NCBI RefSeq assembly: GCF_000739595.1
Contig: NZ_BBJP01000030.1
Coordinates: 1 to 64,000, forward strand
Direction of reading: 5' to 3'
Length of the DNA stretch: 64,000 nt
From: Halorubrum halophilum
GTDB taxonomy: Archaea; Halobacteriota; Halobacteria; Halobacteriales; Haloferacaceae
In this document: positions 1 through 64,000 of the stretch, in pieces
Numbering within the stretch: position 1 is the first letter of the stretch
Layout of the letters: the number at the start of each line of letters is the position of its first letter
Notes under the pieces: model-generated
Database searches by the model: none
What the model was told of the DNA's origin: nothing
What the model saw: only the letters and a program-made list of their open reading frames with translations
Made by a program: the position numbers and the translations under genes

Positions 1-22
1 GCGGATCGAGTTCGTAGCTCAT
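1..22 (-). CDS. Start of an unidentified gene (partial)
   Basis: An ATG on the minus strand begins MSYELDP and runs off the window edge. Only seven codons are visible, so no function can be given. The upstream 200 bases are AT-rich for this genome and hold no other gene, which supports a real divergent start. The alternative is a chance ATG. Confidence 0.4.
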
Positions 23-222
23 GTTACATTCCTGTCTATGTACGGGACGGGTATGAACGTTCTCTGTAACGCATTTTAGTAATATATCTGTTACTACTAC
101 TGTTCGATATACACCACTCAATAGGGTTCTAGATCGCTATTTTGAAATAACCATACTTTATCTGTCTATTCTCGGCTACCGGCGACGCGGCCCTTATCAG
201 TGGCGAACTCGTCAGATCGAGT
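23..222. promoter_or_regulatory. Divergent AT-rich intergenic promoter region
   Basis: This stretch is clearly richer in A and T than its surroundings. For the plus-strand pirin gene a TATA-like CTTATCA at about 193-199 lies about 26 bases before the ATG, which predicts a leaderless mRNA. For the minus-strand gene several TATA-like tracts occur at 73-110. GTTAC/GTAAC motifs at 23-27, 66-70 and 90-94 form inverted pairs that could bind a regulator; that role is inference. Confidence 0.5.
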
Positions 223-1020
223 ATGACAGCAGACGAGACGGCCGCGGGCGGCGTCGAACCGCTCTCCGGCGAGACGGTCAGACACGGAACCGGCGTGAAC
301 TCCGACCGCGCGTTCCCGACGAACGGCCATCCCGACAACCTCGACCCGTTCGTGCTGTTCGAGCGGTTCTACATCGACCCGGACAAGGGGTTCCCGATGC
401 ACCCGCACAAGGGGTTCGAGATCGTCTCGTACATGATCGAGGGCGGGATGGAGCACGCGGACTCGCTCGGCGTCGAGCACACCGCCCGCGAGAACGAGGC
501 GATGCGGATCACGACTGGAAGCGGCATCCGCCACTCCGAGTTCCCCGCCGACGGTGAGGCCTGTAACGGGCTCCAGCTGTGGGTGAACCTCCCGCGCGAG
601 GAGAAGGAGGCGGACCCGGACTACGTCGACGCGAGCGCCGAGGAGCTTCCCACAGACGAGCTCGACGGCGCGACCGTCACGACCGTCATCGGCGAGGGGT
701 CGCCGATCGAGCTATACACGCCGATGGAGTACCTCGACGTGCGCGTCACCGACGCGTGGACGTGGGAAGTTCCCGAGGAGTGGTCCGGGTTCCTCTACGG
801 CGTGGAGGGGAGCGGGACCGTACGGGACGCGGGGGCTGACGCGGGCGACGAGACCGGAACCGACGCCCGCCGCGAGTTCGCCGCGGGCGACGTGCTCCCG
901 AACGCGGACGCGAGAGACGTGATCGTCGAGAGCGACGAGGGAGCGGGGCTCCGCTTCGTCGCTGTCTCCGGGCGCCCGCACGGCGAACCGATCCGCCAGC
1001 AGGGGCCGTTCGTGCTGTAG
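223..1020 (+). CDS. Pirin family protein
   Basis: A 265-residue cupin-fold protein of the pirin family. The N-terminal half carries the typical metal-binding and core segment, with MHPHKGFEIVSYMIEGG followed by HADSLG and then GSGIRHSE; the two His of HPH, a later His and a Glu are the usual metal ligands. A C-terminal cupin domain follows, ending near GRPHGEPI. Pirins bind a metal in the cytoplasm and some act as quercetin dioxygenases or redox sensors; the substrate here is unknown. The start is fixed by the TATA-like box about 26 bases upstream. It stands alone, with an unrelated HAD gene 65 bases downstream. Confidence 0.9.
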   Translation: MTADETAAGGVEPLSGETVRHGTGVNSDRAFPTNGHPDNLDPFVLFERFYIDPDKGFPMHPHKGFEIVSYMIEGGMEHADSLGVEHTARENEAMRITTGSGIRHSEFPADGEACNGLQLWVNLPREEKEADPDYVDASAEELPTDELDGATVTTVIGEGSPIELYTPMEYLDVRVTDAWTWEVPEEWSGFLYGVEGSGTVRDAGADAGDETGTDARREFAAGDVLPNADARDVIVESDEGAGLRFVAVSGRPHGEPIRQQGPFVL

Positions 1021-1085
1021 CCACCCGCTCGACGGCAGGTGACAAGACGGGGTATGATAACGCGGGACCACGAAGAGACGGCCGA

Positions 1086-1769
1086 ATGCCATTCGATCCG
1101 GACCGCGTTCGGACCGTCACCTTCGACTCGTACAGCACCCTCGTCGACGTGGAGGCGGCCGAGGCGGCGCTCGCCGACCGCGTCCCCGACCCGGAACCGG
1201 TGTCGCGGCTCTGGCGCTCGCGGTCGCTGGCGTACACGTTCGTCGCGAACGCGATCGACGCCTACCAGCCCTTCTACGAGATGAACCGCGGCGCGTTGAC
1301 GTACGCGCTGGCGGCTCACGACGTCGATATATCGACCGGAGAGCGCGACGAGATCCTCGCGGTGTACCACGAGCTGGAAGTGTTCGACGACGTGCGGTCG
1401 GGGATCGAGCGCCTGCGCGAGGGCGGCTACGAGCCGTACGTGCTCTCGAACGGGAATCCGGAGATGCTCGACTCGATGGTCGAGCACGCCGGGATCGGCG
1501 ACCTCGTCGCCGGGACGATAAGCGCCGACGAGGTGGAGACGTTCAAGCCGGCGGCCGAGCTGTACCGCCACGGCGCCGCCCGGACGGGGACGCCGATCGA
1601 CGAGGTCGTCCACGTCACCGCGGGGTGGTTCGACGTGCTGGGCGCGTCGCACGCGGGGATGCAGGCGGTCCGCCTCGACCGGAAGGGGACGCCGTGGGAG
1701 CCGTTCGCGGGAGATCCGGACCTCACGGTCGAGTCGATCCACGAGGTTGCCGACGCGCTCGGGGTCTGA
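1086..1769 (+). CDS. Haloacid dehalogenase type II (HAD) hydrolase
   Basis: A 227-residue HAD-superfamily hydrolase. Motif I is FDSYSTL with the nucleophile Asp near residue 14. An all-alpha cap follows, then motif II LSNG, the motif III lysine in ETFKPAAELY and motif IV-like AGWFDVLGA. This layout matches the L-2-haloacid dehalogenase subfamily, whose haloarchaeal members are often annotated as dehalogenases without proof. The loop reading AGWFDVLGA differs from the more usual SNAWDV pattern of true dehalogenases, so a phosphatase is possible. Cytoplasmic. The next gene is convergent on the other strand. Confidence 0.88.
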   Translation: MPFDPDRVRTVTFDSYSTLVDVEAAEAALADRVPDPEPVSRLWRSRSLAYTFVANAIDAYQPFYEMNRGALTYALAAHDVDISTGERDEILAVYHELEVFDDVRSGIERLREGGYEPYVLSNGNPEMLDSMVEHAGIGDLVAGTISADEVETFKPAAELYRHGAARTGTPIDEVVHVTAGWFDVLGASHAGMQAVRLDRKGTPWEPFAGDPDLTVESIHEVADALGV

Positions 1770-1824
1770 GGCGGTCGCTGGCGGCGCCCGAGGACGACCG
1801 CGCTCGGCGAGGAAAATCGCGAAC

Positions 1825-2463
1825 TCAGTCTCGGTCCCGTTCGGCGATGATCGTCTCGCCGGCGCGCACCGCGTCGCCCTCGCCCACGAGGAGGTCGCGC
1901 TCGTCGACGTCGGCGGGGAAGATCACGTCCGCCCGCGAGCCGAACGAGACGTGGCCGATGCGCTCGCCGCGGTCGACCGCGTCGCCGGGCTCGACCGACG
2001 GGTGGATCCGGCGGGCGAACCAGCCGGCGATGACCAGCAGCTCGTACTCGCCGAAGTCGATCGCGACCTGCTCGTTGCGGTCGGACTCCTTGCTGAACGC
2101 GGGTCGATTAGCGCCGGGACGGTGTCGCACCTCGCGGACCTCGCCCGCGAGCGGCGCGCGGTTCACGTGCACGTCGGTGACGTTCATGAACACGCCGACG
2201 CGCAGGCGCTCGCCCTCCTCGCGCACGACGCTCACGGTGCCGTCGGCGGGCGCGACGACGACCGCTTCGGCGTCGGGCGTCGCGCGATCGGGGTCGCGGT
2301 GGAACCAGAGGACGCCGAAGGCGAGCGCGAGCAGCCCGATCCCGACCGGCGGCAGGAACGGGAGCGTCACCGCGGCGGCGAGCGCGGGCGCGAGCGCCAG
2401 CCACCACGCCTCGTCGACGACCTCGAACGGAAGGACCGCCGCGAGCGGGGGGTTCCGTCCCAT
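1825..2463 (-). CDS. pssD: Archaetidylserine decarboxylase (PssD/Asd type)
   Basis: A 212-residue phosphatidylserine-decarboxylase-like protein. Two hydrophobic segments lie near residues 10-50, followed by HRDPDR, the conserved NVTDVHVNRAP and a C-terminal FGSRADV. The GS of that last motif is where this family self-cleaves to form the pyruvoyl cofactor, so the Ser is present. It converts archaetidylserine to archaetidylethanolamine in the membrane. In Haloferax this lipid pathway is needed for archaeosortase-dependent anchoring of surface proteins (established knowledge). I chose the ATG at 2463 over an upstream one because it starts directly after the stop of the RFC gene, 2 bases away, as in an operon. 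Confidence 0.88.
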   Translation of the reverse strand: MGRNPPLAAVLPFEVVDEAWWLALAPALAAAVTLPFLPPVGIGLLALAFGVLWFHRDPDRATPDAEAVVVAPADGTVSVVREEGERLRVGVFMNVTDVHVNRAPLAGEVREVRHRPGANRPAFSKESDRNEQVAIDFGEYELLVIAGWFARRIHPSVEPGDAVDRGERIGHVSFGSRADVIFPADVDERDLLVGEGDAVRAGETIIAERDRD

Positions 2464-2465
2464 CG

Positions 2466-3515
2466 TCAGGCCCCCACGGGGTCCCGGAGGTCGGGTCGGA
2501 GCTCGGTCCGTCCCGCCGCCCACGCCGCGAGCAGGTGGACGAGGTGAGTCCGGTCGTCGAGTCCGTCGGTCAGATCGAGGTCGGCCTCGCCGGCGAGGAC
2601 GTGGAGCCGAGCGAGGTCGTCACCCCCGTACTCGGAGCCGGCGCGGGCGACCCGCAGGGTCTCCCGGAGGAGTTCCCCACCGTCGTACCCCCCCTCGTCG
2701 AGCAGGTCGTCGAGGGTCGAGCGCGCGTCCTTCAGGTCGCCGGCGCGGGCATCGGCGAGCGCCCCCCGGATCGCGTCGTCGTCGCCGACCTCGCCGAGCG
2801 TCTCGTAGGCGGTCGACATGGTGATCTCGCCGCCCTCGACCGCGGTGGCCTGCGCCGAGAGGATCGCCTCCCGGAGGTCGCCGCCGGCCGCGCTGGCGAC
2901 GAACTCCAGGCCGTCGCCGTCGTAGTCGACGCCCTCGCGGTCGCAGATCGTTTCGAGCACGTCGATCGCCTCGTCGGTGGTCGGCGCGCGCACCCGCACC
3001 GGGAAGCAGCGCGAGCGGATCGGCGCGATGAGCTTCGACGGCTGCCGGGTCGCGATCACGAACTGCGTGGTCCGGTGGTGCTGCTCCATCACCCGCCGGA
3101 GCGCCTGCTGGAAGTCCTCGCGGATCGCCTCGGCGTTGTCCAAAAGCACCGTCTTGTACTCGCCGGACATCGGCGCGTACGACGCGGACTCCTTGAGCAC
3201 GCGGTTGATCATGTCGCGTTTCGCCATCCGGCTACGGCCCTGCAGGAACCCCTCGAAGCGGGGGTCGGTCCGGATCTCCTTTTTCGTCCGGCCGAAGAAG
3301 TCGGCGACGTTGATCTCGATCAGGTCCGCGTCAGGGTCTTCGTGGGCGGCCCGGGTCAGCGCCCGCGTTGCCGCCGTCTTCCCGACGCCGGGCGGCCCCT
3401 GTACGACGAGGTTCATCGGCTCGTCGACCGCGCGCTCCAGTCGCTCGCGGGCCTCGTCCTGTCGGATCTCGTCGAGCGCCGGGGCGTGCGCGTCGATCCA
3501 CAGCGGTCCCTCCAT
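2466..3515 (-). CDS. rfcC: Replication factor C small-subunit-like AAA+ ATPase
   Basis: A 349-residue clamp-loader AAA+ protein that helps load the PCNA sliding clamp on DNA. The Walker A motif GPPGVGKT is at residues 40-47 and the SRC arginine-finger motif at about 168-170. The Walker B region reads LLDNAEAI at about 124-131, where the family normally has DEAD, so the catalytic Glu is Asn. The sensor-1 region reads ATRQ where small subunits usually have an Asn. It therefore probably binds ATP but may hydrolyse it poorly. Haloarchaea encode several RFC small subunits; the RfcC name is by analogy. It is co-transcribed with pssD, 2 bases apart. Confidence 0.85.
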   Translation of the reverse strand: MEGPLWIDAHAPALDEIRQDEARERLERAVDEPMNLVVQGPPGVGKTAATRALTRAAHEDPDADLIEINVADFFGRTKKEIRTDPRFEGFLQGRSRMAKRDMINRVLKESASYAPMSGEYKTVLLDNAEAIREDFQQALRRVMEQHHRTTQFVIATRQPSKLIAPIRSRCFPVRVRAPTTDEAIDVLETICDREGVDYDGDGLEFVASAAGGDLREAILSAQATAVEGGEITMSTAYETLGEVGDDDAIRGALADARAGDLKDARSTLDDLLDEGGYDGGELLRETLRVARAGSEYGGDDLARLHVLAGEADLDLTDGLDDRTHLVHLLAAWAAGRTELRPDLRDPVGA

Positions 3516-3654
3516 GTCGCGTCATCCGGGCCACGCGCTCAAGAATCGGTCGGTCCGATTCTCGATTCGGACCGTCGTCGCTCCCGACGGCCCCCTGACA
3601 CGCCCCTCTCGCGAGACGCGTGGGACAGACACGGGGGCGGGTGGCAGCGCACAG

Positions 3655-3722
3655 ACATTATTAACAATCGGAGTAAATGAACATCAATCGTTAAGTACCG
3701 GGAGTGAAGATAAGGATCGTAC
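3655..3722 (+). promoter_or_regulatory. Promoter and leader of the sugar ABC operon
   Basis: A TATA-like ATTATTAACA at 3657-3666 lies about 60 bases before the ATG, which predicts transcription start near 3690 and a leader of about 30-35 bases. A GGGAGTGA stretch at 3700-3707 could serve as a weak ribosome-binding site. The region is AT-rich compared with the flanking genes. It is the only obvious promoter of the four-gene import operon. Confidence 0.5.
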
Positions 3723-5096
3723 ATGGCACAAGACAGTCCATCCGACGACGAGCGGCTTACGCGTCGCCACTACGTGGCCGGCGCCGGAACTCTCGCGACC
3801 GTGGGGATCGCCGGTTGTTCCGGCGGTGGCGACGGCGGTGACGGGAGCGACGGCGGTGACGGGAGCGACGGCTCCGACGGCAGTGACGGTTCCGACGGCT
3901 CCGACGGCAGCGACGGCGGAGCGGCCGGCCCGGTCGAAGTGCTTCACGGCTGGACCGGCGGGGACGGTGCCACGGCGGCCGAGGCGCTGGAGGAGGCGTT
4001 CAACGAGGCGCACCCCGACACCGATCTCGACATGAACCCCATCGGCGGCGGGGGCAACGAGAACCTCGACGCCGTCGTGGCCAACCGGCTCCAGAGCAGC
4101 GATCCGCCGGGCGCGTTCGCCGGCTGGCCGGGCCCGAACCTCGAGCGCTACGAGGGAGCCCTCGGCTCCGTCGACGACGTCTGGGAGGAGAACGGCTTCG
4201 AGGACGTGATGGTCGAAGAGGCTACCGACCTCCACCAGCAGGGCGGGAGCTACCGCGCCGTTCCGCTCGGATCGCACCGCCTGAACTGCCTCTTCTACAA
4301 CGTCTCCGTCGTCGAGGACGCGGGAATCGACGTCGAGTCGCTGGACAGCCCCTCGGCGCTCATCGACGCCTTCGAAACGGTTTCGAGCGAGACCGACGCC
4401 GTCCCGATGACCCACGCGATGTCTGGGACGTGGACGACGACGCAGCTGTGGGCCGCCGTGATGCTCGGCGAGAACGGCTATCAGCCGTACATGGACTTCC
4501 TGGCGGGCGACGGCGACGAGAGCGCCGTCCGGACGGCGTTCGAGACGACCGCGGAGATGCTGGAGAACCACATCAGCGACGACGCCGCCTCGCTCAACCT
4601 GACGCAGTCGAACCAGAAGATCATCAACGGCGAGGCCGCCTTCATCCACCAGGGTAACTGGGCGGCGGGCGCCTTCCGGAACGCGGAGGACTTCGAGTAC
4701 GGAGACGACTGGGGCTTCAAGACGTTCCCCGGGACGGAGGGGATGTACACCCTTCACTTCGACTCGTTCCTCTACCCGTCGAACAACCCGACGCCGGAGG
4801 CCTCGAAGACCTGGATGTCGTTCGCCGGCAGCGAGGAGGCCCAGATCGCGTTCAACCAGTACAAGGGGTCGATCCCGACCCGAACAGACGTGAGCATGGA
4901 CGAGTTCGGTCCGTACCTCCAGGAGACGGCCGAGGACTTCGCAAACGCGGAGTACCGCCCGCCGAACCTCCAGCACGGACTCGGCGTCACCTCGCAGACG
5001 ATGACGGCGCTCAACGAGGTCATCTCCTCGAATTTCACCGGGCCGTACAACGTCGACGACGCGACGCAGGGCTTCCTGGACGCGGTGTCGAACTAA
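3723..5096 (+). CDS. Carbohydrate ABC transporter substrate-binding lipoprotein
   Basis: A 457-residue extracellular binding protein of the sugar (MalE/CUT1) type. The N-terminus has a Tat signal, LTRRHYVAGAG at residues 12-22, and a lipobox ending at Cys32 (IAGC), so it is exported folded and lipid-anchored outside the cell. A Gly-Ser-Asp repeat linker fills about residues 33-70. The mature domain follows, with a segment GNWAAGAFRNAEDF typical of these proteins. It delivers a sugar to the two permeases encoded directly downstream; the particular sugar cannot be read from sequence. The next gene begins 9 bases after its stop. Confidence 0.93.
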   Translation: MAQDSPSDDERLTRRHYVAGAGTLATVGIAGCSGGGDGGDGSDGGDGSDGSDGSDGSDGSDGSDGGAAGPVEVLHGWTGGDGATAAEALEEAFNEAHPDTDLDMNPIGGGGNENLDAVVANRLQSSDPPGAFAGWPGPNLERYEGALGSVDDVWEENGFEDVMVEEATDLHQQGGSYRAVPLGSHRLNCLFYNVSVVEDAGIDVESLDSPSALIDAFETVSSETDAVPMTHAMSGTWTTTQLWAAVMLGENGYQPYMDFLAGDGDESAVRTAFETTAEMLENHISDDAASLNLTQSNQKIINGEAAFIHQGNWAAGAFRNAEDFEYGDDWGFKTFPGTEGMYTLHFDSFLYPSNNPTPEASKTWMSFAGSEEAQIAFNQYKGSIPTRTDVSMDEFGPYLQETAEDFANAEYRPPNLQHGLGVTSQTMTALNEVISSNFTGPYNVDDATQGFLDAVSN

Positions 5097-5105
5097 GCCC
5101 ACCAG

Positions 5106-6149
5106 ATGCTCGATTTTTACCGACGATTGCACCGCGCGATCAGCCCATCCTCGGGCGACGGAGACGAACCCCGCACCGACGGTGGCGTCGTGAGCGACGG
5201 CGCTGCCTCGGGCCCGGGAGCGGAGTCCGATAGGGGAGCGGTAGAGCGGCTCAAAGCTGCGGTTGACAACCGCTTCGGGGCCGACTTCGTGGAGTCGTCG
5301 ATCTTCTGGCTCCCGCCGTTCCTGCTGATGGGGCTGTTCGTCTACGGCGCGGTCATCTGGAACCTGCTTATCTCGCTGACCGACTACGAGGGCTTCGCGA
5401 ACGCACCGGACTACTCGAACCTCGACTTCGAGATGTACACGCGTGCGCTCGCGGACTCCGGCTTCATCGACGCCGCGGTCAACACGCTCATCCTGCTGGT
5501 CGCGTTCACGGCTGGGACGCTCGCGGTCGGCCTCCTGCTGGCCATCCTGATCGACAGGGGGATCCGGTTCGAGAACACGTTCCGGACGATCTACCTCCTA
5601 CCGATGAGCCTCTCGTTCGTCGTGACCGCCCAGTTCTGGCTGTGGATCTACAACTACAACAACGGGATCGCCAACAGCGTCATCGGCGTCGTCGGCCTCG
5701 GGCCGGTAAGCTGGCTGGGCAATCAGGACATCGTCCTCTACGCCGTCATCTTCGCGCTGATGTGGCAGTTCTCGGGGTACGCGATGGTCGTGTACCTCGC
5801 CGGGCTCCGCGCGATACCGGACGAACACTACGAGGCGGCCAAGGTCGACGGCGCGTCGACCCTGAAGATGTACTGGCGCGTGATCATTCCCCAGCTGAAG
5901 GGCGCAACGATCAGCGCCGCCGTGGTGCTGATGGTGTTCGGCATGAAGGCCTTCGACTTCCTCTACTCGCTTGTGGGGGGGTACCGGCCGCCGAACGGCG
6001 CCGACATCCTCGCGACGAAGATGGTCCGTGAGGCGTACTCGAACTCCCAGTGGGCGTACGGCGCGGCCATCGCGATCGTCCTCTTCGGGATGGCGCTGGC
6101 GGTCATCGGTCCCTACCTCGTCTACGAATACCGGAGGAACAACCTATGA
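5106..6149 (+). CDS. Carbohydrate ABC transporter permease (MalF-like)
   Basis: A 347-residue inner permease. The first 60 residues are a hydrophilic acidic extension without a clear counterpart in bacterial MalF. About six membrane helices follow. The EAA loop that docks the ATPase reads HYEAAKVDGASTLKMYWRVI near residues 238-257, with the expected EAA and G. It pairs with the next permease to form the channel. The stop overlaps the next start as ATGA, which suggests translational coupling. The binding protein upstream and ATPase downstream complete a CUT1-type importer. Confidence 0.93.
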   Translation: MLDFYRRLHRAISPSSGDGDEPRTDGGVVSDGAASGPGAESDRGAVERLKAAVDNRFGADFVESSIFWLPPFLLMGLFVYGAVIWNLLISLTDYEGFANAPDYSNLDFEMYTRALADSGFIDAAVNTLILLVAFTAGTLAVGLLLAILIDRGIRFENTFRTIYLLPMSLSFVVTAQFWLWIYNYNNGIANSVIGVVGLGPVSWLGNQDIVLYAVIFALMWQFSGYAMVVYLAGLRAIPDEHYEAAKVDGASTLKMYWRVIIPQLKGATISAAVVLMVFGMKAFDFLYSLVGGYRPPNGADILATKMVREAYSNSQWAYGAAIAIVLFGMALAVIGPYLVYEYRRNNL

Positions 6150-7093
6150 GCGACGACAAACTTCGAACCGACGGAAGCGGCGCGATGGCGACGACGACGA
6201 AGCTTCGCCGGAATCTCGAACGGATGACGGTCGAAGACATTGCGCTGTACGTCGTGTTGGTTCTAGCGGCGGGGTTCTACCTCGTCCCCATCGAGTCCGG
6301 GCTGGTCACGTCGTTCAAGACAGGTACCGCGATCATCGAAACTGCTCCGTTCGCTCCGCCGGGAGCGTCCGGGTTCACGTTCGAGAAGTGGCGGACGGCG
6401 ATCGATGCCCTGCTGCGCGGGATGGGGAACAGCCTCCTGTACGCCGTACCGGCGACGATCATCTCGGCGCTCGTCGGGAGCATCACGGCGTACGGGCTGA
6501 CGATTCCGAACTGGAAGCCGTCGTACAAGGCGCTGGTGCTCGCGCTCATCATCGCGGGCATCTTCATCCCGTACCAAGCGGTGCTGGTGCCGCTGACCCA
6601 GTTCTGGTCGCAGTGGGTCCAGCTCGGCGACCTGCTCTCGTTCGTCTGGGCGCTCGGGATCGACGACGACTACGTGGGGATCGTCGAACTGGTGGTCACC
6701 CACGTCGCCTACGGGGTCCCGATCTGTACGCTCCTGTTCCGGACGTACTACAAGACGATGAGCGACGAGATGATGGAGTCCGCTCGCCTTGACGGGGCGT
6801 CGCTTCGCCGCGTCTACCGGCGGATCGTCCTACCGCTCTCGGGACCGATGTTCGCCGTGGTGCTCATCTATCAGTTCACCCAGATCTGGAACGACCTGCT
6901 GTTCACGCTGGTGATCGTCTCGACGGAATCGAGCGCCGCGGCCCCGGTCGTGTTGATCCTCGCGGGCCTCGGGACCTCGATGGAGGGCCAGGACTTCGCG
7001 CTCCGGATGGCTGGAGCGTTCTTCGCGGCGCTCCCGACGCTCGCGGTGTACATTCTCTTCGGCGATGAGTTCGCCGAGGGGGTGGCGGCGTGA
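6146..7093 (+). CDS. Carbohydrate ABC transporter permease (MalG-like)
   Basis: A 315-residue membrane protein with about six transmembrane helices and an EAA loop, MMESARLDGASLRRVYRRI, near residues 208-226. It is the second channel subunit of the sugar importer. An upstream in-frame ATG exists at 6050, but the ATG at 6146 is preferred: it is preceded by GGAGGA at 6133-6138, a good ribosome-binding site, and overlaps the previous stop by four bases. Its own stop overlaps a GTG that opens a small ORF (7090-7236) leading into the ATPase gene. Confidence 0.92.
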   Translation: MSDDKLRTDGSGAMATTTKLRRNLERMTVEDIALYVVLVLAAGFYLVPIESGLVTSFKTGTAIIETAPFAPPGASGFTFEKWRTAIDALLRGMGNSLLYAVPATIISALVGSITAYGLTIPNWKPSYKALVLALIIAGIFIPYQAVLVPLTQFWSQWVQLGDLLSFVWALGIDDDYVGIVELVVTHVAYGVPICTLLFRTYYKTMSDEMMESARLDGASLRRVYRRIVLPLSGPMFAVVLIYQFTQIWNDLLFTLVIVSTESSAAAPVVLILAGLGTSMEGQDFALRMAGAFFAALPTLAVYILFGDEFAEGVAA

Positions 7094-7236
7094 CGCGCAC
7101 GCCGACGCGGGGCGACGGCGGCGCGATCCGAAGGCGGATGCTCGACGAAGCCGGCGACAGCCCGAGACGGGAGTCGGCGCGACGCGCAAACGACTACTCG
7201 ACAGCGACCACAACTCAAAGATATGGCAACGCTTGA
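7090..7236 (+). CDS. Possible small coupled ORF between permease and ATPase
   Basis: A GTG overlapping the permease stop (GTGA) opens a 48-codon frame that fills the 129-base gap and ends 14 bases inside the ATPase gene. The product would be basic and polar, beginning MTRTPTRGDGG, with no recognisable domain and no membrane segment. The exact overlaps on both sides are what coupled genes look like, but a basic, Arg-rich composition is unusual for haloarchaeal proteins and argues for a chance frame. Confidence 0.25.
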   Translation: MTRTPTRGDGGAIRRRMLDEAGDSPRRESARRANDYSTATTTQRYGNA

Positions 7237-8377
7237 ACTCGACTCAATAACGAAGACGTTTCAGGACGGCGACGAAGAGATCGTCGCGGTCGACGATGTC
7301 TCGATGTCGATCGACGACGGGGAGTTCCTCGTCGTGGTCGGTCCGTCCGGCTGTGGAAAGTCCACGACGCTCCGGATGGTCGCCGGCTTAGAGACGATCA
7401 CCGCCGGCACGCTCAGCATCGATGACCGCGTCGTCAACGACGTGAAATCGCAGGACCGGGACATCGCGATGGTGTTCCAGTCGTACGCGCTCTACCCCCA
7501 CATGAGCGTTCGGGAGAATATGTCGTTCGGGCTCGAGGAGTCCACGGACCTCCCCGACGACGAGATCAACCGGATGGTGAGCGAGACTGGCGAGATGCTC
7601 GGCATCTCGCCCCTGCTCGACCGAAAACCGAGCGACCTCTCGGGGGGGCAACAGCAGCGCGTCGCGCTCGGCCGCGCCATCGTCCGCGACCCCGAGGTGT
7701 TCCTGATGGACGAGCCGCTCAGCAACCTCGACGCGAAGCTCCGCGCGGAGATGCGGACGGAGCTCCAGCGGCTTCAGAACGACCTCGGCGTGACGACGGT
7801 GTACGTCACGCACGATCAGACCGAGGCGATGACGATGGGCGACCGGATCGCCATCCTCGACGGCGGGGAGCTGCAGCAGATCGCCGAGCCGCTGAAGTGC
7901 TATCACGAGCCGGCCAACCAGTTCGTCGCGAGCTTCCTCGGCGAGCCCTCGATGAACTTCTTCGACGTGACGCTCGACGGCGACCGGCTGGTCGGCGACG
8001 TCTTCGAGTACCCGATCGGCGACGACGTGCGGGCTGACCTCGGGGAGACGACCGACCTCGTGCTGGGGATCCGCCCCGAGGCGGTCGAACTCGTCGAGGG
8101 GGGAGCCGACGTACCGCACGAGTTCGGGATGACTGTCGACGTCGTCGAGCCGATGGGCGACGAGAACACGGTGTACCTCCAGTTCGACCCCGACGCGGAC
8201 ACCGAGACCGGCGCGACGCTCGTCGCGACGATCGACGGGTTCACGCGCGTCAGCGAGGGCGACACGGTGACCGCGCACATTCCGGAGGACGCGATCCACG
8301 TCTTCGACCGCGTCACGGGCGAGGCGCTCCACAACCGGTCGATGGAAGACGCCGCCGATCAGGTCGACCTCGCCTGA
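7223..8377 (+). CDS. Carbohydrate ABC transporter ATP-binding protein (MalK/UgpC type)
   Basis: A 384-residue ATPase that powers the sugar importer on the cytoplasmic face. Walker A GPSGCGKST is at residues 40-48, the Q-loop FQSYALYPHM follows, the signature LSGGQQQR is near 139-146, Walker B VFLMDEP near 159-165 and the switch His in YVTHDQTEAM near 193. The C-terminal 130 residues form the TOBE/MalK regulatory domain, including GIRPEAVEL. The ATG has no clear ribosome-binding site, so translation may depend on coupling from upstream. A T-rich terminator follows. Confidence 0.95.
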   Translation: MATLELDSITKTFQDGDEEIVAVDDVSMSIDDGEFLVVVGPSGCGKSTTLRMVAGLETITAGTLSIDDRVVNDVKSQDRDIAMVFQSYALYPHMSVRENMSFGLEESTDLPDDEINRMVSETGEMLGISPLLDRKPSDLSGGQQQRVALGRAIVRDPEVFLMDEPLSNLDAKLRAEMRTELQRLQNDLGVTTVYVTHDQTEAMTMGDRIAILDGGELQQIAEPLKCYHEPANQFVASFLGEPSMNFFDVTLDGDRLVGDVFEYPIGDDVRADLGETTDLVLGIRPEAVELVEGGADVPHEFGMTVDVVEPMGDENTVYLQFDPDADTETGATLVATIDGFTRVSEGDTVTAHIPEDAIHVFDRVTGEALHNRSMEDAADQVDLA

Positions 8378-8390
8378 CCGGACGCGAGCC

Positions 8391-8414
8391 GTTTGGGGTT
8401 TTTCCCGCTTTTTC
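8391..8414 (+). terminator. T-rich terminator after sugar ABC operon
   Basis: Just after the ATPase stop the plus strand has GTTTGGGGTTTTTCCCGC and then a further run of five T. Runs of T are the usual archaeal termination signal. The next gene is convergent, so ending transcription here makes sense. Confidence 0.55.
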
Positions 8415-8423
8415 AGAGCCGCC

Positions 8424-9104
8424 TCACCAGTAGGCGGTCCGATCGACGCCCTCGGCGAGGAGCGCCGCGGCGGCGACGTGGGCGTAGGCGCACCACCCGA
8501 GCGCGAGGAGCGCCGCGGCGCTCCGCGCGGCCGTCGCCGCGAGCGCGCTCCACGCGACGACGACGAGCACGGTCGCGCCCACCCACGCGAGGAAGTACGT
8601 GCTCGACGCCGTGCCGCGGAGGGCCTCTCGCTGGAGTCCCGCACGGAGCCCGTCTCGAACGCTCACGACGGCCGCCGCCGGGAAGAGGTAGCCGCAGACG
8701 ACCGTAACGAGCAGCGCGAGGGTCGCGAGGGTCGCGAGGGTCAGGCCCCCCAGCGCGTCCGGGACCGACCCGCTCGCGACGACGTAGCCGGCGGCGACGA
8801 CGGTAACGGCCGCGGGGAGGAGGAAGACGGCGGCGACGCCGAACAGCCGGCCGGCGAGCCGTCTCGTTCTGGTCGTTGCCAATCGCGGAAACCCGTCGCC
8901 CGCGAGGACGCCGCCGAGGAGGCCGAGCCACGCGAGGAGGGGCACGGCGGCGAGCGCGAGCGGCGGCACCAGCGACCAGTCGGGCCACAGCCGCGCCGCG
9001 AACCGAACGAGCGCCCCGCAGAGGAGGAGTGCCGCGAGGCACTTCGCGGTGCCGTCCAGCCGGGTTCGGTCGGCGATCGGGTACCGGAGCGCGTCGATGA
9101 ACAC
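8424..9104 (-). CDS. DUF4013-like multi-pass membrane protein
   Basis: A 226-residue membrane protein beginning MFIDALRYPIADRTRL, the pattern that opens haloarchaeal DUF4013 proteins, followed by about five or six hydrophobic segments (roughly residues 22-44, 48-70, 88-112, 118-145, 170-190, 193-212). The start is a GTG. Function is unknown; the family is a general haloarchaeal membrane protein. The gene lies alone on the minus strand and converges on the sugar operon. Confidence 0.7.
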   Translation of the reverse strand: MFIDALRYPIADRTRLDGTAKCLAALLLCGALVRFAARLWPDWSLVPPLALAAVPLLAWLGLLGGVLAGDGFPRLATTRTRRLAGRLFGVAAVFLLPAAVTVVAAGYVVASGSVPDALGGLTLATLATLALLVTVVCGYLFPAAAVVSVRDGLRAGLQREALRGTASSTYFLAWVGATVLVVVAWSALAATAARSAAALLALGWCAYAHVAAAALLAEGVDRTAYW

Positions 9105-9173
9105 GTCAGGATCTCTCGCCAGCGCCGCGCAAAACGATGACGGTCGCGGTCGAAATCGGGGCCGGAGCCGGGA

Positions 9174-9590
9174 TCACTCCCGGACCCGTTCGACTTCGCG
9201 TCGGAGCCCGTCGCGGACGCGCTCGGCGATGTCCTCGGCGTCGCGGTCGGCGGTCTCGGCGTCCTCGGTCTCCAGCAGCCGGTCGAGCTTGCGCTCGAAC
9301 TCGCGCTCGTCGATCTCGCCGCGGGCGTACCGCTCGCGGAGCGCGCGGAGGGCCGGGTCGTCCGGGGTATTCGCGTCGTCGCCGTCGCCGCCTTGGTCGG
9401 GAACCGGCTTCGTCAGCGTGTGGAGGACGGGCAGGGCGACGAACAGCCCGAAGAACCAGACGAGCGGCAGCGACCACCAGAGTCCGGTGACGAGCGGGGC
9501 CGCGACGCCGGCGCCGAGGACGAGGACCGCGAAGATCCGCCGCCAGCGGTGGCGGAGGTTCCACGCGATCCGGCGGGGGAGATCGGTCAT
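9174..9590 (-). CDS. SHOCT-domain membrane protein
   Basis: A 138-residue protein with an N-terminal basic segment, two membrane helices (about residues 20-37 and 41-58) and a C-terminal SHOCT motif, DPALRALRERYARGEIDERE near 78-97 and onward. SHOCT is a short helical domain found at protein ends, thought to mediate oligomerisation or binding. The ATG at 9590 is preferred to one nine codons upstream because it gives the usual basic, membrane-proximal start. No pathway can be assigned. Confidence 0.8.
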   Translation of the reverse strand: MTDLPRRIAWNLRHRWRRIFAVLVLGAGVAAPLVTGLWWSLPLVWFFGLFVALPVLHTLTKPVPDQGGDGDDANTPDDPALRALRERYARGEIDEREFERKLDRLLETEDAETADRDAEDIAERVRDGLRREVERVRE

Positions 9591-9673
9591 AGCTCGGTCG
9601 ACGCCCGCGAGGGGCAAATCGGTTTCGTCGGGAGAGAGGTGGTTCGGTCGCGGACGGCGGGTTCCACCGCGGA

Positions 9674-10153
9674 TCAGTCGAGTTCGAAGACGAGCCGGTC
9701 GCCCGGCTCGACGCCGTTGCGCTCGCTCCAGCCGCGCGGCACTTCGAGGACGTACCGTCCCGTGCCGCGGTACCGGGTGTACGGGCGCGAGTCGGGCTCC
9801 GCCTCGTGGATCTCGGTGACGGTGCCGTTCGGCGCGACGAAGACGATGTCGAGCGCGAACGCCATGTCCCGCATTACGTAGGCGTGTTCGCCCGTCTCGT
9901 CGTGGACGAAGAGCATTCCCTCGTCGTCGGCCAGTTCGTCGGTCGCGGAGAGGCCGACGTACTGCTTCGCGAGGCCGTCGGCGACGCGCGCCTCGACGCT
10001 CGCGAGCGATTCGTCGGTCTCGCCGTCGACCGCCTCGACGCTCGCGGTGTCGTAGCCCGCGATCAGGAGAGTCGGGTTCGCCGCGATCGCGGCGGCGAGG
10101 AGGAGGGCGAGGGTAACGGAGGCGCCGGCGATCGCGAGGAGGCGGCGGTTCAC
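9674..10153 (-). CDS. DUF192 family exported or membrane-anchored protein
   Basis: A 159-residue protein with an N-terminal hydrophobic anchor or signal (residues 5-30) and a DUF192 domain filling the rest. Typical DUF192 features are the early GLS, the segment GMLFVHDETGEHAYVMRDM and the ending VLEVPRGWSERNGVEPGDRL. DUF192 proteins face outside the membrane and are structurally related to AbrB-type swapped hairpins; their role is unknown. It is separated by 61 bases from a tRNA gene on the other strand. Confidence 0.85.
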   Translation of the reverse strand: MNRRLLAIAGASVTLALLLAAAIAANPTLLIAGYDTASVEAVDGETDESLASVEARVADGLAKQYVGLSATDELADDEGMLFVHDETGEHAYVMRDMAFALDIVFVAPNGTVTEIHEAEPDSRPYTRYRGTGRYVLEVPRGWSERNGVEPGDRLVFELD

Positions 10154-10214
10154 GGCCGATCCTCGCGCCGCAGAAAGAAACCGTTTTCCGCTCCCGGCGG
10201 GTTTGAAACCCTGA

Positions 10215-10288
10215 GGGCTCGTGGTCTAGCTGGTTATGACGCGGCCTTTACAAGGCTGAGATCGGCGGTTCGAACCCGCCCGAGCCCA
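10215..10288 (+). tRNA. tRNA-Val (anticodon UAC)
   Basis: A complete 74-base cloverleaf. The acceptor stem pairs GGGCTCG with CGAGCCC, with A as discriminator. The anticodon stem CGGCC/GGCTG closes the loop TTTACAA, giving anticodon UAC for valine GTA codons. The T arm is CGGCGGTTCGAACCCGCC. CCA is not encoded. Its last 22 bases before the discriminator recur about 122 bases downstream, described as a separate feature. Confidence 0.93.
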
Positions 10289-10488
10289 TACCTGTGGCGA
10301 GCAATCCGCGAGCCGCAGGTATGGCGGGGCGGGTTCGAACCCTATCAGTCGCGCGCAGCGAGCGCAGTGAGCGAGCACGTCTGATTCCGGTTCGAACCCG
10401 CCCGAGCCCGCATCGTCGGAGAGCTATCTGCGAGCCGCAGGTGCGGCTGCGAGTGTCGATCGGTCGTGGATCGACGTGTTCGATAACT
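10289..10488. repeat. Duplicated tRNA 3' end and flanking sequence
   Basis: The tRNA-Val 3' end (10266-10287) recurs without change at 10388-10409. The following sequence is also repeated in a diverged form: GCGAGCCGCAGGT appears in both units, 122 bases apart. A further T-arm-like GCGGGTTCGAACCC lies at about 10332-10345. This is what repeated insertion and loss at a tRNA gene, or local tandem duplication, leaves behind. No integrase gene is present within the window, and no complete second tRNA is formed. Confidence 0.75.
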
Positions 10489-10760
10489 CGACGGTGAGGA
10501 CCTCCAAAGCCCCAGTCGCGACGACTCGCGCGGCTCGGTGCGCTCCTCGTCACTCGCTTCGCTCGTTCCTGCGGTGCTTCCATCGCCGTGCTTCGCCCTC
10601 GCGACTGCCCCTTTGAGTCCCACCCCGACCGCCCCGCACCGCACAGCCTCACGCCTCCCCAGCCTCGTCGGCCGGCGCTTATAAGCGCCGGCCGACTCCC
10701 TCGCGCGTGCTACTCGCGGGCCGATGGCCCGCTTGCAGGCACGCGCCACCGCCACACTTG
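10489..10760 (-). ncRNA. Dispersed structured RNA element, copy 1
   Basis: On the minus strand a TATA-like CTTATAAG (10761-10768) precedes a conserved GCGGTGGCG. A GC hairpin with loop ATC or GAT follows (10716-10732), then a 30-base perfect palindrome centred on TTATAA (10667-10696). Next come the conserved block GAGGCTGGGGAGGCGTGAGG, the block GGGACTCAAAGGGGCAG, and a 9-pair stem (10599-10607 with 10513-10521) that closes before CTGGGGCTTTGGAGGT. The same order is found at 37109-37469 and 48480-48892 with changed but still paired stems. I infer a structured RNA. A frame through it also stays open, so a small protein is the alternative. Confidence 0.65.
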
Positions 10761-10831
10761 CTTATAAGTGAGACACAGTTTACCAGAATCGGCCATAGCG
10801 TTTTGTGCGCTCGCTGTAACGTGTTCCTCGT

Positions 10832-11521
10832 ATGCCCGACGAAACCGTTCACGAGTCGCGGAAATCGCGGAGCCGACAGGCGCTTGCCACCTACTTCCGA
10901 CGCATCGCGCGGGCGCTCGGCCGCGGAGAGCCGGTCCCCGTCGACGACGCCGGCACGGTGACGGTTGACCCGGCCGCGGAACAGGAAGTCGAGGTCGAAC
11001 TCGAACGCGAGGACGGGACGGTTCACTTCGAGGTCGAGATGGAGTGGCCGGAGGCAGAGGGCCAGATCGACGACGAGGCCGCCGCGAGCAAGGCGACCTT
11101 CGAGCTGTACGCGGACAGCGCCGACGAGTGGCGCTGGCGGCTCCGTCACGACAACGGGAACATCATCGCCGACGGCGGCGAGGGGTACTCAGACAAGCGC
11201 GACGCCGAGTCCGGCATCGAGAGCGTTCAGCGGAACGCGCCCGGCGCCCACGTGATCGACGCCTCCCGCGACGAGGAGACGCCGGAGGAGGGCGGCAGCG
11301 ACGCGACCTTCGAGCTGTTCCGCGACAAGGCGGACGAGTACCGCTGGCGGCTCCGCCACGACAACGGGAACATCATCGCCGACGGCGGACAGGGGTACGC
11401 CTCCAAACAGAAGGCGAAACAGGGGCTCAACAGCGTGAAGTCGAACGCGCCCGGCGCGGCGATCGAGGAGCCGGGCGACGACGAAGCGCTTGACGACGAA
11501 GAAGAGGAAGAGGAGGAGTAG
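10832..11521 (+). CDS. Two-repeat DUF1508 family (HVO_2922-type) protein
   Basis: A 229-residue acidic soluble protein with two DUF1508 repeats, each about 50 residues: KATFELYADSADEWRWRLRH at about 90-109 and ATFELFRDKADEYRWRLRHD at about 156-175, both followed by NGNIIADGG. Each repeat ends in a segment like GIESVQRNAPGA. It closes with a poly-acidic tail DDEEEEEEE. The fold is known from structural genomics but its function is not established. The ATG lies about 40 bases after a TATA-like region and the next gene starts 7 bases after the stop. Confidence 0.88.
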   Translation: MPDETVHESRKSRSRQALATYFRRIARALGRGEPVPVDDAGTVTVDPAAEQEVEVELEREDGTVHFEVEMEWPEAEGQIDDEAAASKATFELYADSADEWRWRLRHDNGNIIADGGEGYSDKRDAESGIESVQRNAPGAHVIDASRDEETPEEGGSDATFELFRDKADEYRWRLRHDNGNIIADGGQGYASKQKAKQGLNSVKSNAPGAAIEEPGDDEALDDEEEEEEE

Positions 11522-11528
11522 CCGAGCG

Positions 11529-11984
11529 ATGGTCCCCGACGACGGGTCCTCCACCGACGACGTCGCTTCCCCGGACGCTCGCTCCCCGGACGCGAGCGGC
11601 ACCGCGTCGAACGACTTCCTCGCGCCCGGAGACGACGCGCCCGCGGACCTGGTCGACGTGCTCGTGTACGGGCTCGTCGGCGGGATCGCCGGCTCGGTGC
11701 TGTCGTTCGTCCCCCTCGCCACCGTGCTCGGCGGGGCGGTCGCGGGCTACCTCTGCGGGGGTCGGTCGGCGGACGCGCTCAAGACGGGAACGGTCGCCGG
11801 CGTCGTGATGACGCTGCCGTTCGCGGCCGTCGTGGTCTTCCTGCTGTTCTTCCTCGGGATCGCCGGGGCGCCCGCCGAGTTCGGGATCATCGCGCTGCTC
11901 GTGGTCGGGCTCGCCGCCGCCTACACCCTCGGCTCCGGGATCGTCGGCGGACTCCTCGGGCACTACCTCCGCGGGCGGCTCTGA
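11529..11984 (+). CDS. DUF5518-like small membrane protein
   Basis: A 151-residue protein with a 45-residue acidic N-terminus and then about four membrane helices. The first, DVLVYGLVGGIAGSVLSFVP, leads into VLGGAVAGYLCGG, the pattern typical of DUF5518 proteins in haloarchaea. The start at 11529 is preferred to an ATG at 11490, which lies inside the previous gene. Function is unknown. It may be co-transcribed with the DUF1508 gene, from which it is 7 bases away. Confidence 0.72.
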   Translation: MVPDDGSSTDDVASPDARSPDASGTASNDFLAPGDDAPADLVDVLVYGLVGGIAGSVLSFVPLATVLGGAVAGYLCGGRSADALKTGTVAGVVMTLPFAAVVVFLLFFLGIAGAPAEFGIIALLVVGLAAAYTLGSGIVGGLLGHYLRGRL

Positions 11985-12065
11985 GGCCGCTTTCCGCTAG
12001 CCCCCCCCTTACCTCGACGCGGACCGCACCGCTTATTCGCCGCCCGTGGCTACCTCGGCCCGGAC

Positions 12066-13247
12066 ATGGACGCGCTCGACGCCAAGTACCCGTTCTTCGC
12101 GACCGCCCGCGAGGCGGTCGCCGACGCCGCGGTGTCGCTGCCGGAGCTCGTCGCGGCCGACGCGCCGGCCGTCGAGCGCGCCCGCGAACGCGTGGAACGC
12201 GCCCTGATGGACGGGACGGTCGCCTCAGAGAGCGGCGCGTTCCCCGCCGAGTCGGAGTACGACGCGCAGGCCGAACTGCTCTCGTACCCGATCGCGCGGA
12301 TCCTCGTCTCGCTTTTAGACTCCCAGCCCGCCATCGAGAAGTACGCCGCCGCCGAGGCCGCGACCGCGATCGACCGGATCCGCGAGGACCTCGCGACCGA
12401 CGACGAGCTGCGGTCGATGTCGACCCCGACCGTCGCGCTGGACGACGTGCTCGCCGAGTTCGACCTCGCGGACGCAGTGCGGCCGGAGCCCCCGCGACCG
12501 TCCGTGGGAGCCGGCGGGGGCGCGGCTGCGACGGGAGCCGGCACCGGTCGGGGAGACGCCGGCCGCGACCCCGAGCATTACTGGATCGCCGTGGGGCCGT
12601 ACCTCCGGCTTACCTCCCCCTCGTGGGGCGAGTCGTGGCGGCTCGTCAACCGCGCGCTCGCCGACGGCGAGGTGCGCGTCTCCCGCGAGGAGCTGTTGGA
12701 CGCGCTCGAAGCCGCCGTCGAGGACCGGGTTTGCGAGGGGCTTCCGTTCGAACTCGCCGCCGGCGAGGGGATCGCCGCGGAGCTCGAGTCCGGCGTCGCG
12801 GACCTCAAGCGCCTGCTCTCCGAGCGCACCTACGCCGGCCCGGTCGACGTGGTCGCGCCCGCCCTGTTCCCGCCCTGCATGCGGAACCTGATCGAGAAGG
12901 CCGAGCGCGGCACGGACCTGTCCCCGCCGGAGTCGTTCGCGCTGATGGCGTTCCTCGTCGGCATCGGGATGAGTCCCGACGAGGTGGTCGCGTTCTGCGC
13001 CGACACGAGCCTCGACGCCGAGGGGATCCGGTACCAGACCGAGTACCTGAGCGACGACCGGGGAAGCCAGTACCCGCCGCCGACCTGCGAGACGCTGGCG
13101 AACTACGGGATCTGCCACAACGAGGAGGACCACATGCAGGTCGCCGCCGATCCGCTTGCGTACTACGAGCAGCGCGTGGACGAAGCTGACGAGATCACCG
13201 ACTGGCGGGAGGAGAACGCGACTGCGACAGAAGCGGAGAGCGAGTAG
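12066..13247 (+). CDS. priL: DNA primase large subunit
   Basis: A 393-residue PriL, the regulatory subunit of the archaeal/eukaryotic primase that makes RNA primers for replication. The N-terminal helical domain begins ALDAKYPFFATAREAV. The C-terminal domain carries four cysteines near residues 271 (FPPCMRNLIEK), 311 (AFCADTS), 340 (PTCETL) and 349 (GICHNEEDH), which bind a 4Fe-4S cluster in this family. The catalytic subunit PriS is not in the window. An insertion rich in Gly and Ala lies at about residues 145-165. The next gene converges with only 4 bases between stops. Confidence 0.95.
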   Translation: MDALDAKYPFFATAREAVADAAVSLPELVAADAPAVERARERVERALMDGTVASESGAFPAESEYDAQAELLSYPIARILVSLLDSQPAIEKYAAAEAATAIDRIREDLATDDELRSMSTPTVALDDVLAEFDLADAVRPEPPRPSVGAGGGAAATGAGTGRGDAGRDPEHYWIAVGPYLRLTSPSWGESWRLVNRALADGEVRVSREELLDALEAAVEDRVCEGLPFELAAGEGIAAELESGVADLKRLLSERTYAGPVDVVAPALFPPCMRNLIEKAERGTDLSPPESFALMAFLVGIGMSPDEVVAFCADTSLDAEGIRYQTEYLSDDRGSQYPPPTCETLANYGICHNEEDHMQVAADPLAYYEQRVDEADEITDWREENATATEAESE

Positions 13248-13251
13248 CCGT

Positions 13252-13470
13252 CTACGCGTCGTCGTCGCCCGCGCGGATGAGGTACGCGCCGACGAGCGCC
13301 ATCAACAGTACGAACGCGGCGAGCAGCGCGACGAGGGCGATCGCACCGGTCTCCGGCAGTCCGTCGGGACCGCCGAACGCGACCCCGATCCCGACCAGTC
13401 CGGCGACGAAGACCGCGGCCGCCGACAGCGAGACCGCGATCTGCCGACGAAGCTCCGCGTCGATTTCCAT
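13252..13470 (-). CDS. Small two-helix membrane protein
   Basis: A 72-residue protein with two hydrophobic segments (about residues 12-31 and 41-66) and an acidic end. It starts MEIDAELRRQIAVSL. A TATA-like CCTTTTTTAGC on the minus strand (13491-13500) is about 26 bases from the ATG, so the gene is probably transcribed as a leaderless message. I do not recognise a function; small proteins of this layout are common in haloarchaea. Confidence 0.7.
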   Translation of the reverse strand: MEIDAELRRQIAVSLSAAAVFVAGLVGIGVAFGGPDGLPETGAIALVALLAAFVLLMALVGAYLIRAGDDDA

Positions 13471-13592
13471 GTCCGCGAGTTTCCGTCGCCGCTAAAAAAG
13501 GACTTCGATGAGGGCGTCGAGGTCGCCGTGACCGAGCCGGTGAACCCGTCTCGAAGGCGGAATATCGGTATCTCAACCCATTTCGCCGGCGA

Positions 13593-13649
13593 ATTTATCC
13601 GTTTCTACCACTTATCGTGACGTAAGCGAGGTCCCCCCTCGCGGTCACT
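13593..13649 (+). promoter_or_regulatory. Promoter and hairpin leader of the SWIM gene
   Basis: TATA-like TTTATCC at 13593-13599 places the mRNA start near 13617-13622. The short leader then forms a hairpin from 13617 to 13648: GTGAC pairs with GTCAC and GCGAGG pairs with CCTCGC, ending one base before the ATG. This may affect initiation of translation; that role is inference. Confidence 0.45.
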
Positions 13650-14312
13650 ATGACGCACACTCGAAACACGCCCGCGTCAGCAGCCTCCGAACCGACCCCG
13701 CCGCGAGAGCCGTCCTCGGCGACGTCGCCGCCGCCGTCGGCGGCCTCAGACAGAGACGGCGACCGGTCCGTCCGCGCCGCCGCCGAGGAGATGACGGTCC
13801 GCCCGCTCCGCGACCGGCGCTACGTCGTCGAGACCGACGGCGGCACCTACGTGGTCACCCTTGACGCCGGCACCTGTACCTGCCCGGACCACGCGATCCG
13901 CGGTTCGCGGTGTAAGCACCTCCGCCGCGTCGCGATGGAGGTGACCGCGGGGTCCGTCCCCGCGCCCGACCAGCGCGTCGGCGTCTGTGCGGTCTGCGGC
14001 GCGGAGACGTTCGTCCCGTTCGACGCGAGCGGCGCACAGCTCTGTGACCGACACGCGTTCGAACCCGGCGCGGTCGTCCGCGACCGCGAGACGGGGAAGC
14101 GGCTCGTCGTCGTCGCGGTCACGACCGAGCGGGCCGACACCTACCGGACCGAGGAGGGCCGAGCGATCGCCGACTACCCCACGAACGCCGACTACGGCGC
14201 CCACGAGCCCGTCGTCGAGGCGGTCTACGCGGAGTCGATCCGGCCGGGTCGGAGCGTCGCGGACTGCGACCGATACGGGTTCCCCGCCTCGCGGCTCTCG
14301 AGAGTTCTGTAG
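13650..14312 (+). CDS. SWIM zinc finger protein
   Basis: A 220-residue protein with a SWIM zinc site, CTCPDHAIRGSRCKHLRRV near residues 76-94 (CxC...CxH). A second Cys pair CAVCGAETF with a later CDRH near residues 112-133 looks like another zinc site. SWIM domains bind DNA or proteins, for example in recombination mediators and transposase relatives. The C-terminal 80 residues (VRDRETGKRLVVVAV onward) are not recognised. An unstructured Ser/Pro-rich N-terminus fills the first 35 residues. Role unknown. Confidence 0.82.
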   Translation: MTHTRNTPASAASEPTPPREPSSATSPPPSAASDRDGDRSVRAAAEEMTVRPLRDRRYVVETDGGTYVVTLDAGTCTCPDHAIRGSRCKHLRRVAMEVTAGSVPAPDQRVGVCAVCGAETFVPFDASGAQLCDRHAFEPGAVVRDRETGKRLVVVAVTTERADTYRTEEGRAIADYPTNADYGAHEPVVEAVYAESIRPGRSVADCDRYGFPASRLSRVL

Positions 14313-14318
14313 GGCTCC

Positions 14319-14343
14319 GTAACGCACCGTAACATCACGTAAC
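14319..14343. repeat. Three helically phased CGTAAC repeats
   Basis: GTAAC occurs at 14319, 14329 and 14339, exactly 10 bases apart, each preceded by C. Three sites on one face of the helix suit a DNA-binding protein. They lie between the SWIM gene stop and the broken histidine kinase. A function is not known and chance repetition cannot be ruled out. Confidence 0.45.
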
Positions 14344-14416
14344 ACCCGGAAGCGTTCCCCTTCGGTCCGGACAGCTATTCCCAAGCTACTCGTATCGGCA
14401 CGGTTCGACGTACCGT

Positions 14417-14942
14417 ATGGAAGAGGGGTCGGACCCGGGGGACGACGGCGCTATCGCGGCCGAACTCCGCCGGCTTCACGAAGTGACCCGTGAGATGACC
14501 GCCGCGGCGACCCGCGAGGAGGTGTTCGGGGTCGCGACCGCCGCCGCAAGCGACCTGCTCGGATTCGAGTACAACACCGTCCGAGAGCACGACCCGCGCC
14601 GAGACACGCTCGCCCCCGTCGTGGTATCGCCCGCTCTCAGGGCGGTCGGCGGAGAGCGACGACCGTACGTCCGAGGTGAGTCGGTACAGTGGGAGGCGTT
14701 CGACGACGGGGAGATACGGGTGTACCAACGCGTGGCGGCGATCGACGACGACGCGGACCGCGACGGCGTACCGACCGGCTAACGGCGGCGATCCGGGGGG
14801 GCTCGGACTCGCCATCGTCGCCGATGTCGCCGCCGCGCACGGCTGGTCGCTCTCGCTGACGACAAGTCGAGTCGGCGGCGCCCGCGTGGAAATAGCGACC
14901 GGCGGCACCCCCGACGGGAAGGGGCTCACCCGGCGAGGTGGC
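14417..14942 (+). pseudogene. Remnant of a GAF-domain histidine kinase
   Basis: The first frame (14417-14782) encodes the start of a haloarchaeal sensor kinase: a helical linker, RLHEVTREMTAAATREEVFG, then ASDLLGFEYNTVREHDPR typical of a GAF domain. That domain breaks off early. After a TAA, in another frame, come GGLGLAIVADVAAAHGW and SLSLTTSRVGGARVEI, which match the G2 box and end of a histidine-kinase ATPase. The rest of the GAF, the phosphorylatable His and the N and G1 boxes are missing. A large internal deletion plus frameshift explains this. It is not expected to make a working kinase. Confidence 0.8.
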
Positions 14943-15117
14943 TGATGTCCCGACGGAGCGTGTACCCCTTCGGCACCCCGACATCGCCCAGACAGTCCTC
15001 GCACAGCACCCGCTCGTAGTCGCGGTTCGTCTCCTTCTCGAGCAGCGAGACGTCTCCGATCGGCAGCACCGACTCGCACCGATCGCACTCGACCTTGTCG
15101 CCGTCGACGATCTTCAT
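14926..15117 (-). CDS. Small double-CxxC zinc protein
   Basis: A 63-residue protein with two Cys pairs, ECDRCES near residues 9-15 and LCEDCLG near 37-43, which together form a likely zinc-binding module. It begins MKIVDGDKVECDRC. The ATG at 15117 is chosen over one 17 codons upstream because GAGAGGTG directly precedes it, a good ribosome-binding site. The gene overlaps the end of the broken kinase gene in the opposite direction. Function is unknown; it could act as a small nucleic-acid or protein adaptor. Confidence 0.72.
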   Translation of the reverse strand: MKIVDGDKVECDRCESVLPIGDVSLLEKETNRDYERVLCEDCLGDVGVPKGYTLRRDISHLAG

Positions 15118-15182
15118 CACCTCTCCGTTTCCGAGATCGGTATATAAACTCGCGGACGGCGTTATCACTCGGGATAGCGAGC

Positions 15183-15196
15183 CCGATAAAAAGCGA
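15183..15196 (-). terminator. T-tract terminator of the ribosomal operon
   Basis: Read on the minus strand, about 50 bases after the L12 stop, the sequence is CGCTTTTTATCGG. A run of five T is the usual archaeal termination signal. It is the first T-run downstream of the L1-L10-L12 operon. Confidence 0.5.
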
Positions 15197-15245
15197 ATGT
15201 TGAAGAGTCGGTCGGCGCGGTCGGAGTCTCGGCGGTCGTCCGGCG

Positions 15246-15587
15246 TTAGCCGAAGAGTTCGCCGAGGCCCTCGCCGCCGTCGCCGTCTTCCTCGTCGTCG
15301 TCCGCCGCTTCCTCGGCGGCGTCCTCGTCGTCATCGTCGGCCTCGTCGTCGGCCTCGTCGGCCTCCGCGGCGTCCGCGGAGCCGCCCGAGGCGGCGCCGG
15401 CGGCCGGGGCCGCGGCGGCCGTCTCGATGGCCTCCTCGATGTCGACATCCTCCAGCGCGGCGACGAGCGCCTTGACGCGGGATTCCTCGACGTCGACGCC
15501 GGCGGCTTCGAGCACGCCGGTGACGTTGTCTTCGTTGATCTCTTCGCCAGTCTCGTTCAGGATGAGCGCAGCGTAAACGTATTCCAT
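15246..15587 (-). CDS. rpl12: Ribosomal protein L12 (P1, stalk)
   Basis: A 113-residue archaeal P1/L12 stalk protein that recruits translation factors to the large ribosomal subunit. The N-terminal dimerisation domain starts [20 protein letters not shown], an Ala/Glu/Asp-rich hinge follows, and the protein ends in the conserved factor-binding tail GEGLGELFG. That tail is nearly the same as the one on L10 encoded next to it, as expected since both contact the same factors. It is the last gene of the operon, 18 bases after L10. Confidence 0.97.
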
Positions 15588-15605
15588 TGGTGTATCCTCG
15601 TGGTG

Positions 15606-16646
15606 TTATCCGAACATCGCGCCGAGACCCTCGCCGCCGTCGCCGTCGTCGTCGTCGGCGTCGTCGTCGGTCGCCTCAGCGTCGTCCGTCTCGTCTTCTT
15701 CCTCCGCCTGTTCCTCTTCCTCGTCGGCGTCGTCCGTCTCGGGAGCCGGGGCGGCTTCGACGCCCTGCAGCTCCTCGGGGAGCGCCTCCTCGTCGTCGAT
15801 CTGGGCCGCGAGCGAGCGGAGCTGGGCGTCGGCCTTCCCGATGAGGTCGGGCACGACGTCCGGGCTCTCGATCTCCGCGAACAGCCCGACGGACTTCGCC
15901 TCGCCGGACGCCTTCGCGAGAAGGGTGCCGGCGGTGGCGGCCGTCGGGTACGCGGCGTTGACCGAGAGGTTCCGCGCGGCGGCGGCCGCCGAGCGGATGT
16001 CCGCCTCGTACTCGTCGACGTCGATCTCGAGCTCGTCCGGCTCGAACAGGACGCCGTCGGAGTAGACGCCCTTGAGGTCGAGCCCGACTTCCTTCGGCTC
16101 GATGCCGAGCTCCGTCAGGACGTTCGCGAGGTCGTCGTCGACGACCTCGCCCTCGTCGAGGACCTTCGAGTCCTCGGTGACCATGATCGAGCCGTCCTGG
16201 ATGCGCGCGGCCGCGCCGACCGTCTGGAGCTCGCCGACGAACGGCCCCGGGTCGACGCCCGTGTCACCCTCGGGGATGACGACGTCGTTGGGGGCGACCT
16301 CGCCCGCGTTGATCGGGGCGGGGGTCTTCGAGGCTTCCAGCTGCTTGAAGAGACCGAACGGATTGTCGTTCGTGCCGATGAGCGCGACCTGACCCGCGAC
16401 GTACTGGGTCAGCTCTTCGACGCCGTCGTTCACCTCTTCGAGCGCGCGGACGGTGAGCGTGTTGCGGCTCATCCGGACGTCCGCGGAGCCGTGCAGCTCG
16501 CGGCGCATGGCCTGGAGCTGACGGCTCGGGATGCCGGCGACGCCGACGATCCCGACTGAGTTGAACGAGCGGATGAAGTCGACGAGTTCGTCGACCTCCT
16601 CCTGTTTCCACTGCGGGATCGTCTCGGTCTTTCGGACCGAGCTCAT
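15606..16646 (-). CDS. rpl10: Ribosomal protein L10 (P0, stalk base)
   Basis: A 346-residue archaeal P0/L10 that binds 23S rRNA and carries the L12 dimers. The N-terminal rRNA-binding domain includes [20 protein letters not shown] and [16 protein letters not shown]-terminal spine region for L12 binding follows, then an acidic tail ending GEGLGAMFG. Its start overlaps the L1 stop as ATGA, so the two are probably translated together. Length is normal for haloarchaea. Confidence 0.97.
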
Positions 16647-17281
16647 ACGGGCACCTCCTTGGCGGGACCCATCGTGGTCTTCACGTAGATCCCGTCGATG
16701 TTCAGCGGGCCCTTCTCGAGGCTCGCTTCGAGTCGCCGGACGATGACGTCGATGTTGTCCGAAATCGCGTCGGGGCCCATGTCCTCGGCACCGACACGGG
16801 TGTGGAACGTGCGCCGGTCGCGCGACCGGAGCTGCACGGTGTTTTTCATCCGGTTGACTGTGTCGACGATGTCGTCGTCCGGCTGCAGTGGGGTAGGCAT
16901 CTTCCCGCGCGGACCGAGGACGGTACCGAGGTACCGACCGATGTCCTGCATCAGGTTGGCCTCTGCGACGAAGAAGTCGGTCTCGCCGGCCAGATCCTTT
17001 GCGCGGTCGTCGTCGTCTCCTAAGTCTTCGAGGTCGTCGCTGTCAAGCACTTGATCAGCGACTTCCTCTGCGCGGACGGCGGTTTCGCCCTCCGCGAAGA
17101 CGACGATCTGTGTCTCCTGCCCCGTTCCAGCCGGCAGCACGACGGACTCGTCGATGCGGTTCGACGGATCGTTGAGGTCGAGGTCTCGCAGGTTGATCGC
17201 GATGTCCACGGTCTCGCGGAAGTTCCGCTCGGGCGCATCGTCGAGTGCGAGGGTTACGGCCTCTTGTATTGTGTCTGCCAT
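16643..17281 (-). CDS. rpl1: Ribosomal protein L1
   Basis: A 212-residue L1 protein of the mobile ribosomal stalk, beginning [20 protein letters not shown] and containing the L1 signature region [19 protein letters not shown]. It binds 23S rRNA, and in archaea it also represses its own mRNA (established for Methanococcus and studied in Halobacterium). The start at 17281 is set by GGAGGTGAAA directly upstream. It is the first gene of the operon. L11, which usually stands next to L1 in haloarchaea, is absent here. Confidence 0.97.
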
Positions 17282-17375
17282 TTTCACCTCCGTAGTACGC
17301 AGGTCGCTCCTACGGGTCAGTGAAACAGGCGAAGCCTGTCTCACCGGAGAGTGGTCCATCGGAGGTTTAAAAGCG
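17282..17375 (-). promoter_or_regulatory. L1 operon promoter and structured leader
   Basis: On the minus strand CTTTTAAA (17366-17373) is a good TATA box. Transcription should start near 17343, giving a leader of about 62 bases. The leader opens with an 11-pair hairpin (17320-17344), in which GTGAGACAGGC pairs with GCCTGTTTCAC. A second short stem, CGTAG with CTACG, lies before the ribosome-binding site. A structured leader suits L1 feedback control; that the hairpin is the L1 site is inference. Confidence 0.6.
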
Positions 17376-17553
17376 TCGAACCGCACGTCCGGGTGTGAAC
17401 CGGAGACAGGGGCCGTGCGGGCGGTTCTCGACCGGCACCTCGACCGACGCTCAGCGCTCGATTCGACGCGCGTCGAACGCGAGAACGTCGCGTAGGGGAA
17501 CCCTTTTGATGCCGCTGTCCGACCCACGAGGTAATGACTCAGGGTGGTCCGGC

Positions 17554-19104
17554 GTGACGATGGACGACCGTATCGAGGACCTCCGCGAGCGCCGCGAGCG
17601 GGCGGCGCTCGGCGGCGGCGAGGATCGGATCGAGTCCCAACACGAGAAGGGGAAGATGACCGCACGCGAGCGGATCGATTACTTCCTCGACGACGGGACG
17701 TTCCACGAGTTCGACCGGTTCCGCACCCACCGGAACCACAAGTTCGGCACCGAGGAACAGCAGATCCCGGGTGACGGCGTCGTCACGGGGTACGGCGAGG
17801 TGAACGGGCGGAAGACGTTCGTCTTCGCGCACGACTTCACCGTCTTCGGCGGGTCGCTCGGCGAGGTGTTCGCCGAGAAGGTGTGTAAGGTGATGGACAA
17901 GGCGATGGACGTGGGCGCGCCCGTCGTCGGTCTCAACGACTCCGCCGGCGCCCGCATCCAGGAGGGCGTCGAGGCGCTCGGGGGCTTCGCGGAGATCTTC
18001 CGGCGCAACACGGAGGCGTCCGGCGTGATTCCCCAGATCTCGGCGATCATGGGACCCTGTGCCGGCGGGGCGGTCTACTCCCCTGCCATCACGGACTTCA
18101 CGTTCATGGTCAAGGACACCTCGCACATGTTCATCACCGGCCCGGACGTCATCGAGACCGTCACGGGCGAGGAGGTGAGCTTCGAGGAGCTCGGCGGCGC
18201 GGTGACCCACACCTCGACCTCCGGCGTCGCGCACTTCGCCGAGGAGAGCGAGGAGGAGGCGTTGGACAACATCGCGCGGCTGCTCTCGTACCTCCCCGCC
18301 AACAACGTCGAGGATCCGCCCCGCGTCGAGCCGTGGGACGACCCCGAGCGCGCCGACGAGGAGCTGGGCGACATCGTCCCGAACGCGCCCCGGAAGCCGT
18401 ACGACATGAAGGAGGTTATCGGCAGCGTCGTCGACGAGGGGTCCTTCTTCGAGGTGCAGGAGAACTTCGCGAAGAACATCGTCGTCGGCTTCGGCCGGCT
18501 CGACGGCCACTCGATCGGGATCGTCGCCAACAACCCCCGCGTGAACGCCGGCACGCTCGACATCGAGTCGAGCCAGAAGGGCGCGCGGTTCGTCCGGTTC
18601 TGTGACGCCTTCAACATCCCCATCCTCACCTTCGAGGACGTGCCCGGGTTCATGCCCGGCACGGATCAGGAGCACAACGGGATCATCCGCCACGGCGCAA
18701 AGCTGCTGTACGCCTTCTCAGAGGCGACCGTTCCGCTCCTGACCGTCATCACCCGGAAGGCGTACGGCGGGGCCTACTGCGTGATGTCGTCGAAGCACAT
18801 CGGCGGGGACGTGAACTACGCGTGGCCGACCGCCGAGATCGCAGTGATGGGCCCGAAGGGCGCCGTCAACGTCCTCTACCGCGAGGAGCTGGAAGCCGCG
18901 GACGACCCCGACGCGCGCAGACAGGAGCTCATCGACGAGTACCGCGAGGAGTTTGCGAACCCGTACACCGCCGCCGACCGCGGCTTCGTCGACGACGTGA
19001 TCGAGCCAGCGGAGACACGCGCGCGGCTGATCGACGACCTCCAGATGCTGAAGGGGAAGCGCTCGGAGGCGCCCGAGAAGAAACACGGCAACATCCCGAT
19101 CTGA
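17554..19104 (+). CDS. pccB: Propionyl/acyl-CoA carboxylase, carboxyltransferase subunit
   Basis: A 516-residue biotin-dependent carboxyltransferase that moves the carboxyl group from biotin to propionyl- or acetyl-CoA. It shows the family's two crotonase-type halves: the N-terminal half with [19 protein letters not shown] and [12 protein letters not shown], and the C-terminal half with [20 protein letters not shown] and [15 protein letters not shown]. It ends KKHGNIPI, as haloarchaeal PccB proteins do. I prefer the GTG at 17554 ([10 protein letters not shown]) to the ATG two codons later. Its TGA overlaps the pccX start. In haloarchaea the enzyme serves propionate metabolism and PHBV precursor supply. 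Confidence 0.93.
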
Positions 19105-19439
19105 TGGCGACCGACGCACCCGAACCGGACGACGCGGCGGCCGAATCGGGCGGCACCGCGCCCGGCGATGACGCCGCCGTCGCCCTCGACGGCCTGTCGA
19201 TCCCGGACGACGCCGGCGACGAGGAGGCCGCCGCCATCGCCGCCGCGGTCGCGGCCCACCTCCGAGACGGCGAACGCGCCGCCGCCGCGGCCGCCGCGGC
19301 AGACGACGAGCCGGACTGGGAGGGCGAGCGCTGGTCGTTCGCCGGTCGAGTCGATCGGCTGCAGAATCGGTCGGTCCGCGTCCCCGTCGACGCGCCGACC
19401 GACCCGTGGACCGCGGCCGGTCGCGCCGACCGGTTCTGA
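19104..19439 (+). CDS. pccX: Small subunit of acyl-CoA carboxylase (PccX-like)
   Basis: A 111-residue protein with a disordered acidic N-terminus, a predicted helix [18 protein letters not shown], then the closing [20 protein letters not shown] and [10 protein letters not shown]. That C-terminal pattern resembles the small epsilon-type subunits of acyl-CoA carboxylases and PccX, which is required for propionyl-CoA carboxylase activity in Haloferax mediterranei (established knowledge). Its ATG overlaps the pccB stop by one base, which supports a shared complex. The biotin-carrying subunit is 550 bases downstream. Confidence 0.85.
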
Positions 19440-19598
19440 GTCGAACCGCGCGCATTCCCCCGGCGGCCGACCTCAGTAGCCTCCGATAGTCCGGCGGTTC
19501 GGCCGCCATGCGAACCCGTTGCAGGGCGCATCGGAGAATACGTTCGATCGCGTATATAGCTACGGCCAATATCTGTAGCCGGGTCTATCGCCGACGGG

Positions 19599-19847
19599 TC
19601 ATGCGTCGCGCGAGTCGTCGGCGTCAGCGTCGCCGTCTCCCTTCGTTTCGATCGGCTCGCCGCGCCACTCGTCCGGCGAACCGCCGCCGAGGAGCCGGTT
19701 GAGGACGATCGGCACGACGCCCGCGAGGAAGACGAGAACCCCGATCCGAACGAGCAGCGAGGCGTCGGTCAGCAGGGTCGCGGCGAGGTACGCGCCCGCC
19801 GCGACCAGCACCGACGGCAACACGTAGGGATTTCCGGCAGAGAGCAT
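19599..19847 (-). CDS. Small membrane protein between pccX and pccA
   Basis: An 82-residue protein with two hydrophobic segments (about residues 8-26 and 32-50) and an acidic hydrophilic tail. It starts MLSAGNPYVLPSVLVAAGAY. It lies on the opposite strand inside the carboxylase cluster, so it is probably unrelated to that enzyme. I recognise no family. Codon use is typical of the region, which supports a real gene. Confidence 0.6.
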   Translation of the reverse strand: MLSAGNPYVLPSVLVAAGAYLAATLLTDASLLVRIGVLVFLAGVVPIVLNRLLGGGSPDEWRGEPIETKGDGDADADDSRDA

Positions 19848-19987
19848 GTCCGGACATGGGGTCCGGCAGGCTCTTAATCGTCTCGGAGGGTCGCGGCGGG
19901 CGCCGACGCGGTACGACGATCGTCGTGAGTGCCCGTCGTCGCGGACCGATAGAATGAGGTGGGTTATGGTGGAATAACCGTGTAAGA

Positions 19988-21880
19988 ATGTTCGACAAGG
20001 TTCTGGTCGCGAACCGCGGGGAGATCGCGGTTCGGGTGATGCGCGCCTGTGCGGAGCTGGGTGTCGACACCGTCGCCGTCTACAGCGACGCGGACAAACA
20101 CGGCGGCCACGTCCGGTACGCGGACGAGGCGTACAACGTCGGGCCGGCGCGCGCCGCCGACTCGTACCTCGACGGCGAGGCGGTCGTCGACGCCGCGCAG
20201 GCGGCCGGAGCCGACGCGATCCATCCGGGCTACGGCTTCCTCGCCGAGAACGCCGACTTCGCGGCCCGCGTCGAGGCCGCCGACGGGATCACCTGGGTCG
20301 GCCCCGCAAGCGACGCGATGGAGCGGCTCGGGGAGAAGACCCACGCCCGCCGGGTGATGGACGACGCCGACGTGCCCATCGTTCCGGGAACGACCGAGCC
20401 CGTCACCGACGCCGAGGCCGTGACCGAGTTCGGCGACGAGCACGGCTACCCCGTCGCGATCAAGGCCGAGGGGGGCGGCGGCGGTCGCGGGATGAAGGTC
20501 GTCGAGAGCGCCGACGAGGCCGAGGAGGCGCTCGAGTCCGCCAAGCGCGAGGGCGAGGCGTACTTCTCGAACGACTCCGTCTACCTCGAACGCTACCTGC
20601 AGAACCCGCGCCACATCGAGGTACAGATCGTCGCGGACGATCCGGACGGCGACGCCGGCGTCGACGCCGATCGGTCCCTCGGCGAGAGCGACGTGGTCCA
20701 CCTCGGCGAGCGCGACTGCTCGCTCCAGCGCCGCCACCAGAAGGTGATCGAGGAGGGTCCCTCCCCCGCGCTCTCCGACGAACTGCGCGAGCGGATCGGC
20801 GAGGCCGCGCGCCGCGGCGTCGCCGCCGCCGACTACACCAACGCCGGCACCGTCGAGTTCCTCGTCGAGGAGGACGTGGACCGCGACCCCTCGGAGCCGC
20901 TCGGGCCGGACACGCCCTTCTACTTCCTCGAGGTCAACACCCGGATTCAGGTCGAACACACCGTCACCGAGGAGCTGACGGGGATCGACATCGTGAAAGA
21001 GCAGCTCCGGGTCGCCAGCGGCGAGGGACTCTCCGTCTCGCAGGACGACGTGGCGCTCGACGGCCACGCGATCGAGTTCCGGATCAACGCCGAGAACGCC
21101 GCGAAGGAGTTCCAGCCCGCCAACGAGGGCCGGCTCGACACGTACGACCCGCCCGGCGGGATCGGCGTTCGCGTCGACGACGCGCTCCGACAGGGCGACG
21201 AGCTGGTCACCGACTACGACTCGATGATCGCGAAGCTGATCGTGTGGGCTCCGGACCGCGAGGAGTGTCTCGCTCGGTCGAAGCGCGCGCTCGCGGAGTA
21301 CGACTTGGAGGGCGTCGTCACCATCGTCCCGTTCCACCGGCTCATGCTCGACGACGAGCGATTCGTCGACGGCACGCATACGACGAAGTACCTCGACGAG
21401 GAGCTCGACGAGGCGCTGATCGCGGAGGCGCAGGAGAAGTGGGGCACCGAGTCGGCGTCGGCGAGCGACGACGACGAGGAGGTGTCCGAACGCGAGTTCA
21501 CCGTCGAGGTGAACGGCAAGCGCTTCGAGGTCGAACTGGAGGAGCGCGGCGCGCCCGCGATTCCGATGCCAGAGGGCGGGGCGGGCGGCAGCGGCGGCGG
21601 CCAGCAGCGCCCCCCGCAGGCGAAATCCGACGACGGGGGCGACGACGCAGTTGACGTGGCCGAGGGCGGCGAGGCCATCGAGGCGGAGATGCAGGGGACG
21701 ATCCTCTCGGTCGACGTCGACGAGGGTGACGAGGTCGCCGCCGGCGACGTGGTCTGCGTGCTCGAGGCGATGAAGATGGAGAACGACGTGGTCGCCGAGC
21801 GCGGTGGCACCGTCGCGAGCGTCCACGTCGGCGAGGGCGACAGCGTCGACATGGGCGACGTGCTGATCGTTCTGGAGTAG
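19988..21880 (+). CDS. pccA: Biotin carboxylase/biotin carrier subunit (PccA/AccC)
   Basis: A 630-residue fusion of biotin carboxylase and biotin carrier. Residues 1-450 are the ATP-grasp carboxylase: [20 protein letters not shown], the Gly-rich ATP loop [12 protein letters not shown], then [13 protein letters not shown] and [12 protein letters not shown]. An acidic, Gly-rich linker joins this to a C-terminal biotinyl domain with EAMKMEND, in which Lys at about residue 596 carries biotin. It makes carboxybiotin from bicarbonate and ATP for PccB. An insertion ([16 protein letters not shown]) is present in the ATP-grasp domain. Confidence 0.96.
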
Positions 21881-21937
21881 CGGCGCTCCCTCCGCCGACT
21901 CGGTGGTTTATAACGGGTAGAGAGACAGTTTCAGCCC

Positions 21938-23674
21938 CTAGATCGATAGGAGCGCGTTCACCAGCGACCGGGTCGCGATCGCCGTCGCCGCGCCGAGCCA
22001 CGTCAGCAGGACGAAGTGGATGTACCCGTTCGCGGGGTTCCCGCCGTCGATCCGGCGGATCATCTGCGAGGAGAGCGCGGCGTTGAACAGCACCACCGTG
22101 AGCAGCAGGTACTCGATGAGCGGGATGTCGTACGCGCCGGGGTAGACGATCTGCCCGATGTCCATCTGGTCGAGCTGGAAGTCGGCCGTCAGGTCCGCGA
22201 GGATGGCGACGATCTCTAACCCGATGAAGAAGGCGAACGTCGCCGCCGCCGTGATCCCGTACAGCAGCCCGATGAAAGTCATCGCCGCCTGCCGGCGCTG
22301 CTCGCGGAGCTGGTTGACGGCGTTCATGTTCTTCGATATCAGCTCGCCGAGCATCTTCGGGTCGCCGCCCATCCGCCGACCGACGAGGTACATCTCCGAG
22401 AACTTCTGGATGAGGTACGACCGCGTGTCGTAGGTGAACTCCTCCCACGCGCCCTCGGTGCTGATCCGCATGTTAAGTCGGCGGTAGAGCCGTTCGATCG
22501 CCGGCGAGAGGTCGCCGAAGTTCTTGTCGCGCAGCGTGGTCAACACGTCTGTCGTCGTCGACTGCTTGGCGCTCTCGGTGGCGCCGAGCGCCCGGACGAA
22601 GGAGGGGAACTCGCCGTCGCGGGCCGTGATCATCTGTTCCTCCTGTCTGAGCACGACCCCGGTGATAAAGAGGGGAGAGATCGGCACCGCGAGGTACAGC
22701 GGGAGTCGCACATCGTCGATAAAGAAGAGCAGTCCCGGAAGCCCGGGACCGTACCCGAACATCCCGGCGGCCGTGATCCCGATAATGAGGAAGGAGAGCC
22801 CGCCGCCGATCCCGAGCGACGCCCACAGCTTCAGGTCGCCGGGGGCGCGCTCGTCGGGGTGGTACCAGATCGGGTCGTACGGCGAGGTCGCGCGGATCAT
22901 CGCGTAGAAGCCGAGCTGAACGAAGACGAAGAGGACGATGACGGCCGACACCGTCGCGGTCGGGTCGTTCCCGGTGAGAATCGGGAGGACGATCGCGAAC
23001 ACTAGCGCGAACGTCATCGAGAGGATCATCGACATGTACAGGTCCTTCATCACCTCCAGGTTCGACAGCGAGGACTCGTAGAGCGTCTCGTACTTCGCGA
23101 GCATGACGTCCTGCTCCGAGACGAGGAACTCCTCTAGCGACTGGCCCGCGCCCATCGTGTAGCCGAGTCGATCGAAGAAGTCGGCCATCGCGTCGGAGGG
23201 GACCTCCTCGGCCCGCCGGCGACACGCGTCGTCGAGGCTCTGGTTCCAGGTGTCGACGAGGTGGACGACCCGGTTGATCTCCTCGGCGGCGACGCCGTAC
23301 TCCTCCTCTTTCGCTAGGGTTCGGAACACCTCCATGCGGTCGATGTTCGTCGTCGACAGCACAGTCATGTGGGTCATCACGAGATGCAGTTGGTTGTCGA
23401 TCTTGTTCTCTAAGCTGGAGAGGTAGATCTTCGGGTAGATGACCGCGGCCACCAACACGAGCCCGCCGAACATCGGGACGGGAATCCGTGCCGCGAGCGG
23501 CAGGGGAAGGACGAACAGCCCGACGACGCTCGCGAGGAAGACGAGGACCGACGGAACCAGCACGAGCCCGACGTACTTCCGCTTCGAGATGTCGAGCTTG
23601 TCGTACGACTCCATCACGGCCGAGGTCAGCTGCGCGGCCGTCGCGAGCCCGTTGCCGACCTCCTTCACCGCCAT
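21938..23674 (-). CDS. arlJ: Archaellum membrane platform protein ArlJ (FlaJ)
   Basis: A 578-residue multi-pass membrane protein homologous to the TadC/PilC (T2SF) platform of type IV pili. Two T2SF regions lie near residues 75-215 (DNQLHLVMTHMTVLST, DACRRRAEEVPSDAMADFFD) and 335-480 (FPSFVRALGATESAKQSTTT). Each is followed by several membrane helices. ArlJ anchors ArlI and guides archaellin into the filament. It is the last gene of the arl operon, 2 bases after arlI. Confidence 0.96.
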   Translation of the reverse strand: MAVKEVGNGLATAAQLTSAVMESYDKLDISKRKYVGLVLVPSVLVFLASVVGLFVLPLPLAARIPVPMFGGLVLVAAVIYPKIYLSSLENKIDNQLHLVMTHMTVLSTTNIDRMEVFRTLAKEEEYGVAAEEINRVVHLVDTWNQSLDDACRRRAEEVPSDAMADFFDRLGYTMGAGQSLEEFLVSEQDVMLAKYETLYESSLSNLEVMKDLYMSMILSMTFALVFAIVLPILTGNDPTATVSAVIVLFVFVQLGFYAMIRATSPYDPIWYHPDERAPGDLKLWASLGIGGGLSFLIIGITAAGMFGYGPGLPGLLFFIDDVRLPLYLAVPISPLFITGVVLRQEEQMITARDGEFPSFVRALGATESAKQSTTTDVLTTLRDKNFGDLSPAIERLYRRLNMRISTEGAWEEFTYDTRSYLIQKFSEMYLVGRRMGGDPKMLGELISKNMNAVNQLREQRRQAAMTFIGLLYGITAAATFAFFIGLEIVAILADLTADFQLDQMDIGQIVYPGAYDIPLIEYLLLTVVLFNAALSSQMIRRIDGGNPANGYIHFVLLTWLGAATAIATRSLVNALLSI

Positions 23675-23676
23675 GG

Positions 23677-25350
23677 CTATCTGACGTTCCGGTGCATGTC
23701 GAAGGGGAGCCCCTCGACGCCGTCGCGCTGGAAGGAGTTGATCGCGTCGTTGACCTCGTGGTAGCCGAGGATGTCCTCTTGGATCATCCGCTCGATAAGC
23801 TCCGCGCGGAACTCCAAGTCGTCGTAGATATCGCGGGTGTCGGCGTACCCCAGAAGCGTCGCGATCTGCTCTTCGAGCACGTAGGAGTTGTTCATCCCCT
23901 GGAAGACGATCTCGTCTTCGACGGGGTCCCAGCTGAACACCTCGCGGGTGACGACGCCCTCCATCTCCTTGGAGTACCCCTCGATCTCCTGGACGCTCGT
24001 CACCCGGCGGAGCACGTCGTCGCCCTGTTTCACCCGGTTCTGGAACAGCGCCACGTCGGCGTTGTCCATGAACGTCTCCGGGACGTTGATCGGCTCGGAG
24101 GTGAACCGCTGGATCATCGAGACGATGTCGGACGCGTGGAACGTCAGCATGACCGGGTGCCCCGTCTGGGCCGCCTGGAACGCCATGCGCCCCTCGGCGC
24201 CACGCACCTCACCCACGATGATGTAGTCGGGGCGCGACCGCAGCGCGGCGGCGACCAGGTCGAACATGTCCACGTCCGAGGAGCCCTCGCCGCCGCCCTC
24301 GCGGGTCAACAGCTGCTGCCAGGTGCTGTGCGGCGGGATGACCTCGGCGGTGTCCTCCGCGGTGTAGATTTTCGAGTCGTCCGGGATGTACGAGAGGATG
24401 GCGTTCAGCGTCGTCGTCTTCCCGGACGCCGTCTCCCCGACCACGAACACCGTCTGCTCGTTCTCCAGACAGAGCCAGAGGTACGCCGCCAGCTGCGGCG
24501 AGAGCGTCCCCCAGTTGGTGATCTGGTTGATCGACAGCGGCACCTCCTCGCCCTGCCGGATCGTGAGCGAGGAGCCCTTCAGCGACACGTCGTCGGAGTA
24601 GATGATGTTGATACGCGAGCCGTCCGGGAGCGTGGAGTCGACGATGGGGTCGGAGTCGGAGAGGGGGTCGCCGATCCGCTCGCCCATGTTGCGCAGCCAG
24701 TTGTCGAACTCCTGCGGCGTGCCGAAGTCGACGGTCGTCTCCAACATGCCGAAGGTGCCGTGATCGACGTGACACTCCTTCGGACCGATGACGTGAATGT
24801 CCTCGTTGGCCGTGTCACGCATCACCGGTTCGAGCGGGCCGAGTCCGACGATGTCGCGGTTGAGCCGATAGCGGATGCTCTCGTAGGTCTCCTCGGTGAC
24901 CGACAGCTTTCCCATGTTGAGCACCTTCGAGAGGCTGCCGCGGAACCCCTGGTTCTGCTCGTCGACGTGCGTGACCTCCTCCAACAGCTCCTCGATGAGG
25001 TCGTCGTACTCGGCCTCCGAGTCCGGGGCGCTGTGCTGACCGCTCACCGTGAGGAGCCGGTTTTTCACCTCGTTCAAGACTTCCGCCTGCGGCCCGGACA
25101 CCTCCGGCTCGATGGCGTAGTACTTGGTGTCCTGCCCGAGGTCGCCGTAGATGTGGCTGTAGATCGGTCCGCCGACGGGGTAGATGACGTTGGGGCGGTT
25201 CGACTCGTACTCGTCTTTCGGCTCCTCGATGAACTGCGGGAACTCCCCGGTGATCTGTTTGAACTCCCGCAGGTGCTCGCGGAGGTGTGGCCGCCGCATG
25301 GCCGCCTTCCGGAGCTCGTCCGACGGTTTCGCTGTGCCGTGTTCGGTCAT
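23677..25350 (-). CDS. arlI: Archaellum motor ATPase ArlI (FlaI)
   Basis: A 557-residue GspE/PilT-family ATPase that powers both assembly and rotation of the archaellum. Walker A GETASGKTT is near residues 304-312. The Asp box region EDTAEVIPPHSTWQQ, Walker B YIIVGEVRG near 376-384 and the His box TGHPVMLTFHA follow. It works with ArlH on the cytoplasmic side of ArlJ. The ATG at 25350 follows a 76-base gap after arlH that contains a 22-codon frame. Confidence 0.97.
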   Translation of the reverse strand: MTEHGTAKPSDELRKAAMRRPHLREHLREFKQITGEFPQFIEEPKDEYESNRPNVIYPVGGPIYSHIYGDLGQDTKYYAIEPEVSGPQAEVLNEVKNRLLTVSGQHSAPDSEAEYDDLIEELLEEVTHVDEQNQGFRGSLSKVLNMGKLSVTEETYESIRYRLNRDIVGLGPLEPVMRDTANEDIHVIGPKECHVDHGTFGMLETTVDFGTPQEFDNWLRNMGERIGDPLSDSDPIVDSTLPDGSRINIIYSDDVSLKGSSLTIRQGEEVPLSINQITNWGTLSPQLAAYLWLCLENEQTVFVVGETASGKTTTLNAILSYIPDDSKIYTAEDTAEVIPPHSTWQQLLTREGGGEGSSDVDMFDLVAAALRSRPDYIIVGEVRGAEGRMAFQAAQTGHPVMLTFHASDIVSMIQRFTSEPINVPETFMDNADVALFQNRVKQGDDVLRRVTSVQEIEGYSKEMEGVVTREVFSWDPVEDEIVFQGMNNSYVLEEQIATLLGYADTRDIYDDLEFRAELIERMIQEDILGYHEVNDAINSFQRDGVEGLPFDMHRNVR

Positions 25351-25353
25351 GGT

Positions 25354-25422
25354 CTACTCCGTGTCTCCTGTCGGGTCGGTCGCGTCCCGGTCGCCGGGAC
25401 GGCTGTGCGTCGACTCGTCCAT
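25354..25422 (-). CDS. Possible 22-codon mini-ORF between arlH and arlI
   Basis: After the arlH stop an ATG opens MDESTHSRPGDRDATDPTGD, ending TE and TAG three bases before the arlI ATG. It fills the only real gap between arlH and arlI and is as acidic as genuine haloarchaeal proteins. It could be a coupling peptide or simply a relic of a longer ArlI or ArlH end. No homology can be judged at this length. Confidence 0.25.
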   Translation of the reverse strand: MDESTHSRPGDRDATDPTGDTE

Positions 25423-25426
25423 GGGT

Positions 25427-26176
25427 TCAGGCGACGCTCCGGCTCTCGATGACGATTCCGGTCCCCGAGCGCACCGAGAACCCGATCGTGTCGCCGACCT
25501 GTTCGCCCATTCCCGCGAACCGCTTCACGTTGATCTGCCGGCGGATGTCGTTCCCGACCTCGATCATCTCCAGCTGGAGGAACACGTCGGCGATGGACCG
25601 GAACGGGCCGATCGCGTCGTCGTCGACGGCCGAGGGGTCGACCGTGAGCACCACCACCTTCCCCTGCGAGATGATCTCCCGGAAGAAGGAGATGATCTCC
25701 AGGGCGGCCTGTCGCTCCTCGTTCTTCCGAACGAGCGCCTCGAAGGTGGGGTCGTTCCGGAAGATGGCGTCGAACGTGTCGAGGAAGACGACGTCGGAGT
25801 TCCACATCGCCTCCGCGTTCATCAGCCGCTTGAGCAGCTCCTTGCGCTCCCCGTCGTCGTCGGAGAACGCCCCGCCGGAGTCGAAATCGGCGTGGAGGAA
25901 GAGCATCTCCTCCTGGAGGAGCGGCTTCACCATGTCGTACTCCAGCGAGTGCATCTGGTCGATGAATCCGCGGACGGTGAGCTCGGTCGACATCATCGTC
26001 ACCGACGCGCCCTCCTCGACGAGCCCGTAGGCGAACCGCTGGGAGATGGCGCTCTTGCCGGCGCCGTAGTCGCCCTCCATGAGGACAATGCTCCCGCGGG
26101 GGATCCCCCCGCCGAGCTCCTTGTTCAGTCGGTCGCGCTCGCCGAGGCCCAAGGAGAGGAGGTTGTCGTGGGGCAC
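25427..26176 (-). CDS. arlH: Archaellum RecA-like ATPase ArlH (FlaH)
   Basis: A 249-residue KaiC/RecA-fold protein that binds ATP and regulates ArlI in the motor complex. Walker A GDYGAGKSA is near residues 33-41 and Walker B DVVFLDTFDAI near 124-134. The start is a GTG (VPHDNLLSLGLGERDRLNKE); the longer frame upstream is the antisense-like extension into arlG and is rejected. It follows arlG by 2 bases. In haloarchaea ArlH is essential for motility. Confidence 0.95.
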   Translation of the reverse strand: MPHDNLLSLGLGERDRLNKELGGGIPRGSIVLMEGDYGAGKSAISQRFAYGLVEEGASVTMMSTELTVRGFIDQMHSLEYDMVKPLLQEEMLFLHADFDSGGAFSDDDGERKELLKRLMNAEAMWNSDVVFLDTFDAIFRNDPTFEALVRKNEERQAALEIISFFREIISQGKVVVLTVDPSAVDDDAIGPFRSIADVFLQLEMIEVGNDIRRQINVKRFAGMGEQVGDTIGFSVRSGTGIVIESRSVA

Positions 26177-26178
26177 GG

Positions 26179-26652
26179 TTAGCTCCCCCCTTCCACGCGG
26201 AACTGGAACAGCTCTTCGTCGCCGTTGACGGTGACGAACACCCGGTGGTCGCCGTCGGCGAGCTGTCCCGTGTCGATCGTGAGCCGCAACACGTCGCCCC
26301 GGCTCCACGCCGCGCCCGCGTCGGCGGAGACGAGCTTGCCGTTGATCGCGCTCGGCCCGACGTACTGGCCGTCGAAGACGACGTCGAGGTCCGAGCCGTC
26401 GGGCGCGAGTCGATAGGTGCCGGTGTTCTTTATTAAGAGGGTCACGTTCTCCTCGGTGGCGTCGTACACCCCCGCGTTCGCGTCGGAGATGATCGTCACG
26501 TCGGTCCGGAGCGTCTCGGTCGCGTCCAGCCCGGCGTCGTCGACCGCCGCGCTCACGCGATCGACTCCGGTGGTGATCGTGCCGACCACGCCGGCCGCGA
26601 TCACGAGGCTCGCGATGAACAGGATGAGGTGCGAGACGGGAACGCTGGCCAT
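26179..26652 (-). CDS. arlG: Archaellum stator protein ArlG (FlaG)
   Basis: A 157-residue protein with one N-terminal membrane helix (SHLILFIASLVIAAGVVGTI) and an extracytoplasmic beta-sandwich. With ArlF it forms the stator-like complex that contacts the S-layer. The helix resembles the archaellin/pilin N-terminus but lacks a processing site. It starts directly after arlF and ends 2 bases before arlH, so the four genes are one transcription unit. Confidence 0.93.
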   Translation of the reverse strand: MASVPVSHLILFIASLVIAAGVVGTITTGVDRVSAAVDDAGLDATETLRTDVTIISDANAGVYDATEENVTLLIKNTGTYRLAPDGSDLDVVFDGQYVGPSAINGKLVSADAGAAWSRGDVLRLTIDTGQLADGDHRVFVTVNGDEELFQFRVEGGS

Positions 26653-27105
26653 CTACGCGCTCACCTCCGCCGTGTCGCGAACCCCGGACTCGACGACGAG
26701 GACGACGCGGGTGCCGTCCTCGATGTTCGTGTCGGTCTGCGCGACCTCGATGCTCAGCGTCTCCCCGCCGAGCCACAGTTCGGTGTCGCCGTTGCCGTCG
26801 ACAGTCGTGGCCGCGTTGGCTCCGCCCACGTCGACGTACTCGTTGCCGACGACCAGCGTCGCGTCGCCTGCGACGAGGCCGACGGAGCCGTTGTTAGTCG
26901 CGTTGACGGTGAGCGTCGTGCCGTCGTACGTCGCGTTCGACACCGCGAACGCCGTGTTCTGCCGTTCGAGCGCGCGCTCGTTCATCCCGTGTTGCGCGTC
27001 GGTGACGCGGTCGAACCCGTTGGCCGCGACGGGGTAGAACGTCGTGAACGCGAAGAACAGCCCCGCGACGATGATCGCCGTCGACGCGGAGACGCTAACG
27101 CCCAT
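26653..27105 (-). CDS. arlF: Archaellum stator protein ArlF (FlaF)
   Basis: A 150-residue protein with an N-terminal membrane helix (ASTAIIVAGLFFAFTTFYPV) and a beta-rich outer domain containing VGNEYVDVGGA and LWLGGETLSIE. In other archaea ArlF binds the S-layer and holds the motor against it. The gene overlaps the end of arlCED by 11 bases. Confidence 0.93.
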   Translation of the reverse strand: MGVSVSASTAIIVAGLFFAFTTFYPVAANGFDRVTDAQHGMNERALERQNTAFAVSNATYDGTTLTVNATNNGSVGLVAGDATLVVGNEYVDVGGANAATTVDGNGDTELWLGGETLSIEVAQTDTNIEDGTRVVLVVESGVRDTAEVSA

Positions 27106-28909
27106 CGCCCCACCCTCCGTCGGCCGGGTCGGCGCGGTCGGAACGCGGGTTCGGGTCGTTCATCGGCCGCGGGGAGCCGCCGTTGCGCTCGCACCCCTCG
27201 GAGCCGCGGCGGTCGTCCCGGTCGTCGCGGCGTTCCCCGTGACCGTCCCGTCGCTCCGCGTCGCCCCTGTGACCGTTCTCGCTCGCGCGCCCCTCGCGGC
27301 GATCGTCGGAGCGGTCGGGCGCGCGGCGGTCGCGTCCGCCCTCGCGTCGCCCGTATCCGCCGCGTCCACCGCGACCCGACCCCCCCCGCGGCGGGCCGCC
27401 GCCGACCAGCGAGCCGCCGGCGAGGTCGTCCCAGCGGTCGAGCAGCAGCAGGTGACCGCTCGTCCCGTTGAGCTGGGTCACGTACCGGAGGCTGCGGGTG
27501 TGGTGCTCGCGGACCAGCCGGTCGGTCCCCGGCCGGTCGACGAGGTTGCGGTCGATCGTGCCGAACCCGGAGAGGAAGTCGCGGAGCCGCGCGGCCGCCT
27601 CGGGGGCGATCCACTCGATGCGCTCGTAGTAGTTGATCGCGCGCACCGCGTCGGTGACGTCGCTCTCGGAGACGAGGAACTCCAGCCACTCCATCACGAG
27701 GAGGTCTCCGACGTAATCGCCGGGCAGCTCCGTGAGATACGGCTTGCCGCGGGTCCCCGAGAGCTCGTCCTGCTGGACGTACTCGAAGCCGTCGCCGTTC
27801 GCCTCGGCGGGGTCGCCGCCGGGCTGGGGGCCGCGCGAGCGGTCGGGCTCCGGTTCGGGTTCCGGCTCGGGCTCGTGGCCGTTCGTCGCCGGGTCGTCGT
27901 CGACGGGGTCCTCGTCGAACGAGTCCATCCCGTCGTCGAAGTCGACGCCGTCGTCGGGGCCGTCGTCGAACGGGTCCGGCTCGTCGCCGAGGTCCTCCTC
28001 GAAGGAGTCGTCCCCGTCGTCGAACGGGTCCTCGTCCGCGGGCCCGTCGGCGTCCGTTTCGGCGCCGTCCTCGTCGGCCCAGTCGGCCTCCCCGGCGTCG
28101 TACTCCTCTTTCAGCTCGCTGAAGCTCTTTCCATCGTCGTTCATGTCGTCTCCGTCGTCCGCCGCCGCGGTCTCGGACGCGGCGTCGGCGGGGTCGCCGT
28201 CGTCCGTGTGCTCGTCGCCCGGTTCCTCGTCCAGCTCGGCGAACTCGTCGTCGTCCTCGTCCTCGAGGTCGTCGTCGAGCAGGTCGTCGTCGAAGAACCC
28301 GTCGGCGTCCGCGTTCGCGACGTCTTCGTCGAGGTCGTCGTCGCCCGCGTTCTCCTCCTCGTCGTCGAAGAGGCCGAACGAGCCCTCGCCGCCGCCGTCG
28401 ACCCCGTCGAAGCCGCTGGAGTCGTCGACGAACGGGTTGATGCCGCGGGTGACCATCTCGTAGATGTCGAGGAGGTTCCGCACGTCCTCCTCGATGTCGT
28501 CGACGGCGGCCGAGATCTCCTCGTTCTCCGAGCGGACGGTCGAGACGGTCGACGAGAGCGAGGCGACCTCGTTCTCCAGATCGTCGAGCCGATTTTCGAG
28601 TTCGTCGGTGTCCGCCCCACCACCGCCGCCGTCGTCGTCGAACTCGTCGTCCCACTCGTCCATCCCGTCGAAGTCGTCGAAGTCGTCGCCGCCGCCGCCC
28701 ATTCCGCCGCCACCGCCCATTCCGCCGCCACCGCCGCCCATCCCTCCGCCGCCGAAGGGGTCGTCGTCGCCGCCCATGCCCCCGGAATCGTCGTCGTCGG
28801 AGCCGTCATCGTCGAGGAATCTGTCGAGGACGCTCGCACCGACGAGCCCCAGCGTGGCGACTATCCATGCGGCCGTTGGAGCTCCCCACACCGGTAGTTC
28901 GAGGCCCAT
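27095..28909 (-). CDS. arlD: ArlC/ArlE/ArlD-type archaellum motor adaptor (single fused protein)
   Basis: A 604-residue protein joining several parts. A likely membrane helix (TAAWIVATLGLVGASVL) is near residues 12-28, and a Gly-Met-rich repeat tract at 44-75. A coiled coil typical of ArlC (TDELENRLDDLENEVASL) lies near 100-150, followed by a long acidic linker. The ArlD/E domain (LTELPGDYVGDLLVMEWLEF, YYERIEWIAPEAAARLRDFL) is near 390-510, and the last 90 residues are an Arg-rich tail. ArlCDE form the cytoplasmic ring through which chemotaxis signals reach the motor. An N-terminal membrane helix is not expected for such a ring. The ATG at 28909 follows GGGGGTGG. Confidence 0.85.
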   Translation of the reverse strand: MGLELPVWGAPTAAWIVATLGLVGASVLDRFLDDDGSDDDDSGGMGGDDDPFGGGGMGGGGGGMGGGGGMGGGGDDFDDFDGMDEWDDEFDDDGGGGGADTDELENRLDDLENEVASLSSTVSTVRSENEEISAAVDDIEEDVRNLLDIYEMVTRGINPFVDDSSGFDGVDGGGEGSFGLFDDEEENAGDDDLDEDVANADADGFFDDDLLDDDLEDEDDDEFAELDEEPGDEHTDDGDPADAASETAAADDGDDMNDDGKSFSELKEEYDAGEADWADEDGAETDADGPADEDPFDDGDDSFEEDLGDEPDPFDDGPDDGVDFDDGMDSFDEDPVDDDPATNGHEPEPEPEPEPDRSRGPQPGGDPAEANGDGFEYVQQDELSGTRGKPYLTELPGDYVGDLLVMEWLEFLVSESDVTDAVRAINYYERIEWIAPEAAARLRDFLSGFGTIDRNLVDRPGTDRLVREHHTRSLRYVTQLNGTSGHLLLLDRWDDLAGGSLVGGGPPRGGSGRGGRGGYGRREGGRDRRAPDRSDDRREGRASENGHRGDAERRDGHGERRDDRDDRRGSEGCERNGGSPRPMNDPNPRSDRADPADGGWGDGR

Positions 28910-29025
28910 TACCGTGTACCACCCCCAGAACACACTTCAATTCACCCCTCAAAATATCAGCCGTGAGAAGACATCCGTTCGGCGGGGTTCCAGTGATACC
29001 GCGGCACCGTCCGAGCGGAACCCGC
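28910..29025 (-). promoter_or_regulatory. Possible internal promoter for arlCED-J
   Basis: The 116-base gap between cheD and the arl genes contains GATATTTTGA on the minus strand (about 28949-28958), a weak TATA-like box about 45 bases from the ATG. A GGGGGTGG near 28920 could be a ribosome-binding site. It may allow separate expression of the motor genes. Confidence 0.35.
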
Positions 29026-29571
29026 TCAAAGCGTCCGCTCGAACCCGTCGGCCGCTCGAACGACAAGCCGCCCGTCCGCCCTGAACCGGACGGTCCGACC
29101 GACGCCGTCGCCGACGGCGCGCTCGACCACCGGAATCCCGGCGGCGTCGAGACACTGCTCGGCGCGCGCGACGTTCCTCGGTCCGACCGCGTCCGTGAGG
29201 TCGAGCATCTCCGCGCCCCCGGCGACGCGCGCTTCGAGCCGGCCGGGAGACGCGCCCGCAGCCTCCAGCTCCCCGATCAGCGTCTCGATACCCGTGTCGA
29301 CGTACTTTCCCGGGCGCTCGATGCCGGTGTCGGTTTCGGAGCCGTTCGGCAGCATCGCGTGTAACAGCCCCCGGACGCCGGCCGACCGATCGACGAGCGC
29401 CACGGCGACGCACGAACCGAGGCCGCTCGTCGTCAGCGTCTCTCCGCCGGTCGTGATCGACAGATCGCTGACGCCGACCTTGATCCGACCGGCGTCGGGG
29501 GGCTCAGAGCCGTCGGAGGTCCCGGAGCCGCCGGGGGGCGCTCGTTCGCGAGACGACGGCGGGTTGCTCAC
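29026..29571 (-). CDS. cheD: Chemoreceptor glutamine deamidase CheD
   Basis: A 181-residue CheD that deamidates or demethylates glutamine residues of chemoreceptors and in bacteria is controlled by CheC. The catalytic triad of the family is visible: Cys54 in SGLGSCVAV, His71 in LLHAMLPN and a Thr in ETLTTSG. The start is a GTG that overlaps the cheC stop (GTGA). The first 28 residues are a disordered Pro/Ser-rich extension. Confidence 0.93.
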   Translation of the reverse strand: MSNPPSSRERAPPGGSGTSDGSEPPDAGRIKVGVSDLSITTGGETLTTSGLGSCVAVALVDRSAGVRGLLHAMLPNGSETDTGIERPGKYVDTGIETLIGELEAAGASPGRLEARVAGGAEMLDLTDAVGPRNVARAEQCLDAAGIPVVERAVGDGVGRTVRFRADGRLVVRAADGFERTL

Positions 29572-30767
29572 GGCTCCGAGAGACGGTCGAGCGCCCGCGC
29601 CAGTTCGCGCTCGTCCGGGAGCGCGTACACGTCGCACCGCGTCTCCACGCCCTCCGTCTGGATCGCGGCGTCGATCACGAACCCGTAGTCCTGCCGCCGG
29701 CTCAGCTTCGCGACCAGCGGGCTGATCGTGGCCGAGCCGATGTCGTGGACGAACTCCGGCGGCGAGTGGGTGATCGAGGTGCCGAGCACGTTCGCCCAGC
29801 CGTCGATGAATCCGCTCGTCATCACGTTGCCGAGCTCGCAGAGCGCGTTCTCGGCCATCCCACCCAGCGGCTCGTCCGGCTCGCTGGGGAGCATCGAGGC
29901 CGCGATCTTCTCCGCGGACTCCTCCTCGAAGAGGATCGCGAGGTAGCCGCTCGGCTCCCCCTGTAACTCGAAGACGGTCCCCGCGTGCGGCTCGACGCCG
30001 ACCTCCGCGGGCACGTCGGCGAGCGGCACGAACCGCAGCCGGCTCACGTCGACGCTCGTGTCGAGGCCCGTCATCATCGCGATGTTGTCGGCGGCGTTCG
30101 CGGAGCCGCGCTTCGCCAGCGACGCGAACGTCGACAGCGACTCGTAGGGGACCGCGGTGCTGTCGGCGCCGTCCTTGCCCGCCCCGCCGTCCGCGCCCGG
30201 CGCGGCGGCCGGCGCGGTCTTGCCCACGATGAGGTCGCGGAACTGCCCGGAGTCGGGAAGCATGTAGATCGAGAAGTCCAGATCCGTCGTCGTCGCGTCC
30301 AGTCGGCTCTCGAAGAGGAACACCCCGTCGCCGGCGAGCGCCCCGTCGGGGAGGACGGCGGCGCCGTCGGCCTCGAAGTACCGGGGCGGCGTCATGTCGA
30401 TCGCTTTCCCGAGGTAGTTCGCCCAGCCGTCGAGGAACCCGCCGAGCGCGATGTTGCCGACCTCGGTCACCGCGCTGCGTCCCATCGACGACCCGCCCGG
30501 TAACAGCGAGAGCAGGGCGTCGACGTTGTCCGCGTCGAACGCGAGGACCGCCTCGCCCTCCAACCCGCCCCGGAGCCCGACGCTCACGCCGATCGACTCC
30601 CGGCCGGCGAACGCCTCGGCGAGGTCCTCGCCGCTGGCGACGCTTGCGCCCGTGACCTCCACGGAGAGATCCGTGCCGGTCAGGTCGGTGAGCGCGCCGG
30701 CGGCCTGCCCGGCCCCTCGCTCCGCCAGCCGGTTGCAGGCGCCGAGCGCCCGGACGTCGACGCGCAT
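29568..30767 (-). CDS. cheC: Double-domain CheC phosphatase
   Basis: A 399-residue chemotaxis protein with two tandem CheC domains. Domain 1 has EVGNIALGGFLDGWANYLG near residues 108-126 and domain 2 has ELGNVMTSGFIDGWANVLG near 305-323; the E..N pairs are the CheY-phosphate hydrolysis residues. Bacterial CheC is half this length with one domain holding both motif copies, so this is an expanded form. It is expected to dephosphorylate CheY encoded directly upstream and may bind CheD. Its ATG overlaps the cheY stop by one base. Confidence 0.9.
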   Translation of the reverse strand: MRVDVRALGACNRLAERGAGQAAGALTDLTGTDLSVEVTGASVASGEDLAEAFAGRESIGVSVGLRGGLEGEAVLAFDADNVDALLSLLPGGSSMGRSAVTEVGNIALGGFLDGWANYLGKAIDMTPPRYFEADGAAVLPDGALAGDGVFLFESRLDATTTDLDFSIYMLPDSGQFRDLIVGKTAPAAAPGADGGAGKDGADSTAVPYESLSTFASLAKRGSANAADNIAMMTGLDTSVDVSRLRFVPLADVPAEVGVEPHAGTVFELQGEPSGYLAILFEEESAEKIAASMLPSEPDEPLGGMAENALCELGNVMTSGFIDGWANVLGTSITHSPPEFVHDIGSATISPLVAKLSRRQDYGFVIDAAIQTEGVETRCDVYALPDERELARALDRLSEP

Positions 30768-31123
30768 TATACCGCCGATCCGATGGCGTCGAGCACGTTC
30801 GGCTTCTGGAACGGCTTCGTGATGTACCCCTCGGCGCCGGCCTTGATGGCCGCCTTCATCTTCTCCTCCTGCCCGACGCTGGTACACATGATCACCGTCG
30901 CTTCCGGGTTCTCTTCGAGGATCTCCGTCGTCGCCTCGATGCCGTCCCGGATCGGCATCACGATGTCCATCATCACGAGATCGGGCCCGTGTTCTTCGTA
31001 CATGTTGACCGCTTCCACGCCGTTTTCCGCCTCGCCGACGATCTCGAACTCCCCTTCGAGGATCTCCCGGAGCAGGTTCCGCATGAACTCCGAGTCGTCC
31101 GCGATAAGCACGCGCGTTGCCAT
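30767..31123 (-). CDS. cheY: Chemotaxis response regulator CheY
   Basis: A 118-residue single receiver domain that, once phosphorylated by CheA, signals the archaellum to switch direction, via CheF and ArlCDE in archaea. The acidic pocket is IADDSEF (Asp9, Asp10), the phosphorylated Asp is Asp53 in VMMDIVMP, Thr81 is in MCTSVG and Lys103 is in ITKPF. It is the first gene of the cheY-cheC-cheD group. CheA and CheF are not in the window. Confidence 0.96.
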   Translation of the reverse strand: MATRVLIADDSEFMRNLLREILEGEFEIVGEAENGVEAVNMYEEHGPDLVMMDIVMPIRDGIEATTEILEENPEATVIMCTSVGQEEKMKAAIKAGAEGYITKPFQKPNVLDAIGSAV

Positions 31124-31149
31124 GGTTACTCGAAAGGCGGGACAGCGTT

Positions 31150-31188
31150 CACTTAACGACTCCCCCGCGGTTCTCAGCGCTGAGAACC
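31150..31188 (-). promoter_or_regulatory. cheY promoter with 20-base perfect palindrome
   Basis: A perfect palindrome, GGTTCTCAGCGCTGAGAACC, occupies 31169-31188. On the minus strand it lies just upstream of GTTAAGTG (about 31151-31158), a TATA-like box about 30 bases before cheY. This position fits an operator for a dimeric regulator. It could instead be the terminator hairpin of the surface-protein gene that ends at 31226, but no T-run follows. Confidence 0.55.
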
Positions 31189-31225
31189 GATCGGACGAGA
31201 GCGAAACCGGTGAGGCGGGCCGCGC

Positions 31226-34200
31226 TCAGACCCAGTGACCGAGGAGATACGTCGAGCCCACGAGGACCGTTCCCCCGAACGTCTCCCGCGTCCCGATGCC
31301 GAAGGGCAGGAACGTCGCCGGCGCGTCGTCGTCGCCGTCCGGACCGTCCTCACCGCCGTTCGAGTCGTCCCCGGCGTCGGGCTCCGAGTCCGCGGCGTCA
31401 CTGTCGCCCGGAGACGCGCTCACCGTCTGGGCGGTTCCGTTGTCCCGATCGGTCATGGTGACGTTCTCGCCGTCCCCCTCCGTGACGGTCAGCTGCCCGG
31501 TTTCCTCGTCGTTGTCGGTCCGGAGGGCGTATTCGTACTGGCCCGGAGGGAGGACGACGAACCGGTCGGAGAGGTCGAGCGTCGTCGACTCCGTGCTGTC
31601 AAGCGTCGTCGACATCTCCGTCACGGTCTCGCCGTCGATGGCGAACTCGACCATCTGCCGGTCGGCGATCTCGCCCGTGTTGGTGACCTCGCCCGCTATC
31701 GAGTCCAGACGCTCGCCCTGGGCGACCGTCGTCTCCGCCGTGAGGTTGCTGACCTCGAAGTAGGCCGGCTCGTCGAGGTCGTCGACCACGATCGCGCCGC
31801 GTTTGTCCAGCAGCCTGTTCCCGACGAGCCGTTCGGGAGTGTAGAACTCGACCTCGACGCGTTCGCCCGGCTCCAGCTCGGAGAAGTCGTGAACGACCTC
31901 GAAGCCGCCGTCCTCGCCGATGGTGACGTCTTCGACAGTGATCGTCGTCGGTTCGGGGCGGTCGCTCGCGATCAGCTGGACCGTGACATCCGAGTTGGGA
32001 GCGATGTTCGTGTTGCCAGCGATCACTCCGTCTTGGCTCGACGGGACCATCAGCTCCCTGTCGAGGCCCGTCTGGCGGTACTCGACGTACGGGTCCTCGA
32101 AGACGAACGAGTCGTTCGTCCGCACCGTCGTGTCGCCGTCGCCGAAGTACGGGTAGTGTTCGAGGCCGTCGGTCTCCTCCATGGTTCGGTTGAACGGGTC
32201 GGGCTGCTCCCCGTCGGCGAGCGAGTAGTCCTCGAACTGATACCGCTCGTCCTCGGGGGACTCGTACGCCATCTCGAAGGCGAGCTCGTCGCCGTCGCGG
32301 GGCTGGTTGTCGAACGGGTCCGACCCGCGGGTGTCGATCACGAAGTAGAGACCGCCGACGACGGGGTCGTCGCCGACGGCGTCGCCGTTCTCCCACTGGA
32401 ACGCGCTGTCGTCCGGGAGTATGTAGAGGTCGCTGCTGGCGACGTCGGTGAACCGAAGCGTCGATCCCGGGTTGTTCGGCGCGCCGAGCGACTGATGGGT
32501 GAGCTCCGCGTGGACGCCCTCGTGGCGTTCGAGCAGCGTCGCGAACTGCTCGGTGTCGATGTTCCCGGGCGCGCCCTCCCCGGAGTCGGCGTTCTCGTTG
32601 ATCGCGGGGTGTTCGGTGTCTCCCGCCAGAAGCGCGCCGAAGGTCCCGCTCCCGCGCACCTCGACGAGGATCCGGTCGCCGCGGGCGATCGTGTCGGTCT
32701 CGGTGGCGTCGGCGCGGAGCGCCCCGATGTCGCCGAGCCCCATCGGCCCCGACTCCTCGTCGAACCGGTCCAGTCGATCGGCCGGGCCGGGCGGGAGGAC
32801 GTACGTGTTCACCTCGCCGAGCTCCGGCTGCGTGAGGACGAGGTTCGACCGGTCGACCGGGTGCCGGAAGCCGGGGACGTCGTCGTCGCGGAGCATCACG
32901 GTTCCGGTCGCGCCGGCGACGAGGCGGTACCGGCCGGCCTGAAGGGGGCTCCCGCGCGCGGTGAGCCCGACCTCGTCGCGGAACTCGGCGAGCGTGTCCG
33001 CCACCTCGGTGCCGCGGTGGTTCTGGAACGTCACGTCGGAGAACGTCCCCTCCGGGTCCACGCCCTCGTCGTCCGAGTCGTTCGCGGCGCCGATGCTGTG
33101 CGCGTAGCTCGTCACCTCGCCGTCGGAGACCGGGATGTACACGTCCTCGGAGGGAGCGTCGGTGCCGACGAGGCGGGTGTTGATCACGAACGACGCGTCG
33201 CCCGTCACGTGCAGGACGTCGAGGTGGTTCTGGAGGCTGCGCTCCCCCGACTCCCGGTCGCCGCCGACGAGGAGGTACGCCTCGTCAAGCGAGTCGTCCA
33301 TCGTGACGTCGACCACGACGAAGTCGCCCGCGGGCGACTGGTACCGGTCCTGCGAGAACTCGACGGCGCCGCTCTCGAAGGCGTTCGACACCGCGAACGA
33401 CGACGAGGCGTTCTCGCCGAGGGCGCTGACTTCGGCGGTGTAGTCGCCGTCGTCGATCTCGCTCCGGGCCGGCAGCTGGAACGTCTCCGTGTACGACGAC
33501 TCCGGCTCGTGGCCGACGGTCACCGTCCTGTCATCGATCGTCGACGACGGCCCCTCGACCGCGACGTTCACCTCGTCTTCAACCTCCTCGTCGAACGTGT
33601 ACTGGACCGTCACCGTCTCCGTGGCCTGTCCGAGGTCCGTCCACACGTCGTCCACCGACAGTCGCACGTCGGTCGCGCGGGTCAGGTCGAAGTCACGCTC
33701 GGTCGCCGGTTCGCCCGTCTGCCCGACCTCCACGGAGTGACTCCGGGTCTCGTAGTCGGCGTGCTCCGCGACGACCGTGTGCGTCCCGAACGGAACGTCC
33801 GAGAGCCGGTACCGCCCGTCCGGGCCGGTCGGCGCACTGCGGTCCACGCTGCCCTCGATCCGGACCGACACGTTATGCAGCCCGTTTCCGTGCGGGCCGG
33901 TGACGCGTCCCGTGATGTCGTTATCCACGTGGGTGAGAGAGATGTTCTTCGTCAGCCCGTCCTCGCTGGAGATCGGCTGCGACATCGTCTCCGTCTGGAA
34001 CGTGTCGGCGCTGGCCACGATGTCGCGCTGCCCGCCAGTCGTCGTCGACGGGACCTTGAGTATCTCGTAGGTCCCGTCCTCGTCGGTTTCCGTCGTCAGG
34101 TCGTCCTGACCGATGCCGGGCCAGATGCCGGTGTCCGCGTCGACGGAAACCGTCGCGCCCGCGATCGGTTCCCCCTCGGTGTTGGTGACCGTCCCGTTGA

Positions 34201-34885
34201 CGGTCGTGAGGACGGGAGCCAGATCGATGTTTCGGGTGGCCGTCTCATTGTTCCGGACGGCCACATCCGCTTCTTTCGGGTCGAACCCGTCCTGAGTCGC
34301 GGTGACCGTGACATCTCCCGTCGGGACCTGAGTCATGTTATATTCGCCGGTCTCGTTGGTCTCGACGTCCCAGTAGTCCGCCCCAGTGGCTGCCATTATT
34401 TTCCGGTCCGTCTCGTTGTCGTGTCGTACCGTGACGGTGACCTCGGGGAGCGGATCGCCCCCCATCGGACCGGACTCGCCCGCGATCGTTCCGGTCAGTG
34501 TTCCCGTCTTTCGCGTCAGGGTGACGTCCTCCGTCACCGGAGAGTTCGTCGTCGACACCGCGACGTCGGTGTCCAGCTTCTCGTACTTGTCGTGAGTTAT
34601 CTCCAACCCCTGTTCGTCGTACGGGAGGTCGTCGATCTCGTAGGCCCCGCTTTCGTCGGTCGTGTCCGTCAGGCCTGAGTGGCCCTCGACCGTCACCGTC
34701 GCGCCGGCGATCGGCTCGCCGGCGGCGTTGGTGACGGTTCCTTCGATAGTGCCGTTGGCGCCGGACTGCGCCGCGCCCGACGGGGCCGTCGCCGCCAGGC
34801 CGACGGCACAGCACAACAGCAGTCCAACGACCAGCAGGCGGCGGCGGGGACCGGGGGCGCCGCCGGTCAACGTGACGAGATCCAT
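31226..34885 (-). CDS. Large secreted surface protein with carboxypeptidase-regulatory repeats
   Basis: A 1219-residue exported protein. A signal peptide fills residues 1-39 (RRRLLVVGLLLCCAVGLAAT, cleavage near SGAAQ). Four to five carboxypeptidase-regulatory-like beta-sandwich repeats follow to about residue 400, for example GTIEGTVTNAAGEPIAGATV and GTVTNTEGEPIAGATVSVDA. The middle has BGTF-like S-layer features such as FSQDRYQSPAGDFVVVDVTM. The end has a CARDB-like segment, an acidic linker and a short hydrophobic tail GGTVLVGSTYLLGHWV without a PGF motif. It is probably a cell-surface or S-layer-associated adhesin or structural protein. Its place between cheY and the archaellins is unusual. 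Confidence 0.8.
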   Translation of the reverse strand: MDLVTLTGGAPGPRRRLLVVGLLLCCAVGLAATAPSGAAQSGANGTIEGTVTNAAGEPIAGATVTVEGHSGLTDTTDESGAYEIDDLPYDEQGLEITHDKYEKLDTDVAVSTTNSPVTEDVTLTRKTGTLTGTIAGESGPMGGDPLPEVTVTVRHDNETDRKIMAATGADYWDVETNETGEYNMTQVPTGDVTVTATQDGFDPKEADVAVRNNETATRNIDLAPVLTTVNGTVTNTEGEPIAGATVSVDADTGIWPGIGQDDLTTETDEDGTYEILKVPSTTTGGQRDIVASADTFQTETMSQPISSEDGLTKNISLTHVDNDITGRVTGPHGNGLHNVSVRIEGSVDRSAPTGPDGRYRLSDVPFGTHTVVAEHADYETRSHSVEVGQTGEPATERDFDLTRATDVRLSVDDVWTDLGQATETVTVQYTFDEEVEDEVNVAVEGPSSTIDDRTVTVGHEPESSYTETFQLPARSEIDDGDYTAEVSALGENASSSFAVSNAFESGAVEFSQDRYQSPAGDFVVVDVTMDDSLDEAYLLVGGDRESGERSLQNHLDVLHVTGDASFVINTRLVGTDAPSEDVYIPVSDGEVTSYAHSIGAANDSDDEGVDPEGTFSDVTFQNHRGTEVADTLAEFRDEVGLTARGSPLQAGRYRLVAGATGTVMLRDDDVPGFRHPVDRSNLVLTQPELGEVNTYVLPPGPADRLDRFDEESGPMGLGDIGALRADATETDTIARGDRILVEVRGSGTFGALLAGDTEHPAINENADSGEGAPGNIDTEQFATLLERHEGVHAELTHQSLGAPNNPGSTLRFTDVASSDLYILPDDSAFQWENGDAVGDDPVVGGLYFVIDTRGSDPFDNQPRDGDELAFEMAYESPEDERYQFEDYSLADGEQPDPFNRTMEETDGLEHYPYFGDGDTTVRTNDSFVFEDPYVEYRQTGLDRELMVPSSQDGVIAGNTNIAPNSDVTVQLIASDRPEPTTITVEDVTIGEDGGFEVVHDFSELEPGERVEVEFYTPERLVGNRLLDKRGAIVVDDLDEPAYFEVSNLTAETTVAQGERLDSIAGEVTNTGEIADRQMVEFAIDGETVTEMSTTLDSTESTTLDLSDRFVVLPPGQYEYALRTDNDEETGQLTVTEGDGENVTMTDRDNGTAQTVSASPGDSDAADSEPDAGDDSNGGEDGPDGDDDAPATFLPFGIGTRETFGGTVLVGSTYLLGHWV

Positions 34886-34974
34886 CGGATACGGCGAGGT
34901 ATCGAACGGGAGAATTTAACATATCGGGTGCAGTTCTCGCCCGCTATAATCGGGGCGACCGGATCTCTCGCCCC

Positions 34975-36345
34975 TCAGCGACGCCGCCACGCGACGACTC
35001 CGGCCCCGGACAGGAGGGTGAGCAGCGCTCCCGCCCCCAGCCGGAGGTCGACGTCGATCGCGATGGGACCGTCGTCGTCTCCGTCGCTGCCGTCCTCGTC
35101 GTTCCCGTCGCCGTCCCCATCGCTCTCCCCGCCATCCTCGTCGCCGCCGTCGCCGCCGTCGCCGTCCGACTCTTCGCCGTCCGACGCGCCGTCGCCGTTC
35201 GGGTCAGTCACCGTGATCGTCCCGTTCGCCGAGTCGCCGTCGGTGTCGACGACGAACTCGTACTCCCCGGGCTCGGTCGGCGCCGAGAGGGTCGTGGAGA
35301 CGGTGGTCGACGCGCCGCCGGGGAGAGACGGTTCGATCGCGGTCTGTCCCCCGTCGCCGAGCCGGAACGTCACCTCCCGCTCGGTCGTCGCACTCCACCG
35401 GTTCCGGACCGTGGCGGAGAGCGTCACGGTCGACCCCGGGTCGACCGACCCCGGCGCGGTGACCTCGGTTATCTCGAACGGACCGGTCTCGATGCCGCGC
35501 GCCGATATCTCCGCGGTGTCCGTGACGCCCGTGTCGGCCACCTCGACGGTGACGGCGCGGGGGACCGACTCGGCCTCGCCGAAGTCCGACCGGAGCCGCC
35601 CGTCGGCGAATCCGCGCAGGACGATCACGTCGTCGTCCGCGTACATCCCGTAGCCGTCGGCGCGGCGTTCGATCGGCGGTCGGTCGGCGTGCGGCGCGTT
35701 CTGATCCCTGAGCAGGCGATCGCGGATGAACGCCGACTCGAGATCGTCGAACGTCAGGTCCGGGGCGGTGACGTTCACGTTGTACCGGGCGCGGTTGGAC
35801 GTCAGCTCCAGTTCGAGGTCCGTCTCGACGGTCCCGTTGCCGGTGCCGCTCCCCACCAACCGCGCGTCGAGCGTCTGTACGAGCACCTCGAACGGTGCCG
35901 CCGCCTCCATGTCGGTGGTTCCGGTGATCGTCCCGTTGTCGACCACGACCGCCTTTGTCCGCTGTCCCGCCGGGACGAGGACGTACGTCCCGCTGAGCTT
36001 CGCCGTGTCTATCCGAACCGGACCGTCGACCTCGAACTCGCGGACGAGCGTCCCCGGTTCGTCGGTCTCCTCGTCGTACTCTCGGAGGTGCAACCGATCG
36101 CCCTCGACGGTCCCGTTCGGATCGTCGAACGCGACCGTCTGTCCCTGCCAGAACGTCCCGCCCGAGCTGAGGTTCCGGTCCGCGTCGTCGATCGTGTGGA
36201 AGCCGTCCGCGCCCGCCGCGTGGAGGGGCACCGTCTCGTCGGCGCGGTCGAGCCCGTGACCCGCCCCCGCGGCGGTCCCCGAGGCGAGGGCGCACAGCAC
36301 GACCAGCAGCAAGAGGAGCGGCGCTCCGCCGGCGCGCTCAGACAT
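34975..36345 (-). CDS. Secreted membrane-anchored surface protein
   Basis: A 456-residue exported protein with a signal peptide (PLLLLLVVLCALASGTAAGA) and an S-layer-like N-terminal domain including FWQGQTVAFD, as found at the start of haloarchaeal surface glycoproteins. A CARDB-type adhesion domain follows near residues 285-375 (VTAPGSVDPGSTVTLSATVR). A 60-residue Gly/Asp/Ser-rich linker then leads to a membrane helix, ALLTLLSGAGVVAWRRR. The C-terminal layout suits anchoring in the membrane, with the rest outside. It starts 89 bases upstream of the 1219-residue protein and probably shares its transcript. A GTG two codons upstream is an alternative start. Confidence 0.8.
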   Translation of the reverse strand: MSERAGGAPLLLLLVVLCALASGTAAGAGHGLDRADETVPLHAAGADGFHTIDDADRNLSSGGTFWQGQTVAFDDPNGTVEGDRLHLREYDEETDEPGTLVREFEVDGPVRIDTAKLSGTYVLVPAGQRTKAVVVDNGTITGTTDMEAAAPFEVLVQTLDARLVGSGTGNGTVETDLELELTSNRARYNVNVTAPDLTFDDLESAFIRDRLLRDQNAPHADRPPIERRADGYGMYADDDVIVLRGFADGRLRSDFGEAESVPRAVTVEVADTGVTDTAEISARGIETGPFEITEVTAPGSVDPGSTVTLSATVRNRWSATTEREVTFRLGDGGQTAIEPSLPGGASTTVSTTLSAPTEPGEYEFVVDTDGDSANGTITVTDPNGDGASDGEESDGDGGDGGDEDGGESDGDGDGNDEDGSDGDDDGPIAIDVDLRLGAGALLTLLSGAGVVAWRRR

Positions 36346-36599
36346 GGTCACGCGATCGAGAGCGGGGCGGAGACCGGTCGGACGGGCCGGACCCGTCGGC
36401 GCTCGTTTCGCGAGGTCGATACCGCTGCAGCGGGTCCATCTGCGTCGACGTGCGGGAGTGACGGATTAAAACGTACGCCTTCGAATATTACGGTTGATAA
36501 CCGATTCGGACCGGCGGGGGGAGAGAATCCGAAAGTCGGGGACGGGCGGGCGACGGTCTTCCGAAGAATTAATCCGGACCGTCTGCCGTACACACTACG

Positions 36600-37058
36600 A
36601 TGAAGACCTGTCCCCGGTGCGACTCGTCGCTCGACGACGAGGCCCGTTACTGCGTCGAGTGCGGCGCCCCGCAGACGGAGGACGCCGCCGAAGAGCTCGA
36701 CGAGTACGTGCAGCGGCAGGCCCAGCAGGTGGCGGCCGACTCCGGGGCCGAAGGGGGCGGGAGCGACGGAAGCGACGGAGACGACGGCTCCCGGTTCATC
36801 CCGACCGAAGAGCTCACCGACCGCGAGCAGCTCTGGCGTCGCGGCTGTTACGTGCTCGGCTACGGGACGATCGTCGTCGCACTCACGCTGGTCCCGCAGG
36901 TCGGCGCCTTTCCCCTCATTCTCGGCGGGATCGCGATCCTCCCGCCGATCCGTCGCCTGACCGCGGAGCCGCTCGGGAGCCCGCTGAAACGGGAGGTGAT
37001 GGCCGGGCTGTACGCGGTGTTCGCGCTGCTCGGCGTCGCGCTGCTGGTTCTTTTATAA
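36600..37058 (+). CDS. Zinc-ribbon membrane protein
   Basis: A 152-residue protein starting with a zinc ribbon, MKTCPRCDSSLDDEARYCVE followed by CG (Cys4, Cys7, Cys18, Cys21). An acidic linker follows and then two membrane helices (about residues 84-118 and 130-150). This arrangement is common in haloarchaeal proteins of unknown function. A TATA-like GAATTAATCC at about 36565 predicts a leaderless or very short leader. It is the only plus-strand gene within the motility region. Confidence 0.8.
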   Translation: MKTCPRCDSSLDDEARYCVECGAPQTEDAAEELDEYVQRQAQQVAADSGAEGGGSDGSDGDDGSRFIPTEELTDREQLWRRGCYVLGYGTIVVALTLVPQVGAFPLILGGIAILPPIRRLTAEPLGSPLKREVMAGLYAVFALLGVALLVLL

Positions 37059-37108
37059 GCGATTCAATATTTAACGCTTGAGAGCGACGGCGACAATTAC
37101 TTATAAAT

Positions 37109-37469
37109 GAACGGCGGTGGCGTGCGCCTCCGAGCGCCCATCGGGCGCGAGGAGCACCGCGCGAGGGAGTCGGCCGGCGCTTATAAGCGCCGGCCGACGA
37201 GGCTGGGGAGGCATGAGGTGCGGTCCCGTGAGCGACCGGAGGGAGCGAACGGGAGCACGGGAGTCGCAGCCCGCACAGCGAACGAAGTGAGCGAGCAGGA
37301 ACGTCTTCCGGTGGTGCTGTGCGGTTGCGGGGTGGGACTCAAAGGGGCAGCCGCTGAGGACGACGCAGGCGACGCAAGCACTACAGGGAGCGAGCAACGC
37401 GAGCGACTGAAGCGCGCAGCGAGCGTGCATCGTCCTCAGCGGCTGGGGCTTTGGAGGTGTTCACCGTCG
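37109..37469 (+). ncRNA. Dispersed structured RNA element, copy 2
   Basis: The clearest copy. TATA-like ACTTATAAA (37099-37107) precedes GGCGGTGGCG. A hairpin GCGCCC-ATC-GGGCGC (37134-37148) follows, then a 30-base perfect palindrome (37169-37198) identical to that of copy 1. Next are GAGGCTGGGGAGGC and an extra 90-base block, then GGGACTCAAAGGGGCAG. A perfect 16-pair stem (37348-37363 with 37430-37445) closes before CTGGGGCTTTGGAGGT. The linkers match copies 1 and 3; the stem sequence is entirely different but still paired. That covariation is direct evidence of structure. The 5' end is inferred from the TATA position. Confidence 0.7.
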
Positions 37470-37560
37470 CTCCATCGTCGATCACGTATAAACAGCCGCC
37501 GGCAACACACAAACTCGACTTATAAACAACCGCTCCACCACAGTAGTTCGCGTACTCCCG

Positions 37561-38385
37561 CTATTCGATCCGGAACCCGTCGGCCTCCTCCGCGGCGCGT
37601 ACGAGGTCGCCGATGCTGTCGCTCGCCGTGAGTCCCTGGCTCGCGGCGAAGCGCTTGATCGCCACCGGCGGGACGTCGACGGTCGTCTCCGAGGCGACGA
37701 GCAGGAGCCCGAGCGCTTCCGGCGTGGGCGAGCTCGGCCCCGCGTTGGACGCGAACCACGTCACGAGCGAGTCGAACGTCGCCGTCACGTCGTTTGAGAC
37801 CATCCGCTGGCGGGTGGTGTCGCCGTCGACGTGGAGCGTCGCGTCGATCCCGTAAGTGAACCCGTCGTCGTCGAAGGAGCTCGCCAGCCACCGACTCACC
37901 GACTGGCGGTCGACCTCGGGGGCGCCGCGGCCTTGTTGGGAGTTGGCCGCACCTTGTTGGAGATTGGCTGCACCTTGTTGGGGGTTCGCGGGAGCGCCCC
38001 CTTGCGCGCGGGTCTCCTGCGATCGACCCGCACCGCCGTTTTGCGGTTGCCCAGCTCCTCCCTGCGGCCGGCCGGCGTTCCCGGCCTGCGGTTGGCCGCC
38101 CGCACCGCGAGGTGCGTCAGTTCCGGCTCCGCCTCCGGCACCTCCGCCGCCCGGATCCGGCGGTCGTCGCTCCTCCGGGTTCGCCGGGTCGGCGGACGTG
38201 AAGCCGGTGTCGTCTCCGGGACGCTGGTCCGGCTGCGCCCGGCGGATGTTGGGCCGGCCGTTCGTCCCGACGACGTACCGGCTCTCCCCGATCTCGACGA
38301 CGCTCTCGTCGTCGGTGAAGTCGAGCTCGTCGGGATCGGCCGGCATCGCGTCCGAGTCGGCCGCCGGTGCGTCGTGGTCACTCAT
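37561..38385 (-). CDS. Unrecognised acidic protein next to the archaellins
   Basis: A 274-residue soluble protein with three parts. The N-terminus is acidic (DPDELDFTDDESVVEIGESR). The centre is low-complexity and Gly/Gln/Pro-rich with short repeats such as NLQQGAANSQQG. The C-terminal domain of about 130 residues starts SVSRWLASSFDDDGFTYGID and ends TASDSIGDLVRAAEEADGFR; I do not recognise it firmly. It lies 86 bases downstream of arlA2 on the same strand and may be transcribed with the archaellins, which hints at a motility role, but that is inference. Confidence 0.7.
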   Translation of the reverse strand: MSDHDAPAADSDAMPADPDELDFTDDESVVEIGESRYVVGTNGRPNIRRAQPDQRPGDDTGFTSADPANPEERRPPDPGGGGAGGGAGTDAPRGAGGQPQAGNAGRPQGGAGQPQNGGAGRSQETRAQGGAPANPQQGAANLQQGAANSQQGRGAPEVDRQSVSRWLASSFDDDGFTYGIDATLHVDGDTTRQRMVSNDVTATFDSLVTWFASNAGPSSPTPEALGLLLVASETTVDVPPVAIKRFAASQGLTASDSIGDLVRAAEEADGFRIE

Positions 38386-38471
38386 GACGTAGCCGTGGAC
38401 GCGCGAGAAAATAGGTGTTCCGGGCGGAGCGGTTCCGCCGGGGACGTGGTTAGGGGGCTATTCGAAGCTCG

Positions 38472-39125
38472 TTAGAGCCGGACCGCTTCGTCGTTATTGC
38501 TGAAGAGGTCCGGGGCACGAAGCTCCACGGATGTCGTCGCAGACGAGGGCGACACAATATCGATCGACGACTGCTCGCTTTCGCCGAACGGGTCGGTCGA
38601 ACTACCGAACGGTTCAATCTCCGGATTGAGCACGATAGTGAACTGCTCCTCATCGTTGATCACTGGGTCGTCTACGAAGTCTCCGGTGCTGTTACGGACT
38701 CCGAAGTGATCGTCAGGAATATCTGTAGCGACAGCGTCTGCACCGCCAACTCCGCCGGGGCTGGCGCTGGTGTTAGCAAACACCAGATTTGCTTGTCCGT
38801 TTGGACCGACAGCCTGAATTGTCGATTCACTCAGATCGATCTCGTCGGCACCTGGCGATCCTGCGACAGTGATCCGAATCTCTGCCAACTCACCGTCGTC
38901 AGCGGTACCGGTGACGATACCCACCGAACTCGTCACGTCGATACGCTCGGAGACGAGATCGGTACTCTCCTGACCCGTTGCCTCTGCCTGCGACTGAAGG
39001 AATCCGGCCGTGTTGATCAGCACACCAGCGGCGATTGCTGCCACCAGCACCATCGCGATGAACACGATGAGAGTTCCGATACCCACTTGGCCGCGTTCTT
39101 CGGTGTTAGTGATTGATTCGAACAT
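38472..39125 (-). CDS. arlA2: Archaellin ArlA2 (flagellin)
   Basis: A 217-residue archaellin precursor. The 12-residue leader ends at EERG, where prepilin peptidase PibD cuts before QVGIGTLI. The hydrophobic helix [20 protein letters not shown] packs in the filament core. The outer beta-rich domain is variable and has several N-x-S/T sites for glycosylation. It begins 2 bases after the arlA1 stop. The variable part is noticeably lower in GC than the neighbouring genes. Confidence 0.96.
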
Positions 39126-39127
39126 GG

Positions 39128-39718
39128 TTATAGCCTCACCGAGTCCTCAACGACGGTACTAGGCACGCGGATCTCAGAGGTGGTCGACGCTCCACTTGGA
39201 GCCGTAAAGGTAACACTGAGCCTATCTCCTTCTTGGAGTTCGTACCCGATTTCATCACTATCGTCGATAGGGTCGTCAAGTAGGATGTTAATCTGGGCGC
39301 GTTCGCTGTTGTCCGTCAGAACAACGCTCAAGTCGTCGTTAGTGAAGATATCGATTGTCGCGTTGTCTTCATCGCCGATTTGGAACGATTCCTGCCCGTC
39401 AGCTCCGATCATCTCTATCGAAGTTTCACTAAGATCGATGTTATCGGAGCCAGGTGACTGAGCGACGACAAAGCTTAGGTTTGACATCTGCCCGGTGCTC
39501 TGATTGAATGTACCTGACTGACTCACGACCTGTAGCCGGTCGCTCACCTGACTCGTACTCTCTTGACCCGTTGCTTCCGCCTGCGTCTGAAGGAACCCGG
39601 CGGTGTTGATCAGGACGCCGGCGGCGATCGCCGCCACCAGCACCATCGCGATGAACACGATGAGGGTCCCGATCCCCACTTGACCGCGCTCTTCCTCGTC
39701 CAGTATTGTTTCGAACAT
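39128..39718 (-). CDS. arlA1: Archaellin ArlA1 (flagellin)
   Basis: A 196-residue archaellin precursor, first gene of the archaellin pair. The leader [12 protein letters not shown] is followed by the cleavage point before [10 protein letters not shown]. The first 55 residues are almost identical to ArlA2, the rest is diverged. Glycosylation sequons occur, for example in [14 protein letters not shown]. It forms the archaellum filament with ArlA2. The variable region is AT-richer than the surroundings. Confidence 0.96.
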
Positions 39719-40057
39719 TGTGTGTTGCGTCGGCCCCCGGCCTGCCCGGCGGGCGTTATCGCTAGGGAGTACGATTTCCCTATTAAAGACTCCGTGCCGA
39801 TTATTTGAACTGATAAAACGCTGCCGTCTTCCGATTTTCGGATTTGTTTTTGGATACTAGTTTCTGAATACATTAACGATATCGCGATCGAATTATCGGT
39901 TCTGGATCTGTGAGTGCGCCGTATCCCTGAGTCAGATCGATCGCGCTGGGGACGCGAATCCGCGACGCTCTCGCGTGCGATCGTCGGGAAAAGTTCGTCT
40001 CAGACTCGCTACGCTCGCGCCGTAGGCTCCGATCGCTCCGCGAGATTCCGCCTCGCC
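39719..40057 (-). promoter_or_regulatory. Archaellin promoter and upstream region
   Basis: A strong TATA box, CTTTAATA on the minus strand (39781-39788), lies about 63 bases before the arlA1 ATG, so the leader is about 38 bases. The hundred bases further upstream (39800-39900) are AT-rich, with no gene, and may hold activator sites. The remaining stretch to 40057 contains no convincing gene. Confidence 0.6.
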
Positions 40058-40396
40058 TCAGCGGTCCTGAATCCGCGCCAGCTCCGAGTCGGGGATCACG
40101 AACTCCTGCGTGCCGGGCTCGTACACCGCGAGGCTCCCGGCGACCAGTGCCATCGACGCAGCCAGCAGCCCGGTGTTGACGAGCAGCAACGCCTGCGGGT
40201 TCGCGAACGAGGTCCGGAAGGCCGCGACGGGCGTCGCGACGGCGGCGAGCACGACGAGCGCGAATCCGACCGCGAGGTACGCCATCGCCGTCCGGCCCGA
40301 GGACCGGTACGCGGAGACCGCGAACGCGAGCAGCGTCGCGCTCGCGCCCGCCAACACGGTGGTCGTCACGAGATACAGCGCCTCGATGAGCTCCAT
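40058..40396 (-). CDS. Four-helix membrane protein (DUF7521-like)
   Basis: A 112-residue protein with about three or four membrane helices (MELIEALYLVTTTVLAGASA, TAMAYLAVGFALVVLAAVA, ALLLVNTGLLAASMALVAGS) and a short charged end. Small proteins of this kind often stand next to winged-helix regulators in haloarchaea, as here, where the regulator is divergent. A TATA-like ATTTATAAG on the minus strand (40421-40429) is about 26 bases from the ATG, so the mRNA is leaderless. Function unknown. Confidence 0.7.
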   Translation of the reverse strand: MELIEALYLVTTTVLAGASATLLAFAVSAYRSSGRTAMAYLAVGFALVVLAAVATPVAAFRTSFANPQALLLVNTGLLAASMALVAGSLAVYEPGTQEFVIPDSELARIQDR

Positions 40397-40580
40397 ACCC
40401 ACCGTGACCGGAGTCGGCTTATAAATCTGCGGTGGCGGCTATCACCGGCGATAACACCCGCGAATAACTGCCGGCGCCGAGCGCCCAACACGCTGTACGA
40501 CGGCGTCCCGAACCGGAATCTCGACAGGTAGCGATCACCGGTACCCTTTTAAGCCCTAAAAATCAACAGCGATAACGTGA

Positions 40581-40919
40581 ATGGTGGGGGACGACTTGAT
40601 CACGGTGCTCGGCAACAAGTACAACACGGACATCCTGACTGCGACCGGTGACGCGAAGTCCGCGCAGGACCTCAGCGACGAGCTCGACGTGCCGATCGCG
40701 ACGTGTTACCGCCGGATTAACGAGCTGGAGGAGGCGGACCTCTTGGAGCTTCACGACCGCCCGCTCTCGGACGAGCACCGCCGCGTGAAGGTGTACCGCC
40801 GGAAGGTCGACGGCGTCGAGGTCGACTTCCGCGACGGGCTCACCGTGGAGGTCGAGGAGCGCTCCGCGGTGAAGAACCGCCTCGACGACGTGTGGCGCGA
40901 TCTCTCGTCCGGACAGTAG
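40581..40919 (+). CDS. Winged-helix transcriptional regulator
   Basis: A 112-residue ArsR-like regulator with the helix-turn-helix SAQDLSDELDVPIATCYRRI near residues 27-46 and the wing LLELHDRPLSDEHRRVKVYR. It has no extra sensor domain apart from the C-terminal acidic helix. It starts about 23 bases after a TATA-like CTTTTAAG (40550-40557) and is divergent from the membrane protein gene, so it may control that gene. Being next to the archaellin genes makes a motility role possible, without direct evidence. Confidence 0.8.
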   Translation: MVGDDLITVLGNKYNTDILTATGDAKSAQDLSDELDVPIATCYRRINELEEADLLELHDRPLSDEHRRVKVYRRKVDGVEVDFRDGLTVEVEERSAVKNRLDDVWRDLSSGQ

Positions 40920-41006
40920 CAGTTCGCATTCGTCCCCGCTATCCCGTTCTTCGCCCGGTTCGCGCTCGCCCCCGCTCCGCCTTCTCGTCGTCTTTCTCGC
41001 CGAGCG

Positions 41007-41735
41007 TTAGAACGAGGGTTCCTCGGACCGTCCCATCATCGAGAACCCGCCGGCTCGTTCGTGGACGGTGATCCCACCCTCGCCGATCTCCATCGGGAAA
41101 ATGTCGGTGTCGATGTCCTGTTTCCGCATCTTCGCCACCCAGACGTACCGGTTGACGCCGGAGTCGGTCGGCGTCTGGATGAAGTAGATGTTCCCGTCGG
41201 TGAGGAAGTTCTCCAGTCCGACCTCGGTGTCGGGGAACACCGCGCCCTGCTCGTTGATAAGCAGGGAGGTCAGCCCGTTGGCCTTGAGGATGTCCGAGAA
41301 CTTCAGCAGGTACGTCCGCTTCTCCTGTTCGGCGTCGAAGAAGAGCTGGAACATCGACAGCGAGTCGAGGACCAGCCGGTCGAAGTCCCCGTCTTCGAGC
41401 GTGTCGAGGAGCTTGTCGACCGCCGTCGAGAAGTCGGTCTCGCGCAGCATCTCGCGTTTGTCGAGGATGACGATGTCGCCGCTGTCGACGAGGTCGTCGA
41501 ACCCCTCCAGCCCGATCGACTCCGCGGCGCCGCGGATGTCCGCTTCGTCCTCCTCGAAGGAGACGTACACGCCGCGCTCGTCGTGTTCGGTGGCGCCGTG
41601 GTGGAGGTACTGGATTCCGAAGATACTCTTGCCGGTACCGGGGTTGCCGGAGACGAGGACCGTCGATCGCTCCGTGATTCCGCCGGAGAGGATCGAGTCG
41701 AGTCCCTCGACCCCGGTGGAGACGAGTTCTGACAT
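41007..41735 (-). CDS. Single-domain KaiC/RadA-like ATPase
   Basis: A 242-residue RecA-superfamily protein. It begins MSELVSTGVEGLDSILSGGI, has Walker A GNPGTGKS at residues 30-37, Walker B RLVLDSLSMF and the KaiC-type start FEEDEADIRG. Only one KaiC domain is present, unlike the double-domain clock protein. In haloarchaea such proteins are signal-transduction ATPases, sometimes linked to motility or response regulators. It is divergent from a HalX response regulator 144 bases away. The longer frame upstream is not used. Confidence 0.85.
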   Translation of the reverse strand: MSELVSTGVEGLDSILSGGITERSTVLVSGNPGTGKSIFGIQYLHHGATEHDERGVYVSFEEDEADIRGAAESIGLEGFDDLVDSGDIVILDKREMLRETDFSTAVDKLLDTLEDGDFDRLVLDSLSMFQLFFDAEQEKRTYLLKFSDILKANGLTSLLINEQGAVFPDTEVGLENFLTDGNIYFIQTPTDSGVNRYVWVAKMRKQDIDTDIFPMEIGEGGITVHERAGGFSMMGRSEEPSF

Positions 41736-41804
41736 TCGTCCCCTTGTTGGCGACGGGAGTACATAAAAGACGATCCGACGCATCGACCGCACGGACGCCG
41801 ACAG

Positions 41805-41883
41805 GTTTATTCCTCGACACGCCGCCCCTTCCTGTATGCCCGGTGAAGCGTCTCCCGTCGCCCCCGACGGTGATCGGCGGTGA
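41805..41883 (+). promoter_or_regulatory. HalX promoter and 15-codon upstream ORF
   Basis: TATA-like GTTTATTCC (41805-41813) is about 26 bases before an ATG at 41836, so the mRNA would start at that ATG. This ATG opens MPGEASPVAPDGDRR and stops with TGA at 41881-41883, overlapping the GTG start of the regulator (GTGA). The regulator would then be translated only by coupling to this short leader peptide. Confidence 0.5.
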
Positions 41884-42443
41884 ACGACCCCTCGGTCCTC
41901 GTCGTCGAAGACGAGCCCGACATCGCCGCGCTGTACGCCGGCTTCCTCGAAGAGCGGTACGACGTCGAGCTCGCCGAGACCGCCGCCGACGCGATCGATC
42001 GGGTCGACGGCGCGGTCGACGTGGTGTTGCTCGACCGGCGCCTCCCCGACGGGAGCGGCGACGACGTGCTCGACCACATTCGCGAGGCCGGCTACGACTG
42101 CCGCGTCGCGATGGTCACCGCCGTCGAGCCCGACTTCGACATCATCGATATGGGGTTCGACCTCTACCTCACCAAGCCCGTCAGCCGCTCGAAGCTGCTG
42201 GCGGCGATCGACACGCTGTTGACCCGCAGCGAGTACGACGACCTGATCCAAGAGGCCGCGGCGCTGGCGAGCAAGCGCGCGGTGCTCAACGCCCAGAAGC
42301 CCGCGGCCCAGCGCGAGGGTAACGAGGCGTACGCCGAGCTCGTCGAGCGGCTCGAAACGCTCGACGCCGACATCGACGAGCTCGGCGAGTCGCTGTCGTC
42401 CGACGACTACCGCGCGATGTTCCGCGACCTCGGCGAGGCCTGA
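41880..42443 (+). CDS. HalX-domain response regulator
   Basis: A 187-residue protein with an N-terminal receiver domain (VLVVEDEPDIAALYAGFLEE; phosphorylated Asp52 in VVLLDRRLPD; Lys99 in LTKP) and a C-terminal HalX domain (residues 110-187) with the helical AYAELVERLETLDADIDELG. HalX is a haloarchaeal output domain of unknown binding partner. The start is a GTG and depends on the overlapping short ORF before it. The partner kinase is not in the window, apart perhaps from the broken kinase at 14.4 kb, which is distant. Confidence 0.88.
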   Translation: MNDPSVLVVEDEPDIAALYAGFLEERYDVELAETAADAIDRVDGAVDVVLLDRRLPDGSGDDVLDHIREAGYDCRVAMVTAVEPDFDIIDMGFDLYLTKPVSRSKLLAAIDTLLTRSEYDDLIQEAAALASKRAVLNAQKPAAQREGNEAYAELVERLETLDADIDELGESLSSDDYRAMFRDLGEA

Positions 42444-42461
42444 CGCGGCGCCGATCGCTCC

Positions 42462-42470
42462 GATTTTTCC
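42462..42470 (+). terminator. T-tract terminator after HalX gene
   Basis: GATTTTTCC, a run of five T, lies 19 bases after the HalX stop. It is a plausible archaeal terminator before a 190-base gene-free stretch that shows nothing else. Confidence 0.4.
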
Positions 42471-42655
42471 CCGCCACCGCAGATCGCTTCACCGCTGTTT
42501 CGTTCGTCTCTCCGCCGCCGACTCATTTACTCTCCCGTCACCGTTTCCGTCGATACCGACAGATCGCGGAGACCGCAGTCGGCGACCGGAACGACGGCCA
42601 CGGGCACCTGGCCGCCGAGGACGTTGTTCAAGTGGCTACAACCCCGACGTAGATC

Positions 42656-44182
42656 ATGATCGACGTTACCGAACACCGAGAGATGCTTCTCGCGGCGGCG
42701 GCCGGGACGGCCGCGGTGGCCGGCTCGTACCTCGTCACGGGGTGGACGCCGTCGTTCGTCGTCCGGCCCGTCGACCAGGCCATCGTGAACCTGACCCCCG
42801 GTTCGATCGTGACCCTCGCGATCGAGACCGTCGGCGACGCGGGGCACCTGATCCACATCGCCATGGCGTTCGCGGCCGTGATCGGGCTGTTCGGTGCGGT
42901 CGCGTTCGCCGGCCTCCGACTCTCCGCGCGCGTCGATCGCTCCTCGGTCGGCGCCGCGGCCGCGGGCGCCGGATCGTGGCTCCTCGCCGCCGGTCTGACC
43001 CGAAGTCCGGTGCAGGCGTTGGGCGTGGCGCTTCCCGTGGCGGCCGTCGTCGTGATCGGCGGGCTTCCTCTGACTTCGACCGGTCCGGCGTCTGGAGACG
43101 ACTCCCCCGTTTCGGGCGTGTCGTCCGGTGCCGTCGACGCGGTGCGTCGCCGGACGCTCGGGGGAGTCGCGGGAGCGCTCGGTCTCGTCGCCGCGGCGAT
43201 CGTCGGTCGGCGGTCGCTCGCGACGGACGACGAGCCGCTCGCCGACGCCCCGCGGTCGGAGGGCGCGACCGCGCGGCTTCGGGAGGTCGAATCGGCCTCG
43301 CTGGCGGTCGCGAGCGACAATCTGCTCGGCATGGTGAGTCCGATCGGGGAGTTCTACAACGTCGATATCGCGGAGTTCGACCCGGCGGTCACCGCGGCCG
43401 AGTGGTCGCTGACGTTCACCGGCGAGACCGGCTCAGAACGGACGGTCACCTTCGACGAGCTGACCGACCGGCCCGTCGAACACCGGGCGGTAACGCTGCG
43501 GTGCGTCGGCGAGGATCTCAACGGCCGCAAGCTGGACAACGCCGTCTGGACAGGGACCCCGATCCGGCCGCTGCTGGAATCCGTCGACCCGCGGGGCGAG
43601 TGCGACTGCGCAATGTTGCGCGGCGAGGACGGGTACTACGTCCAGTTCCCGGTCGACGTGCTCGCCGACGGCTTCCTCGCGTGGGGGATGAACGGGAAGG
43701 AGCTACCTCTCGGCCACGGCCACCCGGTTCGGGTGCTGATCCCGGGACACTGGGGCGAGACGAACGTGAAGTGGCTCTCGGAGATCGAGCTTCTGAACGT
43801 CGAGGCGGACGGCTACTGGGAGGAACGCGGCTGGAAGGGGACCGGCGAGGTGAAGACGGTCGCCAAGCTCTGGGACGAGGGGATCACGGAGCTCGACGAC
43901 GGCCGGGTCGAGCTGGCCGGCCACGCCTACGCCGGGACGCGCGGGATCGAGCGGGTCGAGGTGTCGACCGACGGCGGCGACTTGTGGACCGACGCGACGC
44001 TCTCGGACCCGCTCCCCGACGCCGACGTCTGGCGGCAGTGGCGCCACGTCTTCGACCCCGACGGCGCGCACGAGGTCGTCGTCCGCGCGGTCGACGGCGA
44101 GGGGACCCGGCAGCTTCGAGAGCCGTCGGACCCGTCGCCGACCGGGTCGTCGGGCTGGGTCCGGCGGACGGTCGGACAGTGA
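42656..44182 (+). CDS. Membrane-anchored sulfite-oxidase-family molybdopterin oxidoreductase
   Basis: A 508-residue protein. The N-terminal 190 residues hold about five membrane helices. A sulfite-oxidase-type molybdopterin domain follows at about 210-390, with the molybdenum ligand Cys283 in TLRCVGEDLNG and HPVRVLIPGHWGETNVKWLS. The C-terminal dimerisation domain follows at 395-500 (AGHAYAGTRGIERVEVSTDG). It probably oxidises a sulfur or similar substrate outside or at the membrane; the electron acceptor is not evident, since no haem gene adjoins. The start MIDVTEHREML is taken as the first ATG. Confidence 0.9.
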   Translation: MIDVTEHREMLLAAAAGTAAVAGSYLVTGWTPSFVVRPVDQAIVNLTPGSIVTLAIETVGDAGHLIHIAMAFAAVIGLFGAVAFAGLRLSARVDRSSVGAAAAGAGSWLLAAGLTRSPVQALGVALPVAAVVVIGGLPLTSTGPASGDDSPVSGVSSGAVDAVRRRTLGGVAGALGLVAAAIVGRRSLATDDEPLADAPRSEGATARLREVESASLAVASDNLLGMVSPIGEFYNVDIAEFDPAVTAAEWSLTFTGETGSERTVTFDELTDRPVEHRAVTLRCVGEDLNGRKLDNAVWTGTPIRPLLESVDPRGECDCAMLRGEDGYYVQFPVDVLADGFLAWGMNGKELPLGHGHPVRVLIPGHWGETNVKWLSEIELLNVEADGYWEERGWKGTGEVKTVAKLWDEGITELDDGRVELAGHAYAGTRGIERVEVSTDGGDLWTDATLSDPLPDADVWRQWRHVFDPDGAHEVVVRAVDGEGTRQLREPSDPSPTGSSGWVRRTVGQ

Positions 44183-44221
44183 ACAGTCGGTGAGTAAGCG
44201 AACCGGTGCGCGGAAGCCCCC

Positions 44222-45643
44222 TTACGAGAGCTGTTCGCCGACCAGCCGGTCCGCCTCGGCGACGAACGTATCGCGCTCCTCCGTCGGGATGGTCGCGCCC
44301 GCGGCCACGTCGTGGCCGCCGCCGTCGCCGCCGACCGCCTGACTCGCCTCGCGCATCACCGCCGAGAGGTCGAGGCCCTGCCGCACGAGGGCGTGCGACC
44401 CCCGCGAGGACACCTTCAGCTCCTCCGCGTTCTCCTCGGCGAACGCGATCACGGGTTTCGAGCGGTCGAGGGCGGGCGAGCCGAGCGCCATCCCCGCCAC
44501 GATGCCGACGATCGTCTCGCGGATCCGCGAGCCGGCGTCGAACCACTGGAGGTTCTCCTCCTCGGTGACGCCCTCGTTTTTCACCCACTGTAACCCCTCC
44601 GAGAGGTTCTTGCGGTGGTTCCGCAGGAGCCGGCGCGCCTCGGCGAGGGCATCGCCGCGGTCGCCGAGACACACCGCGAGCCCCACGTCGGCCCGCTCGT
44701 ACCGGGCGGTGGCGTTGAGGAGGGTGGAGAACTCGCTCACGTCCCGCAGCTCGGTGCCCGGCTCCTCGTCGACGAGGGTGTAGGAGGTGCCGACGAGCGC
44801 CTCGATCCGGTCGGCGGGGACACCGGAGGCGACGGCGCGGCGCATCAGGCCGGAGGCGAGAATTTGTCGTTCCTCGCCGTCAAGGTCGACCCAGCGCCGC
44901 CACTCTCCGTCGCGTTTCACGTCGACGTCGAGGTCGGTGAGGAAGGCGATTGCGCCCGCCTCGTCGTTCGAGACGCCCGGGATCTTCACGTCGGAGGCGT
45001 ACTCCAGCAGCTTCGGGAGCGGGCGCGTCTGCCTGCCGTACAGGTCCAGATCGGTCTGCGCCTCGATGACGCCCGCGTCGACGCCGTCGGCGACGATCGC
45101 CTCGTTGGCGCCGACGAGCCCGCCGTCGGAGTCCTGCATGTCGCCCACGGCCCCGACCACCGCCAGCGCGGCGAGGTCGCGGTTGTCGCCGTCTGGCCCC
45201 TCCAGCGCGCGGGCGAGCACGTAGCTCGCGCCCGCCCCCGACAACTCGCTCGCGCCGTTTATCCCTTCGAGCAGCGGGTTGAGGTGAAACTCCGTGTCGC
45301 GATCGCCCGGCTGGTGGTGGTCGGCGATCACGGGGACGAAGTCGCCGCGGTCCTCGTGCTCGGCGATGGAGTCGAGCTGGCCGGAGCCGAAGTCGGTGAA
45401 CAGCACCACGTCGAACTCGCGGGCGGCGATCCCCGCGATCGACTCGGCGTCGAGCTGCTTCTCGAAGACGACCTCGTGGTCGATCCCGGCCCGTTCAAGC
45501 GCCGTCGAGGCGATCGCGCCGCTGGTAAGCCCGTCGGCGTCGATGTGGGACGCGAGCAGCACTCGGTCCGCGGCGCGGAGCCGGTCGGCGCAGGCGTTCG
45601 CGCGCGCAGTGAGCTCCGGCACGGGAGGGTCGGCGACTGCCAT
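44222..45643 (-). CDS. DHH-family phosphoesterase (RecJ-like)
   Basis: A 473-residue archaeal RecJ-like DHH phosphoesterase. Motifs are LLASHIDADGLTSGAI (motif I), FTDFGSGQLDS, ADHHQPGD (the DHH motif) and the DHHA1 end GGDGGGHDVAAGA. These enzymes are single-strand exonucleases or nanoRNases; archaeal members bind the GINS-CMG replication complex. The ATG at 45643 (MAVADPPVPEL) is chosen over a longer start, which would overlap the promoter of metY. It is divergent from metY. Confidence 0.9.
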   Translation of the reverse strand: MAVADPPVPELTARANACADRLRAADRVLLASHIDADGLTSGAIASTALERAGIDHEVVFEKQLDAESIAGIAAREFDVVLFTDFGSGQLDSIAEHEDRGDFVPVIADHHQPGDRDTEFHLNPLLEGINGASELSGAGASYVLARALEGPDGDNRDLAALAVVGAVGDMQDSDGGLVGANEAIVADGVDAGVIEAQTDLDLYGRQTRPLPKLLEYASDVKIPGVSNDEAGAIAFLTDLDVDVKRDGEWRRWVDLDGEERQILASGLMRRAVASGVPADRIEALVGTSYTLVDEEPGTELRDVSEFSTLLNATARYERADVGLAVCLGDRGDALAEARRLLRNHRKNLSEGLQWVKNEGVTEEENLQWFDAGSRIRETIVGIVAGMALGSPALDRSKPVIAFAEENAEELKVSSRGSHALVRQGLDLSAVMREASQAVGGDGGGHDVAAGATIPTEERDTFVAEADRLVGEQLS

Positions 45644-45768
45644 TACCGGTCGTTGGCTCCCGACCGGGGATAAACTCACGCTTCGGCCGACCACCCGGTG
45701 GGGCCCGCCGCGTGCCCCTCCTCCGGCACTTCGACGCAGGCCGAGGCATCACTTGCCGTAACTGACGG

Positions 45769-45801
45769 TTATAGATATTTGTAGATATATGCACTACACA
45801 C
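45769..45801 (+). promoter_or_regulatory. metY promoter with phased TAGATAT boxes
   Basis: TAGATAT occurs at 45772 and 45782, 10 bases apart, just before the metY ATG. The AT-rich stretch TTATAGATATTTG is at the TATA distance, so the mRNA is leaderless. Two copies on one helix face could be a repressor site overlapping the TATA box. Confidence 0.4.
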
Positions 45802-47130
45802 ATGACACGTGGGTTCAACACCCGGAGTCTCCACGCCGGCGCCGAGGCCGATCCGGCGACCGGGTCGCGCGCGACCCCGATCCACCAGACGACCTCCTAC
45901 GTCTTCGACGACGCGGACACGGCGGCGGAGCTGTACGCGCTCCGGGCGGAGGGGCACGTCTACTCCCGGCTCTCAAACCCGACGGTGAGCGTCCTCGAAG
46001 ACCGGATCGCCGACCTCTCGGGCGGGTCCGACGCCGTCGCGACCGGCTCGGGGATGGCCGCACTCGACACGATAACGACGGTGCTCGCGAGCGCGGGCGA
46101 CAACATCGTCGCCAGCTCCGAGATGTACGGCGGCACGGCCGCGTACCTCACGAGCATCGCGAACCGCCGCGGGATCGAGGCGCGGCTCGTCGACACCCTC
46201 GACGACGAGGCGTACGCGGACGTCATCGACGAGGACACCGCGTTCGTCCATGTGGAGACGGTCGCCAACCCCTCGCTCGTCACGCCCGACTTCGAGCGGC
46301 TCGCCGAGATCGCCCACGACCACGCGGTCCCGCTTGTGGTCGACAACACGTTCGCGACCCCCTATCTCTGTCGCCCGTTCGAGCACGGCGCCGACATCGT
46401 CTGGGAGTCGACGACGAAGTGGATCACGGGCAACGGGACGACGGTCGGCGGCGTCGTCGTCGACGGCGGGCAGTTCCCGTGGGACCATCCCGACGCCGAC
46501 TACGACGAGCTCGACGGCCAGTCGCCGGCCTACCCGATCGACTTCGTCGAGCAGTTCGGCGACGCCGCTTTCGCCAACGTCGCCCGCCAGCGCGGGGTCC
46601 GGCCGACCGGCGGCCAGCAGTCGCCCTTCGACGCGTGGCAGACGATCCAGGGGCTCAACACGCTCCCGCTCCGGATGGAGCGCCACTGCGAGAACGCCCG
46701 GAGCGTCGCCGAGTTCCTCCGCGACGACGACCGGGTCGACTGGGTGGCGTACCCCGGCTTCGAGGACCACGAGAGCCACGGCAACGCCGCCGAGTACCTC
46801 GACGGCTACGGCGGGATGGTCACCTTCGGGGTCGACGGCGGCTACGAGGCCGCCAAGACGTTCTGCGAGGCGGTCGACCTGACGAGCTTCCTCGCGAACA
46901 TCGGGGACGCGAAGACGCTCGTCATCCACCCGGCGTCGACCACGCACGCGCAGATGGACGAGACCCAACAGCGCCTCGCCGGCGTCTACCCGGAGATGCT
47001 CCGGCTCTCCGTCGGGATCGAGGACGCGGACGACGTGATCGCCGACCTCGACGCGGGACTGACCGCGGGCGAGCGCGCCGCGACGGAGCGAGCCGAAACC
47101 GAGGAGCCGGCGAACGGGGGAGGGGCGTGA
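45802..47130 (+). CDS. metY: O-acetylhomoserine aminocarboxypropyltransferase (MetY)
   Basis: A 442-residue PLP enzyme of the Cys/Met metabolism family that joins O-acetylhomoserine with sulfide to give homocysteine. The PLP-binding Lys is about residue 206 in [13 protein letters not shown]. The typical start [20 protein letters not shown] and YSRLSNPTV are present, and the length is normal for MetY rather than the shorter MetB/MetC. It is followed 4 bases later by metX, so the two consecutive steps are co-expressed. Confidence 0.95.
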
Positions 47131-47134
47131 ACCG

Positions 47135-48436
47135 ATGAGCGCCGTCCCGACAGACCACGGCGTCGCCTCGCTCGGCGAGTTCACCTTCGAGTGCGGGCAG
47201 TCGGTCCCCGACCTGGAAGTCGCCTACGAGACCCACGGCGAGTTCGACGGCGACAACGTCGTGTTGGTGTGTCACGCGCTCACCGGCAGCCAGAACGTCG
47301 CCCGGTCGCCCGCCCCGGAGCGCGACGAGGAGACTCGCGGGGCCGGACAGGCCGGGCAGGCCCGCGCGTGGTGGGACGACATCGTCGGCCCGGGGAAGGC
47401 AATCGACACGACCGAGTACTACGTCGTCTGCGCGAACGTCCCCGGCTCCTGTTACGGCACCACTGGCCCGACGAGCGAGCGCCCCGCCGACCTCGACCTC
47501 CCCGACGAGCCCGATCACGACCGGTGGGGAACCTCCTTCCCGCCGGTGCAGGTCGAGGACTGGGCGCGCGCGCAGCGCCGCCTGCTGGACCACCTCGGCG
47601 TGGGCCGGCTCCGGGCCGTCGTCGGCGGGAGCGTCGGCGGGATGAACGCCCTGGAGTGGGCGAAGCGCTACCCGGACGACGTCGACCGGGTGGTCGCCAT
47701 CGCGACCGCGGGGCGCCTCGACGCGCAGTGCCTCGCGCTCGACGCGGTCGCTCGGCGGGCGATCCGCGCGGACTCGAACTGGAACGGGGGCGACTACTAC
47801 GGCGAGGACCGTCCCTCGCCCGACGAGGGGCTCGCCTTGGCCCGCCAAATCGGCCACATCATGTACCTCTCGAAGGCGTCGATGGAGCGGAAGTTCGGGC
47901 GACGCTCCGCCGGTCGCGACTCGCTGACGCGCGAGGAGGGCGACCTCGGGCTCCCGCCGGAGCCGACGGCGGCCTTCTTCCCCTACCGCGAGGTGGAGTC
48001 GTATCTCGACTATCAGGCCGAGGGGTTCAGCCAGCGGTTCGACGCCAACAGCTACCTCTACCTCACGCGCGCGATGGACGAGTACGACCTCGCGGCGGGA
48101 CACGGCACCGACGCCGACGCGCTCGGCGCCTTCGACGGGGAGGCGCTCCTGTTGAGCTTCACCGCCGACTGGCACTTCACCGTCGAGCAGTCGTCGTCGC
48201 TCGCCGACGCGTTCCGCGCCGGCGACGCCCCGGTCGCCCACCACGTGATCGACTCCGACCACGGCCACGACGCGTTCCTCGTCGAGCCCGAACACGTCGG
48301 GCCGCCCCTCCGCGACTTCCTCGCGGAGGGGGTCGAGGGGCGGGCGGTCTCCGACGACAGCGGCGGCGACCGAGACGAGTCCGTGCGTCCCGAGTCAGAC
48401 CACGCGCCGGTCCACGCGAGCCTTTTTAAGGGATAG
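47135..48436 (+). CDS. metX: Homoserine O-acetyltransferase (MetX)
   Basis: A 433-residue alpha/beta-hydrolase-fold acetyltransferase giving O-acetylhomoserine for MetY. The nucleophile Ser is about residue 166 in [13 protein letters not shown]. The oxyanion-region signature [11 protein letters not shown] and the C-terminal [14 protein letters not shown], with the catalytic His, are in place. An insertion near residue 130 is acidic. The last 40 residues are disordered. Its stop lies in the first unit of a tandem TATA-containing repeat. Confidence 0.95.
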
Positions 48437-48469
48437 CTGACGCTTTTAAAGATAGCTGACGCTTTTAAA
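48432..48469 (+). repeat. Tandem 19-base repeat with TATA boxes
   Basis: GATAGCTGACGCTTTTAAA is repeated twice, 48432-48450 and 48451-48469, with no change. Each unit ends in TTTTAAA, a good TATA box. The repeat starts inside the metX stop and precedes copy 3 of the structured element, so it may be a doubled promoter. Confidence 0.7.
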
Positions 48470-48479
48470 AAGAGCCGAT

Positions 48480-48892
48480 GTGCGGTGGCGTCGCCGGCGC
48501 TACGCGCCGGCTGCAAGCGAGAGCTTCGCTCTCGCCCCGCGCGCCTCCGAGCGCCCTGATAAGGGCGCGAGTAGAGAGAGACCGAAGGTCTCTCTGACAG
48601 CCGGCGGCGAAGCCGCCGGCGAGAGCGTCGCGCGAGGGACGCGGTGAGCGCTCGCAGAGCGCGAACCGCGAGGCTGGGGAGGCGTGAGGTGCTGTGCGGT
48701 TGCGGACGGGTGGGACTCAAAGGGGCAGTCGCCGGCGGCTTCGCCGCCGGCTGCCAGAGGCGCGAAGCGCCTCGCTGCCGTGAGGATGGCGCAGGCGACG
48801 TAAGCACCACAGGAACGAGCGCAGCGAGTGACGAGGAGCGCAGCGAGCGTGCGTCATCCTCACGGCTGGGGCTTTGGAGGTGTTCGCCGTCG
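48480..48892 (+). ncRNA. Dispersed structured RNA element, copy 3
   Basis: TTTTAAA boxes precede GTGCGGTGGCG. The first hairpin is GCGCCCT-GATA-AGGGCGC-like (48551-48568). In place of the 30-base palindrome of copies 1 and 2 there are several other GC hairpins (48580-48660). GAGGCTGGGGAGGCGTGAGG and GGGACTCAAAGGGGCAG are kept. Two extra hairpins with TTC/GAA loops (48731-48773) are inserted before a 12-pair stem (48777-48788 with 48855-48866), which closes before CTGGGGCTTTGGAGGT. Conserved linkers with freely varying, still paired helices suggest an RNA. Confidence 0.68.
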
Positions 48893-48980
48893 ATCCGGAA
48901 TCAACCGTTTATAAGCGAGCGGGTGGGGCTTTGGTGCCTTCACCGTCGATCCGGTATCGGCTGTTTATGAGTGAGCAGGT
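48867..48980 (+). repeat. Tandem 57-base duplication at the 3' end of copy 3
   Basis: The end of the element, from TGGGGCTTTGG onward, is repeated next to itself (48867-48923 and 48924-48980) with about ten differences. The shared core is CCGTCGATCCGG. Each unit ends with a TATA-like TTTATAAG or TTTATGAG. The remaining bases up to 49062 show no gene. Confidence 0.65.
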
Positions 48981-49062
48981 GAGCCGTCGAGGTCTCTCTG
49001 ACACAACTATAACGATCAACCATGACAACGTTCATAGTTCTCGGCTCCGTGGTGTGTGAGGT

Positions 49063-50715
49063 ATGCCCGGTGGACACTCCCAGACCCTGCGACCGTTCCT
49101 GTGGCGCGCGGAAAAACTGTACGGCGACACCGAGATCGTCTCCCGGACTCACGAGGGGCGCACGCGACACACCTATTCCGAGTACGCCGACCGAACCGCA
49201 CAGCTCGCGAACGCCCTAGACGAGTACGGGATCGACCGCGGTGACCGGATCGCGACGTTCTGCTGGAACCACACGCGCCACTTCGAGACGTACTTCGGCG
49301 TCCCGAACACCGGTGCGCAGCTTCACACGATCAACCCGCTCCTACCCGACGAGCACATCCAGTACATCGTCGAGGACGCCGCCGACGAGATAATCTTCGT
49401 CGACGCGTCGCTGGCGCCGAAGCTCGCTGGCGCTGCGGAGGGAGCAGCGGAGTTCGACGACGTCGACTTCGTCTCCATGGGATCCGATGAGATCGACGCG
49501 CTCGACGCGACACCCTACGAGGAGTTCATCGCCGGCCACTCGACCGACTACGACTGGCCGGACCTCGACGGCGACCAGCCCGCCGGGCTCTGTTACACCT
49601 CCGGCACCACGGGGAAGCCGAAGGGCGTCGAGTACACCCAGTCGATGCTGTGGAGCCACACGATGGCCTCCCAGACGCCGCAGGGGATCCCGATGGAGGA
49701 CTCCGACGTGGTCATGCCTGTCGTCCCCATGTTCCACGTCAACGCGTGGGGGATGCCGTTCACCGCGACCGCAGCGGGCGCGAAACACGTCTACCCCGGT
49801 CCCTCGCCCGACCCAGCCGACCTCGCCGCCCTCATCGAGGAGGAGGGCGTGACGGTCTCCGCGGGCGTGCCGACGGTGTGGCTCGGGCTCCAGGAGTACG
49901 TCACGGAGGGGAACGACGTCGACCTCTCGACGCTCGACACCGTGATCGTCGGCGGCGCGGCCGCGCCGCAGTCGCTGATCGAGTGGTACGACGACCGCGG
50001 GGTCGAGGTGCTCCACGCGTGGGGGATGACCGAGCTGTCGCCGATCGGCACCGTCTCGCATCTCACGAACGACCTACGGGACGCCGACTACGAGACGCAG
50101 GTCGACAAGCGCTCGAAACAGGGGCTCGTCGTCCCCGGGCTGGAGTTCGAGGTGATCGACGAGGACGGCGAGGAGATCCCGTGGGACGGCGAGGCGTTCG
50201 GCGAGCTCCGGATCCGCGGCCCGTGGGTGACTCAGGAGTACTTCGCGCGCCCCGACGCCAGCGAGGAGGGGTTCGAGGACGGCTGGCTGAAGACCGGCGA
50301 CGTGGTCACCGTCGACGAGGACGGCTACCTCCAGCTCGTCGACCGGACGAAAGACGTGATCAAGTCGGGCGGCGAGTGGATCTCCAGCGTCGAACTGGAG
50401 AACGCGATCATGGCCTATGACGGCGTCAGCGAGGCGACCGTAGTCGGCGTCCCGCACGAGCGCTGGCAAGAGCGCCCCGTCGCGTTCGTCGTCGCGGCCG
50501 ACAGCGTCGACCGCGACGCCTTAGTCGAGGAGATCGAGGCCGGGCTCCGCGAGGAGTACCCGAAGTGGTGGGTGCCCGACGCGGTGGAGTTCATCGACGA
50601 GGTGCCGAAGACCGCGACCGGCAAGTTCTCGAAGAAGGACCTCCGGGAGCGGTACGCCGACCAGTCGCTCGTCGAGGGATCGGTGCCGGAAGACGACGCG
50701 CCCGAGGGGGAGTAG
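49063..50715 (+). CDS. Acyl-CoA synthetase (AMP-forming)
   Basis: A 550-residue ANL-superfamily ligase that activates a carboxylic acid, probably a medium- or long-chain fatty acid, to its CoA ester. The AMP-binding P-loop is CYTSGTTGKPKGVEYT near residues 177-192. AWGMTELSPIGTVSH and LKTGDVVTVDEDGYLQLVDR follow, and the C-terminal Lys motif is KTATGKFSKKDLRERYAD. The length suits fatty-acyl-CoA ligases of the AlkK type. A haloarchaeal acyl-CoA dehydrogenase gene occurs 12 kb further on. Confidence 0.92.
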   Translation: MPGGHSQTLRPFLWRAEKLYGDTEIVSRTHEGRTRHTYSEYADRTAQLANALDEYGIDRGDRIATFCWNHTRHFETYFGVPNTGAQLHTINPLLPDEHIQYIVEDAADEIIFVDASLAPKLAGAAEGAAEFDDVDFVSMGSDEIDALDATPYEEFIAGHSTDYDWPDLDGDQPAGLCYTSGTTGKPKGVEYTQSMLWSHTMASQTPQGIPMEDSDVVMPVVPMFHVNAWGMPFTATAAGAKHVYPGPSPDPADLAALIEEEGVTVSAGVPTVWLGLQEYVTEGNDVDLSTLDTVIVGGAAAPQSLIEWYDDRGVEVLHAWGMTELSPIGTVSHLTNDLRDADYETQVDKRSKQGLVVPGLEFEVIDEDGEEIPWDGEAFGELRIRGPWVTQEYFARPDASEEGFEDGWLKTGDVVTVDEDGYLQLVDRTKDVIKSGGEWISSVELENAIMAYDGVSEATVVGVPHERWQERPVAFVVAADSVDRDALVEEIEAGLREEYPKWWVPDAVEFIDEVPKTATGKFSKKDLRERYADQSLVEGSVPEDDAPEGE

Positions 50716-50740
50716 GACCTCGTCCGGAGAGAATCCGCTC

Positions 50741-51181
50741 TCAGTCGTCGCGGTCGCCGACGACCCACTTGTGCGAGTAACTCTCGCCGCAGGTGCAGTG
50801 GGCGTACGCGTGAACCACGTCGCCCTCGGCGTAGAGGCCGCCGACCTCCTCGTTTTGTGCCTCCGCGAACGCGAAGACGAACTGGACTTCGTGGTCGTCG
50901 TCGGGGGTCTCCTCGGCGACGGGGCACGCCCCGTCGTCGAGCGCACGGGCGATCTCCCCTTCGGCGCCCATGGCCGTCTTCGCGAACTCCATCGCTCCCA
51001 TGCCCGTGCCGGCCTCGAACGCGGAGCGACCGGTCTCGCCGTCGAGGATCAGCCGGACCCCGCCGTCGGTCTCGGTGCCGACGTTCCGGAGCCGGGAGTC
51101 GTCGTCGAGATACGCGTCGCTCAGGTAGAAGACCACGTCGTCGAGCCGCTCGCCGGCGAGGAACTCGTCGAGTTTGCTCAT
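50741..51181 (-). CDS. DUF5807 family protein
   Basis: A 146-residue acidic soluble protein beginning MSKLDEFLAGERLDDVVFYL. It ends with a Cys pair in AHCTCGESYSHKW, perhaps a metal site with the nearby His. The pattern matches haloarchaeal DUF5807, of unknown function. A TATA-like CTTTTTACC on the minus strand (about 51205-51213) is 26 bases before the ATG, so the mRNA is leaderless. Confidence 0.78.
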   Translation of the reverse strand: MSKLDEFLAGERLDDVVFYLSDAYLDDDSRLRNVGTETDGGVRLILDGETGRSAFEAGTGMGAMEFAKTAMGAEGEIARALDDGACPVAEETPDDDHEVQFVFAFAEAQNEEVGGLYAEGDVVHAYAHCTCGESYSHKWVVGDRDD

Positions 51182-51384
51182 GCCGACCCGAGGCGCGTGA
51201 GCGGTAAAAAGCGTGCGAGTCGCGGTAGGTCGGGGCGCCTCGTACCGATGCGAATCGCCGCCGACGCCCGACGCCGGACGTCCGACGCAATCCCCGCCGC
51301 GACGCCCCGCCTAATATATGATTTTTGATAACTCGTGTGGAATCGGGATAACTGTTAATACGTACCACTGAGATCCGTCGCCTA
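51182..51384. other. Gene-free stretch
   Basis: No convincing gene. The first part is GC-rich; the end (51310-51360) is AT-rich with TAATATATG and TTAATACG, probable promoter boxes for the small ORF or for hef. Confidence 0.5.
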
Positions 51385-51498
51385 ATGAGTGCGCAGACAC
51401 CATCCGGAGAACGACTCGTCGAGTGGGCACAGCTGGTCGACGAGAATGTCCCGGACGAGGTTCGAGAGGCCCGAGAGGAGCGGTCCGGCGACTGTTAA
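51385..51498 (+). CDS. Possible 37-residue small protein
   Basis: An ATG opens MSAQTPSGERLVEWAQLVDE, continuing through NVPDEVREAREERSGDC to TAA. It is acidic and largely helical in prediction, as expected for a haloarchaeal protein, and lies about 28 bases after TTAATACG, a possible TATA box. It resembles the short acidic proteins found next to DNA-binding antitoxins, but no family is clear. It ends 52 bases before hef. Confidence 0.4.
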   Translation: MSAQTPSGERLVEWAQLVDENVPDEVREAREERSGDC

Positions 51499-51550
51499 CT
51501 TTCACCCCGCTTCGCGAAGGCTTTAGGCCGGTGCCGGCCAAGAGCCGTCG

Positions 51551-54037
51551 ATGGCGACCGAGGCCGCCGGCATCGATAGACCCCTGCTCGTCGACGACTT
51601 CCTCCAGCGACGCCGCTACCAGCTCCAGCTGGCCGACGCCGCCGCCGACGAACACACCCTCGTCTGTCTCCCGACCGGCCTCGGCAAGACGACGGTCAGC
51701 CTGCTCGTCACCGCCGAGCGTCTCAACGAGGCGGGCGGGAAGGCGCTCTTCTTGGCCCCCACCAAACCCCTTGTCCAGCAGCACGCCGACTTCTACCGCG
51801 AGGCGCTACAGATTCCGGACGACGATATCGTCGTGTTCACCGGCGACGTGAAGCCGGACGACCGCGCCGCGCTCTGGGACGACGCGCGGATCGTGATCGC
51901 GACCCCGCAGGTCGTCGAGAACGATCTCGTCGGCAACCGGATCTCGCTTCGCGACGTGACCCACTGCACTTTCGACGAGTGCCACCGCGCGACGGGCGAC
52001 TACGCGTACGTCTACATCGCGGAGCGCTACCATGCCGACGCGGCCGACCCGCTCGTCACGGGGATGTCGGCCTCGCCCGGCGGCGACACCGAGGAGATCG
52101 AGACGGTCTGCGAGAACCTCGGGCTCGCGAACGTCGAGGTGATGACCGAGGCGGACGCCGACGTCGACGAGTACACCCACGACACCGACGTGCAGTGGGA
52201 GCAGGTGACGCTCCCCGACGAGGTATTAGACATCCGCGACGCGCTCAACGAGGTGATCACCGACCGGCTGGAGAAGCTGAAGTCGCTGGGCGTGACGAAC
52301 ACGACGAACCCCGACCTCTCGCAGAAGGACCTCAACAAGATGCGGGGGCAGCTGAAGCAGATGATGGACAACGACCAGTCGGACGGGTACAAGGGGATGA
52401 GCACCCACGCCGAGGTGATGAAGCTCCGCCGCGCGACCGAACTGGTCGAGACGCAGTCGGTCGAGTCCGTCCGGCGCTACTTCGAGCGCCAGCGCGAGGC
52501 CGCCCGGTCGTCGGGCGCCTCGAAGGCGAGCCAGCGCATGGTCGCGGACCCCAAAGTGAGAGAAGCGATGCGGAAGGCCGAGTCGTTCGACGGGCTCCAC
52601 CCGAAGTTCTCGAAGGCCCGGATCCTCTTGGCCGAAACCCTCGGGATCAACGAGGGCGAGCGCGCCATCCTGTTCACGGAGTCCCGCGACACCGCCGAGG
52701 CGCTCGTGGAGTTCCTCTCCGCCAGCTTCGACGTCCGCAAGTTCGTCGGGCAGGGCGACAAGGAGGGATCCGACGGGATGAGCCAGAAGCAACAACAGGA
52801 GACGCTCGACGAGTTCAAGGCCGGCAAGTTCGAGGTGCTCGTCTCAACGTCGGTCGCGGAGGAGGGGCTCGACGTGCCCGAGGTCGATCTGGTCTGCTTC
52901 TACGAGCCGGTTCCGACCGCGATCCGCTCGATCCAGCGCAAGGGCCGGACCGGCCGGCAGGCCGAGGGGAAGGTCGTCGTCCTGATGGCCGAGGACACCC
53001 GCGACGAGGCGTTCTTCTGGATCTCGCGCCGCCGCGAGAAGAAGATGGCCAGCCAGCTGACCGAGCTGAAGGAGGCCACCGACGACATCGAAGAAACCGT
53101 TGGCGACGACGGGCAGGCCGGCCTCGACGCGTTCTCTGGGGGATCTGCCGAGGACGATGTCGGTGCGAAAGCCGACGAGAGCTCGCCCGACAGCGACGAG
53201 AATAGCGCCGACGCTGACGACAGCGACGACACCGACGACACCGGCGACGCCGGTCTCACCGACTTCGCGGAAGAGGCACAAAACGGGAGCAGGACGAGCG
53301 ACGATGCTGACGAGGCGAGCGACGAGGTCGAAGCGAACGACACCGACAGCGACGACGACGCTGTCGTCGCCACCGCCGGCGTCGACGAGGGCGTCGAGGT
53401 CGTCGTCGACCAGCGCGAGCTCGACTCCACCATCGCGAAGGACCTCTCGACGCGCGACGGGCTCGTCACCCGGCTGGAGACGCTCGCGGTCGGCGACTAC
53501 GTGCTCTCCGACCGCGTCGCCGTCGAGCGCAAGTCGGCGGCGGACTTCGTCGACTCGATGCTCGACTCCGATCGGTCGATGTTCGAGCAGGTCGGCGAGC
53601 TCTCGCGGGCGTACGCCCGCCCCGTGATGGTCGTCGAGGGGACGAACCTCTACGGCCAGCGCGACATCGACCCGAACGCGATTCGCGGCGCGCTCGCGTC
53701 GCTCGCCGTCGACTTCGACGTGAGCGTCCTCCGCACCGAGGGCGAGGAAGACACCACCGAACTGCTCGCGACCATCGCCAAGCGAGAGCAGGAGACGCGC
53801 GACCGCGAGGTGAGCGTCCACGGCGAGAAGACGACGAAGACCCGCGCGGAACAACAGGAGTACGTCGTCTCCTCCATCGCCGACATCGGGCCGGTCACCG
53901 CGCGCACCCTGCTGGAGCACTTCGGCACCGTGGAGGCCGTGATGACCGCACCCGAGGACGACTTACTGGAGGTCGACGGCGTCGGCCCGGTGACCGCGGA
54001 GCGCATCCGCGAGGTCGTCGGGAGCGAGTACGAGTAG
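51551..54037 (+). CDS. hef: Hef helicase-nuclease
   Basis: An 828-residue archaeal Hef, which acts on stalled replication forks and is related to FANCM and XPF. The N-terminal DEAH-type helicase has Walker A LPTGLGKTT near residues 40-48 and DECH in TFDECHRATGDYAYVYIAER. SF2 motif VI is IQRKGRTGRQAEG. The C-terminal ERCC4 nuclease has the GDxnERKxxxD motif in VGDYVLSDRVAVERKSAADF. Two helix-hairpin-helix motifs end the protein (ADIGPVTARTLLEHF, VDGVGPVTAERI). An acidic linker of about 110 residues separates the halves. Confidence 0.96.
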   Translation: MATEAAGIDRPLLVDDFLQRRRYQLQLADAAADEHTLVCLPTGLGKTTVSLLVTAERLNEAGGKALFLAPTKPLVQQHADFYREALQIPDDDIVVFTGDVKPDDRAALWDDARIVIATPQVVENDLVGNRISLRDVTHCTFDECHRATGDYAYVYIAERYHADAADPLVTGMSASPGGDTEEIETVCENLGLANVEVMTEADADVDEYTHDTDVQWEQVTLPDEVLDIRDALNEVITDRLEKLKSLGVTNTTNPDLSQKDLNKMRGQLKQMMDNDQSDGYKGMSTHAEVMKLRRATELVETQSVESVRRYFERQREAARSSGASKASQRMVADPKVREAMRKAESFDGLHPKFSKARILLAETLGINEGERAILFTESRDTAEALVEFLSASFDVRKFVGQGDKEGSDGMSQKQQQETLDEFKAGKFEVLVSTSVAEEGLDVPEVDLVCFYEPVPTAIRSIQRKGRTGRQAEGKVVVLMAEDTRDEAFFWISRRREKKMASQLTELKEATDDIEETVGDDGQAGLDAFSGGSAEDDVGAKADESSPDSDENSADADDSDDTDDTGDAGLTDFAEEAQNGSRTSDDADEASDEVEANDTDSDDDAVVATAGVDEGVEVVVDQRELDSTIAKDLSTRDGLVTRLETLAVGDYVLSDRVAVERKSAADFVDSMLDSDRSMFEQVGELSRAYARPVMVVEGTNLYGQRDIDPNAIRGALASLAVDFDVSVLRTEGEEDTTELLATIAKREQETRDREVSVHGEKTTKTRAEQQEYVVSSIADIGPVTARTLLEHFGTVEAVMTAPEDDLLEVDGVGPVTAERIREVVGSEYE

Positions 54038-54080
54038 CTTCGATCGACGGTACGAACGGAAACAGCGGCGAAAGGATCAT

Positions 54081-54098
54081 GTATACGAGGTAGTATAC
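54081..54098 (+). promoter_or_regulatory. Possible VapB operator
   Basis: GTATACGAG is repeated at 54081-54089 and 54093-54101, 12 bases apart, just before the antitoxin ATG. GTATAC is itself a palindrome. Antitoxins of this type repress their own promoter, so these are likely sites. Confidence 0.5.
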
Positions 54099-54106
54099 GA
54101 GAAGAC

Positions 54107-54319
54107 ATGAGCAAGAGCATCCGCGTCGACGAGGAGACACACGCCGCGCTCGCGTCGCTGAAAGGCGACGACGAGACCTTCGACGATCTGCTGACGCGGT
54201 TGCTTCGCGAGCGCCGCGAGGAGATCCGGTCCGGGGCCGGTCTGTGGGAGGGAAGTGACGCGCCTGAGCGCGCCCGAGAGAAACGCCGGGAGATGAAACG
54301 CGGGGTCGACTCGCGGTGA
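54107..54319 (+). CDS. vapB: VapB-type antitoxin
   Basis: A 70-residue antitoxin starting MSKSIRVDEETHAALASLKG, a ribbon-helix-helix-like DNA-binding segment, then FDDLLTRLLRERREE. The basic C-terminus (ERAREKRREMKRGVDSR) would wrap the toxin. It is expected to neutralise VapC and repress its own operon. It overlaps the toxin start by GTGA. Confidence 0.88.
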   Translation: MSKSIRVDEETHAALASLKGDDETFDDLLTRLLRERREEIRSGAGLWEGSDAPERAREKRREMKRGVDSR

Positions 54320-54708
54320 CCCTATACGACAGTAGCGTCCTCATCGATTACCTCGCGGGACGGTCCCCCGCCGTCGAATACGTCGAGTCTCACGCCGACG
54401 AGCGTGCGGTCGCACCGCCGCTCGTGCTGTTCGAAGTGTATCAAGGAGAGGTGTTCAAGTCGGGATCGACAGACCTCGGCGCGGTCGACGAGGCGCTGGA
54501 CTGGATAGATGTGATCGACACGTCGGCGGCAGTCGCTCGTGAAGCGGCGGTACTTCAGGATGCGCTCCGTGATCGGGGAGATCCCCTCGCGGCCCGCGAC
54601 GCTTTCATCGCGGGGGCCGCCGTCGCACAGGACGAACGGCTCGCCGTGTCGGACACCGACTTCGACGTCGACGGGATCCGTGACGCTCTCGACGTCGATT
54701 TCGTCTGA
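54316..54708 (+). CDS. vapC: VapC-type PIN-domain toxin
   Basis: A 130-residue PIN ribonuclease starting at a GTG, MTLYDSSVLIDYLAG. The acidic site includes Asp5, a Glu in LVLFEVYQGEVF, and the Asp residues in DPLAARDAFIAG and SDTDFDVDGI. It cuts RNA, tRNA in known members, when released from VapB. The pair is a type II toxin-antitoxin system beside hef; there is no sign that it forms part of a larger island. Confidence 0.9.
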   Translation: MTLYDSSVLIDYLAGRSPAVEYVESHADERAVAPPLVLFEVYQGEVFKSGSTDLGAVDEALDWIDVIDTSAAVAREAAVLQDALRDRGDPLAARDAFIAGAAVAQDERLAVSDTDFDVDGIRDALDVDFV

Positions 54709-54714
54709 GGAGGC

Positions 54715-55803
54715 TCAGTCGAACCCGCTCACCAGCGTCACGACCCACTGGCCGAGATCGTACTCCGCCCGGACCTCCACGCACGTCACCCACTTCACCC
54801 ACTGGAACCCCCGGCGATCGGGCGCGACCAGCCGCGCGGGCGCGCCGTGGCCGTGGCTCAGTCGCTCGCCGCCGACGTGGGTCGCGAGCAGCACGTCCTC
54901 GGCCTCGTCGAGCGGGAGGCTCCAGCGGTAGCCCGTCACCGACGTGAACCGGACGTAGGCCGCATCGGCGTCGGTTCCCCCGGCCGCGTCGAGCAGGTCG
55001 CCGACGCGGGTCCCGCCCCACTCCTGAACCGTGTACCACCCGCTGGTGCAGTCGAGCAGCGCCTCGGTTTCGTGGCCGGCGGCGAGTTCGTCGGCGGTCA
55101 GATCGACCGGCTCGCTCACGAGTCCGTCAACCGTCAGCCGATAGTCGTCCCGGTCGATCGGGGCGGGGTCGTCGGCGACCCACGAGGTGATCGGGAACGC
55201 GGCGTTCCCCTCACCCTCCCGCGGCTGCGACCCGGTGAATCGCCGATCTGCGCCGGCGATGTCGAGCAGGTCGTTGACGCCCTGCTGGAGGCGGTACGTC
55301 GCCGCCCCCGCGGCCAGCAGGACGGTGTATCGGACCGCGGTTCGGCGGCGCTCGAAGTCGACCCGCCGGGAGGGCCGGAACCGGGTCGCTGCGTGCGCGG
55401 CCACGAGCGGGACCAAGGCGAGCCCGAACCCGACGTGGACGGAGAGGAGCGTCCAGTACGAGAGCCGCACGTCGAGCCCGAACACCCACGCGATTCCGGT
55501 CGCGAGCGCACCGAGCGCGGCGACGAGCGTCAGGACGGACAGCGCGGTCGACGGCTGCCAGAGGCCGGGGTCCGTGAGCCGGTGGCGGACCCGCGCGAGC
55601 TTCCACGCGAGCAGGGCGATAATTCCGATTCCGAGCGCACGGTGGAACCAGAAGAGCGGCCATCCTTCGGGAACGCTGACGGTAAAGGAGACCAGCCCCG
55701 TCGCCGCCTCGGCGACAACGAACGCGAACAGCGACCAGTCGACCGCGCGCGGCGGCGGCTCGAACCGGTCGAGCGCCTCGCCGATCAGGGATCGCGCACC
55801 CAT
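54715..55803 (-). CDS. Membrane b-type cytochrome/molybdopterin oxidoreductase fusion
   Basis: A 362-residue protein. The N-terminal half has four to five membrane helices with conserved His residues (WFHRALGIGI, LSVHVGFGLALVPLVAAHAA), like a haem-binding cytochrome b domain. The C-terminal half is a sulfite-oxidase-type molybdopterin domain with Cys252 in ALLDCTSGWYTVQEW and LSHGHGAPARLVAPDRRG. It resembles a fusion of the bacterial MsrP-MsrQ pair in one chain, which points to electron transfer from the membrane to a sulfur or similar substrate. It is unlike the molybdopterin protein at 42.7 kb, which has no clear haem His. Confidence 0.85.
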   Translation of the reverse strand: MGARSLIGEALDRFEPPPRAVDWSLFAFVVAEAATGLVSFTVSVPEGWPLFWFHRALGIGIIALLAWKLARVRHRLTDPGLWQPSTALSVLTLVAALGALATGIAWVFGLDVRLSYWTLLSVHVGFGLALVPLVAAHAATRFRPSRRVDFERRRTAVRYTVLLAAGAATYRLQQGVNDLLDIAGADRRFTGSQPREGEGNAAFPITSWVADDPAPIDRDDYRLTVDGLVSEPVDLTADELAAGHETEALLDCTSGWYTVQEWGGTRVGDLLDAAGGTDADAAYVRFTSVTGYRWSLPLDEAEDVLLATHVGGERLSHGHGAPARLVAPDRRGFQWVKWVTCVEVRAEYDLGQWVVTLVSGFD

Positions 55804-55871
55804 CTCGCCTGTGGTACGTGCTACCGAGACAAAAGGACACAGCTCGAACGCCCCGCGCTGCCGATCGCCGG

Positions 55872-56699
55872 CTACAGCTCGTACTCCTCGCCGTCCACCG
55901 CCAGCGGCTCCTCGAACGCCTCGTCGGGCGGGTAGTAGTGCGCGAGGTGGACGAGCCGGGTGCGCTCGGCGTTCAGCTCGTCGGCGAGCGCGAGCGCGCC
56001 CTCCCGAGTCATGTGTTTCGAACCGAACGTGCGGGGCACGCCGTCGGGCCCCTCGTGACGCCCGCCGATCGGGTGGTGCTCGCAGAGCGACGCCGGGACG
56101 ATGGCGTCGGCGAGCAGAAGGTCCGGATCAGCGAGCGCCTCGCGGGACCGCTCCGGGATGTCGTAGCTCGTGTCGCCCGTCAGCGAGAGCTTGGCTCCCG
56201 TCTCAGGGTCCTCGATCACGACGCCGAAACAGAGCAGCGGCGGGTGGTCGACAGGGACGAACCGGACCTCGAACCCGCACGTCTCGAAGGGCTCGAACGG
56301 GTCGCGGGAGTGGACGCCGATCCGATCTTCGAGGTAGTCGTACTTGTCGCGGATCGTCTCCGCGACGCTCTCGTCGGTGGCAGGGTCGGTCTCCGACGGC
56401 GCGTGGACCGGGAGCCCGTCGACGATTCGATAGACGTTGCCGAGCCCGTCGAGGTGGTCGAAGTGGATGTGCGTCACGAGCCCGGCGTCGGGCACCGAGA
56501 CGTCGTTGTCGAGGAACTGGCTCCGGAAGTCGGGGCTGAAGTCGACGAGCAGCGACTCGCCCGTGCGCTCGTTGGCGACGTGGACCGAGAATCGCGAGCG
56601 CGACACCCCCCGCTCGCGCGCCGCGGCGCAGGTGTCGCAGTCGCAGCCGACGGTCGGCGTCCCGGTCGTGTCGCCGGTGCCGAGGAGGGTGACCCGCAT
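55872..56699 (-). CDS. PhnP-like metallo-beta-lactamase fold hydrolase
   Basis: A 275-residue MBL-fold enzyme starting MRVTLLGTGDTTGTPTVGCD. CDCDTC near residues 19-24 is a zinc knuckle of the PhnP type and THIHFDHLDGLGN holds the di-metal ligands. DHPPLLCFGVVIED and LTGDTSYD follow. PhnP-type enzymes are cyclic phosphodiesterases. The ATG at 56699 is preferred to one 24 codons upstream. It is divergent from a deacylase gene 92 bases away. Confidence 0.85.
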   Translation of the reverse strand: MRVTLLGTGDTTGTPTVGCDCDTCAAARERGVSRSRFSVHVANERTGESLLVDFSPDFRSQFLDNDVSVPDAGLVTHIHFDHLDGLGNVYRIVDGLPVHAPSETDPATDESVAETIRDKYDYLEDRIGVHSRDPFEPFETCGFEVRFVPVDHPPLLCFGVVIEDPETGAKLSLTGDTSYDIPERSREALADPDLLLADAIVPASLCEHHPIGGRHEGPDGVPRTFGSKHMTREGALALADELNAERTRLVHLAHYYPPDEAFEEPLAVDGEEYEL

Positions 56700-56791
56700 C
56701 TCGGGTCGGGATCGACGGCCCACCGACTTAGCGTCCGTGATCGACCCACGCCCGCCCCGATATATAAGCACGTCAGGCGCGACGCTCCGGT

Positions 56792-57832
56792 ATGCACGAC
56801 GCTCGCGACCTCGTTCTCGCGCGGCTCCCCTCGGGAGTCCGGATCCGCACGACCGTTCACGTCTACGGCGAGGGGCGTCTCGTCGACGGCCCGGACGGGC
56901 CCGAACTCGGAGTTCCCGCCGACGGCGGCCCGGTCGTCTACGCGCAGGCGGCCCAGCACGGCCGGGAGGTGAACGGGACGGCGGTCCTCCGACGGCTCCA
57001 CGAGCGGCTGGCTGAGGCCGGCGAGGGCGCGGCTGGCGAGGACGCGGTCGACGCGGAGCTCGAAGGCACCCTCGTCACCGTCCCGGTCGCCGACCCGCTC
57101 ACCTTCGACCGCGTCTCGTACACCACGCCGGAGTCGCTCGACGCGATCCACTCGAACATGAACCGCTGCTGGCCCGGCGACGCCGACGGGACCCTCCACG
57201 AGCGAATGGCGGCCAGCCTCTGGACCTTCGCGAGCGCGGCGGACGCGGTGGTCGACCTCCACACCGGGTCGCCCGCGATGCTCACTCACGCGGTGTACAT
57301 GCGCGACGACGCGGCCTGCCGAGGCCTCGCGGAGGCGTTCGGCACCGACCTCCTGCTCGCGGAAGCGGCGGGAGACGAGGCGGACGCCGAATGGTCCGAG
57401 CGCGGCTTCGCGGGCAAACTCCGCGTCGCCGCCACCCGCGAGGGGGTCCCGACGATTACCCCCGAACTCGCGCACAGCCGCGAGATCGTCCCCGGGGCGG
57501 TCGATATCGGCGTCAGGGGGATGATCGGCGTGCTCCGGCACGAGGGGCTCCTGTCGGACAACCCCGCGCCGTGGAACGGCACGGTTGCGCGGAACCACCT
57601 CGGGCGCGTCGAGGCCGCGGACTCCGGGCTGTTCACCCCGGATCGGGGCCTGTCGATCGGCGACGAGGTCGAAGCGGGCGACCGGCTCGGCGTCGTTCAC
57701 GACCCCGCGACGTTCGAGCCGCTCCAGACCGCCGCGGCCGACCGCGACGGGATCGTCTACTCGATCGCCCGCGAGGCGACCGTGACCGCGGGCGCGACGC
57801 TCGTGGGCGTGGCCGAGCGACTGGAAGAGTGA
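56792..57832 (+). CDS. Succinylglutamate desuccinylase/aspartoacylase family protein
   Basis: A 346-residue zinc hydrolase of the AstE/AspA family. The metal ligands fall in AQAAQHGREVNG (His, Glu) near residues 50-61 and VVDLHTGSPAML near 152 (His). The C-terminal beta domain includes GDEVEAGDRLGVVHDP. Haloarchaeal members remove acyl groups from N-acyl amino acids or related metabolites; the substrate is not clear. The start is set by a TATA-like box TATATAAG at about 56760, so the mRNA is nearly leaderless. Confidence 0.85.
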   Translation: MHDARDLVLARLPSGVRIRTTVHVYGEGRLVDGPDGPELGVPADGGPVVYAQAAQHGREVNGTAVLRRLHERLAEAGEGAAGEDAVDAELEGTLVTVPVADPLTFDRVSYTTPESLDAIHSNMNRCWPGDADGTLHERMAASLWTFASAADAVVDLHTGSPAMLTHAVYMRDDAACRGLAEAFGTDLLLAEAAGDEADAEWSERGFAGKLRVAATREGVPTITPELAHSREIVPGAVDIGVRGMIGVLRHEGLLSDNPAPWNGTVARNHLGRVEAADSGLFTPDRGLSIGDEVEAGDRLGVVHDPATFEPLQTAAADRDGIVYSIAREATVTAGATLVGVAERLEE

Positions 57833-57864
57833 TCTGCGGTCGGAGAGAGGGTTCCGCTACCGGA

Positions 57865-58374
57865 TCAGGGCTGCCGCACTCGGATCTGTCCGTTCGCGTC
57901 GACGGTGACGAAGAGCCGGTCGCGCACCTCGCGTCCGCGGACCGCGTCGCCCGCGCGGTCGCCGATCGTCTTCATCAGGTCGGGCGCGGTCTGGTTCACC
58001 TTCACGCCCGCCTCGTCGCAGGCGTCGTACACACGCTTCGGCGCGTCGTAGAGATCGGTCCCCGCCTCGATCTCGACGCGGACCGGCGCTGCGAGCGCCT
58101 CCGCGAACGCGACCGTCTCGCGGGCGCTCGCCACGTTGTCGCGGGCACTGGCCTCGACGCTGGAGACGTTCGCGCGAGAGGTGCCGAGCCGGTCCGCGAT
58201 GTCGGACTGGCGGAGCCCCCGCTCCCGAAGAGCCAGCACCTCGGCCTGCCGGTGGGTGAGGACGCTCTCGTCCGCGTCGAATCCCGCGCGCTCCAACAGC
58301 GTCGCGGCGTCGACGTCGTCGGGGTCAGGCACGGTGTCGGGATCGGATCCGGGAGCCCCGTCGTCTGCGACCAT
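57865..58374 (-). CDS. Tfx family DNA-binding regulator
   Basis: A 169-residue regulator with a helix-turn-helix near residues 42-72 (THRQAEVLALRERGLRQSDI, GTSRANVSSVEAS), characteristic of the Tfx family. The C-terminal half (VEIEAGTDLYDAPKRVYDAC, DEAGVKVNQTAPDLMKTIGD) is the usual Tfx sensor or dimer region. In Methanothermobacter Tfx acts on the fmd molybdenum operon; here the target is unknown. Two molybdopterin oxidoreductase genes lie within this window, which is at least suggestive. Confidence 0.88.
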   Translation of the reverse strand: MVADDGAPGSDPDTVPDPDDVDAATLLERAGFDADESVLTHRQAEVLALRERGLRQSDIADRLGTSRANVSSVEASARDNVASARETVAFAEALAAPVRVEIEAGTDLYDAPKRVYDACDEAGVKVNQTAPDLMKTIGDRAGDAVRGREVRDRLFVTVDANGQIRVRQP

Positions 58375-58399
58375 ACACGATGTCAGGGGATGCGCGCTC

Positions 58400-58407
58400 A
58401 AAAAACG
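58400..58407 (-). terminator. T-tract terminator after TRAM gene
   Basis: On the minus strand CGTTTTTTGAG, a run of six T, lies about 115 bases after the TRAM gene stop and 26 bases before the Tfx gene. It could equally be part of the Tfx promoter, since it is at the TATA distance. Confidence 0.35.
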
Positions 58408-58519
58408 GGGGTTTCGGTGGGGGTCGGAAAGGAGGAGAACGGAACGGGACCTGGGGCGGCGGCGGCGGATCGGTAACGTCCGGACTGTCCGTGGGGTGGG
58501 GCCGTCTCCGGGATGCGGC

Positions 58520-59017
58520 CTACTTGCCCCAGAAGTTCTCGCGGCTGCCGAGCCGCTCGCGGTCGGGGCGGTCGCGGCGGCGATCGCCCTCCTCGTCTTC
58601 TTCGTCGGCATCCGCGTCGGTCTCGCCGGTGTCGTCGGTGTCGTCGCCGTCGCCCTCCGCGCCCTCGTCCGCCTCCGGATCGTCGGGGAGGCGCTCGACG
58701 ACCTCTTCCGCGGTCGCGTGGCTCGACTTCACCCGGTGGATCCGGACCTCGGCGCGCGCCGGGGGGAGCAGGCCGTCGACGAGGACGATGAAGCCGTCGT
58801 CGGTACGCCCCACGCCGGCGCCGCTCTCGTGGATGTCGTCGACCTCGACGACGACTTCCTCACCGGGCTGGACCGGCTGCTGTTTCAGCTCGTAAATGGG
58901 CATGTCGTAGTGGTTACACCACTCCGCGCCCCCCTTGTTGCCGTAGTGTTGACACCCCATCCCCTCGATTCGTTCGTCGAAACTGGGGCAGTCGTCGGCG
59001 AGTGGACAGTCCGCCAT
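58520..59017 (-). CDS. TRAM-domain RNA-binding protein
   Basis: A 165-residue protein. The N-terminus has Cys residues in MADCPLADDCPSFDERIEGM and GCQHYGNKGGAEWCNHYDM, a likely zinc site. A TRAM domain follows at about 55-115 (QPGEEVVVEVDDIHESGAGV onward). An acidic, then Arg-rich tail follows, ending RENFWGK. Haloarchaeal TRAM proteins bind RNA and may act as RNA chaperones. The ATG at 59017 is chosen since it starts the Cys-rich domain; one 25 codons upstream is possible. Confidence 0.8.
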   Translation of the reverse strand: MADCPLADDCPSFDERIEGMGCQHYGNKGGAEWCNHYDMPIYELKQQPVQPGEEVVVEVDDIHESGAGVGRTDDGFIVLVDGLLPPARAEVRIHRVKSSHATAEEVVERLPDDPEADEGAEGDGDDTDDTGETDADADEEDEEGDRRRDRPDRERLGSRENFWGK

Positions 59018-59143
59018 ACCGTAGGGGAGACCGGCCGCCATTGAAACGTTTTCGACTGGGCGGCCGTCGTATCCGGCATATCGGCCGCTCATCCGGGTGA
59101 GCGGCGGCTGGTTCGGTGTATTCGGCGACCCCTCACCCCCGGC

Positions 59144-59491
59144 TCACAAGAATTCCCGGACCTCCGAGTACCACATGTCGTGGTGGTCGACAGCGCCGAC
59201 CGCGTCCGCCACGTCGACCGCGATCGCGTGCCAGCAGCGCTCGGAAGGGTCGTCGGCGTCGAGGTTGTACGTCGCGTCCGCGCAGTTGCACTCGCCGTCT
59301 TCGACGACGTACTCGTCGTCGTGGCCGACGACGACGGTGAAATCGCGGTAACGCTTCACGCGCCCCTCGCCGACCGCCTCGATGGCGCGCTGCCCGCGGT
59401 CGCCGTGTTCGTCGACGACGGCCGCGGCGATCGGGCCGGTGAGCTCCCCGGCCTCCGCGATCGCCGCCTGCCAGTCGTCGACTGGCTCCAT
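59144..59491 (-). CDS. SWIM-like zinc protein
   Basis: A 115-residue acidic protein with a SWIM-like zinc site CNCADATYNLDADDPSERCW followed by HAI (CxC...CxH) near residues 69-91. The preceding beta segment FTVVVGHDDEYVVEDGE fits SWIM domains. It is compact and has no other domain. It is the second SWIM protein in the window, after 13.6 kb. Role unknown. Confidence 0.78.
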   Translation of the reverse strand: MEPVDDWQAAIAEAGELTGPIAAAVVDEHGDRGQRAIEAVGEGRVKRYRDFTVVVGHDDEYVVEDGECNCADATYNLDADDPSERCWHAIAVDVADAVGAVDHHDMWYSEVREFL

Positions 59492-59591
59492 GTCGCTCCC
59501 TTTTCGGGCGTTCGGTTAAACACCGTCGGTCAGGACGGGCCTCTCCCGCCCCGACGCGTGGTTTCAAGCCGCTCGCCCGCCTCCGTCCGCT

Positions 59592-59840
59592 ATGGCTGAG
59601 TCGTGTCCACACTTGGCGTATCGCGAGGCGGGCGAGGGGCGGTCGTTCGACGAGCCCCGCGCGTTCTGTACCGTGACGGAGTCGTTCGTCCAGCCCATGC
59701 GCGCCGACATCTGTAACGCGCGGTACGGCCTCGATCCGGCGGCGGACTGCGAGTTCTACGTCGAATCGGAGGCGGGATCGGAGACGGAGCCGGCGTCGGA
59801 GTCGTCTGACGAGAGCGAGACCGTCGACGCCGACCGATGA
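59592..59840 (+). CDS. Small Cys-containing protein
   Basis: An 82-residue acidic protein with four cysteines, ESCPHLAYR, AFCTVTESF, DICNARYGL and AADCEFYVE, which probably bind zinc. The C-terminal third is Ser/Glu-rich. Its stop overlaps the next gene start as ATGA. I do not recognise a named family. Confidence 0.72.
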   Translation: MAESCPHLAYREAGEGRSFDEPRAFCTVTESFVQPMRADICNARYGLDPAADCEFYVESEAGSETEPASESSDESETVDADR

Positions 59841-60679
59841 CCTACGACGACTACCGCGACGGGAAGCCGGTCGTCATCACCGCGGCGCTGACGGGCGGCG
59901 TCCACGGGAAAGAGGCGCACCCGGACCTCCCGGAGACCCCCGAGGAGATCGCGGCGGCCGCGGCCGCCTGCGAGGACGCGGGCGCGAGCGTCCTCCACCT
60001 GCACGCACGCCGCGACGACGGCGAGCGCGCCTTCTCGACCGAGCGCTTTCAGGAAGTCGCCGACGCGGTCCGCGACGCCACCGACGACGCCGTCCTCCAG
60101 CACTCCACCGGCGGGACGGGCGCGCCGGACGCCCTCCGACACGAGCCACTCCGGACTGACCCGGCTCCCGAGATGGCGTCGCTCGACATGGGACCGCTCA
60201 ACCGCTACGAGCGGCTCACCTCGGAGAACACCCGCGGACTGGTGGCGTCGCTGCACGCGGAGATGCGGGAGCGCGGGATCAAGCCCGAACTGGAGGTGTT
60301 CAACGACGGCCACCTCAACGAGTCGCTGGCGATCCTCGACGATCTGGCGGACCCGCCGTACCTCAACTTCCTGTTCGGCGGCGGGACCACGTCGCCGCCG
60401 CATCCACGAAACCTGATGAACCGGGTCGAGATACTGCCCGAGGGCGTCGAGTTCAACGTGATCGGGTTCGGGCCGCACCAGCTCCCGCTGACGACGCAGT
60501 CGATCCTCCTCGGGGGCCACGTCCGCGTCGGACTTGAGGACAACCGGTACTACGAGAAAGGCGAACTGGCGACGAACGAACAGCTGGTGGCGCGAGCGGC
60601 GCGGATCGCCGAGGAGCTGGGTCGACCCGTATCGACGCCGGCGGAAAACCGGGAGATGCTGGGGTTGCGTGGCCGATGA
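59837..60679 (+). CDS. BKACE family beta-keto acid cleavage enzyme
   Basis: A 280-residue zinc enzyme of the DUF849/BKACE family, which includes 3-keto-5-aminohexanoate cleavage enzyme. It starts KPVVITAALTGGVHGKEAHP, has the zinc ligand pair in SVLHLHARRDDGERAF and the end motif IRVGLEDN-like HVRVGLEDNRYYEKGELATN. Family members cleave beta-keto acids with acetyl-CoA; the exact substrate cannot be deduced. It is coupled to the preceding small Cys protein by a 4-base overlap. Confidence 0.92.
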   Translation: MTYDDYRDGKPVVITAALTGGVHGKEAHPDLPETPEEIAAAAAACEDAGASVLHLHARRDDGERAFSTERFQEVADAVRDATDDAVLQHSTGGTGAPDALRHEPLRTDPAPEMASLDMGPLNRYERLTSENTRGLVASLHAEMRERGIKPELEVFNDGHLNESLAILDDLADPPYLNFLFGGGTTSPPHPRNLMNRVEILPEGVEFNVIGFGPHQLPLTTQSILLGGHVRVGLEDNRYYEKGELATNEQLVARAARIAEELGRPVSTPAENREMLGLRGR

Positions 60680-60705
60680 CTCTGCGGCGACCATTTCCAA
60701 CGGCC

Positions 60706-60734
60706 CAGTCGCCGGCGGCTTCGCCGCCGCACTG
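60706..60734. terminator. Hairpin between convergent genes
   Basis: CAGT pairs with ACTG and GGCGGC pairs with GCCGCC around a TTC loop. The hairpin lies between two convergent genes, and its core also appears inside copy 3 of the structured element. It may end transcription from one side or be a fragment of that repeat. Confidence 0.45.
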
Positions 60735-60762
60735 AGCGTTTATAAGTGACTTTCCCCGCTGT

Positions 60763-61701
60763 CTATCGCTCGAACAGCGTCGGCTCGGGAACGTCCGCGG
60801 CCGCCGCCTTCCGCCACGACCGGCTCGGTTTCCACCCGAACAGCCGCTTCGCCTTCTCGATCGCGTAGGCGCCTCGGTCGTCGCCCTCGGCGAGCGCGCT
60901 CCCGTCGACCGCGCAGTCGTCCGGAATTTCGCCGTACGACTCGCGCAGCAGGTCGAGCAGGGGGCGACCGAGCGCGTTGTCGGCCGCGACGCAGTTGACG
61001 GCCTCGTGGGTTCCGGACGGGACGGCCGGGTCCGACCCCGCCGTGCCCGCGAGCGCGGCGGCGACGAGGTCGGCGCCGTCGCGGGCGTCGACGTACGACC
61101 AGAAGTTGCCGGCGCCCGCGTCGAGGTCGTCGACGTAGCCGTCGCTCCGACAGGCGTACTCGCCGGGGAACTGGATCCACGAGGGTCGGATCGAGACCGC
61201 CGGAACGTCATCGCGGCGAGCGACCGCTCCCGCGGCCGCCTCCGCGGTCACCTTCGAGAGCCCGTAGGGGTCCTCGGGCCGGAGGGGGTGCTCCTCGGTG
61301 ATCGGGAGTTCGTCGGGGAACGGCGTCGGGTCGGCGAAGAAGAAGCCGTACGCGCCGTCGCTCGAGGCCTGCACGATCCGGGCGTCCGCGCGGCCGGCGG
61401 CGTCGAGGACGTTCTTCGCGGCGCCGACGTTCGTCTCGAACACCCGGCCGTCGGGGTGGGTGCCGGCGACGGGGATCGCGGCCCAGTGGACGACGGCGTC
61501 GGGGTCGACGGCGTGGACGGTGTCGAGCGCCTCGCCGCGGTCGGCGAGGTCGGCGGCGCGGAACGAGACGTGCGGGGCCGGGTCGGCGTCCGGACCGGGG
61601 CGCTCGTAGTCGACAACGACGACCTCGTAGTCGCCCGCGAGCCGGTCGACGACCCAGCGCCCGGAGGCGCCGCGGCCGCCGGTGACGAGAACCGTTTCCA
61701 T
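60763..61701 (-). CDS. NAD-dependent epimerase/dehydratase
   Basis: A 312-residue extended short-chain dehydrogenase. The NAD-binding motif is VTGGRGASGRWVVDRL near residues 5-20. The catalytic Tyr-Lys pair is in DPYGLSKVTAE near 143-153. SIRPSWIQFPGEY follows. It acts on a sugar nucleotide or similar metabolite, not identifiable from sequence. It stands alone, convergent with the BKACE gene. Confidence 0.9.
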   Translation of the reverse strand: METVLVTGGRGASGRWVVDRLAGDYEVVVVDYERPGPDADPAPHVSFRAADLADRGEALDTVHAVDPDAVVHWAAIPVAGTHPDGRVFETNVGAAKNVLDAAGRADARIVQASSDGAYGFFFADPTPFPDELPITEEHPLRPEDPYGLSKVTAEAAAGAVARRDDVPAVSIRPSWIQFPGEYACRSDGYVDDLDAGAGNFWSYVDARDGADLVAAALAGTAGSDPAVPSGTHEAVNCVAADNALGRPLLDLLRESYGEIPDDCAVDGSALAEGDDRGAYAIEKAKRLFGWKPSRSWRKAAAADVPEPTLFER

Positions 61702-61796
61702 GCGTGCGGGTGGCTAGGGCGGGGGAAAAGCGCTCCGTCGTCGGCCGATCCCCCGCTCCCGGCAGCCTTTAATCGGGCGAGCGGTAAAATACGGGT

Positions 61797-62666
61797 ATGG
61801 AATGGAAGACCGACTGGGGACTCCGTGGACGGATGGCGTTCACGATGTTCCTCCTCTTCGCCCTCTACGTCGTGTTCGTCGGCGCGCTGACCGTGTATTT
61901 CGGTGACTTCCTGTTCCCGCTGATCATGCTCGGCGGGTTCTCGATCGCCCAGTACTTCTTCAGCGACAAACTGGCGCTCCGGAGCATGGGCGCCCGCGAG
62001 GTGAGCGCCGACGAGTACCCGGACCTCCACCGCCGGGTCGAGCGGCTGAGCCAGCAGGCCGACCTCCCGAAGCCGACGATCGCGGTCGCCGACACGCAGG
62101 TACCGAACGCGTTCGCGACCGGCCGGAACAAGAAGAACGCGACCGTCGCCGTGACGACCGGACTGCTCCGGGCGCTCGACGACGACGAGCTCGACGGCGT
62201 GCTCGCACACGAGCTCGCCCACGTGAAGAACCGCGACGTGATGGTGATGACCATCGCGTCGTTCCTCTCGACCATCGCCTTCTTCATCGTGCGGTGGGGG
62301 TGGCTGTTCAGCGGCGACAACCGCCAGGGCGCGCCCGTCATCGTCGCGATCCTCGTCTCCATCGTCGTGTGGGTGATTTCGTTCCTGCTCATCCGCGCGC
62401 TCTCGCGGTACCGCGAGTACTCCGCCGACCGCGGCGCGGCGCTGATCACGGGGAAACCCGGCGCGCTCGCGTCCGCGCTGATGACGATCGACGGCCGGAT
62501 GGACCGCGTGCCGAAGGAGGACCTGCGCGAGGAGGCGGAGATGAACGCGTTCTTCATCATCCCGATCAAGGCGGGATTCGTCGGCAAGATCGCCTCGACG
62601 CACCCCTCGACGGAGAACCGGATCGAGCGGCTCCGCGACCTAGAGCGCGAAATGGAAACGGCCTGA
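61797..62666 (+). CDS. htpX: HtpX-like membrane zinc metalloprotease
   Basis: A 289-residue M48 protease of the HtpX type that degrades damaged membrane proteins. The zinc site HELAH is near residues 138-142, with the third ligand Glu in SRYREYSADRGAALI. Four membrane helices flank the active site, the first two at residues 13-58. It starts MEWKTDWGLRGRMAFTMFLL. A TATA-like stretch about 26 bases before the ATG predicts leaderless mRNA. Confidence 0.95.
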   Translation: MEWKTDWGLRGRMAFTMFLLFALYVVFVGALTVYFGDFLFPLIMLGGFSIAQYFFSDKLALRSMGAREVSADEYPDLHRRVERLSQQADLPKPTIAVADTQVPNAFATGRNKKNATVAVTTGLLRALDDDELDGVLAHELAHVKNRDVMVMTIASFLSTIAFFIVRWGWLFSGDNRQGAPVIVAILVSIVVWVISFLLIRALSRYREYSADRGAALITGKPGALASALMTIDGRMDRVPKEDLREEAEMNAFFIIPIKAGFVGKIASTHPSTENRIERLRDLEREMETA

Positions 62667-62800
62667 CCGACCGAACTCCGGGAGAGGCACTACCCGTCGT
62701 CGCGTCACCGCGTTTTGCGGAGACCGGCCGGGGCGACGGGGTGAGAGGGCAGGTAGCCCGGCAGAGCGGCGGGGGCGGGAGAGGGGGGAGACCGGCGGCG

Positions 62801-63961
62801 CTACTGGTACGCCGGGATCCCGGTGAGGTCCTCGCCGAGGATCAGCGTGTGGATGTCGTGGGTGCCCTCGTAGGTGTACACCGTCTCCATGTTCGTCATG
62901 TGACGCATCGGCGAGTAGTCGGCCGTGATCCCGTTGCCGCCGAGCATCTCGCGGGCGATCCGCGACTGGTCGCGGGCGGTGCGGACGTTGTTGCGCTTGG
63001 CCATCGAGACGTGTTGCGGCCGCATCTCGCCGGCCTCTTTGAGCTCCGCGAGCCGGTGCGCGAGGAGCTGCGCCAGCGTGATCTGCGTCGCCATCTCCGC
63101 GAGCTTCTGCTGTTGCATCTGGAAGCCGCCGATCGGCTTCCCGAACTGCTCGCGGTCGGTGGCGTACTCGCAGGCGACCTCGAAGCAGTCCGCCGCCGCG
63201 CCGACCGCGCCCCACGCGATGCCGTAGCGGGCCTGCGTCAGGCACGACAGCGGGCCCTTCATCCCCTCGACCCCGGGCAGCCGGTTCTCCTTCGGAACGC
63301 GGACGTTCTGGAGGCTGATCTCGCCCGTGATCGACGCGCGCAGGCTGAGCTTCTCGTCGATCTTGTTTGTGGTGACGCCGTCGCGGTCGGTCTCGACGAG
63401 GAACCCGCGGACAGGGGTGTCTGCCGCGCCGTGGTCCTTGGCCCAGACGACGGCGACGTCCGCGATCGGAGAGTTCGTGATCCACGACTTCGAGCCGTTG
63501 AGGACGTACTCGTCGCCGTCCGGCTCGGCCATCGTCTCCATCGCGGAGGGGTTCGAGCCGTGCTCCGGCTCGGTGAGCCCGAAGCAGCCGACGGCCTCGC
63601 CGGTGCCGAGCTTCGGGAGCCACTCCTCCTTCTGCGCGTCGCTGCCGAACGCGTAGATCGGGTACATCACCAGCGCGCCCTGGACACTCGCCATCGACCG
63701 AAGCCCGGAGTCACACGCCTCCAGCTCGCGCATCAGCAGACCGTAGGCGGTCTCGCTGACGCCCGGCAGGCCGTACCCCTCCAAGTTCGGGGCGTAAAAT
63801 CCCATCTCGCCCATCTTCGGGATGAGATCGGTCGGGAACGTGCCCTCGATCCAGTGGTGACCGATGTCGTCGATCTCCCCGTCGATGAACGACCGAGCGG
63901 AGTCGACGAGCAGCCGCTCCTCCTCGGACAGGGTCGACTCCATGTCGAAGTAATCGAGCAT
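62801..63961 (-). CDS. Acyl-CoA dehydrogenase
   Basis: A 386-residue flavoprotein that introduces a double bond into an acyl-CoA. The sequences GCFGLTEPEHGSNPSAMETM and SKSWITNSPIADV are the usual FAD and substrate contacts. RLPGVEGMKGPLSCLTQARY and REMLGGNGITADY near the C-terminus resemble glutaryl-CoA dehydrogenase type members, the latter with Gly in place of the catalytic Glu position seen in some subfamilies. The start is at 63961, with TATTTATCC on the minus strand (about 63983-63991) 25 bases upstream, so it is complete at the window edge. Confidence 0.93.
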   Translation of the reverse strand: MLDYFDMESTLSEEERLLVDSARSFIDGEIDDIGHHWIEGTFPTDLIPKMGEMGFYAPNLEGYGLPGVSETAYGLLMRELEACDSGLRSMASVQGALVMYPIYAFGSDAQKEEWLPKLGTGEAVGCFGLTEPEHGSNPSAMETMAEPDGDEYVLNGSKSWITNSPIADVAVVWAKDHGAADTPVRGFLVETDRDGVTTNKIDEKLSLRASITGEISLQNVRVPKENRLPGVEGMKGPLSCLTQARYGIAWGAVGAAADCFEVACEYATDREQFGKPIGGFQMQQQKLAEMATQITLAQLLAHRLAELKEAGEMRPQHVSMAKRNNVRTARDQSRIAREMLGGNGITADYSPMRHMTNMETVYTYEGTHDIHTLILGEDLTGIPAYQ

Positions 63962-64000
63962 ACGACCAGAAGGGATCCTAAGGATAAATAACTACACTCA

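Follow-up and report, generated by a model that had tools for sequence, protein, structure and literature searches.

The archaellum-chemotaxis (arl-che) cluster of Halorubrum halophilum contains a surface-protein module that consists of a large secreted paralog of the S-layer glycoproteins, here denoted SURF, a zinc-ribbon protein, ZnR, and, sometimes, a CARDB-domain protein. We consider it probable that SURF is an envelope protein of the motile state that is held by its C-terminal tail together with ZnR. Under the mechanism we propose, SURF would be exported through its signal peptide and would end, in place of a PGF-CTERM segment, in a weakly hydrophobic tail of about 27 residues that ZnR would hold in the membrane. 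The placement of SURF and ZnR between the DUF7500 gene and cheY would date back to an ancestor of Halorubrum, and an archaellum/chemotaxis operator in the promoter would drive SURF such that it is made along with the swimming machinery. The protein might then serve as a variant S-layer subunit or an adhesive subunit compatible with archaella, with a collar or stator anchor being one possible form of this role. Such a module bears on how a rotating archaellum is accommodated in the haloarchaeal S-layer and on how surface proteins of haloarchaea are fixed without the PGF-CTERM route. It provides a genetic handle on both questions, through a probably motility-regulated S-layer paralog and through a pair, tail and partner, that is recognized by its joint presence in 60 genomes.

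Gene order and domain architecture of the module

The window analyzed here is a 64-kb stretch of DNA (64,000 nucleotides), the minus strand of which carries, in this order, two archaellin genes, arlA1 and arlA2 (38472-39718), a gene for a DUF7500 protein (37561-38385), the CARDB gene P0002 (34975-36345 or 34975-36351), the SURF gene P0001 (31226-34885), cheY (30767-31123; PF00072), cheC, cheD, arlCDE, arlF, arlG, arlH, arlI, and arlJ, the last two being assigned from position and conservation. The ZnR gene (36600-37058, plus strand) lies between the DUF7500 gene and P0002 and is divergent from the SURF unit. An earlier note on this DNA had placed two surface-protein genes between cheY and the archaellins, on the same strand as both, and the ORF calls together with Pfam and NCBIfam matches bear this out; the gap also holds the DUF7500 and ZnR genes, which are absent from that note. 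In other genera, the DUF7500 gene adjoins cheY. The archaellin genes have a third-position GC of 0.64-0.65, compared with ~0.9 in nearly all other called genes.

Domain matches, a structure model and within-genome homology converge on the identity of SURF. The signal peptide and the PF13620 matches confirm its previous description as a 1219-residue secreted protein with carboxypeptidase-regulatory domains: the signal peptide is followed by four CarboxypepD_reg repeats (33710-34750, minus strand; PF13620, 6e-46), an Ig-type body, a BGTF surface domain (NF045517, 4.5e-13; 49.2 bits, above the curated cut-off of 40), an acidic linker and a conserved tail. Residues 475-1033 are homologous to both PGF-CTERM S-layer glycoproteins that this genome encodes (944 and 853 amino acids; 27 and 26% identity, 2e-35 and 3e-30, respectively). 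When residues 480-1219 were modeled with AlphaFold (mean pLDDT 76), the best PDB match of the model was 7ptp_A, an archaeal S-layer protein (E 3.2e-11, 749 columns), with a low whole-chain TM score (0.25) and an unmatched domain arrangement, which places the kinship at the level of a chain of Ig domains; a profile search of PDB sequences returned nothing useful. 7ptp is csg, the S-layer glycoprotein of Haloferax volcanii. SURF is a paralog of the bulk S-layer glycoproteins and resembles csg and the Hrr. lacusprofundi proteins Hlac_0412 and Hlac_2976 in its signal peptide, chain of Ig-like domains and acidic linker preceding the C-terminus, as well as by sequence homology and best fold match, but differs from them in its tail, which is not PGF-CTERM, in its location in the arl-che cluster and in its motility-type promoter. 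We rejected the possibility that SURF is the bulk S-layer itself, since the genome encodes two PGF-CTERM S-layer glycoproteins elsewhere, with SURF as the third paralog. PMC10544981 names Hlac_0412 and Hlac_2976 as the S-layer genes of Hrr. lacusprofundi, and PMC6011602 gives Hlac_2557 as its archaellin.

P0002 (456 or 458 amino acids) had been described as a membrane-anchored CARDB protein of 456 residues, and its signal peptide, CARDB domain (PF07705; 23.5 bits, marginally above the gathering cut-off of 22.7) and C-terminal transmembrane segment ending in RRR agree with this description. The structure model of this protein is poor (pLDDT 56).

The C-terminal tail and its co-occurrence with ZnR

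The lack of a PGF-type anchor and the unusual short hydrophobic end of the large protein had both been remarked upon from the sequence, and both observations hold: the tail of SURF matches neither PGF-CTERM nor any other NCBIfam tail model, and the odd end is a conserved segment of about 27 residues (31229-31309, minus strand; LPFGIGTRETFGGTVLVGSTYLLGHWV) that is delineated by ortholog conservation and profile matches. Its consensus, [LP]PFGIGTREtfGGTvlVGatYLLGHWV, closes all SURF orthologs and is the best-conserved stretch of these proteins (pairwise identity 0.79 vs. ~0.45 in the body). A frameshift or truncation as the source of this C-terminus was considered and rejected, given the conservation of the tail in dozens of orthologs. 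The tail profile matches in 48 of the 52 Halorubrum genomes; a diverged form is present in large SURF homologs of other haloarchaea; and a second family of surface proteins (~525-680 amino acids), with different Ig-like domains and otherwise unrelated, has the same linker and tail. A literature search yielded no report of this tail.

PGF-CTERM ends are used for lipid anchoring by archaeosortase. SURF shares with the PGF-CTERM substrates of archaeosortase A a low-complexity linker that leads into a conserved hydrophobic segment at the C-terminus. Unlike these substrates, its tail lacks the PGF motif and a basic end, is weakly hydrophobic (KD 1.0-1.6 vs. 2.65 for the PGF tail), is limited to one or two proteins per genome and co-occurs with ZnR, a protein with approximately three predicted transmembrane segments.

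This co-occurrence, every count of which is inflated by shared ancestry, is strict in one direction: all 60 of the 60 tail-bearing genomes encode ZnR, including those in which the two genes are unlinked. Independent searches for ZnR and the tail across 392 order-wide genomes detected both in 44, a confident tail without ZnR in none and ZnR without a confident tail in two (Fisher p ~3e-56, or 1e-7 by genus; these p-values ignore relatedness), and among the 52 Halorubrum genomes, 48 have both, two have ZnR only, two have neither and none has the tail only. ZnR is present with no tail detected in the genomes G009, G179, and G356. The simplest reading of this pattern is that the tail and ZnR form a dedicated partnership, presumably with physical contact between the two.

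Alternatively, the tail could be an ordinary short transmembrane anchor, with ZnR only a traveling neighbor of SURF. ZnR indeed adjoins SURF divergently in most genomes and, outside arl clusters, is mostly the divergent neighbor of SURF homologs, but this explanation appears somewhat unlikely in view of the weak hydrophobicity of the tail and of the genomes in which ZnR and the tail co-occur with ZnR unlinked to SURF (G216, G230, and G299). Moreover, where SURF has been lost and ZnR kept (G012, G017, G032, and G171, as well as G030), a second tail-bearing protein is encoded in each case; absence or disruption of SURF goes together with the second tail family (6/12 vs. 4/40, p ~0.006, ignoring relatedness). 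With respect to the dedicated partnership, we tentatively suggest that the tail and ZnR might constitute a new anchoring or sorting pair of haloarchaea that serves S-layer-like proteins, one or two in each genome, and that, in Halorubrum, has come under motility control. With the same hesitation, the tail can be viewed as a C-terminal signal, devoid of the PGF motif and basic end, that would be recognized or held by the zinc-ribbon membrane protein.

In several loci (L087, L091, L177, and L170), the genes for tail-bearing surface proteins adjoin genes for TetR, an MMPL/RND transporter, CetZ and/or PGF-CTERM surface proteins, and the position beside TetR and MMPL is taken by the second tail family in some genera and by SURF in others.

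Position and promoter in relation to the archaellum

A SURF ortholog occupies the same slot, between ZnR and cheY, in ~42 of the 52 Halorubrum species by our count, the gene being either intact or interrupted by nothing but the end of a contig. SURF and ZnR are absent from the arl clusters of 24 other genera, in which archaellin, DUF7500, and cheY (or the corresponding che genes) follow one another in this order; thus, the insertion into arl is specific to Halorubrum, and the relatives of SURF outside the genus sit away from arl. Even within Halorubrum, G012, G017, G032, and G171 have complete arl clusters and cleanly lack SURF, and G173 lacks it as well; G030 retains a degenerate copy, the G006 copy is interrupted by an in-frame TGA, and in G179 (L111) a deletion that removed cheY, cheC, and cheD has left a truncated SURF adjoining arlCDE. 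Since arl remains in all these genomes, the archaellum does not need SURF, which is also not conserved with arl across genera as a core component would be. A role as an arl component of all haloarchaea was rejected, the arl clusters of the 24 other genera being free of SURF. A literature search found no report of a SURF gene in an arl cluster, nor of the module.

Upstream of cheY, in the window, lies a conserved promoter and putative operator of its own (31148-31187, minus strand) that combines the palindrome GTTCTCAGCGCTGAGAACC with a TATA-like box. A TnTCA-N4-TGATAA-type palindrome with a TATA-like box precedes cheY across haloarchaeal genera (L037-L056 and L119-L146). The palindrome resembles an operator for an archaellum/chemotaxis regulator, and a candidate for this regulator is the winged-HTH protein that is encoded next to the archaellins in the window (40581-40919, plus strand; PF12840 HTH_20, 6.9e-11) and beside arl in many genera.

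A weight matrix trained on cheY promoters only, from 17 loci that all belong to other genera, gave its top scores in the window at cheY (36.0), the archaellins (22.8; 39778-39817, minus strand), a small zinc-finger gene (21.8), arlCDE (21.7; 28931-28970, minus strand) and P0002 (17.4; 36462-36501, minus strand), followed by a DUF7521-like gene beside the archaellins (16.8), after which the scores drop to 6.7. The P0002-SURF unit has the motif that is common to cheY and the archaellins. The 335 upstream regions of non-arl genes in the retrieved loci, which served as the background, have a 99th percentile of 7.1 and a maximum of 17.0, and the score draws on the palindrome as well as on the promoter part. 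Among the SURF upstream regions of Halorubrum, 27 of 32 score at least 6.5, with seven exceeding the entire background, and five score low; in two copies of the P0001 type, the low score is due to P0002 taking the promoter. The 21.8-scoring site (15139-15178, minus strand) fronts the small zinc-finger-like gene (14926-15168), which lies outside the arl cluster.

The shared promoter motif makes co-regulation of SURF with motility, and presumably co-expression, likely in Halorubrum and possible in the genera denoted g34 and g36. The earlier note took the location of these genes to suggest a link to the archaellum, and the fixed position in Halorubrum and the cheY/archaellin motif in the promoter of the module support this. 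The comparison of gene order across relatives, which that note had put forward as a check, cuts both ways: the slot is kept in Halorubrum, whereas the placement of SURF away from arl outside the genus speaks against an obligate part of the archaellum, and the shared promoter speaks for common control.

The same data bear on the explanation that SURF is a surface glycoprotein of an ordinary, rapidly evolving kind, for example an adhesin, a virus receptor or a decoy, whose gene occupies an intergenic site of convenience and whose promoter likeness is inherited from the neighborhood. The retention by cheY of its own promoter, the divergence, loss and horizontal replacement of SURF bodies, and the location of some homologs in the vicinity of S-layer, CetZ or MMPL genes would fit this explanation. 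Nevertheless, we regard it as unlikely, given the retention of the slot in most Halorubrum species and the presence of the motif at unlinked SURF genes of g34 (22.1 and 10.8) and of one g36 genome, G119 (9.8), compared with the 99th percentile of the background. Two other g36 SURF genes score 3.6 and -2.4, and the motif is missing from the SURF genes of family f4.

The specific roles envisaged earlier, namely stator anchoring, a sheath or adhesion competing with swimming, fared less well, in light of the SURF-less genomes with complete arl clusters and the relatives that lie away from arl. Stator anchoring by SURF is possible, with nothing specific in its favor. In its most explicit form, this idea makes the SURF protein of Halorubrum a collar or anchor, similar to the S-layer, by which the ArlF/ArlG stator would be fastened to the envelope. 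This is a special case of the envelope-protein interpretation that is consistent with the regulation, the fixed place in the arl-che cluster and the S-layer kinship of SURF, and with the general proposal, made in PMC12448462, that the S-layer is a scaffold for the stator. Such a collar, however, accounts for neither the dispensability of SURF, nor its fast divergence (down to ~30% identity in the body, whereas ArlF and ArlG mostly keep 60-87%), nor the wholesale replacement of the body by transfer, nor the lack of linkage to arl outside the genus, and we consider it improbable. Similarly to the contact between ArlF/ArlG and the S-layer, SURF belongs to the cell envelope, is encoded in the arl cluster and is likely subject to the same regulation, but unlike ArlF and ArlG, it is dispensable and confined to Halorubrum as a member of arl clusters, and it shows no similarity to either protein.

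A chimeric SURF protein

The SURF protein of the window is a chimera. Its body (residues 500-1159) shows 44-72% identity to the g34 homolog for most of its length, compared with 23-35% to typical Halorubrum orthologs, whereas the last 24 residues show the opposite pattern (31% to g34 vs. 85% to typical Halorubrum). Furthermore, in a tree of the body, P0001 and its ortholog from G031, a genome matching Hrr. amylolyticum, group with g34 and g36 (SH-aLRT 100), and CARDB homologs are found beside SURF in g34 and g36 genomes and, among the Halorubrum genomes checked, only in that of the window (G000) and in G031. Taken together, these three observations imply that the body and the CARDB gene were acquired jointly and became linked to the resident tail, beside the resident ZnR. 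Thus, the SURF body and CARDB of the window species and G031 are products of horizontal transfer, in which the exposed part was replaced and the resident tail and ZnR were kept. This natural chimera suggests which part of the protein must match the host. It is attractive to attribute the retention of the tail to selection for a fit with the host ZnR; recombination within the low-complexity linker could equally yield a retained tail, selection not being required.

The CarboxypepD_reg repeats are present in the SURF protein of the window and in its g34 homolog and were not found in the one typical Halorubrum ortholog tested. SURF orthologs are ~740-900 amino acids long across Halorubrum and reach 1137-1236 amino acids in three genomes, including that of the window.
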